From contig NW_024067738.1 in NCBI RefSeq assembly GCF_009389715.1, positions 310,001 through 374,000 of the forward strand: 64,000 nucleotides of DNA, written 5' to 3'. This DNA is from Phoenix dactylifera. Its lineage: Eukaryota; Streptophyta; Magnoliopsida; Arecales; Arecaceae. Below, one piece after another: positions 1 through 64,000 of this stretch. Below the pieces are notes generated by a model. It was given only the letters and a program-made list of their open reading frames with translations. It was not told the DNA's origin and searched no databases. Numbering within the stretch: the first letter of the stretch is position 1; the number at the start of each line of letters is the position of its first letter. The position numbers were made by a program, and so were the translations under genes.

Positions 1-459
1 AGGAATATTAATTACCGAATATTTTTAAAAATAGGTTCATTTATGAACCTATACCCCAACCTGGCCAGCCCCAAGTTCACCACATAATTATCATCGAGGC
101 TTAACTTAATCAGTCCGTATAGGAGGTCAGTATTTTTTAATCAAATTGTATGGGAGATAAGTAATACTGCCATTCACCTCTTTACATGTACTAACATGCT
201 TTATACGATCACATTTCAATAGGGTCCATGGTCATCACATCCCAACCCAAGAATTTCCTATTTATGAGTACACATTATATGATCCACATCAGTTATTCTC
301 ACAAATTATCGAGTCATTGCATATCCAGTCATGTAATGAAGTCTCCTTTTGGTTTTTCTCGCAGAAATTTTCTTAGTTTTCTTCATCATTGCATAGCGAT
401 GTTCCATGATGAAACCTTCTGGCTTTCTTCACATGATGTTCCTATTGTGAGGAAAGTAG
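1..459. other. AT-rich non-coding DNA, no gene seen
   Basis: No coding exon, RNA gene or recognisable repeat is visible on either strand. The one ORF of about 90 codons has no recognisable domain. The segment may be part of the NFU2-like gene's long intron, because exons of that gene end at 14785 and continue toward this edge. Confidence 0.4.
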
Positions 460-1099
460 TGATGGGGGAAAAAGTGGACCACCCCACAAAATACAATTGA
501 AGCACCTGAATCCTACGGCAAGCGTAATCCCGACAAGCATAACACCGACAAGCACGATCTCGGCAGGCACGACCTCGGCAGGAATGACCTCGGCATGCAT
601 GGTTTTGGCTGAGTAAAGCCTGATTGACCTCGAGCCGACCCCAACTCCACCAACAGTCAAGCTGGTCCGCCTAAGGAAAGGACCACCTAATCCTCCATAT
701 CCGGGATCAAATCCTACAATCTCTGCCACAACGGCTGTCAATATATGAATTCATGCAATCTCAATCGATCGTCAGCTAGCCCAAAATTTCGGGCCATCTA
801 AGGTAATTCATTTAAACCAAAATTCGTGCAATCACGTTTGATTGCGTGTAACCCCTACACTCCCTCCTATAAAAGGGGGGGACTCTAGGGAGAGGATCTT
901 CTCCCTGAGCCAAAAAACACCTTTCTATTAAAATATATCCAAAGTTCCTTTCTGACTTAAGCATCCGAGGGTCTTCGCCGGATCCCTCGGCCAAAGACTT
1001 TTTGCAAGTCCGCTGGAGACAGCCGTCCGCCACCGCGCCGGCAGCAGAAGCTCCTCCTCCTCGGTTCGTGGTCACCTCCGGGTCTATTTTTCAGCAGCA
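460..1099 (+). mobile_element. Solo LTR or LTR fragment, Ty3/gypsy type
   Basis: The GC-rich block starts at about TGATGGGGG (460) and ends at about CAGCAGCA (1099). It holds a promoter-like TATAAAAG box at 868-875, then a CTGACTTAAGCATC motif and a GC-rich tail. That order is typical of U3-R-U5 in plant gypsy LTRs. The same TTAAGCATC motif recurs in the LTR remnant near 31,785. A run of degenerate 15-17-bp units (CCGACAAGCA / CGGCAGGCA) lies at 526-600. No primer binding site follows 1099 and no second LTR is nearby, so a solo LTR is the simplest reading. I could not find a clean 5-bp target duplication, so the ends are approximate. Confidence 0.55.
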
Positions 1100-1433
1100 G
1101 GAAGCATAACAAAAATGTTGAACTGTTGTATTGGATATTAGAAAGAACAAAGGCCATGAACAGGTCAAGCTCTTCAGATGAAGAATGATATACATATAGT
1201 GAGAAGCTAGAAAAGAACATGTGCCACTTTCTAGTTCAACACTAGTTATACAAAGTGGTCACAACTAGCTGAATTAACGGATTGACATTCATATACTAAT
1301 GGCATGGCATGGCTTGTGGGTGACAACAATCTTACATCAAAATTTACCCAGTACTTCGATTTTCAGGATAGATCTGCTGATAAAATGCGATTTCAAGTAT
1401 CCTTAAAATCTTGGGCCTCTGGAAATTTGGATA
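1100..1433. other. Intron-like spacer left of the gypsy element
   Basis: AT-rich sequence with no exon seen. It is the left flank of the gypsy insertion. Together with 14413-14784 it would have been continuous before insertion, so it probably belongs to the same NFU2-like intron. Confidence 0.4.
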
Positions 1434-1438
1434 ATATG
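1434..1438. repeat. Target site duplication ATATG, left copy
   Basis: ATATG directly precedes the left LTR and is repeated exactly at 14408-14412 directly after the right LTR. A 5-bp duplication is normal for gypsy integrase. Confidence 0.93.
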
Positions 1439-2478
1439 TGTTGCTGGAAATTGGACCCGGGGGCAATCTTCGGTCGAGGAGAGGGAGCGGCGAGTTCTCA
1501 CGGCGGGGCGGCGGTCCGTCGGCGAGCGGTGTCCTCTGTCTGGTGTGATCGGGGAGAAGGAGCAGCTGGTCCTCGTGGCGAGGCGGCGATCCGTCAGCTG
1601 GCGGCGTCCTCCGTCTGGGTGCCTGCACACGAACCGGTGGCCGGGTTTTCCGGCGCCGGCCCTCCGACGCTCAAGTCAGGGAGGGGGCGAATAGTGTAAA
1701 AAGGGAGATAAATAGTGTCTGTAGAGTGCATCCATCTTCCAATCCCCTCCTGAGAGGCCAAGGCTCCCTTTTATAGGCGGGGGTCGGTTTACCTGCGATG
1801 TAACAGGGCGAGGCCGTAGTACGGCTCGGCATGTTGTTCGGGTCGGCGCACGGTCGGGCGAATCATTGCACCGATGTCGGCGGTGAGGGCATCGTACAAC
1901 CCGAACTAGCACGCTACCAGGCGAATTATTGCATTGGTGTCGGAGGTATGGTCGGGATCAGAGACTTATCATAGTCGACTAGACTCTACTGGGCTAATTT
2001 GCCGTGGAGAGCTGAGAGTCCGTAGATGACAGGAGCCATGCGCATTAATTGTGGAGTAAGCCGGAGATCCGCATTTATTGTGGAGTAAGCCGGAGATCCG
2101 CATTAATTGTGGAGTAAGCCAGAGATCCTCATTAATTGTGGAGTAAGCCGGAGATCCGCATTTATTGTGGAGTAAGCCGGAGGTCCGCATTTATTGTGGA
2201 GTAAGCCAGAGGTTTACAGCGATCATGCGCAATAAATGCCAGAGGGGCGTCAGGGTATGGTCTTCGGCCGGACCTCAGAGGTGCACGGCCGTAGTAGGTG
2301 GCTGACAAGAGTAGACCTCGAACATCGGGGTTTTTCTCGGATCGGAGGTCTCGAGATCGGTCGTCTTGAGGTCGGGCGTCGCGAGGTCGGACGCCGACTT
2401 CGGCCGTCCAGGGTCGGAGGTCGTGCGGCTCCTTAGGGACATTTGCGTCATTTGGGAAAAATCTTGTTCCCCCCAACA
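1439..2478 (-). repeat. 3' LTR of the gypsy element (1,040 bp)
   Basis: This matches 13177-14407 nearly base for base. On the minus strand it starts TGTTGGGGGG and ends CCAGCAACA. A TATAAAAG promoter box lies on the minus strand at about 1768-1776. Six 29-bp tandem units lie at 2042-2215. Visible substitutions against the other LTR are in the stretches near 1506, 1531, 1890 and 1987. Confidence 0.93.
2042..2215. repeat. Six 29-bp tandem units inside the LTR
   Basis: Units start at 2042, 2071, 2100, 2129, 2158 and 2187. The pattern is GCATTAATTG, then TGGAGTAAGC, then CGGAGATCC, with TTA/TAA and single-base variants. The other LTR keeps units at 13780, 13809 and 13838 and then departs because of an insertion. 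The array lies upstream of the LTR promoter in element sense, so it may be enhancer-like. That role is inference. Confidence 0.9.
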
Positions 2479-2491
2479 CTACCCCCCGACT
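2479..2491 (-). other. Polypurine tract of the gypsy element
   Basis: On the minus strand GTCGGGGGGTAG abuts the 3' LTR start. This is the expected place and base composition for the plus-strand primer of reverse transcription. Confidence 0.75.
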
Positions 2492-3156
2492 TCCGAGTTC
2501 GAGCGGCTCGTGGGCTCGGACGTGGGAAGTAAAGTCTATCATTAAAGTTGGGGGGGGGGGGGCGAATCTCGTCCGCGTCCTTACGCTTCTCGGAGTTTTC
2601 ATGGTGAAACCTGCGCCCTTTGGCGTCTCGAGGCTGCTTTATTCAGCGAGCTTATGATGAAGCTCGTATCATTACGCTTCTTGAAGCGGGGGTGGCGTCT
2701 CTTGAATTGCCGAGGTTGCTTTGCGGCGGATTAAGGATGGGGGTCCTCGAGCTCGTCGAGGCGGTGTCTCCATCCCGTAATCGAGACCCCTTACTCATCA
2801 ATGAGTGTGCCGTTGCGGGGTCTAAAGCGGACACGCGGCATGACCTAAGGTCGGACGCTTCCGCTTTCGTGTTACTGGATCATAATTCCGGGGAGGTGGA
2901 GGCCACATCGGGGCTCCACGTGTCCCAGATCTTATTAAATGAGGGGAGCGGGGGTGGCGTCCGCTCGTTCCTCAAGACAATTTGATTTTGCGGACCCATG
3001 ATGAGGCCCCGAGATTCGATGGGACAACGCTTCGATTTCGTAGCCGATTTATTAATCCGGAGTGAATACGGTGCCTCGGCTTCCGAGGTCGACACGTGGC
3101 GCAACCCGATCGGGGGATGGGAACCGACCCCGTTGATCTGGGCCGTCAGGGGGGTC
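2492..3156. other. Spacer upstream of the antisense gene
   Basis: About 665 bp of GC-rich sequence between the polypurine tract and the TATA box of the antisense gene. Several short ORFs on both strands look like chance. It is in the position of that gene's promoter region. Confidence 0.4.
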
Positions 3157-3164
3157 TATATAAA
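3157..3164 (+). promoter_or_regulatory. TATA box of the antisense gene
   Basis: TATATAAA stands in GC-rich surroundings on the plus strand, 226 bp before the ATG at 3383. The strand is opposite to gag-pol. A pyrimidine-rich leader follows at 3190-3240. The box suggests transcription independent of the LTR promoter, which is inference. Confidence 0.6.
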
Positions 3165-3382
3165 CCCCTCGAGGTTGCCCTAAAGGTCTTGTTTGGCTGC
3201 TTCTTATTTTCGTTGTCTTTCTCCCTTGCTTCCTCCCTCCACCGAACCTTGCCGTCGGTGCCCGGAGCGATTTCCGGCGATGTCCAGTAGGTTCCTACCC
3301 CGTGATTGCTAGAGTCCCTCTTTTCTTCTCCTCCCCAGCTTCCATTCGCTGTTTTTAATTTTTATTTCGTTCTTCTGTGGGA

Positions 3383-5503
3383 ATGGGTTTGGGTCCTGAG
3401 GAAGTGGGGTCGAGCCTGTCGGGGGAGGAGTTGGAGCTGATCCGCTCCCGGTTCTTCTTCCAGCCCGGGTTTCGTCTTGAAACTGCGGGGCCGGGGGACA
3501 GGGTGACGCAGCCGCCCCCAGGTCGGATCGCGGTCTACCGCGAGACACTTTGGGCTGGCCTGCGTTTTCCCGCCCACGAGTTCGTGAGCAACCTGCTGGC
3601 CAAGTACCAGCTTGTCCCGGCGCAGTTGGCTCCGAACTCGTGGAGGACCATAATCGGGTTCTTGTCCCTGTGCCTCGGGCACGGGGTCCCGATCTCGGTA
3701 GGCCTCTTCCGCCGGTGTTTTCTGTTAAAGAAGAACCCGGCGGACGCAGGGTGGCTATACTTCGTCTTTCGGGGCGGTATATCACTCTTCCAGGGTGCCC
3801 CTTCCTCGATTCATGAGTGGAAGGGGAAATTTTTCTTCCTGGCGTCCGAGGCGCCTTGGGGGTTCGACCCGAGGTGGGGGAACCCTCGGTTGAAGGCCCT
3901 CAATAAGCTCTCTGAGCCCTCGAGGAGGGAGCTGAGGACCCTGGACTCTCTGCGAGCCCTCGGGAGGGGCAACGACCTGACCGAGCTCCTGCGGGAGGAC
4001 GCCCTGGCGAGCGTGGGTCTGAGCTCGGCGCGCCCCGAGGGTAAGGGTGGTTACGTTACTTTCTTTTCTCGTTCTTTGGTTTTACTGCCACTGGTCTAAC
4101 ACTTAACGAAATTTTTGATTTCAGATATTCCCCATATGCCGACCAGCAACACATCACTTTTTTCCCGCCTGAGAAGGCGAGAGGCCGAGGCCGGGGGAGC
4201 CATACCCCAGCCTCGGAAGAGGGCGAGGACAGACGGCGCTTCTACGTCGGCCGGGACGAGTGGCCCCGAGGCGGGGACCTCCATAGCTGACCCGAGGCGG
4301 GCGCGGGTCGCCATTGAGGCGGGTGCATCGGCCCCTCCTTGCCCTACCCCCCTTGCCCAGCGGGGGGAGTCGTCCATGGCCCGGCCGCGGCGGCCAGAAC
4401 CCGGGCTTACTCGAGGCCCCGAAGCGAGCGGCTCCGGGACCTCGGGCTCGATCGTGCCGAGCTCTTCCCGGGCTTTCCGAGAAGATTCAGTCGAGCCGGG
4501 CTCCTCTATTCCCGAGGGGAGTTCGGCCTTTCATGATGCCGAGGTCGCGCGTTCCGTGTTGCGGCGTGCGATGCTTCCAGCGGACCGGGCTGAGTTCCGG
4601 AACATTCCGTTGGAGGTCGTCAACAGTGCTTACTGCAACACCGCCCGGGTAAGCTTCCTTCTTAATTTCCTTAAGCTACTAGCGAACTTGTGTGTTTTTC
4701 AACTCATGATATCTTCGTTTCTTTCTTTTCAGCATGTCCACGAGCTCGACGCCTTGGTGTTTATCGCCCAAGGCTGTCAAGAGGAGGCCTGGCGGCTCGG
4801 CCGACAATTGGAGCCGGCCAAGAAGAGAGTCGCCGAGCTGGAGGCGGCGTTGGCCGAGGCCGAAGCTCGGAGGGCGGCCACCGAGGCCGAGCGCCTTGCT
4901 ATGGCGGAGGCGCTTGAAGAGGAAAAGGCTGCTCATGCCCTGACCAGGTCGGCCATGCGCGGTACGGAGGCGCGGTTGGGGGAGGTCCAGGCCGAGGTCG
5001 CGGCCCTCAAGTATGAGGACGGGGTTTCCCGTCTCCGAATCGAGCAACTCGAGGCCCGAGAGCGGAGGGCACTTGAGCGGGCTGACCATGCCGTGGAACT
5101 CTTCAAGGAGTCGCAAGAGTTCCGCGACATGTTGGAGGAGGAGACGGTGGACGGGTTCCTCCGGGGCTTTGAGAACTTCCGGCTGCAGATGCGCCGGTAC
5201 TGCCCTCAGTACGACCTCTCGACAGTCCGTCCGAGGGAGGACCTGGGCTGGGGGTCCGACGCGGAAGGCCTCCCCGCCATTTTGACATCCGAGGCGGGAA
5301 TATACGAACAAGACCCCGCCGAGCCTTCGACGGGGGCGGCCGAGGCGGTCGGTGCCATGGACGCGGCTCCGGCGGCCGAGACGGACGCCGTCCCGGAGGC
5401 GGTACCTGAGGCCCCTGCCCCCGACCCCGAGCCTGTGCCGGCCGAAGACCCCAAGATCATCAATGTGCCGGACGACCCCCCGGATGTTGCTCCCGCCGCT
5501 TAG
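3383..5503 (+). CDS. Spliced antisense ORF of the Tat element, Transposase_28-like
   Basis: Three exons are supported: 3383-4040, 4125-4648 and 4733-5503. Introns start GTAAGG and GTAAGC and end TTTCAG and TTTTCAG, and all junctions stay in frame, giving about 650 residues. Residues about 50-100 (LYRETLWAGLRFP-type block, here VYRETLWAGLRFPAHEF, then LVPAQLAPNSWRTIIGFLSLC) match my memory of Pfam PF04195, 'putative gypsy type transposon'. Exon 2 is proline- and serine-rich. Exon 3 is a long Ala/Glu/Arg coiled coil ending in an acidic, proline-rich tail. The ORF runs opposite to gag-pol and has its own TATA box, as gene23 does in maize Grande. Function is unknown. A second reading would put an extra 5' exon before 3383. 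No stop interrupts it, unlike gag-pol. Confidence 0.82.
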
Positions 5504-6567
5504 GACTTAGCGTATATCTTATTTTTTCTTTCTCTTTTTCCATTGTATCCGAGGTCGGCCCTTGAGTGGCCGACTTCCAATTTTGTAATTGGCCTTCCGG
5601 CCCTTTGTCAATGAAAAAATATTTTTGTCATTCTGTGTTCATCTTTCCCTCTGTTGTTGTGGATGAGGCTAGAGCCTTAGCTAACCGCCTTGACGACCTC
5701 TAACTTTGTAATTTAATTTTCGGGCTGCTTAACGAAGTTGCCCCTTTTTCCCGGGCTACGCCTTAGCCTTCTCGGATTCCAGTCATTCCGACCGAAGGGA
5801 GCTCCGAGTCTTAGGTTTTTTAGAAAATTTCTCTAAGTCCTATAACTCGGATCTGAGAGTCGTGGAAGTCATCACGTTTAGCTTTTAGGAAAATCCCCAG
5901 GCATTGAGGTCGGGCCTTAGTCCTTCAAGTAAGACCGAACTAGGTCTGTGCGTGCTGCTATTCGGGGAGTTTAGTCGGGTTTCCGAACTCAACTCTGAAC
6001 CCCTCGTAGGGAGCGCGGGCTAATAAACAAGTTATTGCCGAAGGTTTTCGTAGTTATCGTTCTCGGATTCTGCCGAGATTTCGGTGAGCAAGGCTGGGAT
6101 TTCCAAAGATTGCCTTGGTACCCGTGTTTGGCTGGTACACTCGTGGTCGGGACCACTTTCTCAGCCAGACATCGGAGTTTACGTAGAAGAGCCGAGTTGG
6201 GCCCTAATTTATGAAGCCTTTGTACAAATTGCGGAGACTTGATGAACGGAGCATGCATAATGTAGTTAGGGGGTCGGTCTTAAGCCGACCTATTGGAGAA
6301 GCCCGGCTTCGGGGCGGGATAAGACTCCAACGTTGGATGAGATTCCGCTCAGCAGTATGTAGATAAAATTTGACAAAGAGGGCGTCTAGTTAGATGTACC
6401 TCTTGCATTCTTAGAGTTATGCTTTGCATGGTGGAGTAGGTTGCCTCCCTTCCTCGTCGACCTCCGGAGTCATTCTTGACTTTAAGGGGGCTCGGGCTTC
6501 TCACGGACCCAACGGCGTCTGCCGAGGTTGAGAGGATTTGGGGAGGCTTTATTGATTTGTAGCTCTT
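5504..6567. other. Spacer after the antisense gene
   Basis: TAG at 5501-5503 is followed by a T-rich stretch and an AATGAAAAAA sequence near 5610 that could serve as a polyadenylation signal for the antisense gene. No other coding sequence is supported here. Confidence 0.45.
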
Positions 6568-7590
6568 TGCGAGGTCAAGGAAGCTTGAGACCCTATGGTC
6601 GGACCTCGGGGCGCCCCAGCCTTGGTCGAGGGATCTTGTGTCAGGTCGGCGAGTCCGTGGACGCTTTGCGGACCTGTGGTGCCTCCCGAGGTCGAGGGAG
6701 TCTGGTTCTCTACGGTCGACCCTCGGGGCGTCCCAACCTTAGTCGAGGGATCTTTCGTCAGGTCGGCAGGTCTGGGTACGCTCTACCGACCTGCGGCGCT
6801 TCCCGAGGTCGAGGGAGTCTGATTCTCTACGGTCGACCCTCGGGGCATCCCGACCTTAGTCGGGGGAAAGCTCGCTTCGGGGATCGGGGATCGTCGACCG
6901 CTCCCGGAGGTCCACTTTGTGGCGCCCCGGGTGGAGCCACCCTTTCCACCCCTTACGGCTTCTTCCCGAGGTCGAGGGAGTCTGGTTCTCTACGGTCGAC
7001 CCTCGGGGCATCCCGACCTTAGTCGGGGGATCTTTCGTCAGGTCGGCGGGTCTGGGTATGCTCTACCGACCTGCGACGCTTCCCGAGGTCGAGGGAGTCT
7101 GGTTCTCTACGGTCGACCCTCGGGGTATCCCGACCTTAGTCGGGGGAAAGCTCGCTTCGGGGATCGGGGATCGTCGACCGCTCCCGGGGGTCCACTTTGT
7201 GGCGCCCCGGGTGGAGCCACCCTTTCCACCCCTTACGGCTTCTTCCCGAGGTCGAGGGAGTCTGGTTCTCTACGGTCGACCCTCGGGGCATCCCGACCTT
7301 AGTCAGGGGAAAGCTCGCTTCGGAGATCGGGGATCGTCGACCGCTCCCGGGGGTCCACTTTGTGGCGCCCCGGGTGGAGCCACCCTTTCCACCCCTTACG
7401 GCTTCTTTCCGAGGTCGAGGGAGTCTGGTTCTCTACGGTCGACCCTCGGGGCATCCCGACCTTAGTCGAGGGATTCTTGCGCCAAGCCGATGTTTCATCG
7501 TCCTGCGATACTTCTCGAGGTCGAGGGAGTTTGGGACTCTACGGTCGAGCCTCGAGGCGTCCCGATTTTGGCCGGAGAATCTGAGGATCA
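6568..7590. repeat. Mosaic tandem-repeat array of the Tat element
   Basis: The anchor CCCGAGGTCGAGGGAGTCTG recurs with few changes at about 6568, 6684, 6802, 6965, 7082, 7245, 7408 and 7514. Spacings are about 116, 118, 163, 117, 163, 163 and 106 bp. Two unit types share the first ~65 bp and then diverge. The short one continues GGATCTTTCGTCAGGTCGG; the long one continues GGGGAAAGCTCGCTTCGG and ends near CCCCTTACGGCTTC. The order is therefore short, short, long, short, long, long, short-variant, then a partial unit. Tat elements are known to carry such arrays between pol and the 3' LTR. The plus-strand ORFs across it are chance products. Confidence 0.9.
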
Positions 7591-7696
7591 CAGACGACCC
7601 AACGTTAGAAGAGAGTTACAGCCATCAAGATGGGAGAATTATTTGCAAAAAGGAAGCTGAGTCCATTGTCCTGATTGTCATGAACCCCTAGGGGTT

Positions 7697-10267
7697 TTAC
7701 TGGTAGTACATTCGTAGATTCTCGGAGTTCCAGCTTCGCGGGATCAGGGTCCCCTCTAGGGACTTTAATTTATAGGCCCCTGGTCGTTGCACCCGGGCGA
7801 TCTGATACGGCCCTTCCCAATTTGGGGCGAGCTTCCCTTGCTCGGTCGGTTGAGAAGCCTCGACTCTCCTGAGGACGAGGTCCCCCACTTTGAAGAGCTT
7901 GGGCTTGACTCTGGCGTTGTAGTATTGGGCCGTTCGCTGTTGGTATCTCGCCATGCGGACCCGGGCGACCTCTCTTGTCTCTTCGACAAGATCCAAGTTG
8001 CTCCTGAGCTGGGAGGAATTGGTGTCGGGGTCGTAATGCTCCACTCTTGGAGAAGGCAGGCCGATCTCCAACGGGATGACGGCCTCAGTGCCGTATGCCA
8101 GGTTGAAGGGGGTCTCTCCCGTGGGCAGTTGGAACGTGGTCCGGTACGCCCAAAGGACATTGTACAAGTCCTCAACCCACTGTCCTTTGGACCGATCAAG
8201 CCTAGCCTTGAGCCCCTGCAAAATAGTGCGGTTAGTTACCTCAGTTTCCCCGTTTATCTGGGGGTGAGCGACTGAGGTGAAACGGTGATCAATGCCAAGC
8301 TCAGAGCAAAATTTCCTGAAATGAACATTGTCAAATTGTCGACCATTGTCGGATATAAGGATACGGGGTAGTCCGAATCTGCAGATTATGGACTTCCACA
8401 CGAAGTCCCACATCTTTGGCTCGGTGATCCGGGCGACGGGTTCGGCCTCGACCCATTTGGTGAAGTAGTCGATGGAGACGACCAGGAACTTTCTCTGTCC
8501 GGTGGCCAGGGAAAAGGGCCCCAGGATGTCGATCCCCCATTGGGCAAACGGCCAGGGGGCGATGATGGAAGTCAGCAAAGCTGAAGGTCGGCGCTGGACA
8601 TTGGCGTTTCGTTGGCACCGATTGCACTTCCGGACGAAATCCGTTGCATCCCTCTGGAGTGTGGGCCAATAATATCCTTGTCGCAGGACCTTATGGGCTA
8701 ATGCGCGACCCCCCAGGTGATTTCCGCAGATCCCTTCATGGACCTCTCGGAGGGCATAGTCCGCCTCGGAGGGGCGGAGGCATCTGAGAAGGGGAGAAGT
8801 AAACGATCGCCGATAAAGTCTATTCTCGTACAAGACATACCGGGGGGCCTGGCGCTTGATTCGGCGAGCCTCCGTCTCGTCGTGAGGTAGGGTTCCGTCC
8901 TGAAGGTAGCAGACGAGCCCATCGATCCAGCTTGGCTCGGAGTCGATGCACATGGTGGGCTCGGGTTCCTCCGTGCTGGGGATCTGGAGGTACTCGAGCG
9001 TTGTTCCCTTGGGAAGCTCGCTCATGCGGGAAGTTGCCAATTTGGATAGTTGGTCTGCCCTGAGGTTTTCCGCTCTGGGAATGTACTGAATATTGAAAGA
9101 ATTCAGGGCAGACGTGAGTTCCCGCACCTTTTGGAGATACTTTTGCATGGATGGCTCTTTAGCTTCGAAGTCTCCTCGAATTTGGTTCACCACCAGCTGG
9201 GAGTCGCTGAAGGCCGTCAGGTCTCCCACTTTTAGTTCTTTCGCCAGCTTGAGCCCGGCGATGAGAGCCTCATACTCGGCCTCATTGTTCGAGGCCGGAA
9301 ATTCGAGGCGCAAAGCTTGCTCGGCCACCACTCCGTCTGGACTGGTGAGGATAAGTCCGGCCCCGCTGCCCCCCGAGGTCGAAGACCCGTCCGAGTGCAG
9401 GACCCATGGCTGCCTCGGGGCCTCCTCCACGGATTCGGGTGGCCGCTCGGGGTTGTCTGAAAGGGTGCACTCCACGATGAAGTCGGCGAGTATCTGAGCT
9501 TTGATAGTCGGCCTGGGCCGATATTCGAGGTCGAATTTCCCGAGCTCGACCGCCCATTTGGCGATCCTCCCCGCACGATCCGACCTCTGCAATATTTGCT
9601 TCATAGGCTGGTCGGTCAATATAGCTATCGTGTGGGCTTGGAAGTAAGGCCTGAGTCTCCGCGCCAAGATGATGAGAGCGAAGATGGTCTTCTCAAGTTT
9701 AGAATATCGGGTCTCAGCATCCCTGAGAACCCGGCTGGTGTAATAGACCGGCTTTTGGAGCTTGTCCTCTTCCCGGACGAGGACTGAGCTCACTGCAGCC
9801 GGGGAGACGGCCAAATATAAGTAAAGGATCTCGCCTTTCTGGGGCTTGGTGAGCAGTGGGGGAGAGGCCAGAAGGCTCCGAAGCTCTTCAAAGGCCTGCT
9901 GGCATTCTTCTGTCCACCGGAAGTCTTTCGGCCGTTTGAGGCTCTTAAAGAAGGGGAGGCAGCGCTCGGCTGACCGAGAGACAAACCTTCCCAGGGCGGC
10001 AACCCGCCCCGCGAGCCGTTGCACCTCCTTAACTGTCTTCGGAGGCAACATCTCTTGCAGTGCCCGGATTTTCTCCGGGTTGGCTTCAATTCCGCGCTGG
10101 GTCACTATGAAACCCAGGAACTTGCCCGAGGTGACCCCGAACGCGCACTTCGCCGGGTTAAGCTTCATTTGATATCTCCTGAGCTTGGCGAATGTCTCGT
10201 TGAGATCGGCAATGTGGTGTTCCGCCGCTCGGCTCTTCACCAGCATGTCGTCCACATAGACTTCCAT
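7697..10267 (-). pseudogene. pol part 2: RT end, two RNase H domains, integrase
   Basis: This frame continues reverse transcriptase after a frameshift near 10290. It opens at the RT catalytic motif YVDD. Next comes a gypsy RNase H (LYLAVSPAAVSSVLV, then YSKLEK and LTDQP) in which the usual first Asp is absent. A second, archaeal-type RNase H follows (HSDGSSTSGGSGAG, SNNEAEYEAL, FSDSQLVVNQI). Integrase has an HHCC finger (VHEGICGNH, CNRCQ), then DDE residues in WGIDILGP, ISDNGRQF and NGETEV. The C-terminal end is a GDLVLRRV barrel without a chromodomain. It ends about 110 bp before the tandem array. Intact from YVDD onward, but separated from its start, so this copy cannot make a full polyprotein in one frame. 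Confidence 0.92.
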
Positions 10268-11664
10268 GTTCCGGCCGATCTGGTCTTTAAAAATTTGGCT
10301 ACCAGTCTCTGATAGGTGGCCCTAGCGTTTTTCAGGCCAAAGGGCATCACCTTGTAGCAGTAGGTGCCCTTGTCGGTGATGAAGGCCGTCTTTTCCTCGT
10401 CTTCCGGCGCCATTCGAATTTGATTGTACCCTAAAAAGGCGTCCATAAAAGTTAGCAGCTGGTGTCCTGAAGTGGAGTCGACGAGCTGGTCGATGCTCGG
10501 GAGGGGAAAGCTGTCTTTCGGGCAGGCCTTGTTTAGGTCGGTGTAGTCCACGCACATACGCCACTTCCCGTTGGCCTTCTTTACGAGGACTACGTTGGCG
10601 AGCCAATCCGGGTAGGAGACCTCCCGGATGAAGCCGGCCCCGAGGAGTTTGTCCACCTCCTCAGCCGCAGCTCGTTGTCGTTCTGGGGTGGAGCCTCTTT
10701 TCTTCTGCTTTACAGGCCTGCTGGTTGGCCACACCTGGAGTCGGTGGACCATGACCTCAGGGTCAATTCCTGGCACGTCCGCGGGCGACCAGGCGAAGAC
10801 GTCAGCGTTGTCCCGCAGGAAGCTGACGAGGCGATCCCTCTCGTGGGCACCGAGGCCGGAGCCGACCTGCACGGTTAGCTCGGGAAAATTTTCTTGTAGT
10901 GGGATTTGAATAAGGAGCTCACCGGGCTCTACTTGCTTCTTCCAGAGGGTGTCCCTCGCATCGAGGGTTTCTATGGGCAGCGAAGGGCCCATCGGGTGGT
11001 CCGGCGCCTTGGTCGGTTGCTCTGCTGTGTGGGCTACCATGTAGCATTGCTTGGCGATCAGCTGGTCTCCGCGGACCTCGCCTACTCCTTGGCCGGTGGG
11101 GAAACGCACGAGCAAATGGCGAGTTGAAACCACGGCTCGAAGGGCGTTTAGCCCAGGGCGCCCAAGGATGGCGTTATAGACCGAGGGCAGACGGACCACC
11201 AGGAAGTCCATCCTCACGGTGCTCTCCCGGGGGGCGAGGCCGACTGTGACAAGGAAGCTAGCCTCACCTTCAACCGGGACCGCATCTCCGGTAAACCCAA
11301 CCAATGGGGCATTGACTCTCCGGAGATACCCTTCCGTCACTCCCATTTTTTGGTAGGCATGATAATACAAAATGTTGGCTGAGCTTCCATTGTCAACTAG
11401 GACACGCTTTACATCAAACCTGTTTACAATCATAGAGATGACCACAGCGTCATCATGAGGGGTTTCGACCCCTTCTAAGTCCTCGTCCGAGAACGAGATG
11501 ACTTCACCAGTACGTGGGCGCTTCGGGGGTGCTCCCTGGGCGGCTGTTCCTGCCGAGGCCCGCCCAATCATGTTGATGGTACCGGCGATGGGCCTGTTGT
11601 CGCCCGGATTTTCGGTTGGTGCGACATTCTCCGCCGGCCTCCTTTCCTCATGTCGGTTCCTCAC
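10237..11664 (-). pseudogene. pol part 1: protease and N-terminal RT
   Basis: The frame is continuous with gag except for the stop at 11718-11716. An aspartic protease core VLVDNGSSANILYY lies near 11,395; Asn replaces the usual Ser/Thr after Asp, a change I also recall in other Tat elements. RT follows with WRMCVDYTDLNKACPKDSFP, then LLTFMDAFLGYNQI and the palm region up to FGLKNARATYQRLV. It then loses frame in an A/T-rich run around 10289-10298, where one base appears to be missing. The last ~20 residues of the ORF are out of frame. The protease and RT residues that can be seen are in their expected places. Confidence 0.9.
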
Positions 11665-11715
11665 GAACCGGTCGAGTACTCCCCGCTGGATGAGCGCTTC
11701 TATCTCGTCCCGGAG

Positions 11716-13143
11716 TTAGAAGCAGTCCTCCGTGTCGTGCCCGCGATCTCGGTGGAAGCGGCAATACTTCCTGGGATTTCGGGGGAATCCCGTGTCTCGC
11801 ATGGGGGGCGGGGGTCGGAAGAAGTCCCGACCCTCGATTTCCATCAGGATTTCGGCCCGGGGAGCGTTGACGGGTGTATAGTTCTCGTACTTCCCCGGGT
11901 ACGTCCGAGGCCGTGGTGGGGACCTCGGTCGAGGAGGGGTCCTCTGCTGAGGTCGCCTCTGCTGTCGGGGCGGACTTCTCAGTCTGGGGAGACTCTTCTC
12001 TCGGCGGGGAGACCGGCTCCTTTGCCGGCCGCGCTCCTCGCGGCGCTTCTTGCGCTTCTTCGAGGCGGGCTCGATTGCTCCCCGCCTGGAGGCGACTGCC
12101 TCCTCGGCCTTGGCATACTTCCGGGCTCGGGCCAACATTTCGGTGAAGTCGGCCGGGAAGCTCTTCTCTACGGAGAAGAGGAATTGGTAGGAGCGAACCC
12201 CAGTCTTCAGAGCCGACATGGCTATCGACTGGTCTAGCTCGCGAACCTCCCATGTAGCAGCGGTGAAGCGATCCAGGTACTCCTTGAGGGACTCCCCCTC
12301 TTTCTGTTTGATGTCGAGGAGGGAGTCTGACGTCCGTCGCTGGCGCCGGCTGGCAGCGAAGTTGGTAGCGAACTGCCTGCCGAGTTGCTCAAAAGAGGAC
12401 ACCGTGTTCGGCTTCAGTCCCGAAAACCAAAGCCGAGCGGTCCCTCGGAGGGTTGCTGGGAAGGCCTTGCAGAGTATGGCCTCCGAGGACCCTTGTAGGG
12501 CCATGAGGGCCCGATAGCTCTCCAGGTGGTCGAGAGGGTCAGTTGTCCCGCTGTAGGGTTCCACTTGAGGCATTTTGAACCTCGCGGGAACCGGCTCATC
12601 CTCGATCTGGCGGGAAAAGGGGGACTTGGTAGTGAACTCAAAGTCTCCCTCTTGTCTTGCCTTCTTGCTGTGGAGCGCCGCAATCTGGCGCTCCAGATAC
12701 TCAACTTTCCGGTCGAGCTCCCCCATCCGTGGGATTGTCGCTGTGGTTTGCGCCGGCTCACGGTGGTCTGGGGCTGACTCTGCCTCAGAAAGCTGGGGCC
12801 TCTGGTCGAAACCTTCTCCCGGTAACTCCCTCCAGGGAGAAGCTCGTTCTCCGTTGTTGGCTCTGGAGGAGCCATGCAAGTTTTGGCTTGGGAAAACCGG
12901 GCCGTTGGGGAAACACTCCGGCGGGGCCTGGGCCCGTGGGGGGAGCGTAGGTAAGGCTTCCTCGCGCCGCAGACCCTGAACGGCGGCGGCCAGGGCCTGG
13001 ACTTGCTGTACCAGGGCGTCGAACTATTCCGGCTGGACTTGAGGAGCTGGGTCAGCCGGAGTTGGAGAATTTTGGACGGAGTGTCCAGGGCTTTGTGGGG
13101 GACGCCGGGAGATGTTAGAGGCACCCTTACTTCTCAACTTCAT
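11716..13143 (-). pseudogene. gag of the Tat element, two in-frame stops
   Basis: Gag probably begins at ATG 13143-13141, about 30 bp from the primer site. A TAG at 13026-13024 stops it after 39 codons; the same frame then stays open to a TAA at 11718-11716. Between them lies a Retrotrans_gag-type domain (YSGTTDPLDHLESYRALM, then LRGTARLWFSGL and FAASRRQRRTSDSLLDIKQ). A basic Arg/Ser/Pro-rich linker follows, ending in a zinc-knuckle-like CRFHRDRGHDTEDC. Both stops fit C-to-T changes of Gln codons (CAG, CAA) in element sense, as expected from deamination of methylated cytosine. The stop after the knuckle is in the same frame as pol, so gag-pol was originally one ORF. Confidence 0.88.
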
Positions 13144-13156
13144 GACTGCTACTCGG

Positions 13157-13174
13157 GCCCTTCCTCTAGCGCCA
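13157..13174 (-). other. Primer binding site
   Basis: Two bases after the 5' LTR end, the minus strand reads TGGCGCTAGAGGAAGG. TGG at this place pairs with the CCA end of a tRNA; TGGCGC fits tRNAs ending GCGCCA (some Asp/Arg types). I cannot name the tRNA. The LTR remnant near 31,853 carries the same TTGGCGCTAG start. Confidence 0.7.
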
Positions 13175-13176
13175 AC

Positions 13177-14407
13177 TGTTGCTGGAAATTGGACCCGGGG
13201 GCAATCTTCGGTCGAGGAGAGGGAGCGGCGAGTTCTCACGGCAGGGCGGCGGTCCGTCGGCGAGCGGCGTCCTCTGTCTGGTGTGATCGGGGAGAAGGAG
13301 CAGCTGGTCCTCGTGGCGAGGCGGCGATCCGTCAGCTGGCGGCGTCCTCCGTCTGGGTGCCTGCACACGAACCGGTGGCCGGGTTTTCCGGCGCCGGCCC
13401 TCCGACGCTCAAGTCAGGGAGGGGGCGAATAGTGTAAAAAGGGAGATAAATAGTGTCTGTAGAGTGCATCCATCTTCCAATCCCCTCCTGAGAGGCCAAG
13501 GCTCCCTTTTATAGGCGGGGGTCGGTTTACCTGCGATGTAACAGGGCGAGGCCGTAGTACGGCTCGGCATGTTGTTCGGGTCGGCGCACGGTCGGGCGAA
13601 TCATTGCACCGATGTCGGCGGTGAGGGCGTCGTACAACCCGAACTAGCACGCTACCAGGCGAATTATTGCATTGGTGTCGGAGGTATGGTCGGGATCAGA
13701 GACTTATCATAGTCGACTAGACTCTGCTGGGCTAATTTGCCGTGGAGAGCTGAGAGTCCGTAGATGACAGGAGCCATGCGCATTAATTGTGGAGTAAGCC
13801 GGAGATCCGCATTTATTGTGGAGTAAGCCGGAGATCCGCATTAATTGTGGAGTAAGCCGGAGATCTCCCGGATTTTCAGCTTTAAGGAAAGGGAGGAAAG
13901 GAAACAGAACAACAGGAGAAGTATTCGGACACTGACGTAATCTCTCTCGAGCCTCTTGAAGAGAGCAGTTGTGAAAGCCCTGGCTTTCCAACCGCGCTCC
14001 GCTCTTCCCCTCTCCCGCCCTTCGTGCATGAGCAAAGCCGCCCTCTTCGAGTAAGCCGGAGATCCGCATTAGTAAGCCGGAGGTCCGCATTTATTGTGGA
14101 GTAAGCCGGAGGTCCGCATTTATTGTGGAGTAAGCCAGAGGTTTACAGCGATCATGCGCAATAAATGCCAGAGGGGCGTCAGGGTATGGTCTTCGGCCGG
14201 ACCTCAGAGGTGCACGGCCGTAGTAGGTGGCTGACAAGAGTAGACCTCGAACATCGGGGTTTTTCTCGGATCGGAGGTCTCGAGATCGGTCGTCTTGAGG
14301 TCGGGCGTCGCGAGGTCGGACGCCGACTTCGGCCGTCCAGGGTCGGAGGTCGTGCGGCTCCTTAGGGACATTTGCGTCATTTGGGAAAAATCTTGTTCCC
14401 CCCAACA
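13177..14407 (-). repeat. 5' LTR of the gypsy element (1,231 bp)
   Basis: Same ends as the other LTR, TATAAAAG on the minus strand near 13,508. It is 191 bp longer because of a foreign 183-bp block at about 13866-14048 set into the 29-bp tandem units, with local unit rearrangement after it (a shortened GCATTAGTAAGCC unit). Apart from this and about four substitutions the two LTRs agree. Confidence 0.93.
13866..14048. other. 183-bp insertion inside the 5' LTR
   Basis: The sequence TCCCGGATTTTCAGC to CGCCCTCTTC is absent from the 3' LTR. It has no terminal repeats, no poly(A) and no clear duplication at its edges. It lies in the tandem-unit array, so filler DNA captured during break repair is more likely than a transposon. 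Origin not recognised. Confidence 0.8.
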
Positions 14408-14412
14408 ATATG
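14408..14412. repeat. Target site duplication ATATG, right copy
   Basis: Exact copy of 1434-1438, directly after the CA end of the 5' LTR. Confidence 0.93.
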
Positions 14413-14784
14413 GATTTCCACAAGCCTCTAAATTGTTTGAGCATCCTGTTTGCTTCTTCCCACCTTCCCAATTGTGCGCGAGACAACTCATGGGGAAGCA
14501 TGTTTTATGTCGAAACAGTCGTAAGTCAATAGCGCAAACCTATGTTCATTCAAACATTTTTAGCATTTAAGGTGGTGAGAAGATTGCATGGGCCTTGATA
14601 ACTTGTATTCGTGACGGTGGACAAAGATTAAAACAGACCGAACAATCTGAAATTGTTAGTTTCATCGATTTCCTACCGCTGTTCAAAACTAGTAATCTGC
14701 ATTCTAGGTTTGAAATGCACTATTTTTCATCAAAAGAAAAGTTTAAATGCATGAAATTGGCATCAAGCTACGGCAATGGCTAAC
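14413..14784. other. Intron sequence between NFU2-like exon 3 and the gypsy element
   Basis: Starts (minus strand) with a GTTAGCC donor at 14784. AT-rich, no exon on either strand. It is joined to 1433 in the pre-insertion state. Confidence 0.6.
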
Positions 14785-15485
14785 CTTTTCTACGTTCTCC
14801 TCATTGAGATCGAGCCCGGTCTCGCTATCAAGGATTTGCTCGACCGCTTGAATTTCTGGGATCTTGTCCATGAGGCGCGTCTCGATGCCCATCTTCAAAG
14901 TCATCGTCGAGCTCGGGCACGACCCGCACGCGCCTTGCAGCTTCAACACCACGACGAGGCCGTCAATCTCCTGCAGGGCCACATTCCCTCCATCCGCCAT
15001 CAAGCTCGGCCTCACCTGGTCCAGAACCATCTCAACATTCTCTTCAGTCAATGGCAGGACACAGACCGCCGAGCTCGATCCTAATTCCAACCATGGGAAT
15101 CCGTTACATCAAAGAACCATATATCATCGTCCAAATAAACCTAATCATTGCTTACCTGCCCCTCTTCGTCTTCTTCTCCCCCGATGCCGAGCGAATTGGA
15201 AAGAACGCCTGAGGTCGGTTTGGCCTCTGCTCTGTTTCCAAGTTTATCCGAAAGAGGAATGGATGATGATAAGCAGGATGATTGGCTTGTTTAACACTAC
15301 TTTCTCCATCAGACGGCCGAAAAGAGAAGAGTATTTATTGGAATAACATGAAGCCAGGGCAGGAAGAGGAGTACCTTGGGGAAGCTCAAGTGGGAAGTAG
15401 AGATGCGTTGAGATGGAGGAGGGAATGGGTTGATTGCCGCTGTTGAGCTCGGTCCCTGCAGACGGGCTGACGACAAGAATCCCAT
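14785..15485 (-). CDS. NFU2: NifU-like Fe-S scaffold protein, NFU2-like, 5' exons only
   Basis: NFU-domain proteins of plastids build or pass on Fe-S clusters, among others for photosystem I. Exons: 15485-15375 (ATG at 15485, 37 codons), 15231-15156 and 15080-14785, with GT-AG introns in phase. Exons 1-2 give about 62 residues rich in Ser, Arg and Pro with few acids, which fits a chloroplast transit peptide. Exon 3 holds the first NFU domain: [38 protein letters not shown] and the cluster ligands in [10 protein letters not shown]. It leaves in phase 0 at NEENVEK, just where the second, cysteine-free NFU domain should begin. That last exon is not found in the window, so it lies past the left edge or is lost. 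Exon 2 borders are the least certain. Confidence 0.8.
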
Positions 15486-16954
15486 CTATCTATTTTTCTC
15501 TTTCTTTTCCTCCTCCCTCCTATTTCTCCCCGCTCTCTAGTGGTCCATAATCCATTAATATGAGAACAGGACACTAGTTGGATTTGGACAAGAAGGGGGT
15601 GCGTGGGGAGAGAGGAGTTTTGAGAGGGATGGTATGTGGATAGGATTCGTTCTCCTCTCTCAGCCGCTGCCGTGCTCTCCCTCCTCTTCCTCGGGTGGGA
15701 AACGGAGTGCCACGTAAGCTTAGTTGTTAAATCCGGATGCGCAGATAGTTAGATTTCCATGCGGGCACCGCGGATCGAGTTTGTTCCGTACCCGCACAGA
15801 AGCATCTATGCGTGCCCATCGTGCCTTTTGAAAATGGTGCGAGCACGAACCTGCTCTTTTCCTCAACATTGTTAACATCCACTCACTGTTAGGAACATTA
15901 TTTAGCGAACGAGAATTGATTAAGCCTACGCAGGATTCATTAAGCCAACACGAAGTAGCTGATTGGGTTGATGATTATGATAACGTCCCCCTACCGACGA
16001 AGGAGCTGCGAGCCCTACAGATTCATGGAAAACCTTGCGACGTGATCTCACTTTATGGCAGCAATAAGGGCATCTTTGCTTTTCTTCTCAAAAGCTACAA
16101 GCAGATGCGAATTCACCGATGTTTTCTATTGGCTGCAGAAGATGCAGCAAGGGTTGATGTGGTTCCTTCTTGCCGGGCAGTGGTCTTCAATAAGGACTGC
16201 AGAGCCTCGAGTTACAAATATATACACACGTAGGAAGGTAACAATTCACGATTGTATTAGTTACAGAGTCATGGTCAACATGCACATGCATGCACCTTGG
16301 GAATGAGATTCAGACATTGATTACAAGTCTTTTTTTCGTTCGAATACAATGGAGTACAACAAGTCTTGAAATCACATAGAGCGAACCAAACGACTATGAA
16401 ATCTCTCTCAATGCTGGTAGCTACTACAGGAAGGAAGTTGTAGAAACCTCAGGGCACGCACATACAGAATTTCAGACAACTAAATTTGGTAACTCACTTT
16501 GAACAGAAACAAAAAATGACTGCTGCTGTGCTGGATGAGAAAAGCCTAGCATACTGTTTGGGACAGGACTGTTACTAATCAAGCATCTTCAGCCACTGCT
16601 CAGACCTGGCAGCTCCTTTCTAAGACCAAGGATCCATAAGCGAGAGACTGAATTTCAACTTATCCACAACTCCCCACCATCATTTGGCCGGTTAAGTATG
16701 CCAAAATTTACTGCATAGATCAATTGATACGTGCCTTGAATGTGTTTCCTGCATCCTTCACACAGCCAGATAGCAAACAAGTTGATGCTGAAGCAGACAT
16801 TTTCCCATTTGGTAAGAAGTCAATCTGCAATCATAGTGCAGAGTTATAGACTAATTTTCACTTTCCTAGAAATTTTTATCTGCTAGCTTTCGAAAAGCTG
16901 CAGGGAAACTCAAAAAGAAACAAGACAAATGCTCAATTATACTTGCACAGCTTC
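15486..16954. other. Intergenic: NFU2-like promoter side and ICMT 3' flank
   Basis: This holds the NFU2-like 5' region (pyrimidine-rich around 15490-15540) and the 3' flank of ICMT. An open frame at 15916-16233 (about 105 codons, no ATG at its start) resembles no family I know and was not called. Confidence 0.5.
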
Positions 16955-19900
16955 TCATTTTATGAAAGGAAGTCCAGAAGGAACTCGCCGTGCATATTCC
17001 ACATACTGGGAGCCAAAAAACTGCCTCAAGAAGAACTCTTCAAATCTATTTCAGAGTTAAGGATTAGTATTTAAAAAATGTATATGACTAAACTAAAAAT
17101 CAACCTTTTAGTTCAATAGCATGCTAGGTTCAATCTATCAAAGATGGAAATATCCCTGTTAACTCAGGAACTGTGGCAACAAACTCTTCTATCTAGTCAA
17201 TCGTCTCAAAATGAAAAGCACACTAAAGACAGCAATAAAGGCAATATGATTTAATCATTTTTGCTTGCCAAAATGGATACCGTATCCTCCTATAAAAGAA
17301 TCGCCAGGTGACCATTGTAAAGGCTACGATGCATATGGGATTGCAGAGCATAAGCTGAGTTCCAGTTGCCCAGATAAAAAAGCCACAATACCCTGGATGG
17401 CGCATGAATCTGTTTCATTGAATACATATTAGACAACTATTATATGATGACTAGTTGATTCCATTAGAAGCAAATAGTAGAAATAGCAAGTATACTATGT
17501 CAAATGCAGGACTCAGGCTCTAGCAATGAAAAGTTTGCTTGGGATTAGTTTATGCAAGATCTCCCTCATCAATTTTTGGGATCATGCTGATACAAGGCTT
17601 ATAGCCTAAGAAACATTGGGGTAGGGATTTGGCTGGGAGAGGCCCACCCCTTTATTATCCCATAAAGCAGCAGTGCAGAACATAAGTACATCTAAAATAT
17701 AGAAGAACAAGCTGTCTTATACCACCTCAGACCTTATAGCAGATACTAACAAATTATGAGCTCTGAGAACAAAAAGAAATCCCAACTTCCAAGGAAAAGA
17801 AAAGAAAGGTAAAAATAAAGAAAGAAAGAGAAGGATTTTTTTTTTTTGGAAAATAAAAGATTAAATACCGTAATCAAACTACAGCAGCATCCTGAAGCAT
17901 TTCTCTTTTCTGAGTAATTAGGCCATTAATCTAATTGATAATGTACAGAAAAAAGTCACATGATAAGAAGGATGAAACCTAAATAGAGATTTACTTTATT
18001 TTCTTTAGACGAATATCATTTACATAGCTTACTCAAACCATTATATTTTTAACAACCAAACCTGAAATTTTACTCACCTGAATTGCTGTATTTTGCAGAG
18101 CTCCTTAATAGTACAGCTTCTAATTCTTTTTCTAAATCTGGCATGTGTCTATACAAAAAGTAAAAAAAAAAAAACAGTTGAAACATATTAATAAGTATCC
18201 AACATCTTAACCTTTAAATTGAACACCTTATCCTCATCAGACTTTAGAATTTAGAGCCTTGATCAGGTTAATCCTAATATAAGATAATTTTAAAATCAGT
18301 CAATATTCCCTCTCCTCATGAGTAAAATTAACAAGTTCTTAAATTTCTTTCCTCCTCCCTCTTCTTTTGATTCTGTTGGGTTGGGAGCACGTGCAGGAGA
18401 TCTGTTAGCAGTCCTAGTTGGAATACTTTAATTTACCAGCACTATCCACACCACAAATCAGCATGCAGGGATACTGATGCATCCTTGGTACTTTAGCATA
18501 CTGGTTTCATGTGGCTCCCATTCCACTAACTAAAACAAGTTAGCTGCATGAAATGTATATTCAGTTACAAACTGGAAAAACTGATGCAGGTCAAAGATCA
18601 AGAGGCTCCTAATCAACAAGAATATTATCTGCACTACTATTTTCAACTTATCCAGCAAGGAAACTATTTTATTCTACCTAGTGAATCAGTGATTATTCAA
18701 TAAGAACTTGTATCTATATGCAAGTAGCTTATTCAAAGTAAATTCTGATCATACCATAACATTTAGAGTTCTTTGCAATACTGTAAACATTGTGATGAAT
18801 TTCTTCATTAAGAAATTACCTATAAATTCCATGAGTGATCAACTGATGGTGATTTTCATAATAAACTCTGATGGTGTGTGTGAAGGAACGGCGAGCCGTT
18901 AAAACAGCAGCTTTCCGTATGACCTCCCCTATTATTACCATCATAAGGCCAATGTTGCTCATCCACCAATTCTCCTTCAATTCTGGAAAGAAGACTAGCT
19001 CTATCTTGTACTCTAGCAATGCACAAATCATTGCAACAGCATATTGCTTGCTAATCAAAAGTGCTGCAAGAGGACCAAATTATAACAAAAACAAATTATA
19101 AGAAAGAAAATCAAAGAAACACATATTCATTTATAAATTAGTTGTGCTCACACCAAAATAAATATGCAGACACGTGTCCAATCTGTTCTATGTTGTGAAG
19201 CACATCATCAATGAGCAAACTTTAGGGAATTTTTAATGGAAAACTATGTTTAACTATAAATTATTACATTTACCTATCAACCAAACACATTAGGAAAGTG
19301 CCTATAGATCAAAATACTTGTTAATCATGAGTTTGACGGGATACTGTAAAAGACTGCTCTCCTATCAACTGTCATTTCTTTTAGTTTATTCTTAGAAGTA
19401 GTTGGCACATGCTTTCATACTTGCTATACACATTATTTATAACAGATCTCAACCACAGACTTGTTTAACATTAGTCAGCAATTCAAAGGAATTCAATTCA
19501 TGAGTGACAGTATTTGATATTTGCTATTTGTGACATCATGCATGCATGATTGTCTTAAGAATGACCAATGATAAAATAATAAGGGAATGCGATAGTCATT
19601 TCTTCAACATTTCAACCACGGAACTTTCTCCCTGGTGTGAGCTAAGGGTGTATGGTATTTTGCTCAATAAGCTGATAGACAAATAATTTCATGAGACCAA
19701 AATCTAAGCTTTAATAGCCACTAGATAGTTCACCAGATTTAGAAGAAAGAAAGGGGTGTTGTTTCATCTCTTGAATTGTCATTAGAGGTTAATTATGGTT
19801 ACTTATAATAATCTTGCTTACCTCTCAATTCTTTTCTCTTATTTTCATTAGTGAAATACAGTTATAGATAGGATACTGCATATCTTCGCCATTTGCATGT

Positions 19901-22900
19901 CACTGCTCCTGAAATTTCAGCTTATAGGTTTGTCGTATCACTCTCCATCATTCATGAGCATTTGGTTCATTGAAGCATCAATTTGAATCGTTCTTCAGTT
20001 CTGACCTGTAATCAACTGCTGTATCATTTGTTTGTGTGCCTGAATTCTTTTCTAGTTCAATCTAGTTTCATTTGATTGTTCCGAACATGTTTCATAGGTA
20101 CCAAATCTTGCAAGATACTACGAATACATTCTTCATAGAGATCCCATAAGGAGGTCTATATGTTGCACCCTTTTGGCTTATTTCATTTTCAACATTTTCA
20201 GTGTCCTCATTTGAGCTATGGTCCCATATATGACCATAATGCCTAATTTTACTTTTATCAGAAGACTCAGAGCAAAGAGCCAAAAACGGTGGGCAATTTT
20301 GGATTACTCAAAATGTAGTGTCTTAGACCTATATTAACCCATTACTTGAATGAATCGGTCGTTGACATGCTAAACCTAGACACAACCCCTGAGACACGAC
20401 CCATTATCACCTCTCCCATTCCTTCTGCAGAAATGGATCATAGTTCGGCAATGTGCTCACACATGAAGCCGCCTCCTCTACTTCTTTCTGTATTTTGTGG
20501 GGTGCGGAGGGAGTATTGGTGGGGTTGGCTGCAGCAGCGGGAGGCAAGACCCATATTGCCATAGCCCACATCTTGTACACTAATTATACATTGGCCAAAC
20601 ATTAAGAAGCATTCAACACTCCTATAAATTAGCCATGTCTTGCCTCAGCGCAGTTGATTGAGAATCAGTGTTGGGTTCTTAACCTGGACATTTGCTGGAG
20701 AAAGAAGCAGGACAAGTGAACTTCTGTCCACAAGGTGGTGCATCAACATGAGTTCATGCATCTCTAGAATGCAAGGCATGTAAGATGGCTTCTTCTGTTT
20801 GGTTCCATTCATGTGCATCTATCATGTGGCTGGCATACGTAAAACCAACATGTTAGATAACTTGCCCTTTGCAAGTATAGTGCATGTGAATGTGAACCAT
20901 ATCCTACCATATACTATATTGATATAGTGAATTGAAAAAATATCCAAGTACAGTAATCTGATGCGGTGACAGAACCCTTCTTGATATAGAATTAGGTTCT
21001 GAATGCCTATGAGTGCCAATATATGGTGTTGTAGTACTTGCATGTGAATATGAACCATATCCTAGTACACCAATTTGACTTGGTGACAACACTTGTTTTT
21101 TAAATTTAGCAATCGAGATATGAATTCATGTTGGATATTCCATGACTATAACTTCTTTCGTGGCCCATAAAGGGTGTGGCATAGGTATATGAAGGTGGGT
21201 GTCAGAAAGAAAGATTGTAGCTTGGGTATGTCCATTTTCTCATGACAACAGAAGCGATGCGCATGGCAGCTTGCTGGAGTATTGTCCACCTGAGGTTCAG
21301 GATCCAATCCCTTCATGAAATAAATAACTCGTGATTTGGAAATATTAATGATTAGCATCCATCTCTGAAACACTTAAAAGGATGCAGAGGCAGCTCCAGT
21401 TCCAAATCACAAGGTATGGTTTCGGATAATATTCAATTAAAAATTTAATTAAAAATTTAATTAAAAATTTAATTAAAAATTTAATATCTTAGATGATCAG
21501 ACCAAATAAGGGCACAAAAAAGTAGCAACGAACAATATGAGAAAATTAAATAGAGCACAAGAGTTTATAGAACATAACTGGAATATATAGGGTCCATCGA
21601 CCTTAGGGATCTACTACAACAAATACTGAACTAAATCACATAGGTTCGTTATAAACTACATAACATTAAAGAGCTTCCCAGTTCTTCAAAAATGCAATTG
21701 TGGATAAATTGCTTCGTAGGATTTCAGTTTTTTGCATCATTAGCTTCACAGTGATGTAAATTGTGTTTCAAATGCATATCAAACAATTTACATGCCTAAA
21801 TGTGCCAAAATGGTGTAAATTGACAAATAAATTATGTCACATGCCTTTGGTTCACCATGTTCCAGTCATAGGGAACCTTACATTTATCATGACCACATCA
21901 GGGAGAGAAACATGGACTTTCATTAGCCTCTTTCAGACATGAGTCCTTACCTTAACATCTATGTTTAGATCAGTTTAAAACTAATGGATACTTTATCAAA
22001 AATTGCAGCTAGCAAGTAGGTGTTTTTGATCTGGTGGTGATCGAGCTCGGCATTAGAGATAGTGACTCTGGCATTAAGTGGCAAGCAGGGAGACGGGTAT
22101 TACGATATCAGAGTGCTTTTCTGTTTCTCCCAGGCTGTGGCCCATCAAAGTGTCTCAGCAACCAAAGAGCTGGTCGAGTTCATGCCAGCCTAGCTTCATT
22201 TTTGGTCAAACCAATTTACCATTTACTCACAATCCACAAGAAAAGCAATCTGATACTTTGATGTATATCTGCATTCTTGATATTAAAGACTTCTTTACTA
22301 ATGTACACTTCAACAATTAGGTCAAAATAAATGGAATTATTATTGCATAATCTCATGCTACTTTTTAAACCCAAAATGTTTGTCTATAGGTTCTTGCGAT
22401 ATTCATGGGAATAAATGTAAGATTCCAATATAATTGATTGGTGATAAATTGAGCCAAGAAAACGAGGAAGAATCAACTATTTCATATGTAGCCACATTTA
22501 CATTACTTTAACCCTATAAGAGGACTACATTATGACAGGATCATCACATTTTAGCAAAGTGAACCATGCATATTGGAAGAAGCAAAACCTCCACTGACTT
22601 TCAAAGCATGTCCACCTGACCTATGAGCGTGGCTCCCCGGTTCTACCTCCAACAGCAGCCAACCCATGCTTCTTGGGGGCCATTTCTTTCCAAAAAAATC
22701 TCCTCTTGGGGAAAAGCAGCCACCACTAGAGGAGAACAAATTAGAAGAAAAAAAATCATGCCTGATTAGCTCTAGTGAGGCCCCAGAGGAAATCGATGTC
22801 TAGCACTAACTCTCCTTTGTCTTCTAATTCAACCAACCAAAAACTTGCCATCATGACTACTTATCATTAAATTAGTGATAAGATCTCCTTAAAGAATTTT

Positions 22901-24390
22901 AAATATTGGCACTTAGCCACTGCGTATTTGGGTTATACAGAATTATCCGATCACAGACTCTGAAATTTCAGTAAATAGTAATCTAACTGTACTAAAAAAC
23001 AAAATGACCTTTAAACAAGCCCGTTAACAACTTTAGATATGCAAAAAATAAATAAAGAAAGAAAGAAAGAAAGTCAAACAGTGATACAGCACTACTTTAC
23101 AAACAGTGATGCATGGGGGAACATCAAAAGAGATACCAATGTGCTGATACTTATAACCCCCATGAGGCTGCACATCCATACTAACACTTGCTTCTTAAGT
23201 TTCATAGAAAGATATGGATTTTCAAAGTCCCATAACAGTACCAAAAAGAAATATATTAAGGGGAGAAAAGAATAAAGAGAGCACAGACCATCCAATAGAA
23301 CAAGTGAAATACTTGAGATGCTTATGCATCCTAAACCACCCAACTGCTATACTATCTTCACTCACACTATTTACATCCTAGTGAAACAAAAATTTCCAAA
23401 TGTAGATTCTCTATCTTTGAGGAATCTACCCTGTGAAATCAAATCTAGTATATCTGCATTTATTTTTTTAAGGAAAAAAAAACAAGGGCATGGTTCTCGT
23501 TCTAACACAACTATACTACTAAAAATGAGATATAACTAATATTGAAACAGAAACGTCACTAATTTTTTCCAAGATCATCTCACGGGCAGAACTAGCATCT
23601 TCTACAGCTTATATCTCTTATCTGACAGAGACCTAGCCTTTGAAACCTCAAGACAAAGAACATCCTCCAATCACTCTTGTCACATGCTGTGGAATTTATA
23701 GAAATTATCACGCGCGTCTTGTCTAGGACTTGAGATATCGCATATTCTTGAGCTATGTCAAACACACATATCAGGTTCTGCTTTGAACTCCCTAAGTCAC
23801 CAAATCTCGCATGCACACAGTCTTCCAGAATTCATGCAAGAAATCCACAAAAGAAGAAATAACAAAAATCATATCAACAAAATTCGATCAAACAGACGGG
23901 TCAATGTCCTGCAATCCCGGTATAATTTAAAAGATTTTTAATTTTCTTGCACCTAAAACCCTGATTTGTTTTTTTGAGATTAGGAGGAGCTAATCCCCAC
24001 CTTCTACCCTAGACCACCACCCCAGATGACTCCAAAAGGATTCAAACCCCGTCCCCAAGAGGCAAGAGGTGATACCCGTCGAGCATGCACTTGGTGGTTG
24101 ATTCACCAAATCTTGAATCCAAGAAATCCACCAACACAAGAAAACAATGAAATCAAACCAGGAAATGAAATTAAAGGGTACAATTAGTTCCAATCAAGAA
24201 AGTCGAGTTACCGAAAACCAAATCCCTAGCGAGAGAGAAAAGGAAGGTGAGAGAAAAAACGCTTACAGCTCAAGGTTACGCTGGAGCGGCCGTGGATGGA
24301 GGCGGCGAGGATGTACTCGGAGCCATGGAAGAAAAGAACCGCGGCGAGGAATCGCAATAGCTGGATGCGGGCGGCTAAACCCAGTGCCAT
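16955..24390 (-). CDS. ICMT: Protein-S-isoprenylcysteine O-methyltransferase
   Basis: ICMT methylates the carboxyl group of prenylated cysteine on CaaX proteins in the ER membrane, using S-adenosylmethionine. Four exons fit exactly: 24390-24267, 19063-18820, 17409-17281 and 17045-16955, giving 195 residues, the usual plant length. Exon 1 encodes the first membrane segment (LLRFLAAVLFFHGSEYILA). Exon 2 carries LISKQYAVAMICALLEY, a membrane helix MMVIIGEVIRKAAVL and THTIRVYYENHHQLITHGIYR. Exon 3 has the family signature FMRHPGYCGFFIWATGTQLM with its Arg-His-Pro. Exon 4 has FEEFFLRQFFGSQYVEYARRVPSG and ends at TGA 16957-16955. All phases agree. Intron 1 is 5.2 kb, intron 2 about 1.4 kb. A damaged partial copy lies just upstream (24,800-27,150). 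Confidence 0.93.
19064..23965. other. ICMT intron 1, most of it
   Basis: AT-rich intron without an exon that I can support. It holds diverged repeats near 20870-21090 (two copies of a CATGTGAAT / GAACCATATCCTA block) and a 12-bp tandem repeat at 21436-21483. Parts at 19060-19470 and 21780-22040 are matched by the duplicate at 25400-25840 and 26750-27010. Confidence 0.6.
21436..21483. repeat. Four 12-bp tandem units in ICMT intron 1
   Basis: The unit ATTAAAAATTTA is repeated four times without change. Each unit is itself nearly self-complementary. Confidence 0.95.
23966..24102 (-). mobile_element. SINE-like insertion in ICMT intron 1
   Basis: On the minus strand the block contains GGTTTGAATCC, close to the pol III B box GGTTCGAATCC, and ends in an A-rich tail (CTCAAAAAAAC). 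The sequence flanking it, CCCTGAT on one side and TCACCAAATCTTGAA on the other, is continuous in the duplicate at about 27028-27050, so this is a filled site next to a paralogous empty site. TGAT is repeated at both edges. An A box is not clear. Confidence 0.55.
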
Positions 24391-24799
24391 CTCCGCTCTT
24401 CTCGCCGGAGATCAGATCGCTCCGCCCCCGTCTTCAACGCCAATCGTGGATTTCGGCTTCAGGATATTTGCCGATTTTGGCCCGTTTTGTTTTCAGCGGT
24501 AAAGGCCCTTTGTATTACATGGCTAGAAGCCCCAAGCTTGAATCCCGTCCGTTTCACTGATTAAGGCCCATGATTGGTTGGGCCCCAGTCCAAATAGTGG
24601 GCTGTCTGTGGGAATTACAAAACTTGGCCAGGCCAATTAGATTTGGACACAAAGAAGGTGCAATTTAGCGACCGTTTTGAGCTGAACTTGACATCGGGTA
24701 CAATTCCCATACTATAGCCAAAGTTTAGCTGATTTTATGGAGATCCATCCAAAAATCGAACCATAACATAGAGAGGAGTGAATATTAGGATGATTCCCA
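24391..24799. other. ICMT 5' leader and promoter side
   Basis: GC-rich until about 24,500, then AT-rich. No second gene is seen. Confidence 0.4.
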
Positions 24800-24809
24800 A
24801 CTCACAATT

Positions 24810-25097
24810 TCATGTGATCCTCATAATATATTTGTTGTTATGTGTGAAGGCACATAGGCTCTTGGAATAGAAGTTTTCGCATGACCTCCTTGCTGCTGCC
24901 AAAATACGACTTTCGAACTTAGAGAGGTCAGCTGGCGAGGATGGTTGGCTATGGCTGCCGTCTTCCGACCTGAAAACAACAAGAAGTTCATTTGCCGGAG
25001 TTTGCTTAGAGGAAGGCCTTCCGATGGCTAAGTCGGGCATGAATTTTGAAGAAACAATAGAGATTTGATAGGAAGTGAGTGTAAGTAAGAAAAGCAT
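24810..25097 (-). CDS. Possible small secreted protein in the ICMT duplicate
   Basis: An ATG at 25097 opens 95 codons. The first ~20 residues (MLFLLTLTSYQISIVSS) look like a signal peptide, followed by a hydrophilic chain FMPDLAIGRPSSKQTPANEL. A TATATAAA box lies on the same strand 34-41 bp upstream. The first ~65 codons lie in a roughly 400-bp block with no counterpart in ICMT; the last ~30 codons read out of frame into the ICMT pseudo-exon, so the C-terminus is probably accidental. I recognise no peptide family. It could be a captured or decayed peptide gene, or chance. Confidence 0.3.
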   Translation of the reverse strand: MLFLLTLTSYQISIVSSKFMPDLAIGRPSSKQTPANELLVVFRSEDGSHSQPSSPADLSKFESRILAAARRSCENFYSKSLCAFTHNNKYIMRIT

Positions 25098-25130
25098 AGA
25101 GAAAGTGTACCTAGAGGTTCCCCAGCGTTG

Positions 25131-25138
25131 TTTATATA
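25131..25138 (-). promoter_or_regulatory. TATA box before the small secreted ORF
   Basis: Minus-strand TATATAAA, 34 bp upstream of ATG 25097. The spacing fits transcription starting just before that ATG. No other promoter evidence. Confidence 0.35.
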
Positions 25139-25874
25139 AGGCATGGGCCGGCATCCATTATCGAGTAAGGTGAACATATAACTCAGTGGCTACCCACCTA
25201 TTATGCGCATCAGATTAGCTGCACACGATCGTAGGCCAAGCTGTAACCATCGTCCATTGAGGAGGATTTAAGTGGTCGTACAACACCTTTAGTGAAGATC
25301 ATGCGGCGAACTCGCATTGCTCACCCGCCAAGTATACTTCAATCCTGGAAAGAAGAGAACCTCCAGTTTGTACATTGCAGAAGCATACCCTTTGCTAATC
25401 AGCAATGCCGTAAGAGGGCCAGAATAAACAACCCAGAAACCAAATCAAGTGATAAGAAAGAAAACCAAAGAAAACACATACTGATCTATAAACTAGTTAT
25501 TTTTCTCTTTTTTTAACTCCTAATTAAATATGCAACCACCTTTATAACATCGTAGTGAAGCATATTACCACTAAGCAAATTCTGGGAAAGTTTTGATGTA
25601 AAACCATTTTGTAGTAAACATTGAAACATTTATATATCAGAAAAACACAGGTAGGAGAATGCCTATACATCAATTTACTTGCTAAGCCTCCCTTCCTAGA
25701 ACAGTATACTTGCTAAACTGGTTCCGATGGGGTTGACTATAAGGCTAATTTACTCCCATCGATTATTTTAATTCATTCTCAAGCAGTTGGCAGATGGATT
25801 CATATTTATTATGTACATGATTTATAACAGGTATCAAGCACCAAGTATTTTTCATTATCAATAAAATAAAAGAT

Positions 25875-26415
25875 AGTAACCATGGTTGGCGAAACCATCC
25901 CGAACCCGGTTTAGGGCATCCTGAGCTATACCTGCGGCGGACCAAGATGGTTCTATCATCGAAACCGAGATCCCGTCACTGGAGGGAGAGAAAGAGAAGG
26001 AAAAAGAGGAAGAAAGAGGGAGGGAGGAAGGGAGAGAGAGACTGGCTGGAGAGACGCGGAGGTAGGGCTCTGCCTCCGTTCCTCTGTTTCGTTCGAAACA
26101 GGAGCCTGGAGGAAACTTTTTTCATTTTTGCGGATTTTAAGTTGAAGTTGGCAAAGCCATTCTCCCTGGCCTCTTCAATGCGGACGTTCTCAGACCTCTA
26201 TTAGCGGGCTAGGGCCAGCCTCTCTCTTCCTTCCTCTCCCGCTTCCTCCATTTCCCACTCTCTCTCTCTTCTATTCTTTTCTGTTCTTCCTCTCCCCTAC
26301 CTCTATTGCGTCGGTACTAGGCTGACACAGCACGACATGGAGCCATGCTGACCTGTGTCACCAGACAACCGGTACGGAGTCCGGTACCGACACAACAGAT
26401 GTTGGTGGTAACAAT
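25875..26415. mobile_element. Unclassified insertion in the ICMT duplicate
   Basis: A GC- and GA-rich block breaks the ICMT intron similarity between about 25,850 and 26,650. It starts near ACCATGGTTGGCGAAACC and ends near CCGGTACCGACACAAC. Ends such as GGTTGGCG and CGGTACC are common in plant repeats, but no clear terminal inverted repeat or duplication is visible. Confidence 0.35.
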
Positions 26416-27150
26416 ACCTCCCATTTTATCAAAAAAAAAAAAAACAGTAATCGGTATCTCATAAAATAAGTGCTATACGTTATCTATAAGAGAAAAATAA
26501 AGGAGCTCTGCCTCTTTGAATATATGATAAAATTAGAACAGTATAGAGAAAATTAGCATAGCCTTGCACAAGGATGTTCAATCCAAAAAAAAAAAAATGT
26601 AAAGGAGCTCTCAAATTCATGATAGAAATTTTCTTTCGCACATAAGCTTTGTGATGGTGCAAATAGTGTTCCTCATTTGTTTGTCTTCCTTTTTCTTTTT
26701 CTTTTCTTTTTTGATGATTCCTCCTCATGGGTTTCAAACAAGCTACCACCACCTAATGTGCCAAACTGGTATACCTTTGATAACAAATAATGTCAGATGC
26801 CCTCAGATGTCCCTATTTCAATTACATAGACCATAACATTTATGATGATTACAATAGAGAGAGAGAGAGAGACAAGGAATGTGCTCTAACTTTAACATCT
26901 GTCTATTAATTATTTAATTTAGCACCTTAAGTAACCGATAATTCATCCAAAATTTCAGCTTGAGATGGTCATGTTGTTACAAATAAGTGGTGTGAATCCC
27001 TTGGTGATTGAGCTCGCAGTGGTTTCTTGCACCCCTGATATCACCAAAACTTGAAACCCAGATAAACCCAAGAAATCCATCGAAACAGAAGATTCATGGA
27101 ATCAAGCAAGGCCATGCAAAGTAATGAAATGGCCTCCAATTGCGTTGGGT

Positions 27151-28589
27151 ATGAGTGTTGTAAGATTAGGTTGCACCAACAGGATTTGGATTCAAATTAA
27201 CCTGACAAAAGTACATTGAAAAATCCAGGCCCGACCCAAACCAACTAAAAAGAATCCTGATCCGACCCGACCCGATCCGATCCAACCCAAACTTATCGAG
27301 TGACGGCAGTCTGCATTAAATCTAGAACAAGGTAGCTTGGGACCTATTTGCAATTGTTGATTCTAGATAGGATTTAAATCCATGGCATTCTTCAAACTAG
27401 AAAGAGACAGTCTGCCTGAGCTGACTCTTAACTATTTACCAACTACGTTTTTTAGGCACAACATATTTCACCTAACAAGGGAAGACTATTTTGCTGAATT
27501 TGGACTTTCAGCTTAAATATGAAATTATTCAGTTGATTTCATCAAGAGGTTTTCCAAGAAAAGCATACTTACTTGATTGCGACATTTTTGAGTTTATATG
27601 GAGAAATACCTGTCAAGTTTTAGCTTTTCTCCTACAGAAGTGGCATGCCTTTTGCTGATTATGGTCTATTAGATTAGATTCAGCTTTAGGCTTATGGAGT
27701 TTATGCATCTAGCTAAATTTTGCTTTTAGTTTGTTGGGTTCCTCAGTACTATATACGATGCCAACTCTATTAAGAGCAAGATCTGGAGGGGACCTACCTT
27801 GTTGAGATTAGGTGTCATCAAGACAAAGACAGCCTATAATACATGCTATTTTAGAGCCAAACTTTTTTTTTTTTTGAGTTGTACAAGTATAAAAATATAA
27901 ATCTTATACGAAAAAGTTTCCCAACTAATGTGCAAAATTCCTATTTATTTCTCAATCTTGCATTGTGCCTATAGTAAGGACCACAGACACTTAGGCATCA
28001 ATTGCGTAATCTTGTCTATAAGATACCTATCTGGTAGCTGTAAATTTTTTTTTGTCCAAAAAAAAGAGAAGCAATAAAAAGTTCCCATGTTACCCTTTTT
28101 TTAAGCACCTCACTTTGGGATTTCTGTAGGGCTGAAATCGGATCAAAGAATAATATATACATATCCATATTTGTTTTATTTGATAAATACAGATACAGAT
28201 ACAAATATTAGTTAAATACAAAAATTTATATCTATAACTAAATTTTATGATCACAGAATCAAACATATTAGTAAGTGGATGGTAAGTCAAGTTAATAGCA
28301 TATCAATGTAGCTATATATTTCCATTAAAAATTTATGAATGCTGTATAAAATTAAATAGGGCTGGAAATAGAATCGGATATTCGGATATCAATCGAGTAA
28401 TTGTCTATTCATATTTATATCTATTTTTTTCACCAATATCAATACGGTTACTGACATTAATCGGATACTCAAATTTTTATCCATGTCCAGATAGATTCCA
28501 ATACAAATATGGATCTGAACGGATATTATCCTATCCACTTTCCTTCACAAATTTTTGGTGTCACAAAAATCTTTTACATACTTTCACCA
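27151..28589. other. AT-rich repeats with no gene
   Basis: A pyrimidine-patterned stretch of GACCCGACCCGATCC type lies at 27230-27300. Two similar starts, AGGGCTGAAATCGGAT (about 28,128) and AGGGCTGGAAATAGAATCGG (about 28,367), followed by GGATAT/ATATCC-rich sequence, resemble ends of non-autonomous hAT elements. No complete element could be bounded. Confidence 0.4.
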
Positions 28590-28616
28590 AATATATATAT
28601 ATATATATATATATAT
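28590..28616. repeat. (AT)n microsatellite
   Basis: Uninterrupted AT dinucleotides. Confidence 0.95.
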
Positions 28617-31440
28617 GGCTGGTCCCATAGTCCTAAGAGTCAAATCATTTTGAAGGAAAGAAACATCTGAGCAACATGGGATGAAGATATGAATCCGGGG
28701 GGACCAGGAAGATAAGAAAGGAGGAGCAGGGGGCCCTCACAGAGACATCATCTGCTTGATGATTCCCTCTCCTTATCACAATCCTGTTTTCTAGCTTTTG
28801 TATCTCATGCGTCAAATCGGATTCATTGATGGTGGGAGCTGATGTGGTGGCGACCGGTCGCAAGAATCTCCAGCCATAGCCTTCCAAATGCCCCCCCTCA
28901 CGGCTCCATCCCAATCCATTCAACCACCCCTCCCCCTAAAGCCATTAAACAACCTAGATATTAATTGAAAGACACCAATTATGTTCATTGTCAATTGTTT
29001 CATTGCTCATCTCTCATCTCCTTCCTAATTATACAACTCATCCCTATCAAAAGGCAAATTAGTTTGAAAAAGAACTCTTGTTAGCCGATAAGCTGACTAT
29101 AATGATGCTCGGAAGGAGAAACTACTAAAGCAAATTCGCAAGGCCCTAACCCTACTCCTAAAGAAATTTTGCAAACATTATTGCGGAGGTACGGGCTTCT
29201 TTCTTCCCCCCTCTCGGTCCACACCATAGGGATCTGTGACCAATGATCGGCAAGAAGTACATATATGTGGCATCAAATTTAACACCTTAAGCCATCAACA
29301 ACCACGTAACCATAGCAACAGTCCACAGCATGGACAATTATTTGATTCATGGAGTAGATGTGATGCACATGCTAACTCAAAGAAAATGGCAGGCATCTAT
29401 ATTTTTGCGGTTCACTTTAGGGAAAGCAAATGATATTGCCTATGCTAATTCTCAGTGAAAACAGGTGCTCGACCTGACATATCAGTACCCAACTTGGCAT
29501 GCAGGCCGAAACAGCTTTACCCTAGCAAAGTGTGACCCCTCAGCCCAACAGGATCGATATGATGCGAAAAAAATATGGTTGAAGTGGAACCATGATATAA
29601 TATAGATTAGATTGCGCATCTTACGGCTGTCTTAATTTTTTGTAGCTTAAGAATTGGACTAACTTTTTATTTTTGGATAACATGGTTGGCCCCATGAGGA
29701 TGGCTAAATCGGGTGGCATGAGCCACGAGGACTTCTGCTAATGTTGGTAACTCTTATTATTATACACCATCGAACTTTAGTTCAGATGATACAAGGGTTC
29801 AATTTCGGTTGGAGTCATCCTTGAAGGATAAGATAGGAGGATGGAAATGTGGGGTTAACCTCACCTAGTCCGAAAAGGAAAAATAAAACAACTCCTGTAC
29901 CGAGTCACTCGCCACAACTAAAATGTACTACCAGAACCACATATATAGAAGCTGCAGTCTTAAATATCTTTAAAGAGATTACCTATTGGTACACACTACT
30001 TAACAACCCAGGCTGGCTCACCAGACACACAGTGATTGTGGTTGGATGAATTAATTGTCCTTGACATAGGACAGCCATCCGAAGCCATTGGAATATCACA
30101 TCCTTATCGAACTACTACATTATTCTATCAAACTACAAGATTACACCAGCTCCAGAGGCATTGATGACAGGAGACACTGGAGAAGATTCGTCCCTGTTGC
30201 ACCATCTGTGGAGAACAAGCAAATAAATGTATTTATATTTCAATCAATCTATCACCCTTAATAGATGGGCCATAGTTTTGGGAATTAGATTCATGGAATA
30301 ACTGCAGTTATATGCAGCATTGTTCCATCTCATTCCATAGCTTTTTGCTCTTTCGGAAATTTGTAGCTTTGGCAAAGAAATAGGCTCTATGTTATTGACT
30401 AGGGTCATCATCTTCGTTGGATTCCACATCCTAATTAATTATTCATGTGGAAGACAAAGTCCTTCAAAGGATGAGACAAAGAGCCTCCCAGTACTCTATA
30501 TCAGGTTTTATTTGGCCATTAAACTTCTTCAAGTTGTTGGTTTAAAGCTTACACAGATAGTGTATCACAATTTACAGGAGCTGGTGCATTACTTTTCTGC
30601 TGAGGAGGAGGAAATTTGATGCTTATAAAAAAGAATATAATGTCATTTAATTTAGATCCCTTAAGCAAGTAGTGGCTCATATTTATGAAGTTTCTTGTTC
30701 TTCTTCTTCTTCTTTCTTTTGGTAATAGCTCATATTTATTAAGTTCAATGTTCACATCATTCAAGAGCCTTTAGTCTTTTTTGTCTGTATGTTTTTTGAA
30801 ACTGGCATTGTCAAATAGCTACAGTGAATGAAGAAAAATTAGCTGATTAATGTTTTTGTACTCGTGGATTCAAGGAAAGGCCCCCTTGTAACCTCAATAG
30901 TCGGTGTTTAAGATATCATGCATGATGTCAAAGGTTCAAATGCTTAGTTGATGGGCCCTCCAATGGCCACAAATTTTGGGTGACCTAGACCTGAATCTTG
31001 TTTCTCATGGCTACATATTTGTATGGGTTGTCTTTTTGTTGAGATTGCTCTAAAACAATGTCAGATCCTAGATGCCAGGCCAAGGTGCGCATATGATGCA
31101 TCTTTGCTTGCCTCATTGGTGGCCAGTTGAAGAGCATGACAATTCTATATAAAAATTTATATCTATGTAGAGTGAGATATGGCGTGGTCTCTTCTTGATG
31201 CATGCTGAGACACGTGGCAAATATCTAAGTATCCAAATATCCAAGTATCCAAATTGTCTAGCCAATCTAGGTATTCAAGATCTAACTTGCTTTCTGTCAT
31301 AAAAATTAGATCCACCGAATCCCACCTTATATGTTGTTTCTATTTTGATATACCTCATAACCGAACTGACTTCTGCTGACAAGACGAATCGACCAATAAA
31401 AACTTACTACCTAACTGCAAGCTGATCATTGAAAGCTTGT
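28617..31440. other. Intergenic, no gene recognised
   Basis: Several short ORFs (for example 28645-28923 minus, 29236-29433 plus) have no recognisable domain. AGGGTTCAATTTC near 29,786 and AAGGTTCAAATGC near 30,928 resemble pol III B boxes and may be old SINE pieces, but no complete element is bounded. Confidence 0.4.
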
Positions 31441-31499
31441 TACATAGTCGACCCAATAGATGTGTGAAGAGTCATCTATATTTAAAAAGAAAAAAATCT

Positions 31500-32340
31500 C
31501 AGCTAGCAACAACTTGCTCGTGATCGCTAACTGTTTTCTAACAAACGTGATATCCGAGTAAATTCTGTGACCGAGAAACACGAGCGAGATTCACAAGCGA
31601 GATATATGGTTTATTGCTTTATCAACCAGCGTATAGCCACAAATTACTCGGCAATGGGCTTTGGCCCTTACCTATATATTGCATTTCTGAAGGTCCTCTA
31701 AGTAAGTTCTCTTTCGACTCTCTTGCACTGCCTCTCTATCCCTATCAAGCCTCCTCCTCCTATTTTCTGAGAGTTACATCTAACTTAAGCATCGAAGTAT
31801 CTTACGTCGGACATGCTTTGGCAGGTGGACTTTTTTATTTTTGTTGTTTCAAGTTGGCGCTAGCATCTGAGAGCCACCCGAAGCCGTTCATCCATCATCC
31901 AACGCCGACTCGTGGATGCTCAATAACATGATCCCCACCGATCGAGCGTAATGGCCATCGAAACATCGTCGCAGAGGCGTACAACGATCCCATTCAATTC
32001 CCCCGATCCAGATAGCATATGATCCAAGATCTCCAGCGACCCTCACCAGCATGGCTTCTAGATCTGGCTAATACCCAGTGGCAACACATCCATTATAATT
32101 ACCGGTCTCTCGAGCTTTTCATGCACAACCCAAATATCTTCGAGTGCTGGACTCAATAAAGGAGTCGAAATCCCCTAGTCAATCGGCAATAGTGGAAGAA
32201 TCCTTTCAAGTGAAAGTGCAAAATATCAGTGGCCCCAAGTGTTTTGGAAGCGATAAAAAGGTTTACCCATGCTAGGTTATACTATAGAGATAGATTACCC
32301 AACGATCTTTATTTCAAAAAATACCATGTTCGACATTCAT
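31500..32340 (+). mobile_element. Gypsy LTR and primer-site remnant, degenerate internal start
   Basis: The region has TATATATTG near 31,670, TAACTTAAGCATCGAAG near 31,783 and a T-rich end near 31,848. It is directly followed by TTGGCGCTAGCATCTGAG, which begins with the same TTGGCGCTAG as the primer site of the full gypsy element. After that a stop-ridden sequence continues to about 32,340 that could be decayed gag. The left LTR edge is not clear and no second LTR is present, so this is a truncated old copy. Confidence 0.55.
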
Positions 32341-34780
32341 CCCATAAAAAAATGCTAACTAGCTTAATCAGTAAAGTTACACAACATTACCGCTAACTAT
32401 ATATTTAATTTTTTAAATCTCGTTCTGATCTGATTTTTGCCAAACTTCTTCTCGTTCTATCTTTTAAATTAAAAAAAAATTATCATAAAAATATGATCCA
32501 ATAACTTACTAATGTAGATCTCAAAACTCTATCCAATAAATATAGCATGAAGGAAAAAGGAGGTTGGAGATCTTGGATACCCCTGGTTGACATCTCGTCT
32601 GGCCCTTTGCTGTGATCATCATGAACATATCGGCGTACAGCAGACCAAGTCTCCCTGAAGTCGACAAGATATCCTTTCAACTTGGATGCCTTTCAACTTC
32701 CTTGTAATTGTTGCCTATGCTGTGGGTTTGTTTAGCTTTCCACGTCCAAATGGATCCACGTTTAAACATGACTGTCCATTTCTTTGTAATTGTACGATTA
32801 GATATCTTTTTTCTTCTGTGCGACCTGCCTCATCCAAATTCTGGACCCATCAGCTTAGTGGTCCATAATTTCGAGCTAGGGGACAAAATTAATTAGATAG
32901 TAGTTATAAAATAATTTTAAAAGGTAAAGTTAGGTACACGTTATAACGCTTCAGCAGACGTACCACCTGCGCTTGCCTTGTCTTTATCCCATCTGAGGCC
33001 CCTCCTGTTTGGAAACTTTGAGATTATTTTTCTCCATGGGATTTGGCACAGCTGCAACTCTCCAAATCGCCGCTCAAAACTATATTGAATACTATTACAT
33101 GTATCGAAAATGGCATCCCTCGCTGGGCAGCAGCCTTGTTATGTCTTTATAACCCACTTCATACAAAATATAATTTTTTTTCATAAATATTCTTCTAAAA
33201 ATTTAAATTTATGTGAATATTTTTTAAAAATTTATATTTATTTTTATATCTAAATAAAATACTGTTTTTGCACAAATGCTCCTGATATAACGATTATTTT
33301 AACACCATTAATAAAAACTATATTTGTTGAAATTAAAAATAAAATAAAATTTCAAAATTATTTTTTTGTCCTTCAATATATTCTTTTTATAAATGTTTCT
33401 TTTTGCATGTCTACTCATTAAGAATATTTTACTCTTATATGGCGTAGGTATATATATAAAAATAAGGATAAAAAAAGGAATAGAATAGAAAAATAAGTGT
33501 TTTACGAGGATATACATGCAAATATCAATGTTCGAAAAGTATTCATACAAAATTCGATATTTAGGAGGGTATTTATGCAAAAAATTTAAATATAAAAGAG
33601 AAATATTTCATCGATTACCTAATTTAATGTTAATTATTGAAAAAAAAATTATTCCATCGAATGCAATCTAGAAACTCTAAAATATCTTCTTGCATAAAAT
33701 TATATATTTCAAGAATTTCTAATTTATGCAATAGATCATCTCAATGTATAATCGTAATAAGATGATATAGAGTATTAGTTTCGGAACAACTTGGTGCGTA
33801 GATAGAGCATCTATAAAATCTATTTTTTTATAAATAGATATTTTAGATTTTCTTAATCACCCACTAAAATTGAATTTGATGGCAAATAACAAAAAATTTT
33901 CAACACTCCATCTATATTATAATCTCACCCTCTTTTTTGTTGGAATAGATCCCATAACCTTTCACATAGAAAGAGAATCCTTATTATAAAATTGAGTTTT
34001 AGAGTTCTGGGTACGCTTATACATTTGTAAATATAATACTAAATAGAAGATTAGCTGCATGATGATCAATCCAATAAATTTCCACATGTATGAGCATTAA
34101 TAGTAGCACATGGGGGATTTAGTCTAGTACAAAAAAAAAAAATTATTTTTTTCTTGATATAGCGGTGACTCATACCAGCTCTGTGTAAGTGCATCCAGTA
34201 AAATCATAACTTTTCTAAAGAACGGAGATCTAGTCTGCCGCACTGTGCATTAAAATTATTGCACCTGATATGCATTGTATATTAAATTTTATATTTTTTA
34301 TTTATTTAAATAACTGATGATAATTAAGGATTTTATATGAACGATAATGATAGTTAAAAAAAAAAAAAGGAGAGAGAGAGAGAGAGAAAAGATGATGAGG
34401 ATGATGATGGTTGATGCCAAGGAGGGAAAAAAAATCTGGCGCAAGGGGAAAGCTGGGGTGGGTGGGGCCCACAGACTAGGCGCGTGCCTCGCCGGGGCAG
34501 CAGCGCGTGCTCTGGAACCCGGCAGTCGTGGGCCCCCACTATTAATCTTTTCCATTTTGAAGTTACCGTCCGGTTTTCTCTTGTCGTCTTCCGCCTTGTC
34601 TTCGCGGATTTCGCCGAGAATAGACTTCCCAAATTACCCCTACTTCGGACGCGAAAGGATGATTCACCGCGTCAACCGTTGGATTGTACCGTAGCTACTT
34701 CAAGATTTGGGTACGATAAAAAAAAGCTCGAAGTGCTTTGAGAGCTGCGCGAGCGCGATCTGACGCCGAAAAAAGACCAA
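32341..34780. other. AT-rich intergenic DNA
   Basis: Very AT-rich, especially 33,170-34,340, with poly(A)/poly(T) runs and a short GA run at 34370-34387. No coding exon supported. The small ORFs at 34298-34741 lie in a mixed GA-rich and GC-rich patch and match nothing I know. Confidence 0.45.
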
Positions 34781-34788
34781 CCGTCCTT
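34781..34788. repeat. hAT target site duplication CCGTCCTT, left
   Basis: Exact 8-bp copy at 36174-36181. Eight bases is the hAT standard. Confidence 0.92.
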
Positions 34789-35328
34789 TAGGGGTGGCAA
34801 AATATGATCCGACCCGCCAACCCGACCCGTATTCGACCCGCCATAAATAGGTTTGGGTTTGGCTTAAACGGGTTCGGGTCATAAACAGGTTGACCCATTT
34901 AACCTGTTTATTAATTGGGTCGGATACAGGTTTAAGATGTCTAACCCGTTTAACCTGTATAACCTGTTTAATAACCTGTTTAATATATGGGTCAGATTGG
35001 ATAAGGGCCACAGCCCACAGCCCACAAAGACCCATCAGTCACCCGTTTAAAACCTTCTCTGAGTTCTCTCCAAGTTCACTGTTCACCTGGGCACCGCTGC
35101 CCCTTTTTTTTCGTTTTAGTTCAACCTGAACCCCACCCTCGAGCCCGCCGCCTCCGACCACTCCGACGGCGCCGACGACCCCTCCCGCCTCCCCGACCTC
35201 CTCTTCCGCCCCCGCAAGCCGGCTTCCAACCTCCTCCCTCCCCTCGGCATTTCCTTTTTGGCTTTTCTGCTCCGCGATGGGGATTGGGGATCGAACCCTA
35301 GAGGCCTAGATGCATTCTCCGCTCCGCG

Positions 35329-35451
35329 ATGGCCGATGGGGATCCATCTCTTCGACAACTCCGCGGCCTCGCCGGCAACTCCGACGACTCCGACGACTCC
35401 AACGAGGATGAATCCTCGTCCGACGACAGCAACGACGATCCCATCGACTCC
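35329..35451 (+). pseudogene. Exon-like fragment carried in the hAT element, acidic Ser/Asp-rich
   Basis: From ATG 35329 the frame reads MADGDPSLRQLRGLAGNS, then an Asp/Ser/Asn-rich stretch. It ends at a consensus-like donor (CTCCG/GTAAGAGGG). An upstream frame at 35120-35250 (LEPAASDHSDGADDPSRLPD) has similar composition. The source gene is not recognised. It could be the start of a nuclear or transcription-related protein, but nothing decides this. Confidence 0.4.
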
Positions 35452-35597
35452 GGTAAGAGGGACCTCTAGTTCTTTTTTTTTTTATTGCCAAAAGGGGAAC
35501 TTCTAGTTCCGGCTCTCCCCCACCCCCCACCATCGTCCTCCCCTTTCCCCTCCACCCATCGTGTCTGCCCCTTTCATCGTCACCTACGCAACGCAAA

Positions 35598-35960
35598 ATG
35601 GCGATCTGGTGGTGGCGCAGCACCGCACCCTTCCTGGAGGCCACCGCCGCCGACGACGACCCCAGCATCGCCATTCACGGCCGCGAGCGGCCCCTCCTGT
35701 CGGACCCCGGGCCAACCCCACCAGTTCCCTCTCCATCCTCGAGCGCCTCCGCTCCCACGCTCGAATCCCTCCTCGCCACCCTCAAGACCGTCTCCTTCCT
35801 CCTCGACCAGCAAATTAATGGCAGATCTCGAGCTCAATCTAAGCCCCCGGTCGATAGCAAGGAGCAGGAGGAGGGTCTCAACTCTCAGTCAAGGCATTTC
35901 TGGAGGTGGCGGAGAAAGAGGAGGGCAAACTGCAAACAGGTTAGTAGGTTACCTGTTTAA
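35598..35960 (+). pseudogene. Second gene-like fragment in the hAT element
   Basis: ATG 35598 opens 120 codons: MAIWWWRSTAPFLEATAAD, then a Pro/Ser-rich middle, LESLLATLKTVSFLLDQQI and a basic end running into the subterminal repeat. Composition is GC-rich and exon-like, and the last codons are transposon sequence, so it cannot be a complete native protein. Parent gene not recognised. Confidence 0.35.
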
Positions 35961-36173
35961 CGGGTCAGGTCGGGTTAAACATAATTCCTGACCTGTTTAT
36001 TAAACAGGTTACACGGGTCGGGTCAGGTTACCCGTTTAATAAACAGGTCAGGTTTAGGTTGTAATTTCCTGACCTGTTTAATAAACAGGTCGGGTTCAGG
36101 TTTATAATTTTCTGACCCGATCTGCATCTGACCCGACCTGTTTATGTCCAACCCGACCCGATTGCCACCCCTA

Positions 36174-36181
36174 CCGTCCTT
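36174..36181. repeat. hAT target site duplication CCGTCCTT, right
   Basis: Exact copy of 34781-34788. Confidence 0.92.
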
Positions 36182-36232
36182 TCGTGCGAAAGATTATCTT
36201 ATTGTTTGCCACTCCTGTCCTCTCCGCTGCTA

Positions 36233-37266
36233 GGGGGCGTTTGGTATGGAATGATCGTCCTAAGATCAAGGGTGATATGGGTAGAGGTGATGAGATCACC
36301 GCATTTGGCTGCACCACGGTAATCTACGTAGCGGTGATATTAAATCACCTCCACTCATCAAATCATCCCCCAATTCGGTGATGGGATATCTGTCCTTGAG
36401 GTCGGAAATTCAAGATCACCCCAAGGCAGTGATCCTGAATTGAAAGTTAAAGACAAAAAAACCCCTCAAGTTAGCATAAAAATTGATATATCAATATACC
36501 ATCAATATATTATATCAATATTATATATATATATTATGTTGATATTATATATTATATTAATGATATATATTATATTATAATATATTACTAATCATATTAT
36601 TATCCTATTATTGAAGGATAATTTTAAATTCTAGTAGAAATACATTTTTATTTTTTATATTTATATAATGAAAATATATAATATATTACTATATTACTTC
36701 TATTTACCTTATTTTTTAATCAAAATAATTATTAGTATTAAAAAAATTATTATAAGTATAAATAAAAATATTAATTCTATAATAAAAATAACATATTTTT
36801 ATAAGATTAATAATTTATAGAAGTAATAAATATATTTTTATAGAATATATTAATAATTAATATATTGATAAATATATTAATATTTTATTATAATATATTT
36901 TATATGATTAGTAAATATATGATAAGGGCTACTAAAAGTAGAATATGTGACAAAATTATGGAGTTATTATAGAAATTAGTATATTGACTTATATTTTTAA
37001 TTTATGAGAATTAAAATACATAAAAAAATCTATTTAAGATATATCAAAGGTATTTGTGGTATTATGTTGTCAGTAATTTTGGATCCTCGTACCATACCAA
37101 ACAAGTTACTCATAGATATTCGGAAATTTTTAATCACTGAACCATGGTCTACTAAACACATTAACCTTAGATCATCGGGATCAAATCATTCCAGTATTCA
37201 AATCACGGAGAATCTTAGATCATCATGGTGATCCGTGGTGATCCTGTCGGGTTACCAAACGCCCCC
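36233..37266. mobile_element. Harbinger/Tourist-like MITE
   Basis: The left end GGGGGCGTTTGGTAT and right end TTACCAAACGCCCCC form an inverted repeat of about 14 bp. TA stands outside both ends. The GGGCGTTTGGT end is typical of PIF/Harbinger-derived Tourist elements, which normally duplicate TWA; here only TA is clear. Subterminal parts rich in GATCA/TGATC are inverted as well (TCCTAAGATCAAGGGTGAT against ATCATGGTGATCC). The middle is very AT-rich with no transposase. It starts only 52 bp after the hAT element. Confidence 0.75.
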
Positions 37267-37456
37267 TACCCCTTTTTTTTTTTTTTTCTTCAACTGCAAA
37301 AGTGTATAATTTTGGTCCTAATCATTAGGTCAGTGGTTGTACGGAAATCTCGCTTGGAGGGTAACGGCAGTCTTGGAAACGGGTCCGGATCAGTGAATGT
37401 ACGGTGAATGATCTGTGCTGCTGCTTCCGTCTTTCACTCACCGGGACAAAAATTTT

Positions 37457-37999
37457 GACCAGAGATGATTGCGTCCAAGGATTTTTAAATCTGGATGGAT
37501 CGGTTACCTCCTTGATTGACGGAGACCGAGATGAATGGACATCAAATAAATATTTTTTTAAAAAAATAAAAATTTTAAACACCTTAACAAATATTTTTAG
37601 AGAAGGAGAGCAAAATCTCAACCAACATGTTAAATCTAGAATTAAAAACTAAATTAAAGTTTAATTTTAATATTATTAATCTTAATTTTTACTGATTTTT
37701 ATTGGCTAAGACATTAGTATTAAATTTTGACCAGAGATGATTGCGTCCAAGGATTTTTAAATCTGGATGGATCGGTTACCTCCTTGATTGACGGAGACCG
37801 AGATGGATGGACATCAAATAAATTTTTTTTAAAAAAATAAAAATTTTAAACACCTTAACAAATATTTTTGGAGAAGGAGAGCAAAATCTCAACCAACATG
37901 TTAAATCTAGAATTAAAAACTAAATTAAAGTTTAATTTTAATATTATTAATCTTAATTTTTACTGATTTTTATTGGCTAAGACATTAGTATTAAATTTT
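37457..37999. repeat. 272-bp direct tandem duplication
   Basis: Copy 1 (37457-37728) and copy 2 (37729-37999) both start GACCAGAGATGATTGCGTCC and end ATTAGTATTAAATTTT. By eye they differ at about four places (GATGAATGG/GATGGATGG, one in a T run, TTTTTAGAG/TTTTTGGAG, one single-base gap). The duplication is therefore recent. No transposon ends are seen. Confidence 0.95.
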
Positions 38000-38579
38000 T
38001 TACATACACAATATTTGAAGATGTATGGTACGAATACAAATCAAAATTTTCGAATTACACACTAAAATAGGTTTACATGGAGCTATTAAACCTTTGATCT
38101 TCCAATATAGAATTGAAAGTTTATTGTGTTATTGAGACATGCACATGTATATTAAGTTTGTTTGAATTTGAAAGGTTGTGTATTTCTAATTTCATCTTTT
38201 TTTTAATTTTTTTCTGAAACTAATATTCGATAAGCTTCCATTTAGTTGCTGGCTTAAACGTTTTTTTACGAATAACCTGAATTCAATCGGCACACTTTTT
38301 TTTTTTTTTTTTGGAGACAAGAAGCCACCGACAAGCTAAAATATCTTCTAACACCAAATTGCTGGTTCCATTGATCAAACCAACCAATTTAAGTAAAATT
38401 AACAGAACATATATTTATTTATTTATTTTTGGGTAAAACCCTATATTCAAATTTCGAACACAAAAATTATGAGAAAAATTTGTGGGACCTCTATTCATGT
38501 TTTTTCAACAAAACCTGTATTCAAGTTTTGAATCGAATAATTTTGAAAAAAAATAATGAGATAGTTTTCTTTGAGAAAT

Positions 38580-38582
<3 letters not shown>
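38000..38582. other. AT-rich spacer
   Basis: Nothing coding. T18 run near 38,298. Confidence 0.5.

Positions 38583-38658
<76 letters not shown>
38583..38658. repeat. (AT)38 microsatellite
   Basis: Seventy-six bases of uninterrupted AT. The Tyr-Ile ORFs on both strands are only this repeat translated. Confidence 0.98.
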
Positions 38659-38661
<3 letters not shown>

Positions 38662-39253
38662 ATGCCCCCACCACCATGCTGCATTGTGATGGAATCCATT
38701 TGCCTAGTCACGGTAAATTGTCTGGATCAGGTCACCAGGTGTGAGCTCACCCTCCTTCCAAGTTCCAAGTGCACCAGCTTGCAGTCCACCGGACCCATGG
38801 CAGCCGACGTCATACTCAGCGATAGCCAGGCTCTGGTCATCTGATTTAAAAAAGTGAGGAGAAGAGATGGATGAAGGAAGCTAAGAAAGCTTGAAAAGGA
38901 CTAGAGATTCTTAAGAACAGAGTAGACTTTTCCAGTACCACAACCGAATCCCACCGGAAACGACAGCTCTTTTCAAGAGAGCAGCAGATCTCCAATCTCC
39001 ATCCCACAAAGCTATGGATCGTTAGACAAATCCGAGGCCAGCCTCAGACTTTCCTCAGACTTTCTCTCCTCTGGAAGGAGCCCGACCAGCAACCACGGAT
39101 TCTGTCACCCCCCATCAGGAGCCCATGTTACTACGCCATGCAATAAAAATGTAGCCAGGTTTCATAGCTGAAGTTCAAGGGAAAACAGAAAAAAGTACAA
39201 CGCTAGTGGGACTGACCGTATGTACATATATAGTTTCTTTCATGTAGAGCCTA

Positions 39254-39256
<3 letters not shown>
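38659..39256. other. Spacer, no gene recognised
   Basis: Mixed composition. No ORF with recognisable content. Confidence 0.45.

Positions 39257-39338
<82 letters not shown>
39257..39338. repeat. Compound microsatellite (CT)n(AT)n(GT)n
   Basis: CT repeats to 39290, AT repeats to about 39322, then GT repeats to 39338, without interruption. Confidence 0.96.
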
Positions 39339-39535
39339 ATGTTTGTATGTATTTCTATAGAAGATATATTTTTTTTTTTGATGTAAAGGGAGGCAAAAGG
39401 AGCTATCCGGTTTTTATTGAAAGTTAATCTTATTTACAACAGAAATAAGAGGTAGATATGAGTTATATTGTCAAGAAAAAAGAGAAACATACAGGATAAT
39501 ATAGTATTCTCAATGCTTTTTGGAGCCTATCTCGA

Positions 39536-40128
39536 TGTCAAAAAGCGTTTCTAAAATATCTTCTGACGCTTTTCCAAAGCGTCGCCAGAGGGGATCTGCC
39601 GACCCTTTTCCAAAGCGTCGCTGGAAGAGAGGATCTACCGACGCTTTAAAGCGCGTCAAAACTGCTTTTTTAGCCAAAAAAAATACCATTTGCGGTCTGC
39701 ATATTCTCCTCCATCACAAATGTTGATGGAGTACAAACGACCGAAACCATAGTGCTGATGAAGCACAAAGAGAAATACAAACACCCTCCCCGATCGGTAC
39801 CTTGATTTCATCTGTGCGGAGTGGTTGGGTTTAGCTATATAAACAGTTTTTTCTTTTTCAGATCCGTCGACGTGGACTAAAATGAGGTGGTTTTTTAGCT
39901 TCCGACGACGCTTTCAACGACGCTTAAAAGCATCGTTATTTAACAACGCAAAAAAGCGTCGTTCAAAGTGTCGTCAATTACATATTACCTTCGACGACGC
40001 TTAAAAGCGTCGTTGTTAGCCGACGCTTTTTACAAGCGTCGGCAAATGTTGGCGGGAAAATTTTTTTGTCGATGCTTGGAATAAGCGTCGGCAAATAAGA
40101 GTCGGAAATTTTCTTTTTTTGTGTAGTG
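39536..40128. mobile_element. CACTA (En/Spm) transposon end, truncated
   Basis: The right edge is GTGTAGTG at 40121-40128, i.e. CACTACAC followed by an A-rich stretch on the minus strand, the CACTA terminal signature. Inward lies a dense subterminal array of CGACGCTT/AAGCGTCG in both orientations, for example ACGACGCTTAAAAGCGTCGT near 39990. Such arrays bind the transposase in this group. The same motif continues sparsely to about 39,540. I found no matching CACTA start on the left and no transposase, so only one end seems to be left. Confidence 0.75.
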
Positions 40129-40131
40129 ATA

Positions 40132-41745
40132 TGTGAGAAAAAAAAGCTAAATGGTTCCAGACCAAGTATCTGATAATCAGGATAGGGAGAGATTTTGATA
40201 ATACTGTTATACTAGTCTAATGGCTTTTGAGGACTATAATTATTGGCCAAGAAAGATTATTAAAGTTTTTTTTTTTTTTAAGGAAGGGAAGCAAAGCCAC
40301 CCGAATTTATTGGAGAGAAGAGAGATTAGAATGGAAAAGAATGAAAGAAAGATCTACAGTTAGAAGCCTAGAGATTGTTATTTAGCTTGCCAGGTTAGAA
40401 GTCTCGTTACTGTAATCAAGAATGTCGTTTGCCACCAACTTTTCTCAGCAGCATTGATATAAATAAAGAAAGTGTGACAAGATGGTGAATTATCCGACCG
40501 GTTGTCTACCCAGAAATTGACCCCCTACTATTACCCAAATTGAAACAGACTCCATTCCAAAATGGATGAAGAGCTTGGTTTTTAGTTAGTAACATGCTTG
40601 GTCTAGTTACTATTGGTTTTTTTTTCTTTTTTTCTTTTGTACAACGATAGCTCATCCTACTGTATATAGGCACAGTAAGCAGAATCAAGAGATGCAATTC
40701 GGCATAACTATAAAGGAGGCGCTCCTTGATGTGTTCAAAAGAACTTTCCGAAATGCTACGCTGCATAGGAGGCGATCTAGTTGGTGACTTTGTTCGCCTC
40801 TCTATACACGTATGCGGTCTAGAACTCACTACTATTAGCCTTTTTTGAAAAATATATTGGGCTTTATTTATTCAAGAGGAGAGATGCTTGAGTGGTACAT
40901 AAATCTTGCACCACAAAAAAAAAAAAAAAAAACTCATACGGCTCTTGTCCAACTTTTCCTTTGACCTAATCCTCTAAAATGCAGCTGCAAGAAATTTCTA
41001 CAATCAGATTTATAATAAGGTTTTTCTTGGCGATACGACTCTGGCATGTAGAAGTTCGCTAGAGAGATTGGATTTATGGGGAATAAGATTTTTTTTTTTT
41101 TTTTTTTTTTTGAGGTAACAGAGAGGGGAGGGCTACATGGAAGAAAAATCTCTCCTAGATTCTATTGACCTATCAAAACTTATCCTGTATGTATGCTGTA
41201 AGAATTCCATGTAAGTTGCATTGTAGAAGATCTGCTGGCCTCTAAGTAGTTTGAATGGTGCAAACTAAGGAGTGTGATAAAAGACTTGTAAATTGGTTAT
41301 GAAGTGCTTTTATATGTCATTTTTGTTGGTTTTCTTTGTATGTGTCAGTTGTTGTTGTTGTTGTTTTTTGTTTTTTGATAAAACAACTTTTAATTTTAGA
41401 TAAGCAATCAATCACTCTTGATTAATGAACCCATTTAAAATGATGACGAATGCTTTGAGTGGCAAAGTTAGGCAAAATATAAAAGAAAGGAAGCTCTGCA
41501 CTAAGCTTCTACTAGAAAATAATGGATAGTGACTACAAGATAACAAAATTATCTGATGAAATCACTGCTCTTAGCTTAAGAATTAACTTTTGAATCCATG
41601 ATTATAAAACAACAAAATAAATGCTTTTTTTTTTATGGAAAACAAGAAAATAATTGCTAAACAACAATTATTATTTAATTTTCCTAATCATGCATTTCAA
41701 TAACGTAACGGGCCACCCAATACCGTTATAGCGGTCTTTCTTTAT

Positions 41746-41795
<50 letters not shown>

Positions 41796-42975
41796 TGGGT
41801 TCTCCAAAACAAAATCCCCTGACGCATGTGGGGCTGTTGGTGGTGGCGGTGGACTTCCCCGGAGATGCGGATTTTTTAATCGGCTTCAAACCTCTGCGGA
41901 CAAGTATGTTTTTGGTCTGTCGGCTTTTCGACGAAAGCGATAAGCATTAGATGAGAAATTACTGTCTCTCTTTTTTTTCATCTTTTATTTTTATTTTTAT
42001 TTTGAATTTTTTTTTGTACATTGGCTACTCATATTAATCTCGTATGAGTATAACCAGCATTATTAAAAAAAGTAGACCGTTCAATAATGAATGAATATCT
42101 CACTTTCGATGCTTACCAATTGGGGGTAACGGAAATTTGAAACCTTTTTTAGAGAAGATGTGGTAAAAAGTTAATGATCTGCGACAAAAAAAAATCGCAT
42201 CAATTTACAAGCAAGCTCAAAGATAGAATTCTACCCTGGGTGAATTTTCTGATCTATAAATAGTACGGAACCCTTTCTTTCAGATAAGAAAGAAACCCCC
42301 ACACGCAAGTCCTCGACTCTATACCAAAATCAATGATTGGGTTGAGAATATTATCTAGCCAATGAAAAGATAAGTTTTCTTGTGGTGATGATGCCGACTT
42401 CTTGCAAAATTTGTATATTTAGACAAAAAAGTAAAACACACACACACACACATCGAAGGAAAAGGTATAGACTCTATATCAATAATTGAATTTGGAGAAT
42501 ACTATGTAGTGGAGAAAAGGATTTTTATGGTGTACTATTTATCCTATGGGAAAACCCCATCAAGGATTACTTCAGCTTCGAGCCAATAAAAGGGGGTGGG
42601 GTCTGATCCAAAATGGCAAATCTAGGGTACTAACCACCATTATTGATTGAGGAAAAGTTCCAAACGCCGTTATTCCAGGTGTAGAATTTGAAGAATGTTT
42701 TTTCTAGTTGTTTTGCTCTTCTCTTATCCAAATGCCTTTAGGGAAGCACCATTTTCTCTAGTAGAATAATGCCCATCCAAGAAAAGTTTTGCCTTTTTAC
42801 CCATCTGAGGAGTTGGATCTGGTTTAGAATGACAACTCTAGGATACTGAACCACCATGCTTGATTAAAAAAGTGATCCTAATGCAAAGAGTAGAAACCAC
42901 TTGAGTAGGTCCAAAGCATGGATATCTTTAGATCTCTAAAGGGACAGAAGTAAGAAATGAAAAGTATTTGATTTT
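40132..42975. other. Intergenic with poly(T) retroposon tails and SSRs
   Basis: T-runs followed by AAGGGAAGCAAAGCCACCCG (40,270s) and GAGGTAACAGAGAGGGGAGGGC (41,112) resemble 39,366 (GATGTAAAGGGAGGCAAAAGG) and 44,822 (GATTGAAAGGGAGGCCTAGGG). These may be 3' tails of a poly(A) retroposon family lying on the minus strand. An (AG)22 run lies at 41747-41790 and a short CA run at 42437-42450. No gene recognised. Confidence 0.4.
41747..41790. repeat. (AG)22 microsatellite
   Basis: Forty-four bases of uninterrupted AG. Confidence 0.97.
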
Positions 42976-45174
42976 GTCTAGATGAGCTGGAGTGAAGGGG
43001 TGGGGGGGGAGGAGAGGGAGAGGGAGAGGGAGAGAGAGAGGAAGCATCAGCCCACTGTAGCATCTATCTTCATGTCCTATAAGAGCTGTCTGGAATATTT
43101 TGTTCACATGCTTCCATGGTTACATGGATGAGTGAGATTTGTTTTTATATGTCCTTGTTTTGGTTTGCTGACTCTTCTGATCCTCCCTTGTGGATATGAT
43201 ACAATTCTGAACCGATTTCACCAAGGGCTTCTCCACCTTTTTCTTGCCTTCTTCCCCTTCACAGCCTGTCATGCTTACATTATTTTTGGGCTGCCTTTCT
43301 TGTTTTTCCAAGCAATTGCTTGGTTGTTCATGTGTGGTAAAGAGCCTGCCCATATCCGACTAGTCTCCGAATCTATCACCCCTTTCGCTTGGATTTCTCC
43401 GATGATCATCGGACCTCCACGGTGACAGCGTCGCCTGGAAAGGAGCCATAGAGGATGATGGGAGAGTGGGTTCAAGCTTTCTTTGGCTGTTTAAGGTGAT
43501 GTTAGATGGAGGAGTGAAGGGTTGGTAGGGGGGGAAGATGCTTGATGAGCAGTGGAAACAGAGCTTGCAGGTGAATTATACTTTCTTCCTGTTCTTCCTT
43601 TAACACCTCTAGAGTCCTTACTTATGTTAAATTTATTGTTCATTACTTTGTAATTGTGCTTCATTGGGATCAAATCAGTTGATCCTTGTTGTTTTGGGTG
43701 TTAAACCATGGTCATGCACTTACTTGGAAGGGCTAATCCTCTTGATGGTCTTGTTTTACAAGCCTTTTATCAACAATTAGCAGAACCCTGGAGTGGGTCT
43801 TGAATTGCAATTGTTTATCAATAATAGTCATCTACCTGGTGAAAGATTCAAAAAAAAGGAAGCTATAGTCTTCTTGCAAGATGTGTTTTGTTCTTCAGCT
43901 TAGAAGATGTTTTTTGTTCTTAATATTGCAAAAGGATTCACCTTGGGGGTCACATATATGATTCATACAATCTTTTGTTTCCTGCAGAAGTTTGAGCCTT
44001 GCTTAGATTCTTATGGCAGCCGAGAGAGGGGAAAAAATAATTGTTGGCTAACCATGTGGTTTTTTATAATTTGATAGAACTTTACGAACCCTAAAAGGTA
44101 GCCATCAGTTCATAAACTCAATTTCCAAACGAAGATAGGTCTGCTCGCTCTTCCTTGGCAAGAATAAAACATACCACTTCTCTGTTTTATTTGAACTAAC
44201 CACGTTCTGGATTTCCGATATCTGGTGTTCGTCTATCCCACCCTGTGATCTTCAGTCCACTTTGAGCTAAAAAGATTTTCCAGGCTCTCCATCTCTCTGT
44301 AGCTCCAAACTTATGTTAGATATCTATCTCTTATTTTGGTACTCAATCAAATAGGAGCCGGGTTCTCTTATTTGTTGTTGTTGTGCTCAAGGATTTCCTT
44401 GTACCTGAATCAAAATCTTATAATCAATATTTCTTTGTTGGATCGACTGTAGATGTCATAGACTGATGACATAATTGTAGTGGACTGGCGATAACAATTT
44501 TAGGAACACGGCACAAAGCCTTGAGCTAAAATTGTTAGATGCAGCGATCATATAGCACTTCTGCTTCATGAGTCTTGAGTAAAATGCTGATGTTTCTATA
44601 ATTTTATTTATCAGGGTTGAATGTGGATATTTCATTTATCTATATTTTGTCTTCTCGATTGGAAGTATGGATTTAAGTTTTGATAACATCTCGATTCTGT
44701 TGGAATGCGCTCATGACATAATTTTGTAACTGGAGTGATCTGCTGATTAACATGCATGATCAGATCATTATTGTTTTTGTTGTTGTTATTATTATTATTG
44801 TTGTTGTTGTTGTTGTTGTTTTGATTGAAAGGGAGGCCTAGGGCCACCCACGGATCAGATCATTATTTGAGGAAGACACATTGTGGCTGTAGAGTTTATT
44901 ATTAATTATATGTGAAGATTGTTCTGCATAGTACGAAGGTCCAGCATCAGTTTTTGGAATGCAGCTGAATCTCCAACAAGCCAATTGACTCACTACAAAC
45001 AGTTTGTGAAATATAAGAAAAGAATGCCATTAGAGCTGTCTTAAATTGTAAATGTTTATTGAATATCTAAATCTTTACATTGTTACATTTTAGTTTCTGA
45101 GTCTTTACTGATACAACATTTTACCAGCCATTATGAAGAAAACATAGCTGACATGGCCCCTCATTGTCTCAGGA
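42976..45174 (+). other. Probable leader and 5'-UTR intron of the DUF863-like gene
   Basis: The coding ATG at 45175 is preceded by TTGTCTCAG, a good splice acceptor, so a 5'-UTR intron is likely. A candidate donor CAG/GTGAATT lies at 43571 after a region that starts with a GA-rich stretch (43,010-43,040) of the kind often seen near plant transcription starts. No coding sequence is supported in between. Exon borders here are inference. Confidence 0.35.
44770..44822. repeat. (TTG)n/(TTA)n microsatellite
   Basis: Mixed TTG and ATT triplets, ending with eight TTG units. The Asn-rich minus-strand ORF is this repeat translated. Confidence 0.93.
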
Positions 45175-46383
45175 ATGGGAACAAAACTGCATGACACTCA
45201 TAATGTTTTTTCCACCTTGCTAAAGAACAACCGTCATGTAGTAACCATCGATCTGAACACTCCAGATAGTTGGGCCAGGTTCAGTAATATATTGCTGAAG
45301 ACGGGCAGCCAGACTGCTTTCAATTGTCTTCCAGTGTCCATGGATAGATTGCAAAGCAACAGAGAATCTGTCAGAAATGCCATGTTGAAGCATGAAGAAA
45401 TATTCAGACAGCAGGTGAAACTGTGCTCATGTGTCTCATTTTTTTTATTTCTACCCACTCCAAGGATAGGCAGATGGTGTTATGGATGCGGATTACTTCT
45501 GAATCCTCTCGGCCGACTTCCTTCTTTGCTGGCTTTGCTCTTCCCTTCTGACATTTTTTTTTCTGATGTACCCCTCTCTCTAACAGGTGGCAGAATAAGA
45601 ATGCCAAGATGGATAGATGGCAACTGTTATTACTTTAGTTCTAGTTTATCATCAAGTACTGATGCGCAGATTTTGGATTGGATATTGCAGGTGCATGATC
45701 TACACCGGCTATACAGAGTTCAGAAGATGCTAATGGCTGAGATGAGAAGTAAGGAGGAGAAGCCCCAATCTCCCACAATTGTGACTTCCAGAGGGTTCAC
45801 AGATACAAGGACCAGATTTTGGGGTAGTGCATCTACCTCAGAGACCAGTCATTCTTCCCATGTCAGTAATACACTTCACTCCACTAAACATCTGAACTCT
45901 GAGTACAGCTCCATCCATCACTACAACACAAGAGCAGGCCCTAGCTCACGAGAACTGAGCATATGCTCAGAAGACCCTTTAAGAGTGCCGAAGGGCTTCG
46001 ATCTTGAACAGCCCGCTGAAGAGTACACCTCCACAGAAGTTGGACACACCCAAGATCAGATTACCAACTTGGGGAAGCATCTGAAAGAAAAGATGAACAC
46101 AGAAAGCTCCAAAATGTGGACTGATGATGAGAATGATGTTGAGCTCACACTTGGCATAGGATGTGGCATTGGTAAGAAGAGATCAAAACATTGGCTTAGC
46201 TTGAATGATGAAATAAGCTACTCTAAGCCAGCTCCAAGTGATATCAGGCCACTGCTCTTGTCTACACCTGTCATACCACAGAGAACAGAGGAATGCAGTG
46301 ACCACTCGACCAGCAGCTTCGACAGAGAAAGCTTACAGAGACCCCCCTGGCTTTTGCAAGCTTTAAGTTTGAACAAGACATAA
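45175..46383 (+). CDS. Plant-specific DUF863-like protein
   Basis: Two exons, 45175-45414 and 45691-46383, join in phase 0 (CAG/GTGAAA donor, TATTGCAG acceptor) and give 310 residues. Reading through the intron also stays open, but that version would insert a hydrophobic unrelated stretch. The junction creates EEIFRQQVHDLHRLYRVQKMLM. This pattern, and the MGTK start, are shared with the plant DUF863 group, but this protein is much shorter. The rest is Ser/Thr-rich and probably disordered. VELTLGIG near residue 235 resembles an EAR-type LxLxL motif, so a nuclear co-repressor link is possible; that is inference. The C-terminus has a conserved-looking RPPWLLQALSL. Function is not known. Confidence 0.75.
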   Translation: MGTKLHDTHNVFSTLLKNNRHVVTIDLNTPDSWARFSNILLKTGSQTAFNCLPVSMDRLQSNRESVRNAMLKHEEIFRQQVKLCSCVSFFLFLPTPRIGRWCYGCGLLLNPLGRLPSLLALLFPSDIFFSDVPLSLTGGRIRMPRWIDGNCYYFSSSLSSSTDAQILDWILQVHDLHRLYRVQKMLMAEMRSKEEKPQSPTIVTSRGFTDTRTRFWGSASTSETSHSSHVSNTLHSTKHLNSEYSSIHHYNTRAGPSSRELSICSEDPLRVPKGFDLEQPAEEYTSTEVGHTQDQITNLGKHLKEKMNTESSKMWTDDENDVELTLGIGCGIGKKRSKHWLSLNDEISYSKPAPSDIRPLLLSTPVIPQRTEECSDHSTSSFDRESLQRPPWLLQALSLNKT

Positions 46384-47813
46384 CTTCAAAACTTGGTGCA
46401 AGTCTTTTGGGTATAGGCAATTGCTTTATTTATGGAGTTTCAACTTCAGTGTATCAGCACTCATTTAGGTGACAGCCGGCATGCAGGAATCATGCCTCCT
46501 GAGATCTATAGTCTTCTCACCACTACATCCCGTGTTCTTCAAGCTACTGCATTTAAGGTTCTGTTCTATCATCGGATCAGTTTTTCTGGTTTTCAAGATT
46601 GATTTATATTGGTGGGAAAACTTCATTGGTTTAATGGAGTTGGAAGTAAATTTGGTTCTCTTACAATGTTTTTTTGCAAACGGTTCTCCTTTCTAGTAAC
46701 ACCCCCATGAGAATAAGTATCAGAGGCTCATCTCACAATGGGGACTCACGATCAATAACAAGGTCACCTCTGTTGTCTGTAAACACTGACTTCTTTATAT
46801 GTAAATGCAAGCTAATAACTTTTTTCTGCAGGATTGTAGTACTTTCTCATGTTGCTCCTCCATATTCACCAATCTATTATTTTTTCTTGGTTCAATCGAT
46901 TCTGCTTCTATTCTTATATCCTCTTTGGTTCAAAAAGTACCAGGAGATAAGAAAGAACCTCCAACCAGGGTCTTCAAAGGAGTGATCTCATAGGCCTAGC
47001 AGTTTTGAACTAGGTCAATTTACATGGACACTGAAAGACTGTTTCTATTTTTTTTTATGGAATATGAACATGAGCTTTGGGAATATGGAAAACAACTATG
47101 CTTAACTACAATCACTGTCTTCGTAAAACAAAAGAACAAATAGGTAAAACCTAGATAGAATAGGAGTTGTCAGTACACCAGGTGTACTTGGAGGGGCAAT
47201 AACAATAGAGAACAAAGAAGAAAATGCAAGAAGAGGATTTGAGAATTTCTCAAAGTCCAACCTCCTCTAAATAAAGAACCACTGACAGTTCACATAAATT
47301 ACTACGGTATATCACGACAATGTTCAATCACTTTTCCAAGATAGTTGTGCAATCTGCATTAAAAAAAAAGATGAGATTTTTTAATACAGCTAATAAAAGA
47401 AACCAGCTCTACTTCATGTCTCGCCTACATCTGACTTATAAAAAAATTCTGAAAACATAAAAAAACGTACATCCTTTTTTTTGTTTGAAAAGAATTGGTT
47501 CTCCTTAAGGAAAAGCTGGTTTGAATCATCTGGCCAGCTGAGAAGCTCAACTCCCTTTAGTTTCATTTTTCCATCTTCATGTTTATCGCTATCATAGATA
47601 TCTTTCATAAGAAAAAAGATCATAGAATTAGTTCCCTGGATTTAGTATAATGCATGTCTTCAGCTCTTTGCGCTGCTTCAGCAGAGGACAAATGAATTCA
47701 CAAGGATCCAATAAGGCAACTGAGCTTCAAAAGAATTTAGGAATCTCATATCAAAATCATGCCATACTATTTCTCCTCCCTTCTCATGTTTATGTTGCTT
47801 ATAAAGCTCACCT
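46384..47813. other. Spacer between convergent genes
   Basis: 3' flanks of the DUF863-like gene (plus) and the PPR gene (minus). No other gene is seen. A short lysine-rich ORF at 47414-47623 (minus) is not supported. Confidence 0.5.
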
Positions 47814-49772
47814 TCACCAAAATTCACCACAGGAGCACTCACCATTTTTGAAGTGGTGGAACCTCATGTTATCCCTCACCACAATCTCCCTGCTTTCAAC
47901 CTTAGACACAAGGCGCATCACTAAATGACAGTCCTCACAAATCCTTAGGTTCTTCACAATCCTAATTGTGCCTCCAACAGTGGTCGTTAACAGACCGAAT
48001 GCCAGAGCTAGCTTCTCACTATGACCCTTCAGTAGCCTTTCCTTCTCGTCATCACTAACATCATAGACAACTGAGCTCAAGACAGGCACATATCCATCTT
48101 GCTTCAACCTCCGCAAAAGCTCCTCTAGTGCCTCCTTTATCTCACGAGACCTAGGGTGCAAACCATCTCCTGCAAAGAACTCATGAACTAGACCATCTTT
48201 GGCCTCCACCCAGCTTGCCGCTGGGTTCTTCCTCAACCCCCTTCCCCTCATCAACTTCCTCACCTTCAACACCTCCTCCCACATCCCTGCCGATGCATAT
48301 ATGTTCGACAGCAACACATAGTTCCCGATTCCATCAGGTTCAAGCACGAATAGATGATCTGCTGCAATTTTAGCGATTTGGGTCTTCCCATGGATCCGGC
48401 AAGCACCTAGCAATGCTCCCCACACACCACCATGGGGTTCAACAGGCATCGATTTCACAAGTTCAAGTGCTTCTTCCACGAGACCTGACCGGCCCAACAA
48501 ATCCACCATGCAAGCATAATGATCGGCAGAGGGAGAAATCCCATACTCGTCCTTCATTTGTGCAAAGTAAGAGCGGCCTTCCTCCACCATCCCGGCATGG
48601 CTGCATGCCGTGAGCACCCCAATGAATGTGACCCGATTAGGCTTCACCTCCGTCCTCTCCACCATCTCCTTAAACAAAGCGATTGCCTCCTGAGCCCTCC
48701 CATGCGCAGCAAGGCCAACGATCATAGCACTGTACGTGTACACATTTCGCTCTACCATCCCATCAAACACCTTACGGGCCTCGTCAACAAGCCCACATTT
48801 TGCATACATATCCACCATTGCCGACCCCATGACGACGTTCCTCTTGAACTCATATCTCTCAGCAATCTCCCGTACGAATCCCGCATGCTTCACGGCACCC
48901 AACTGAGCGCAACCGGAGATGGCGCCGATTAACGAGACCTCATCGATTTTAACACCTGCCTCTCGCATTCTATCGAACGTCTCCAATGCCTCTTTCGGCA
49001 TCGAATTCTGGGCGTACCCCGTGACCATGGCGGTCCACGCCACCATATCCTTCACCGGGGTCTTCTCAAAAAGCCCCTCGGCGGAGCCCATGTCACCGGT
49101 CTTGGTATAGGCAACGATCAATGAAGTCCAAGATATGGCGTCTCTCACAGACATTCGGTCGAATAACTTGCGGGCTGACGACAGGTCGGAGCACTCCACG
49201 TAGAAAGAGATGAGAGTGTTCTGGACGAAAAGGTCAGAATCGAACCCACCGGTGGCGAGGGCCTGGGCGTGGACCTGGGTGCCCATGGGGAGGCAGCGGG
49301 CGGCGCCGCAGGCCTTGAGGAGGGCGGAGAAGGTAAATGGGAGGGGCGGGGCGGGGGGCCAGCTGCGGCGCATGGCGGCGTAGAGGCGGAGGGGATGGGC
49401 GGCGGAGGAGGAGGCGGAGTAGAGGAGGAGGGCGGCGCCGCGGATGAGGGCGGTCCAGAGGAAGGAGTTGGGGCGGGGGACCTGGGCGAAGACGAGGAGA
49501 GGGTAGGGGTGGGTGGAGACGCGTTGGTCGGCGAGACGGCGGAGGAGGCGGGCGACGAGGAAGTTGCTGCGGTGAAGCCCGAGACGGACGATGCGGCCGT
49601 GGGCCTCTCGGAGCTGGCGGGGGCTGGCGGCGGCATCGAGGGCAGCGGTGAGGAGCGATTCGAGAGCGGCACGGGGGAGGAGAGGGGAAGGGAGGTAGAA
49701 GGAGGAGGAGACGAGGATACTCGTGGTGGGGTTGGGTCCGGTGATGGCTCCGAAGGGCTGCGCTAAAACCAT
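47814..49772 (-). CDS. Pentatricopeptide repeat protein, PLS class with E and DYW domains
   Basis: PPR-DYW proteins bind one site in a mitochondrial or plastid transcript and edit C to U; the DYW domain is the deaminase. ATG 49772 gives a 652-residue intronless ORF. The N-terminus is Ala/Pro/Ser-rich with few acids, fitting an organelle signal. From about residue 130 PPR motifs follow, for example DLFVQNTLISFYVECSDLSSARKLFDRM, in five- to six-motif alternation with DAISWTSLIVAYTKTGDMG and NVVMGSAMVDMYAKCGLVDEA. The E region has VEPHGGVWGALLGACRIHG. The DYW domain keeps HSEKLALAFGLL (catalytic His-x-Glu and PCxxC-like CEDCH) and ends CGEFW instead of CGDYW. The first ~130 codons are much GC-richer than the rest. 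The target site cannot be told from sequence alone. Confidence 0.93.
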   Translation of the reverse strand: MVLAQPFGAITGPNPTTSILVSSSFYLPSPLLPRAALESLLTAALDAAASPRQLREAHGRIVRLGLHRSNFLVARLLRRLADQRVSTHPYPLLVFAQVPRPNSFLWTALIRGAALLLYSASSSAAHPLRLYAAMRRSWPPAPPLPFTFSALLKACGAARCLPMGTQVHAQALATGGFDSDLFVQNTLISFYVECSDLSSARKLFDRMSVRDAISWTSLIVAYTKTGDMGSAEGLFEKTPVKDMVAWTAMVTGYAQNSMPKEALETFDRMREAGVKIDEVSLIGAISGCAQLGAVKHAGFVREIAERYEFKRNVVMGSAMVDMYAKCGLVDEARKVFDGMVERNVYTYSAMIVGLAAHGRAQEAIALFKEMVERTEVKPNRVTFIGVLTACSHAGMVEEGRSYFAQMKDEYGISPSADHYACMVDLLGRSGLVEEALELVKSMPVEPHGGVWGALLGACRIHGKTQIAKIAADHLFVLEPDGIGNYVLLSNIYASAGMWEEVLKVRKLMRGRGLRKNPAASWVEAKDGLVHEFFAGDGLHPRSREIKEALEELLRRLKQDGYVPVLSSVVYDVSDDEKERLLKGHSEKLALAFGLLTTTVGGTIRIVKNLRICEDCHLVMRLVSKVESREIVVRDNMRFHHFKNGECSCGEFW

Positions 49773-49774
49773 CC

Positions 49775-49778
<4 letters not shown>

Positions 49779-49817
<39 letters not shown>
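49779..49817. repeat. (GA)n microsatellite in the PPR 5' leader
   Basis: Read on the coding strand it is a (CT)n run ending about 6 bp before the PPR start codon. CT runs are common in plant 5' leaders. Confidence 0.95.
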
Positions 49818-49820
<3 letters not shown>

Positions 49821-52800
49821 GGGTGAGCGGGCGGGGGTTGGGGGAGTTGGTGCACTCAATCAGACAAATTATAATAACAATGTATTATAAATAATGTATA
49901 ATATAATAGCATCATTATCACTTTATTCCATTCAAGTTCTTCAAACAATAATAACTATATTGGAGACGAATAACACCAGACCAAAAAAGAAAAAATTATA
50001 TCATGAATACAATATAAATTAAAAAACAAACTTCATTTTTTAAAATTCCAATAATACATCAATATTTTTGAGATACAAGCAATAAAATATATAGAAGAAA
50101 AAGCATATATAAACATATTGATGTACCTGTTCGGTGAATGGTATTGTTTGCAGAAGAATCAAAACTTGAACAAAGAATCCGTGCAAAACTAATATAAGCA
50201 AAATAAATCCCTATTACTTATGCTAAACAATATCTTTTCCGAGCTACTATAAATGATTAGATATATAGAATTAATTTGGAGGCTAAATCATAGTGAAGCA
50301 GAAAATTAAAGAAGCTTCAATTTTTATTCCTTTAATTATCACCCCACCAGCTACTAGCATGCTACCCGTCAGAGCTGATCATGGGTCATACCTCGGGCCT
50401 AAACTCTATTTATTTTTAATTGGATTTCAGGCCAAGCCTATGCTGATATTTTCTATGTCCAAGCCCAGCCGATGATCAGCTTTACCATCCGTTAGCCTAA
50501 TATGATTTGGGAAGAGAGTTCAATGCGATCCCTTTGATATTTCCTATTAGTGGCCTATATTGACCAACTGGGTCCATAATGGCACAACTAGAGAGAGCAA
50601 GCAAAGATCCAATTATCAGTAAGCAATTAGTGGGAGAGAGCAAGGTAGGTCGAGTCCCAGGAGCTTTTATCCATTTGCCCTTCTATAATCTGACCTACTA
50701 CCATACTCTGAGCATCATGTCAACATGGTCATGAGAGAGGGAGAGAGCAAGAGAGGCTTTGATCATTGAGTCAACAATACTGTGAGAGAGAGAGAGAGAG
50801 AGGGGAGGGGAGGCTTCAGCCTTTGGGTTAGCAAGGTCATAAGAGAGAGGAGAGAGAGCAAAGGAATCTAGGTGCCATTGCGAATTTGCCTTTTAATGCT
50901 ACTACCCTCCAATGGTTTGGCTTGCCACCAAGCTCTAGCCATCCAATGATGGAGAGGGATGGGGTATTGTCGTCTGCCATCGATAATCTACTTAGATGCA
51001 GCAAGAAAGGGAGAAAGGGATAGGGTCTTACCCAAACATCGAAGGCTAAGAGTGGTAGTTGGTGCTTGTTGTCGATCATTCTTGTTCATGTTGGTGCCGA
51101 AAAGGAGGGTCTAGGATGAGAGAAAGATCAGGAATCGTGAAAGTGTGGGAGGAGAGAGCTCGATTCGGTCGAATCCTTAATCCTAATCTACTTTAATCAG
51201 CTGGTTTGCTCGAACTCAAAATGGTTCGAACAAGTTGACGATTCAATCGTAAGTTAAAGAAAATTTTCAAGACCAAATTAGTTTTTATCTCAAATCATTT
51301 TCAGTGTATATCTGGAGAAATGCCAGACCGGTTAACGACCTAACTAGTTCAAGCGATGAATCCGATCTAATTTTCAAAATATTGGATGCACCCATTAGGA
51401 ATAACTCGCCCATTTCAAGCAACCTGGTCAAGAAGGGTCTTGGTGCCCTATTGGTCTCCCTGCCTAGCTTGACCATAATGAGACTAAAACAGTGATGTCA
51501 AGTCGAGCTATCCAACAGTAGCGTTAAACGCACATGCGTGGTTAGGTGAAAAAGGACTACATAATTGGTCGCTTGCAAGTTGGGGCCTCGTTATCATATC
51601 TAATTCATCAACGGGGCCAACTCAAGCTCACGGCATCTTCTGGTACCGTTCCATGGCCACATGTGTGCGGTTGCACGTGCATATCTCTGACATGTGTCGC
51701 TGTCCTCGTTTTAACATATTACGGTTCAATCAGCATCATCCTTATTGTTGCTAATGCTCCTGCGTGTTTGTAAAAATGCGTTCGTGCATGATTTTGGTGT
51801 AAATCCATGAGTCGACATCAATCTCGTGCATTGTGTCGTACATCTCATGGGCAATCAATGTAAACTTAATATAACTTCTTTTGTCTTCTAGTCATATATT
51901 AGGGCAGACGGTGGACCTCTACATGCATGCAAACATTGCATTATTGCTGCAGTTCAACGCTAGCTACGTGCAAGCCACATGTGTGAGCCACCTACAGGGT
52001 GTGCAAACTAAGTGCTTGCATTGTTTAACTCTATGAGTGCCAAAGTCCAAAAATATTAAGATGTCATGGTTGACAACTATAAATATTGCCACCAATCATC
52101 ATTAGCAATTCAGATCAAAAATTTACCGAACCAAATTGAAACTGTTTATTAAACATGTCAAAAAAAATTTAGATCTCAATGTATATACTCTTTGATTTTC
52201 TAAGTAGTGGTCCTGCGAGATATTTCCAGCTTTTTCCAGTGGACTGATGCTGTATTCTGAATGATTTAGAGAGACTCCAGCTGTCAAGCACACATTGTAA
52301 CCAGTAGTCATTTAATTGGTTTGGATTTTTGTTTATCATTATTTTTTTCAAACAATGTTAAGAGTAATATTAATATAAGATCATTTGGAAGAAAAATAAG
52401 ACACATCTGCAAATTAATTAACTTGATAGGTTTACATGTCCGTTAATTAATGAGTTACGTAAACATGCAACAGAACTGCAAAACGATTAAAAAGAAACAA
52501 AGAACTCAGACTGGCATGACTAGAGACAAAAGAGAACCAAACGTTTTGCTTCTTCTGCTCAAAGAAATGCTTCGACTCCTGAGTTTCAGACTCTTTGTAC
52601 ATAGCGTTGACTACAGATTCAGAGATTTTCCTTTGGACACTACATAGACAAAGTGGAATAATTTTTACAGAAATCTTTATTCACGCATTCAGAATGCAGC
52701 CTTGCAGCAGTCCTAGGATGTGTTATAAGTTCCACGAATCCTAAGGTGAGTTTGAACCTACCTAACTCACAATTGATTTTTTTCCATTGAGAAAATTTTT

Positions 52801-53834
52801 GGTAGAAGCTCCTAAAGGGAATTGATGAAACACTAGAGTGACAAGAAGATTGCATTCATGATTCATGATCAAGGGCTTTGGCATGTTCACTGTCCATGAT
52901 ATAGAGAATGTACTGATGCCACCAACCAACATCAAGCTATCCAGCTCACAGAAATCTGTAGCACTCGGCTTTATATAGATTCTTTACAACCTAGAATGAT
53001 TCTTAGGCCATTACAAATAGTAGTCTTTTTGGTTGGAGAAATAAAAACTCCTTACGCTTCTTCCAAAGGTGCATGTCATGAAAATTATATCCACATCTAG
53101 CTAAAATACAGAATAGGGAGAAGGAAGTGTTGTGCCAATGTGTACATTAGCATATTAGGCCTTTTCAAGAAATGCTATATAAAAAATAGAAGTAGCAAGA
53201 GAGTTCATTTTAAAACTCAAGAATCAAATTCTTATCCAAATCGGAGTTATTTCAAAGAGACCACTCACCTCCATCCTATCCTATCCTATCCTATCCTTAC
53301 CATCACATCGATAAGCTCAGCCTTATCCTAAGGCGTATGCTTTTAAAATTTCGACTTGACAAAGCCATTCTAAAGGAAAGCCACTATGCTTCCAAGGCTC
53401 CTCACTCTCCTACCATTAAAATACTCAAATTTTATTCTAATAGCCTGGTTGGATCGATGTAGCCATTATTTAATACGCAGTCACAAGTTTAGTAGTCAGA
53501 AACAATTTGGCCAGATAAATATAATCTCGGAAGCGCCTCTTAAAAATATTAAAGACTTGCCAAAATTTTGGAGAAGTTATAATCTAATTGTACTAGGAAA
53601 AATGAGTCTGGGCCTGTAGATAAATTGATTAGTTCTCGTCGGAAACCTCAACTATATAACAAGTATAGATAGTTTTGGAAAGAAAAGATAATAACAACAA
53701 AATCTATTTAACGAATCTTATCTCTTCGCAAATTCTCCCTCCATCCAAACCCATTTAAACTTTTGACCAAATAAATATCATTTTTCCTCAATATGACATA
53801 CTTACTTCTGTGAAGATAAGTACTGTGAAGGCCA
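49818..53834. other. Intergenic, no gene recognised
   Basis: Upstream flank of the PPR gene, then AT-rich sequence, GA-rich patches (50,735-50,850) and a (CTATC)n pentanucleotide run near 53275-53297. ORFs of 60-80 codons have no recognisable domain. Confidence 0.45.
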
Positions 53835-53965
53835 ACAACTGTTTGTTTCAGCTGGTTGGCACTTCTCTTCTAAGGACACTATTCTTGGGGGAAGTCCAGT
53901 GTTCAAATGCTGGTGGTAGGACATGATCACTGTTGTTCAAAACGAAGGGAAAAAAAAAAGGAAAG
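53835..53965 (+). mobile_element. SINE-like element candidate
   Basis: TTTCAGCTGGTTGGCA resembles a pol III A box region. About 55 bp later GTGTTCAAATGCTGG resembles a B box. An A-rich run (GGGAAAAAAAAAAGG) follows at about 53,950. The order and spacing fit a tRNA-derived SINE. Target duplications were not found. Confidence 0.4.
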
Positions 53966-54432
53966 ATTATAAGCATCTGAAGAAGCTTGTCAATGGATTT
54001 GCACGTGAAGGGAAGAATCATACGAGTCCAAAACAAGATTAGCCCCCACTGGGACACACCATAAGCGAAACCCATGTGCTCCCCTTCTCGCTAGACTCCA
54101 ATCTCAGCCATGTTCATAGCACAGACAAACACAGCGAACTTTGGAGCTAACAGCAATTTCAAAGAAATAACCAAGCATGGTGAACAAGCCTCAGGTAGAT
54201 GCAGTGATGAGACCGGCTGGTTATGCCATTGCTATAGCCAGTCTAAGGAGGCCATCTTCGTGCCCAAAAGATTTTTTTTTTCTTTGTTGTCTTTATTCTG
54301 TGTTCACCAAAAAAATGTCACCAACTTTATTATTAGAAGATGGGAATATTAGGTCTAACCTGAGCTTTGCTGTTTTGTAGGCCTGGAGTAGCCTTTCGTA
54401 CTCTTGTTTCATTCATTATCTCAATGACTTAC

Positions 54433-54434
<2 letters not shown>

Positions 54435-54468
<34 letters not shown>
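54435..54468. repeat. (CT)17 microsatellite
   Basis: Thirty-four bases of uninterrupted CT. Confidence 0.97.
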
Positions 54469-54471
<3 letters not shown>

Positions 54472-56121
54472 ACTGACGGAAAAAAAAAAGCTCAAACTCT
54501 CAGTTGAGTCAATGATGCCTCGTCAAGGCTACAGAATTCGACCTCCTCAATGAGAAATTCAACCGAGACAGAAGCAGCTTCTACTAAAAACGGTAATTCT
54601 ATTTCTAGCAACAAATTCTCTTCTCGGGTTCTCCTGAGATTGCAGCAAATCACATTCCAAATACCCAAGGGCTGCTAAAGTAGGTTCAAACATGGACCTT
54701 TAACATATTCAAAGAGACTTTAGCATTCCTGCTATTTGGCTAGCAGATTTGAATAGATGAAAGAGCCTTCTTCAAGAACAATTCAGTGATACGGTCTGAT
54801 TCTTGGACCAAAAATTTGCATTAATGATATCATTCCATTAGCACAACCATCCGTTGGACCTCTGCTATCCTTCCATTAGTGATTCTATGGACTTCTATTG
54901 CTTGGCGCCGTTTTGCTAAAAAGTTAAAAAAGAAGAAAGAAAGGGAAAAAAGAAGATGTTGTGGCCCTCTATTATTTCATGTCCAATGAGAGAATGCATT
55001 GATTAGGTCTCAAGATCATCAAAAAGAAAAGAGTATTTCTCAATATCAGCAACAGTCCAGTTAAGCTGAGAGTTAGCACAGAGCAGCTTGGATTATTTTC
55101 CTAATTTCATCACAAGAAAAGAGAGTAAGCTCAAATGGAGCAATTTTGGCTGTCACAGCTGATTTTGTCCATCTTATATCAGTGACAGTGCTCACTATAT
55201 TGGATATTATATTGTTAAAAAAAAAAAAAGACAGGAAAAGCAAGAGGAAGAATTAAGGATCGCTGAAGTTTAACAGCTGGAACATTTGCTTCCATATTTT
55301 ATTATTATAGCATTTTAAAAGAATGACATTCTGTGGAAATTCCTTCAAAAAAAGTAGGCATACTGTGGGATTTTTTTTTTTTTTTTGAAGGAAATCATGT
55401 AAAACTTTCTCAACAACCATTTCAGTGGTTAGTGTGGATTTGTCGTGGTTTAACAACCACATAACTCCGTGCCTGATATCCAAAGAGGACGAACAGAATC
55501 ATTTGGTCCCTCCTCGAGGTGGGGGAGAGAGATGGAATCGAAAGCTCCCGGACTTTCCTTAGAACACAGCATGACAGGGATTACCATGTGGTTTCCGATG
55601 AGAGGTTTGCACGCAAGAGTTTGGTAGTTAAAGACAACCACTGCTCTCATTGTCCTCTTGATAACTCCTGGACTAGAGTTCTCACGTGGATGGCAGGTCC
55701 CCCTCCAAGTAAACCTACAAACTTGCCATCAATCATTGGGCCTAGGTGTCTTCTTAGGTGACCACGTCGACACCGACGACACCTCATCTTTCCCTTGTCT
55801 TGTGGTGCATGGGGTTGGCACTCCACTCCCATCAATCTTGTCATTAGAAACCCCACCTCATATTAAACAAAGGATTGTGTGGACCTTCTCCCCGGCATTT
55901 GGGCTGAGTGCATCCCATGACCTTGGAGGGACCCTTTCGAAGAGTCGAGGCCAAACCAAAAAAGAAAAAAGAAAAAAAGATGCATGTATATCCAATGCCC
56001 CATCAAACACCATTCAGAAGCACCATTTTAATCCAAAGTATTTGGTCGCATGCCTAGCTCCAACCCAGTTACATTTTCTAACTCTTTTTTATTCATATTT
56101 TCTTATATTGATCATTTCATT
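54469..56121. other. Intergenic, no gene recognised
   Basis: Poly(A) and poly(T) runs near 55,217 and 55,372. GC-richer part 55,500-55,900 with ORFs on both strands that match no family I know. Confidence 0.4.
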
Positions 56122-56259
56122 TCATGTAAGAACAAATAGTAGCAGATTGAAAGTGGTAACGTTGGAAAGGTATTGGGAGGAGAGGTGTCTAGCTAGAGAA
56201 GAAGCTAAAAGAGAAGAGAAGAGAAGAGAAGAGAAGAGAAAGGTCATTGCCATAACCAT
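56122..56259 (-). CDS. Possible small secreted peptide precursor
   Basis: From ATG 56259 the frame encodes 45 residues starting MVMAMTFLFSSLLFSSLLASS, a convincing signal-peptide-like hydrophobic run with an LARHLSSQ cleavage-like region. A minus-strand TATAAAT box at 56307-56301 lies 42 bp upstream, which would place the transcript start just before this ATG and after the earlier ATG 56292. The chain after the signal is only ~22 residues and ends hydrophobic (FNLLLFVLT), so a missed splice site or later exon is possible. The hydrophobic core is partly encoded by a GAGAA repeat (56212-56240), so chance is a real alternative. Confidence 0.35.
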   Translation of the reverse strand: MVMAMTFLFSSLLFSSLLASSLARHLSSQYLSNVTTFNLLLFVLT

Positions 56260-56300
56260 CAGAAGAGAGAGTACTTTGGGGGCTGGATTCATGTGGTGGC

Positions 56301-56307
56301 ATTTATA
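56301..56307 (-). promoter_or_regulatory. TATA box of the small peptide ORF
   Basis: TATAAAT on the minus strand, preceded by CCCTC, 42 bp from ATG 56259. Confidence 0.35.
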
Positions 56308-56409
56308 GAGGGTTCGGTGTCTTCTTCTTCTACGAGCACATGGGATGGGGGCTGTCCTTTTAGGTAGGTTGCGAAGAGCAAAGGGTGAACGTGCCGCCAT
56401 GTGCTCCAC

Positions 56410-57233
56410 CAGAACGCACCTTATATACTTCCATTCCCCCTTAGAGCTTCTGCTTAAAAGTCATTAATTCGAAGTTCTTTAGTTATCAAATCCTTTAGAA
56501 ACTCACTCACTCTAGGACCTAGTTATTGGGTACATTTATTTCCTTCAGGACTGTATATGATCTTTTCTTTTTTCTTACTTTCCGAATTAAGACTTCGGTT
56601 ATTCCAAATATTTCCCTCTCCAACTTTCAATCATTTTTGTTTGTGGGCTGGCCTCCACATGCGAAAGGACTGCTTGGGATGGATGAGCCTCGGCGCTTTA
56701 ATGAGACAGCGGTAGGAGAAAGTTTTGGCTCTTCTGCCCTTCCAACCCTCCCTAAGTGCTTAAATGGAGGTCGCACAGCTCAATCCTCGACCATACTGAA
56801 GCTCTTAGGGCTTGGCAAGGTAACAAATAGCTTTCTCCTCCTACTTCCTGGCCACCTTCTTTATTATCTGTGTCTATCCTCAATCTCTATTCTCTGTAAC
56901 ATATTCTTAGTTCTTCCACTTTCCTTGTCATCAGCATTGTTTCTTCTCTCCTCCATTGCTATAAGAATTAAGTCCTCCTCTATTCAATGCATTACTGCTG
57001 CAATCGTTGTTTCAAACTGATTCTTTAATCAAAAGAAAAGGAAAAAAGAAAAGCATGTTTCAACTGATTCATTAATTTAATATCACTGATATCTTGCTAC
57101 AATCCTGCTGGTTAATTTTCATGGCGGTCGATGTCGTGTCTTTTGTTGTTAGTTATATAAGTAGCAAGTAGTAGTGTCTATTCTTGTGATTTGCATAGTT
57201 GCCATCTTCTTCAATGCAGTTCTCCTTTCTTCG
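56410..57233. other. Upstream region of the HLH gene
   Basis: An exon-like stretch with donor GGCAAG/GTAACA near 56820 could be a leader exon of the HLH gene. This is inference; no coding function is supported. Confidence 0.3.
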
Positions 57234-57969
57234 ATGGAGAAGCAGCAAAGAAATAAGCAAAGACGGGCGTATTCGGTCAAACCAAATGCCTTATCATGTG
57301 CAAACTTCTCGCAGAAGTACATCAGTTATCTCTTGCCAGCTCTTCTAAATGTCACCGAGCATTGGCTCCTCAGGCAGAAACAAAGATAATAACATCAAGA
57401 AGACCATCAGATATGAAGTAGACATGGCACTAGCACTGTCGACTGGTGAGTTCAGATGGAGCCGTGCCTTAAGACGCAAACTCGAGCAAGGCATGGACCC
57501 AAGAAAACTTCATAACACTGCCACACTCGGAACAACCACCAATAGTACTTTTAATATTGAAATGCTTGGCCAATTCTTGGCATGCCCAGGAATTCCTAGG
57601 TCTGTCGATAATGCTGAGAACCAGATGAACTTAAAACCAAATTCTAAACTAAATGAAGCAAGCAGGTTGAGAACAATCGGCCAGCGGCAAGGTGCTCGGA
57701 GAGAGGAAATCAGAAGGGAAGAGGAGATTGATGACCACATGAAGATACTGAGATTGCTTTTACCTGGTGGGAATGAGATGGGGTTAAGTGAATTGCTCTC
57801 TGAGGTGGAGAGTTACGTGGTATGTCTGCAGTTGCAGGTGAATATTCTTAGGACTCTTGTTGGTCCACACTTAAATATTAGTACTCGTGGCCTTGGTCTC
57901 ATCAAGGACTATTTCATGTTAAAAAGCAAAGTTATATACTTTATTCATGTTTATATTGTGAGCATGTGA
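57234..57969 (+). pseudogene. Atypical HLH protein of IBH1/AIF type, apparent frameshift
   Basis: IBH1/AIF proteins are HLH factors without DNA-binding basic residues; they block bHLH activators of cell elongation in brassinosteroid response. From ATG 57234 one frame gives MEKQQRNKQRRAYSVKPN, then FSQKYISYLLPALLNVTEHWLL, matching the family's N-terminal block, and stops at 57387-57389. The next frame, open from ATG 57349, continues with RYEVDMALALSTGEFRWSRALRRKL and the HLH (EIDDHMKILRLLLPGG, LLSEVESYVVCLQLQVNILRTLV). The two halves fit one protein with a one-base shift between about 57350 and 57390. Either a real lesion, an assembly error, or translation from 57349 alone. The helices look intact. 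The C-terminus runs about 35 residues past the HLH. Confidence 0.68.
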
Positions 57970-58147
57970 GAGAGTAAATAGAATGTGAGAGATAGGTGGA
58001 GACTATTATTGCAACTGAGTAGGCTTTCGTTGGCAAGCTACATTCAACTATGTACGTACTCAAGTTTGTTTTAGTAATGATGGTGCAGCTTTGTAAGTAA
58101 TGTGTTATACCATTCTCTCCTCTCAAAAAAAAAGAAAAAAGAATTGT

Positions 58148-58285
58148 GATATCATTTCCAACTTATAATAATGGTGGACATGATATTAGGAGTTTTCTTC
58201 TTTCTGCACTGTGAATGATATCATTTCCAACTTATAATAATGGTGGACATGATATTAGGAGTTTTCTTCTTTCTGCACTGTGAAT
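58148..58285. repeat. Perfect 69-bp tandem duplication
   Basis: 58148-58216 is repeated at 58217-58285 without a visible difference (GATATCATTTCCAACTTATA start, CACTGTGAAT end). GATAT follows again after the second copy. A very recent duplication or assembly artefact. Confidence 0.96.
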
Positions 58286-61200
58286 GATATAGAGTATGCC
58301 TCGCAGATGCTATGCTTTGCAAATAAGAATATGAAACAAACTATAGAAGGTAACATGCATTTATCTACAACAGGCCATTTGATTAATATGATGCACCACT
58401 TGACTGCCCAAATTCCATTGATTGTCTTATCGGCATGGTTTCACAGTAAAGTCCTTCAAGACTCAAGATGTCTGAGTTAGACAGCTCGACCACAGTAGAG
58501 TAAGTTTATGCTGAAATTGAATTGATGGAGCTAAATAATTGTCCAACCACCTAATTCCCATTTCTCAAAAAAATTGAAAAAAAAAATAAAGGAGAAAACC
58601 AAGTCTGAAAAAATAAGGGAGTTGGTAACTTAATGCTTGGAGTGCTTTTAAGCAGATATGAGGGATTTTTTAAATACTTGGAAAGCTTTCTTTCCGGTAA
58701 AACAAAAGATAAATCTTATTTGAAAATAGACCAGTCAACCAAATAGTATATAGTCTAAAAAAATTCTAAATGTTATGCAAAATTTGTTCACTGTATTTCC
58801 TGCAGGTAAAGATTTCAGAAAATATGACTACAGCCATAAAGTCACCGATGAAAGATGCATTGACTCAATGACCATACATAAGGTTATAACGATACAAGAT
58901 TTATGTTTCATAACTTTCTTCTAATGTTTCTTTAGCATGAATTATTTTTTGAGTTTTTTCTTAAGAAAAATATTAGCATGTGTTTTGTTTGATTATTTTT
59001 TATAATCTAGCAGACTAGATATCAAGAAAGGACAAAAATGATAATAGTAGCTACTTTAAGATTCATTGCTGCAACAATTTGCATATTTCTTAATCCAGAA
59101 TAAAAAAAATCTAATTGCATTGATGCAGCTATCTGCATTGCAATAAACATAATTAGGTAATCTTTAGATCTAGCCCTTTTTTGAGGAAAAAATCTACCTA
59201 TGTTTTAATGAACAGGATACTTGCTTTAAGTGCAGCAAAAATGTTCTAAGGAAACCAATCAAAAACTCAAAAGAAACATTTCCAGCCGTTGCTCCAAAAT
59301 GCTACTTGCCTAACTGCTACTCAGATGTGAGATTAAGACACCAGTGTTTTGGGAAAAGTGGCAATATATGTAGATCAGACTTAAATCGATCCCTTGCTTC
59401 CCTATCTCACCTATTGCGACATATCTTTTCTTCTTCCAATAATATACCTATTCATATCTCTTCCTGTCATCTTCAATGTAAAGCTATTCGTGCACTTTTA
59501 TCTTCCAGTGCATGCTACTTCATGTGCTTCCTTGTTGCAGAAATCATTTGCTCGGCACCGTTTCGATTCTGTTAAGCTGGTCCACATTCTTACAATGTTA
59601 ATCTCTCCATCTAAAAATGATAAAATAGCCTCAAACTGATCCTTTTTGTATAAGCCTACAATTAAGCAAATTTCCAGGCTTTCATTAATGCAAAACCAGA
59701 TGCCTTTATGAGGTGATGAGACTAAAAGCACTACTGTATATAGTTTAAGTATTGAGGCAGGAGTAAGAGCATCATCAGACTTCAAACAGAATGGTTATTT
59801 GCAATCGATTCCAGATTTAAAAGGCCCTTCTCGGTCCTCTCCTCTTTGCTAGTTCTATGCATACAACTTTTCGATACGCCCTTTGATTTCTAGCATCATT
59901 GCAAACAACTCTCATTAATCAACTTATAATTCAGATATGTTTTTGGATCATTTTGTGCAAGACGCTTGGTTACCTTTTCTCATTGACTGTTATATCTAAA
60001 AAAAAGTTGAAGGGCATAGGAGCAAAATATCAGAGCTTGATATGAACTAGCTATCATATGGAAGAGTTGAAAAGGAGGGTAATCATTCTGAAGTTTTTCT
60101 TCTTCTTCTTCTTCTTCTTGAGGAATCGCTGGTCTGAAGAAAACGGTGCGAGCATTATTACTCAAGGAAGCATAATTCAGAACCAAAAGTGCCTCCATAT
60201 GCCTCAAGCCTTGCCAGGAGAGCATCGGAGAAGGACATAACACAGTGGGAGCTAAATTGCTAAAAGCAGGGATATTTTTTTTTTCATTTTATTTTTTTAG
60301 GTGTTAAAACCATGGATGTTTAGAGAATGCAGGATGAGCTTGGCGTTTCTATTTGGAATAAACAGTTTTGACTGTCAAGCATTCAAAAACAAAAACCCAA
60401 GCATTGCTTAACTCACGTCAGATAACATCAACAATGGTACTCAAGGAGATGACTAAATAGAAGAGACTGCTGAAGCCCTTTGAGATTTAGCAACAGACTT
60501 GTGACTTTGCTCAAAAATTTATACCTATGATTCCATCCTGCTTTCGTTGCGATTCATGCTCTGATAAACCTAGAAATCTATACTATATCAGAAAGAGCAA
60601 TAGCGTCCTTTAGGTCCGTCAAATTTTCAAATAGCCCCAAATTCCTCTCTTTCTGCCCTAATTAACGAACCCATTACCGCTCTATCTCCATCTCCCTCCC
60701 CCTCTCTAACAACCTAACACCACCAATATGTATCTTCATTTTATCCTTTTTAAATTTTTATGTTATTTTTTATTTATTATTATTTACTATTTTTTATTTT
60801 TTCTGAACATCGCAGCTACCTATATGCTAATTTGTCAAAACTGATAAAATATTTTAAAACCAAGGGGAGTTTATTGATGAACCTAGCATGACTTGTATGC
60901 TATCAACTTATGACTACTTCTTAGGGGCCAAGCAGAGAGAGAACACAGTTAAAAACCGCATATTGAGCTTATCTTATATAGTCAATTGAATCTGAACTTG
61001 AAAGAAAACAACAAGAATGAAACAGGCTTTTTCGTGCTATTTCAGTTTGACATGTAGGTCAACCGTTCCAATAAAGATTCATTAAAGATCACACGCAACT
61101 ACATGGAGTTCATAAGAACAAGTGGACTTCAGTTCCCATAACATAATATGCAAAATTACTTGATTAGTTCCTAATAACAGCCATGAAGTACAATAGGTTA

Positions 61201-61326
61201 GTGCTGTTAATCTATAATCATGCGGAGCTTATGGAAGCCATTGACTGTTGCTACTTGGATCTGAGGAAAACTAATAACAGAGCATAAGAGTTCCCTATCC
61301 TTTGTCAAGCATTCCTTTGCATGCCA
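58286..61326. other. Intergenic, no gene recognised
   Basis: AT-rich with a (TTC)n run at about 60096-60119. Short ORFs (59306-59639 plus, 59498-59785 minus) have no recognisable domain. Confidence 0.45.
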
Positions 61327-62423
61327 TCATACTGTGTAGTTCTGTTGGGCGGTGTCAATATCAAGCCCTTTCATCTTGGCCATTGATTCCACATGGCCCT
61401 TAAGTGCGTGCAGCTCCCTCAGCCTGCAAATTATGATCAGAAGATGGCAAGATTCTGATTAGAACATAAAAAGGCTTTTGAAAGTAATTTTTTTTTTTTT
61501 TTTGCTAAAACAGATATTTCATACATTTCGAGTATGGATATATCCAACAAAATCAGAAAACAACAAGTCATAGAGTGTTCTAGGCAACTCTCCCTGCCCG
61601 GCCCACAAGGTGCCTCCAGAGTGGCAGGCCACATATACAACCACCTAGTCCGTCGCTCCGTTGGCCTCTCTGAACACATGCTTAGCCTGAAAGGCCATTT
61701 CATCTCTCACCATCGCCCAAATGTCTCGAAGCAGGAGGTATCCCCCTTCAACACCGCAAGGACCCCCTTGACCTAGCTGATCACGGTGGCCAAGTCACCC
61801 TCCAATATAATCGAGCTAGCCTGTAGCACTCGTCGCGCATGACACAGGCCAGCCCAAACCAACTTTGACTCTGTTCCAAAACCAACGTGTCGAAGATTTG
61901 ACAGCCACCACCCTGGAGTTCGGGCCCTGATGACAAATCTAGCACCTTCCCTCCTGCCTTTGTCCAAAATAGAACAATCAAATTTGATCTTGAGGAAACT
62001 CAAGGATAGGAGCTCCTAGATGAAAAATACCATACAAGGCCTTCCCTGAGCAGAATGGGGGCCCCAGGTGTTCCGATTTTGATAGTAATTTTAATTAAAA
62101 GAATTAAATCCATAAAAGACATGAGGGTCATTAAAGTCATGTCTCAGGCATCCTGAATGAGCCACACTAAATTGGAACCCACATCAGTATCCTCTTGATG
62201 CAAAGAGTTCTAGGAGATGATGAGTTAGGATACTTGCCGGTTCAAGTATTCAAGCATCCTTCAAAATGATATCGGAAAGTTATTTTCACAAACAAGATTT
62301 TTCTGAACATTATAGCATGTGCAGGAGAAACAGCCAAGTAATCCAACAAAAGCCATGTACCTTGCAGCCTCAGCGCATCTCCTAGCTTGCCAAGCAACTT
62401 CTGAAAGCTCCCTGTAGCTATTC
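61327..62423 (-). CDS. Unrecognised gene, last two exons
   Basis: Two exons fit: 62423-62361 (acceptor CTCTGACAG, donor CAAG/GTACAT) and 61423-61327 (acceptor TTTGCAG, stop TGA 61329-61327). They encode [21 protein letters not shown] joined to [18 protein letters not shown] and a C-terminus [13 protein letters not shown]. The helical, charged pattern suggests a coiled-coil end. I do not recognise the family. Strong splice sites and clean phase (1 then 2) argue that it is real. Upstream exons lie to the right, past the LINE ORF1 and perhaps outside the window. A LINE tail sits in the intron between these exons. Confidence 0.6.
61488..62076 (-). mobile_element. 5'-truncated LINE with RNase H domain and poly(A) tail
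   Basis: Minus strand ends in an A run (plus-strand T's at 61488-61503). Flanks TTTTGAAAGTAATTTT (from 61476) and TTTTGATAGTAATTTT (from 62077) are the same sequence with one mismatch, a target duplication. Inside, the frame at 62003-61773 reads [30 protein letters not shown] and [11 protein letters not shown], the plant-type RNase H (RVT_3) at the end of LINE ORF2; the catalytic first Asp is kept (FDCS). A TAG and frame changes follow before 61703-61437. Dead copy of about 590 bp. Confidence 0.85.
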
Positions 62424-62617
62424 CTGTCAGAGAAAAGGGTGCTTGTTTCTGGGGCTTGAAGTCCATGTTGAGTCCTTTGCAATGTGGCCCATTGGGCTTC
62501 TCTCGTGAAGGAGAGAGAGTGAGGAGAGAGAGTGAGTGACTTGGGAAGTGTGCCGAGGTGCGCCAAACTCGGTGCGGTGGGTGGGGCTTTTCCCCAAACA
62601 CCTGGGAGGGGTGGACC
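62424..62617 (+). other. Start region of the right-hand LINE
   Basis: GA-rich stretch (62,505-62,540), then GC-rich sequence leading to the LINE ORF1. Probably LINE 5' UTR, start not fixed. Confidence 0.35.
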
Positions 62618-64000
62618 ATGGACGCTGGGGGGGGGGGGGGGAAGGAAAAGGGAAGGGGACGGAGTCGGAGGGAACGAAGACTCCTAAGGGTGCTGGGAAG
62701 CGGCAGGGACCTGGGAGGGCGGGATCCTCGCGGTCCTGGTCGGAGGTGGCTAGGGGCTCGGCCCGGCCATCTATGTGGACCACCCACGAGATCTCGGCTG
62801 AGGCATTAGAGGAGGTCCAGCGGCGGTTCCCGAAGGTGCTGGAGTTGACGCCGGAGTGGGTGGACATGGAGAGGGAGGTCTGGAGCTCCACGGCGGTGAT
62901 TGCGAGGAATCTGGGGCGACGTGTTCCGGCGGAGTGGGCAGCTCGGGAGGTGAAAGCGCGAGGGAAGTTGGAGTATGAGGTCGAAGCCTTCCCTATGGCC
63001 TCCGGGTACTTTGCTCTTCGGTTCCGAAGTGTGGAGGATAGGGAGGCGATGCTGCTGCGAGGTCCGTGGGTCATTGCCGGGCAGCTACTGGCGGTGGAGA
63101 GGTGGCAGCCAGACTTTGTTCCCGGGAGGATGGAGGTTAACAGGGTGTGGGTGTGGCTTCGCCTCCCTGGGCTGCCCCTCGAATACTGGCGCAAGGAGTC
63201 TATCTGGGAGATCGCTAATGAGGCCGGCGTTCCAATAGAAGTTGATGCTTTCACGGAGGACCGCCGGCGGATGGGGTATGCGAGGGTCAAGGTGGAGGTG
63301 AATGCTAGCTTACCGGTGCGGCCGGGGGTCTTTATCAGGGGGAAGGAAGGGAAGCTGTGGCAGTCCTTCACCTATGAGTCTCTACCGCCGGTTTGTTCCT
63401 ATTGTGGTCGTCTCGGCCATGGAGGGAATGGGTGCCGAGCTACGACCCCGGAGTCGGCTACGGGCAACGGGGGGTCTGAGGCCAGTGAGACGGGAGGAGG
63501 AGTACCTGATCATGGCTCCGGCGGTCAGGCGGTACCAGTGGTGGACGGGACGCGGTGCCGTGTTTTTGGCCCATGGCTTGCCACGCACAGGGTGCCAGTG
63601 CCGGCGCGCGCGGGTGCTGGCCCGCCTCCGGCTCGTCAGTCTGCAGCGGCTGAGCCGAGTCCCTCCATCGTGATGTCGACCTCCCCGGAGTCGCCTGTGG
63701 ACACCGATGGGTGGCAAAAGCCCACCAAAGTGGCCAGGCGGCGGTCGCCGGGGAAGGGGGTGGTGGGCGGTTCGGCGGCTAAGGAGACCGAGGCAACTCA
63801 TGCCGGCGCGGGTGCCGACTCAACCCCAGTGCAGACTGGGAAGGAAGGTGAACCGGGCCGGGCGGAGTTAGGATGGGCTGGATCTTTTGGGCTAAGGCCA
63901 AGCCTGGCGGCCCAAGGCGGGACGGGCTTTGTGAAGTTGGACCAGGCTTCTGCGATCGGGCCTTCCCCGGGCCAGGGCCCAAGCCCGATGAAGCGGGCCA
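62618..64000 (+). CDS. LINE ORF1 protein with DUF4283 and zinc knuckle, runs off the window
   Basis: ORF1 of plant L1-type LINEs binds the element's RNA. The main frame is open from 62536 to the end of the window; its first ATG is 62773, giving 409 complete codons. A DUF4283-like block follows: [39 protein letters not shown], then [23 protein letters not shown]-type knuckle [14 protein letters not shown] lies near residue 215. The tail is Pro/Gly/Ala-rich. A better start by position is ATG 62618, but it is in another frame and is separated by a run of 14 G's (62627-62640), so a G-run length change may have shifted the frame. No stop is seen, so this LINE may be young. ORF2 would lie to the right. 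Confidence 0.85.

Follow-up and report, generated by a model that had tools for sequence, protein, structure and literature searches.

A probable three-exon antisense TRP28 gene under selection in a Retand-type retrotransposon lineage of Phoenix dactylifera

Antisense genes for proteins with the Transposase_28 domain (PF04195, TRP28) are already known as a characteristic feature of the Retand retrotransposons of plants. The 2025 survey of these elements reports them in 97% of recently active Retand clusters, and they resemble the gene described here in encoding a PF04195 protein, in running antisense and in lying between pol and the 3' LTR (Vicient, 2025; PMC11963269). An older survey reports Transposase_28 in only 23% of Retand elements (PMC6317226). 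Nearly the same layout as at the present locus is seen in clusters 1c and 1d of Oryza rufipogon, which have LTRs of 1,174 and 1,077 bp and internal regions of 10,703 and 10,727 bp, compared with LTRs of 1,231 and 1,040 bp and an internal region of 10,698 bp here, and which contain a TRP28 match plus an Smc-type match (PMC11963269). That survey lists ORFs found by ORF Finder, whereas at this locus the TRP28 part and a coiled-coil-like part appear to be exons of one gene (PMC11963269). In the main text of the survey the term "intron" is absent, "splic" and "exon" occur in reference titles only, and no dN/dS test on TRP28 genes was seen (PMC11963269). By description, gene23 of the maize element Grande is similar as well, since it is antisense, has its own upstream promoter and lies between pol and the 3' LTR; it is transcribed from that promoter and its protein is reported as nuclear (Gomez-Orte, 2013, as cited in PMC7264820). 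The same position and orientation are described for the antisense ORFs of the Oryza elements RIRE2, Wallabi and Gran3, which are said to resemble that of Grande (PMC7264820). Both the 2020 review (PMC7264820) and the 2025 survey (PMC11963269) give the function of these proteins as unknown, and the review asks for a search for antisense and spliced transcripts (PMC7264820). We found no description of introns in antisense TRP28 genes in the literature searched, which left most subscription papers outside, and we do not claim that such introns are unpublished. A sequence-only reading of this DNA had presented the gene as an under-described system. This is only partly fair, as a section of the review and the 2025 survey treat antisense TRP28 genes; conserved introns are a useful addition to what is known of them.

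The window, by which we mean the whole stretch of 64,000 nucleotides that was analysed, contains a complete Retand-type element flanked by a 5-bp target duplication, ATATG, at 1434-1438 and 14408-14412 (Table 1). On the minus strand the Pfam matches follow in the order gag, RT, RNase H, RVT_3 (a second RNase H, aRH) and integrase, with RT_RNaseH at 149-245, RVT_3 at 293-410 and the integrase core at 573-669 of the frame at 7697-10267. A second RNase H before integrase is a mark of the angiosperm Tat-group elements, Ogre and Retand (PMC6317226). The region from pol to the 3' LTR measures about 5.2 kb (7697 down to 2479), inside the published Retand range of 2,933-6,566 bp. Together, the second RNase H, this long region and the antisense TRP28 gene point to Retand, the aRH position being shared by Ogre. 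Tandem repeats in the same region occur in about half of Retand elements (PMC11963269). A repeat scan of positions 1-1500 found nothing. The two LTRs differ at 7 of 1040 aligned columns (K2P 0.0068; 99.3% alike in a global alignment), which at a substitution rate of 1.3e-8 per site per year corresponds to an age of about 0.26 million years. LTRs are normally identical at insertion, and their difference in length here stands against that: the 5' LTR exceeds the 3' LTR by 191 bp, and about 185 bp of it (13866-14049), without counterpart in the 3' LTR, has part of a 29-bp tandem array on either side (array region 13865-14083). Gag-pol had been described from the letters as carrying two stops and a frameshift. 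We see a single internal stop, near 11.72 kb, and a single frameshift in RT, near 10.3 kb; the second stop is unclear, its candidate lying just above 13023, where it may precede gag.

Table 1. Features of the retrotransposon and of its antisense gene; positions are those of the window.
Feature	Position	Strand	Basis or remark
Complete Retand-type Ty3/gypsy LTR retrotransposon, 12,969 bp	1439..14407	-	LTR pair, TG..CA ends, 5-bp target duplication
3' LTR, 1040 bp	1439..2478	-	LTR pair comparison
TATA box of antisense gene	3157..3164	+	TATATAAA, sole occurrence in the 12,969-bp element, both strands searched
Upstream ORF, 10 codons (MSSR...)	3280..3312	+	10 codons in 38/38 copies
Exon 1: start codon, PF04195 domain	3383..4040	+	658 bp in 38/39 copies; PF04195 match
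Intron 1 (GTAAG..CAG), predicted	4041..4124	+	Sibling splice sites; same position in distant families
Exon 2, basic NLS-like cluster	4125..4648	+	Frame and sequence features
Intron 2 (GTAAG..CAG), predicted	4649..4732	+	Sibling splice sites; same position in distant families
Exon 3: coiled-coil-like stretch, acidic Pro/Ala-rich tail	4733..5503	+	Stop codon 5501-5503
Tandem repeats, units 117, 280 and 163 bp, between antisense gene and pol	6593..7472	.	Repeat scan
End of RT, RNase H, second RNase H (RVT_3), integrase	7697..10267	-	Pfam matches in that order
Gag-to-RT region and first part of RT	10237..11664	-	Closed by frameshift near 10.3 kb
Gag region (PF03732)	11716..12879	-	Pfam; frame closed by internal stop
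5' LTR, 1231 bp	13177..14407	-	Self-BLAST and global alignment

The arrangement proposed for the antisense gene from the letters alone held up: downstream of its TATA box, on the strand opposite to gag-pol (plus) and in the interval from pol to the 3' LTR, three exons with consensus introns join in frame to give 650 codons. Of the three GGTAAG motifs that the element has on its plus strand, two are the donors of introns 1 and 2. The exons have a G+C content of 64-67%, the introns of 36.9% and 34.5%. The open stretch of 459 codons formed by exon 2, intron 2 and exon 3 was reached in none of 500 dinucleotide shuffles; the open length of exon 1 was reached in 15 of 500 and is the weaker signal of the two. 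Both introns, however, have a length of 84 bp, which is divisible by three, and intron 2 contains no stop in the window copy. In-frame joining is therefore weak evidence for splicing when this copy is taken alone; 35 combinations of donor and acceptor leave an open frame here. Taken by itself, the window copy thus offers moderate evidence for a spliced gene.

The predicted protein matches PF04195 over residues 52-116 with 52.8 bits (cut-off 26.2; E 4.6e-14), in agreement with its proposed kinship to the antisense proteins of Tat-group elements. The domain is found in all 28 members of an exon-1 alignment, in which conservation reaches residue 218, well past PF04195. In exon 3, residues 423-470 and 492-534 include neither proline nor glycine; the coiled-coil Pfam matches of the protein are weak and below their cut-offs. 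Folding exon 1 without an alignment gave a pLDDT of 39, which is unusable. Among PDB entries, a sequence search returned one match at E 0.23 and a profile search none up to E 1. Outside the genome of origin, exon 1 had no match in viral_contigs or genome_contigs, nor did exon 3 and a pol piece in viral_contigs or the gene region in plasmids (blastn), these collections being non-plant and therefore uninformative on rarity.

Comparison among copies carries the case for splicing. An exon 1 search of the palm's own genome gave 4802 first-look candidates, of which 150 were scored, those listed being 91-100% identical. Forty siblings taken across the exon-1 ranking were aligned with the window, and dropping two rearranged copies (L036 and L040) left 39 sequences including the window. 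In these, donor 1 reads GTAAG in 39/39, acceptor 1 AG in 38/39, donor 2 GT in 34/39 and acceptor 2 AG in 38/39. Intron 1 is 82, 83, 84, 85, 86, 90 or 91 bp long and intron 2 ranges from 83 to 101 bp. If intron 1 were retained, the frame would stay open in a single copy of the 39, compared with 24 of the 39 for intron 2, which makes intron 1 the stronger case among close copies. The splice sites are thus mostly kept and the length of intron 1 drifts out of frame as that of exon 1 stays constant, a pattern indicating that both introns are real.

The same structure recurs at a greater distance. A further search of this genome gave 3465 candidates, of which 150 were scored; from the scored set we took 20 PF04195 loci with long frames, whose exon 1 is 59-71% identical to that of the window. 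A GTAA donor stands at the corresponding place of intron 1 in 18 of the 20, with a matching acceptor as well in 14, and the introns so delimited measure 66-118 bp. Exon 3 was matched in 17 of the 20 loci and begins right after an AG in 13 of the 14 matches that reach its first residue; a donor-like site lies 69-93 bp upstream of it in 14 of the 17. The basic cluster that follows intron 1 also recurs in other families, for example as PKPRKKAK or EPRKRAR. Introns at corresponding places in these loci mean that the three-exon structure is older than the families compared.

An alternative four-exon model, with its start at ATG 3280, an intron at 3291-3414 and an open frame of 643 codons, is rejected on the almost exclusively third-position variation within 3383-3414, where minority letters per column amount to 0.64, 0.64 and 10.2 at the three codon positions. 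The TATA box is exact in 33 of the 39 aligned copies. Over 375 distant pairs (L036, L040 and L038 left out), divergence is 0.07-0.14 in 2983-3232, 0.20 in 3233-3257 and 0.22-0.32 in 3283-3382; between distant copies, promoter and leader over 2983-3232 are therefore two- to three-fold less diverged than the stretch right before the start codon. Such low divergence fits a constrained promoter and leader, but this DNA also belongs to the genomic RNA close to the 3' LTR, which may be the cause instead. The least diverged stretch of the leader (0.036) surrounds the upstream ATG at 3280, and the short ORF that begins there may point to translational control. A sigma-70 promoter scan is inapplicable to plants.

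Selection was estimated from pairwise dN/dS (Nei-Gojobori), the pairs being non-independent and the standard errors obtained by jackknife over copies. The gene and pol were compared in 16 copies including the window, after 5 of 20 pol pieces that had no match or were mosaic had been dropped (L050, L051, L058, L059 and L062). Over 107 distant pairs, dN/dS (SE) is 0.129 (0.015) for exon 1, 0.432 (0.024) for exon 2 and 0.266 (0.019) for exon 3, compared with 0.183 (0.059) for RT-RNaseH and 0.074 (0.008) for integrase; the TRP28 domain gives 0.092 (0.018). Across subfamilies the gene is thus not near 1, the value that had been named beforehand as speaking against selection. Exon 1 appears constrained about as strongly as pol, and exons 2 and 3 less than either part of pol. 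Selecting the siblings on their exon-1 protein score lowers dN in exon 1 and favours intact copies, with a smaller effect on exons 2 and 3. An exon 1 constrained to the degree seen in pol would mean that the protein matters to the spread of the element. Among 503 subfamily pairs (dS 0.2-0.5) the values for exons 1-3 are 0.11, 0.45 and 0.30, and among 40 close pairs (dS under 0.03) they are 0.37, 0.93 and 0.84, which in exons 2 and 3 is a clear rise towards 1; no clear rise is seen in the gene-and-pol set, whose 5 closest pairs give 0.41, 0.45 and 0.34. Shifted and opposite frames, taken as controls, gave 1.03-3.01 in 12 of 15 cases. The three low controls come from the opposite-strand frame that shares its wobble columns with the gene (0.17, 0.46 and 0.38, against 0.12, 0.44 and 0.30 in the gene frame), and for exon 2 this frame is only slightly worse than that of the gene. 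On these comparisons, the antisense protein is under purifying selection in the element lineage, and we regard gene structure and selection on the protein, taken jointly, as very probable.

This selection does not concern the resident copies. Of the 38 siblings, 13 still have 600 or more codons in their spliced frame, 12 of them with all four splice dinucleotides. The condition named beforehand as refuting selection, stops in most sibling copies, would apply if read literally, since 25 of 38 are without such a frame, yet old copies all come to this in time and the count is silent on selection during spread. A second list was drawn up from the promoter DNA, with 40 of 652 candidates scored and the window among them. 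It has 27 of its 39 other places in common with the exon-1 list, and 3 of these 27 have one stop in exon 1. All of 8 promoter-chosen copies out of the 39, seven of them absent from the exon-1 list, carry at least one frame-breaking indel by alignment. Some of these alignments look noisy, most of all that of one copy (L096:1-2271) with many single-base deletions across all three exons, which may reflect an assembly or alignment error rather than decay. Of 20 siblings checked for pol, 17 have it downstream on the opposite strand. In the 16-copy set the gene is free of stops and frameshifts in 8 copies and the pol piece in 7, the window included, the pol pieces being partial and that of the window starting after its own frameshift. 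Decay of the siblings, with gene and pol decaying alike, argues for selection on spreading lineages and not on resident copies. For the window copy, the 0.7% LTR divergence leads one to expect 0.14-0.17 stops in the gene since insertion, so that it would be stop-free by chance with probability 0.85-0.87. The intact gene beside a broken gag-pol is therefore no evidence of selection. Of the suggestion that the gene is under selection of its own, the low dN/dS across subfamilies survives; the inference from the intactness of this copy does not.

What the protein does is a more tentative matter. The gene is probably an antisense accessory gene of a Retand element, of the kind of TRP28 and Grande gene23, and its product may be a nuclear regulatory protein. 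The protein is under selection and combines an NLS-like stretch with a coiled-coil-like part, and one member of its class is reported as nuclear (PMC7264820); this makes a nuclear regulator or helper most likely, DNA binding of TRP28 proteins being a published prediction only (PMC11963269). In the mechanism that we propose, the TATA promoter of the gene, some hundreds of bases inward from the 3' LTR, would drive an antisense transcript, from which splicing of the three exons would yield a 650-residue protein made up of the conserved exon-1 domain, the basic NLS-like stretch, the coiled-coil-like segment and the acidic tail. This protein would enter the nucleus, pair through its coiled coil and bind DNA or RNA of the element, where it might regulate expression or escape from silencing in trans. 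The element family has been selected to keep this protein. A regulatory role in this sense is the most likely of the specific functions, though we put it forward as possible rather than established. It is favoured over the somewhat less likely view that the protein aids movement of the element, perhaps by bringing the pre-integration complex into the nucleus or to its target. That exon 1 is selected like pol and that the basic cluster recurs in other families would suit this view, and the review discusses nuclear entry of the complex in this context (PMC7264820). A separate antisense promoter, however, is an odd route for a component of the particle, and otherwise movement and regulation fit the data alike.

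Explanations that assign the protein a lesser or different part fare worse. It is conceivable that the antisense transcript acts as RNA, pairing with the genomic RNA so as to feed silencing or damp transposition, with the protein secondary. The gene does lie opposite the 3' part of the genomic RNA, the option is raised in the 2020 review (PMC7264820), and the contrast in divergence between 2983-3232 and 3283-3382 would be compatible with it, but an RNA role predicts neither the low dN/dS of the gene frame, nor the third-position variation near the start codon, nor the constant length of exon 1, and we consider it improbable. Far less probable still is a takeover by the host, in which the antisense gene of the window copy would be selected on its own. 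The intact gene and promoter in a copy with a broken gag-pol would speak for such an event, but the youth of the insertion accounts for a stop-free gene, the close-pair dN/dS values stand against it, and the gene decays across copies like pol; selection on this copy apart from its element, as expected of a domesticated host gene, was not found. A chance open frame in G+C-rich DNA could explain the length of exon 1 alone, given the shuffles, but is hardly credible in the face of the PF04195 match and is refuted by dN/dS and the splice sites conserved among siblings.

If the antisense protein is indeed made from a spliced transcript, its placement acquires a reason. The genomic RNA would carry the antisense introns reversed and hidden from the spliceosome, so the introns would survive retrotransposition because the gene is antisense. 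Retrotransposition reporters use the same logic, their intron being readable in one strand only (PMC12786077). Ogre and EVADE are likewise plant LTR elements with functional introns, but the intron of Ogre is on the sense strand between gag-protease and RT and that of EVADE serves subgenomic RNAs, whereas the introns here are antisense (PMC12786077; PMC6317226). More speculatively, and with considerable doubt, it may be the antisense orientation that allows a retroelement to pass through its RNA stage with a gene that has introns and a promoter of its own. A single uptake of such a nuclear gene by Retand, in DNA form and with the introns, would have preceded the split of the compared families, and the protein would serve the family in trans, also from copies with a dead gag-pol. 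The transcript of HBZ in HTLV-1 is spliced and its protein has a coiled coil. HBZ is also an antisense gene of a retroelement with a nuclear protein, a comparison that extends to the way of working only (PMC11963269). That the TRP28 part and the coiled-coil-like part appear as exons of one conserved gene tells which protein to express and which transcript to seek.

Elsewhere in the window, a NifU-like domain (PF01106, E 4.5e-26) at 14743-15090 on the minus strand, a few hundred bases beyond the element, possibly belongs to a host gene beside the insertion. A direct repeat of about 279 bp, 98.9% identical and arranged head to tail, occupies 37450-37999.
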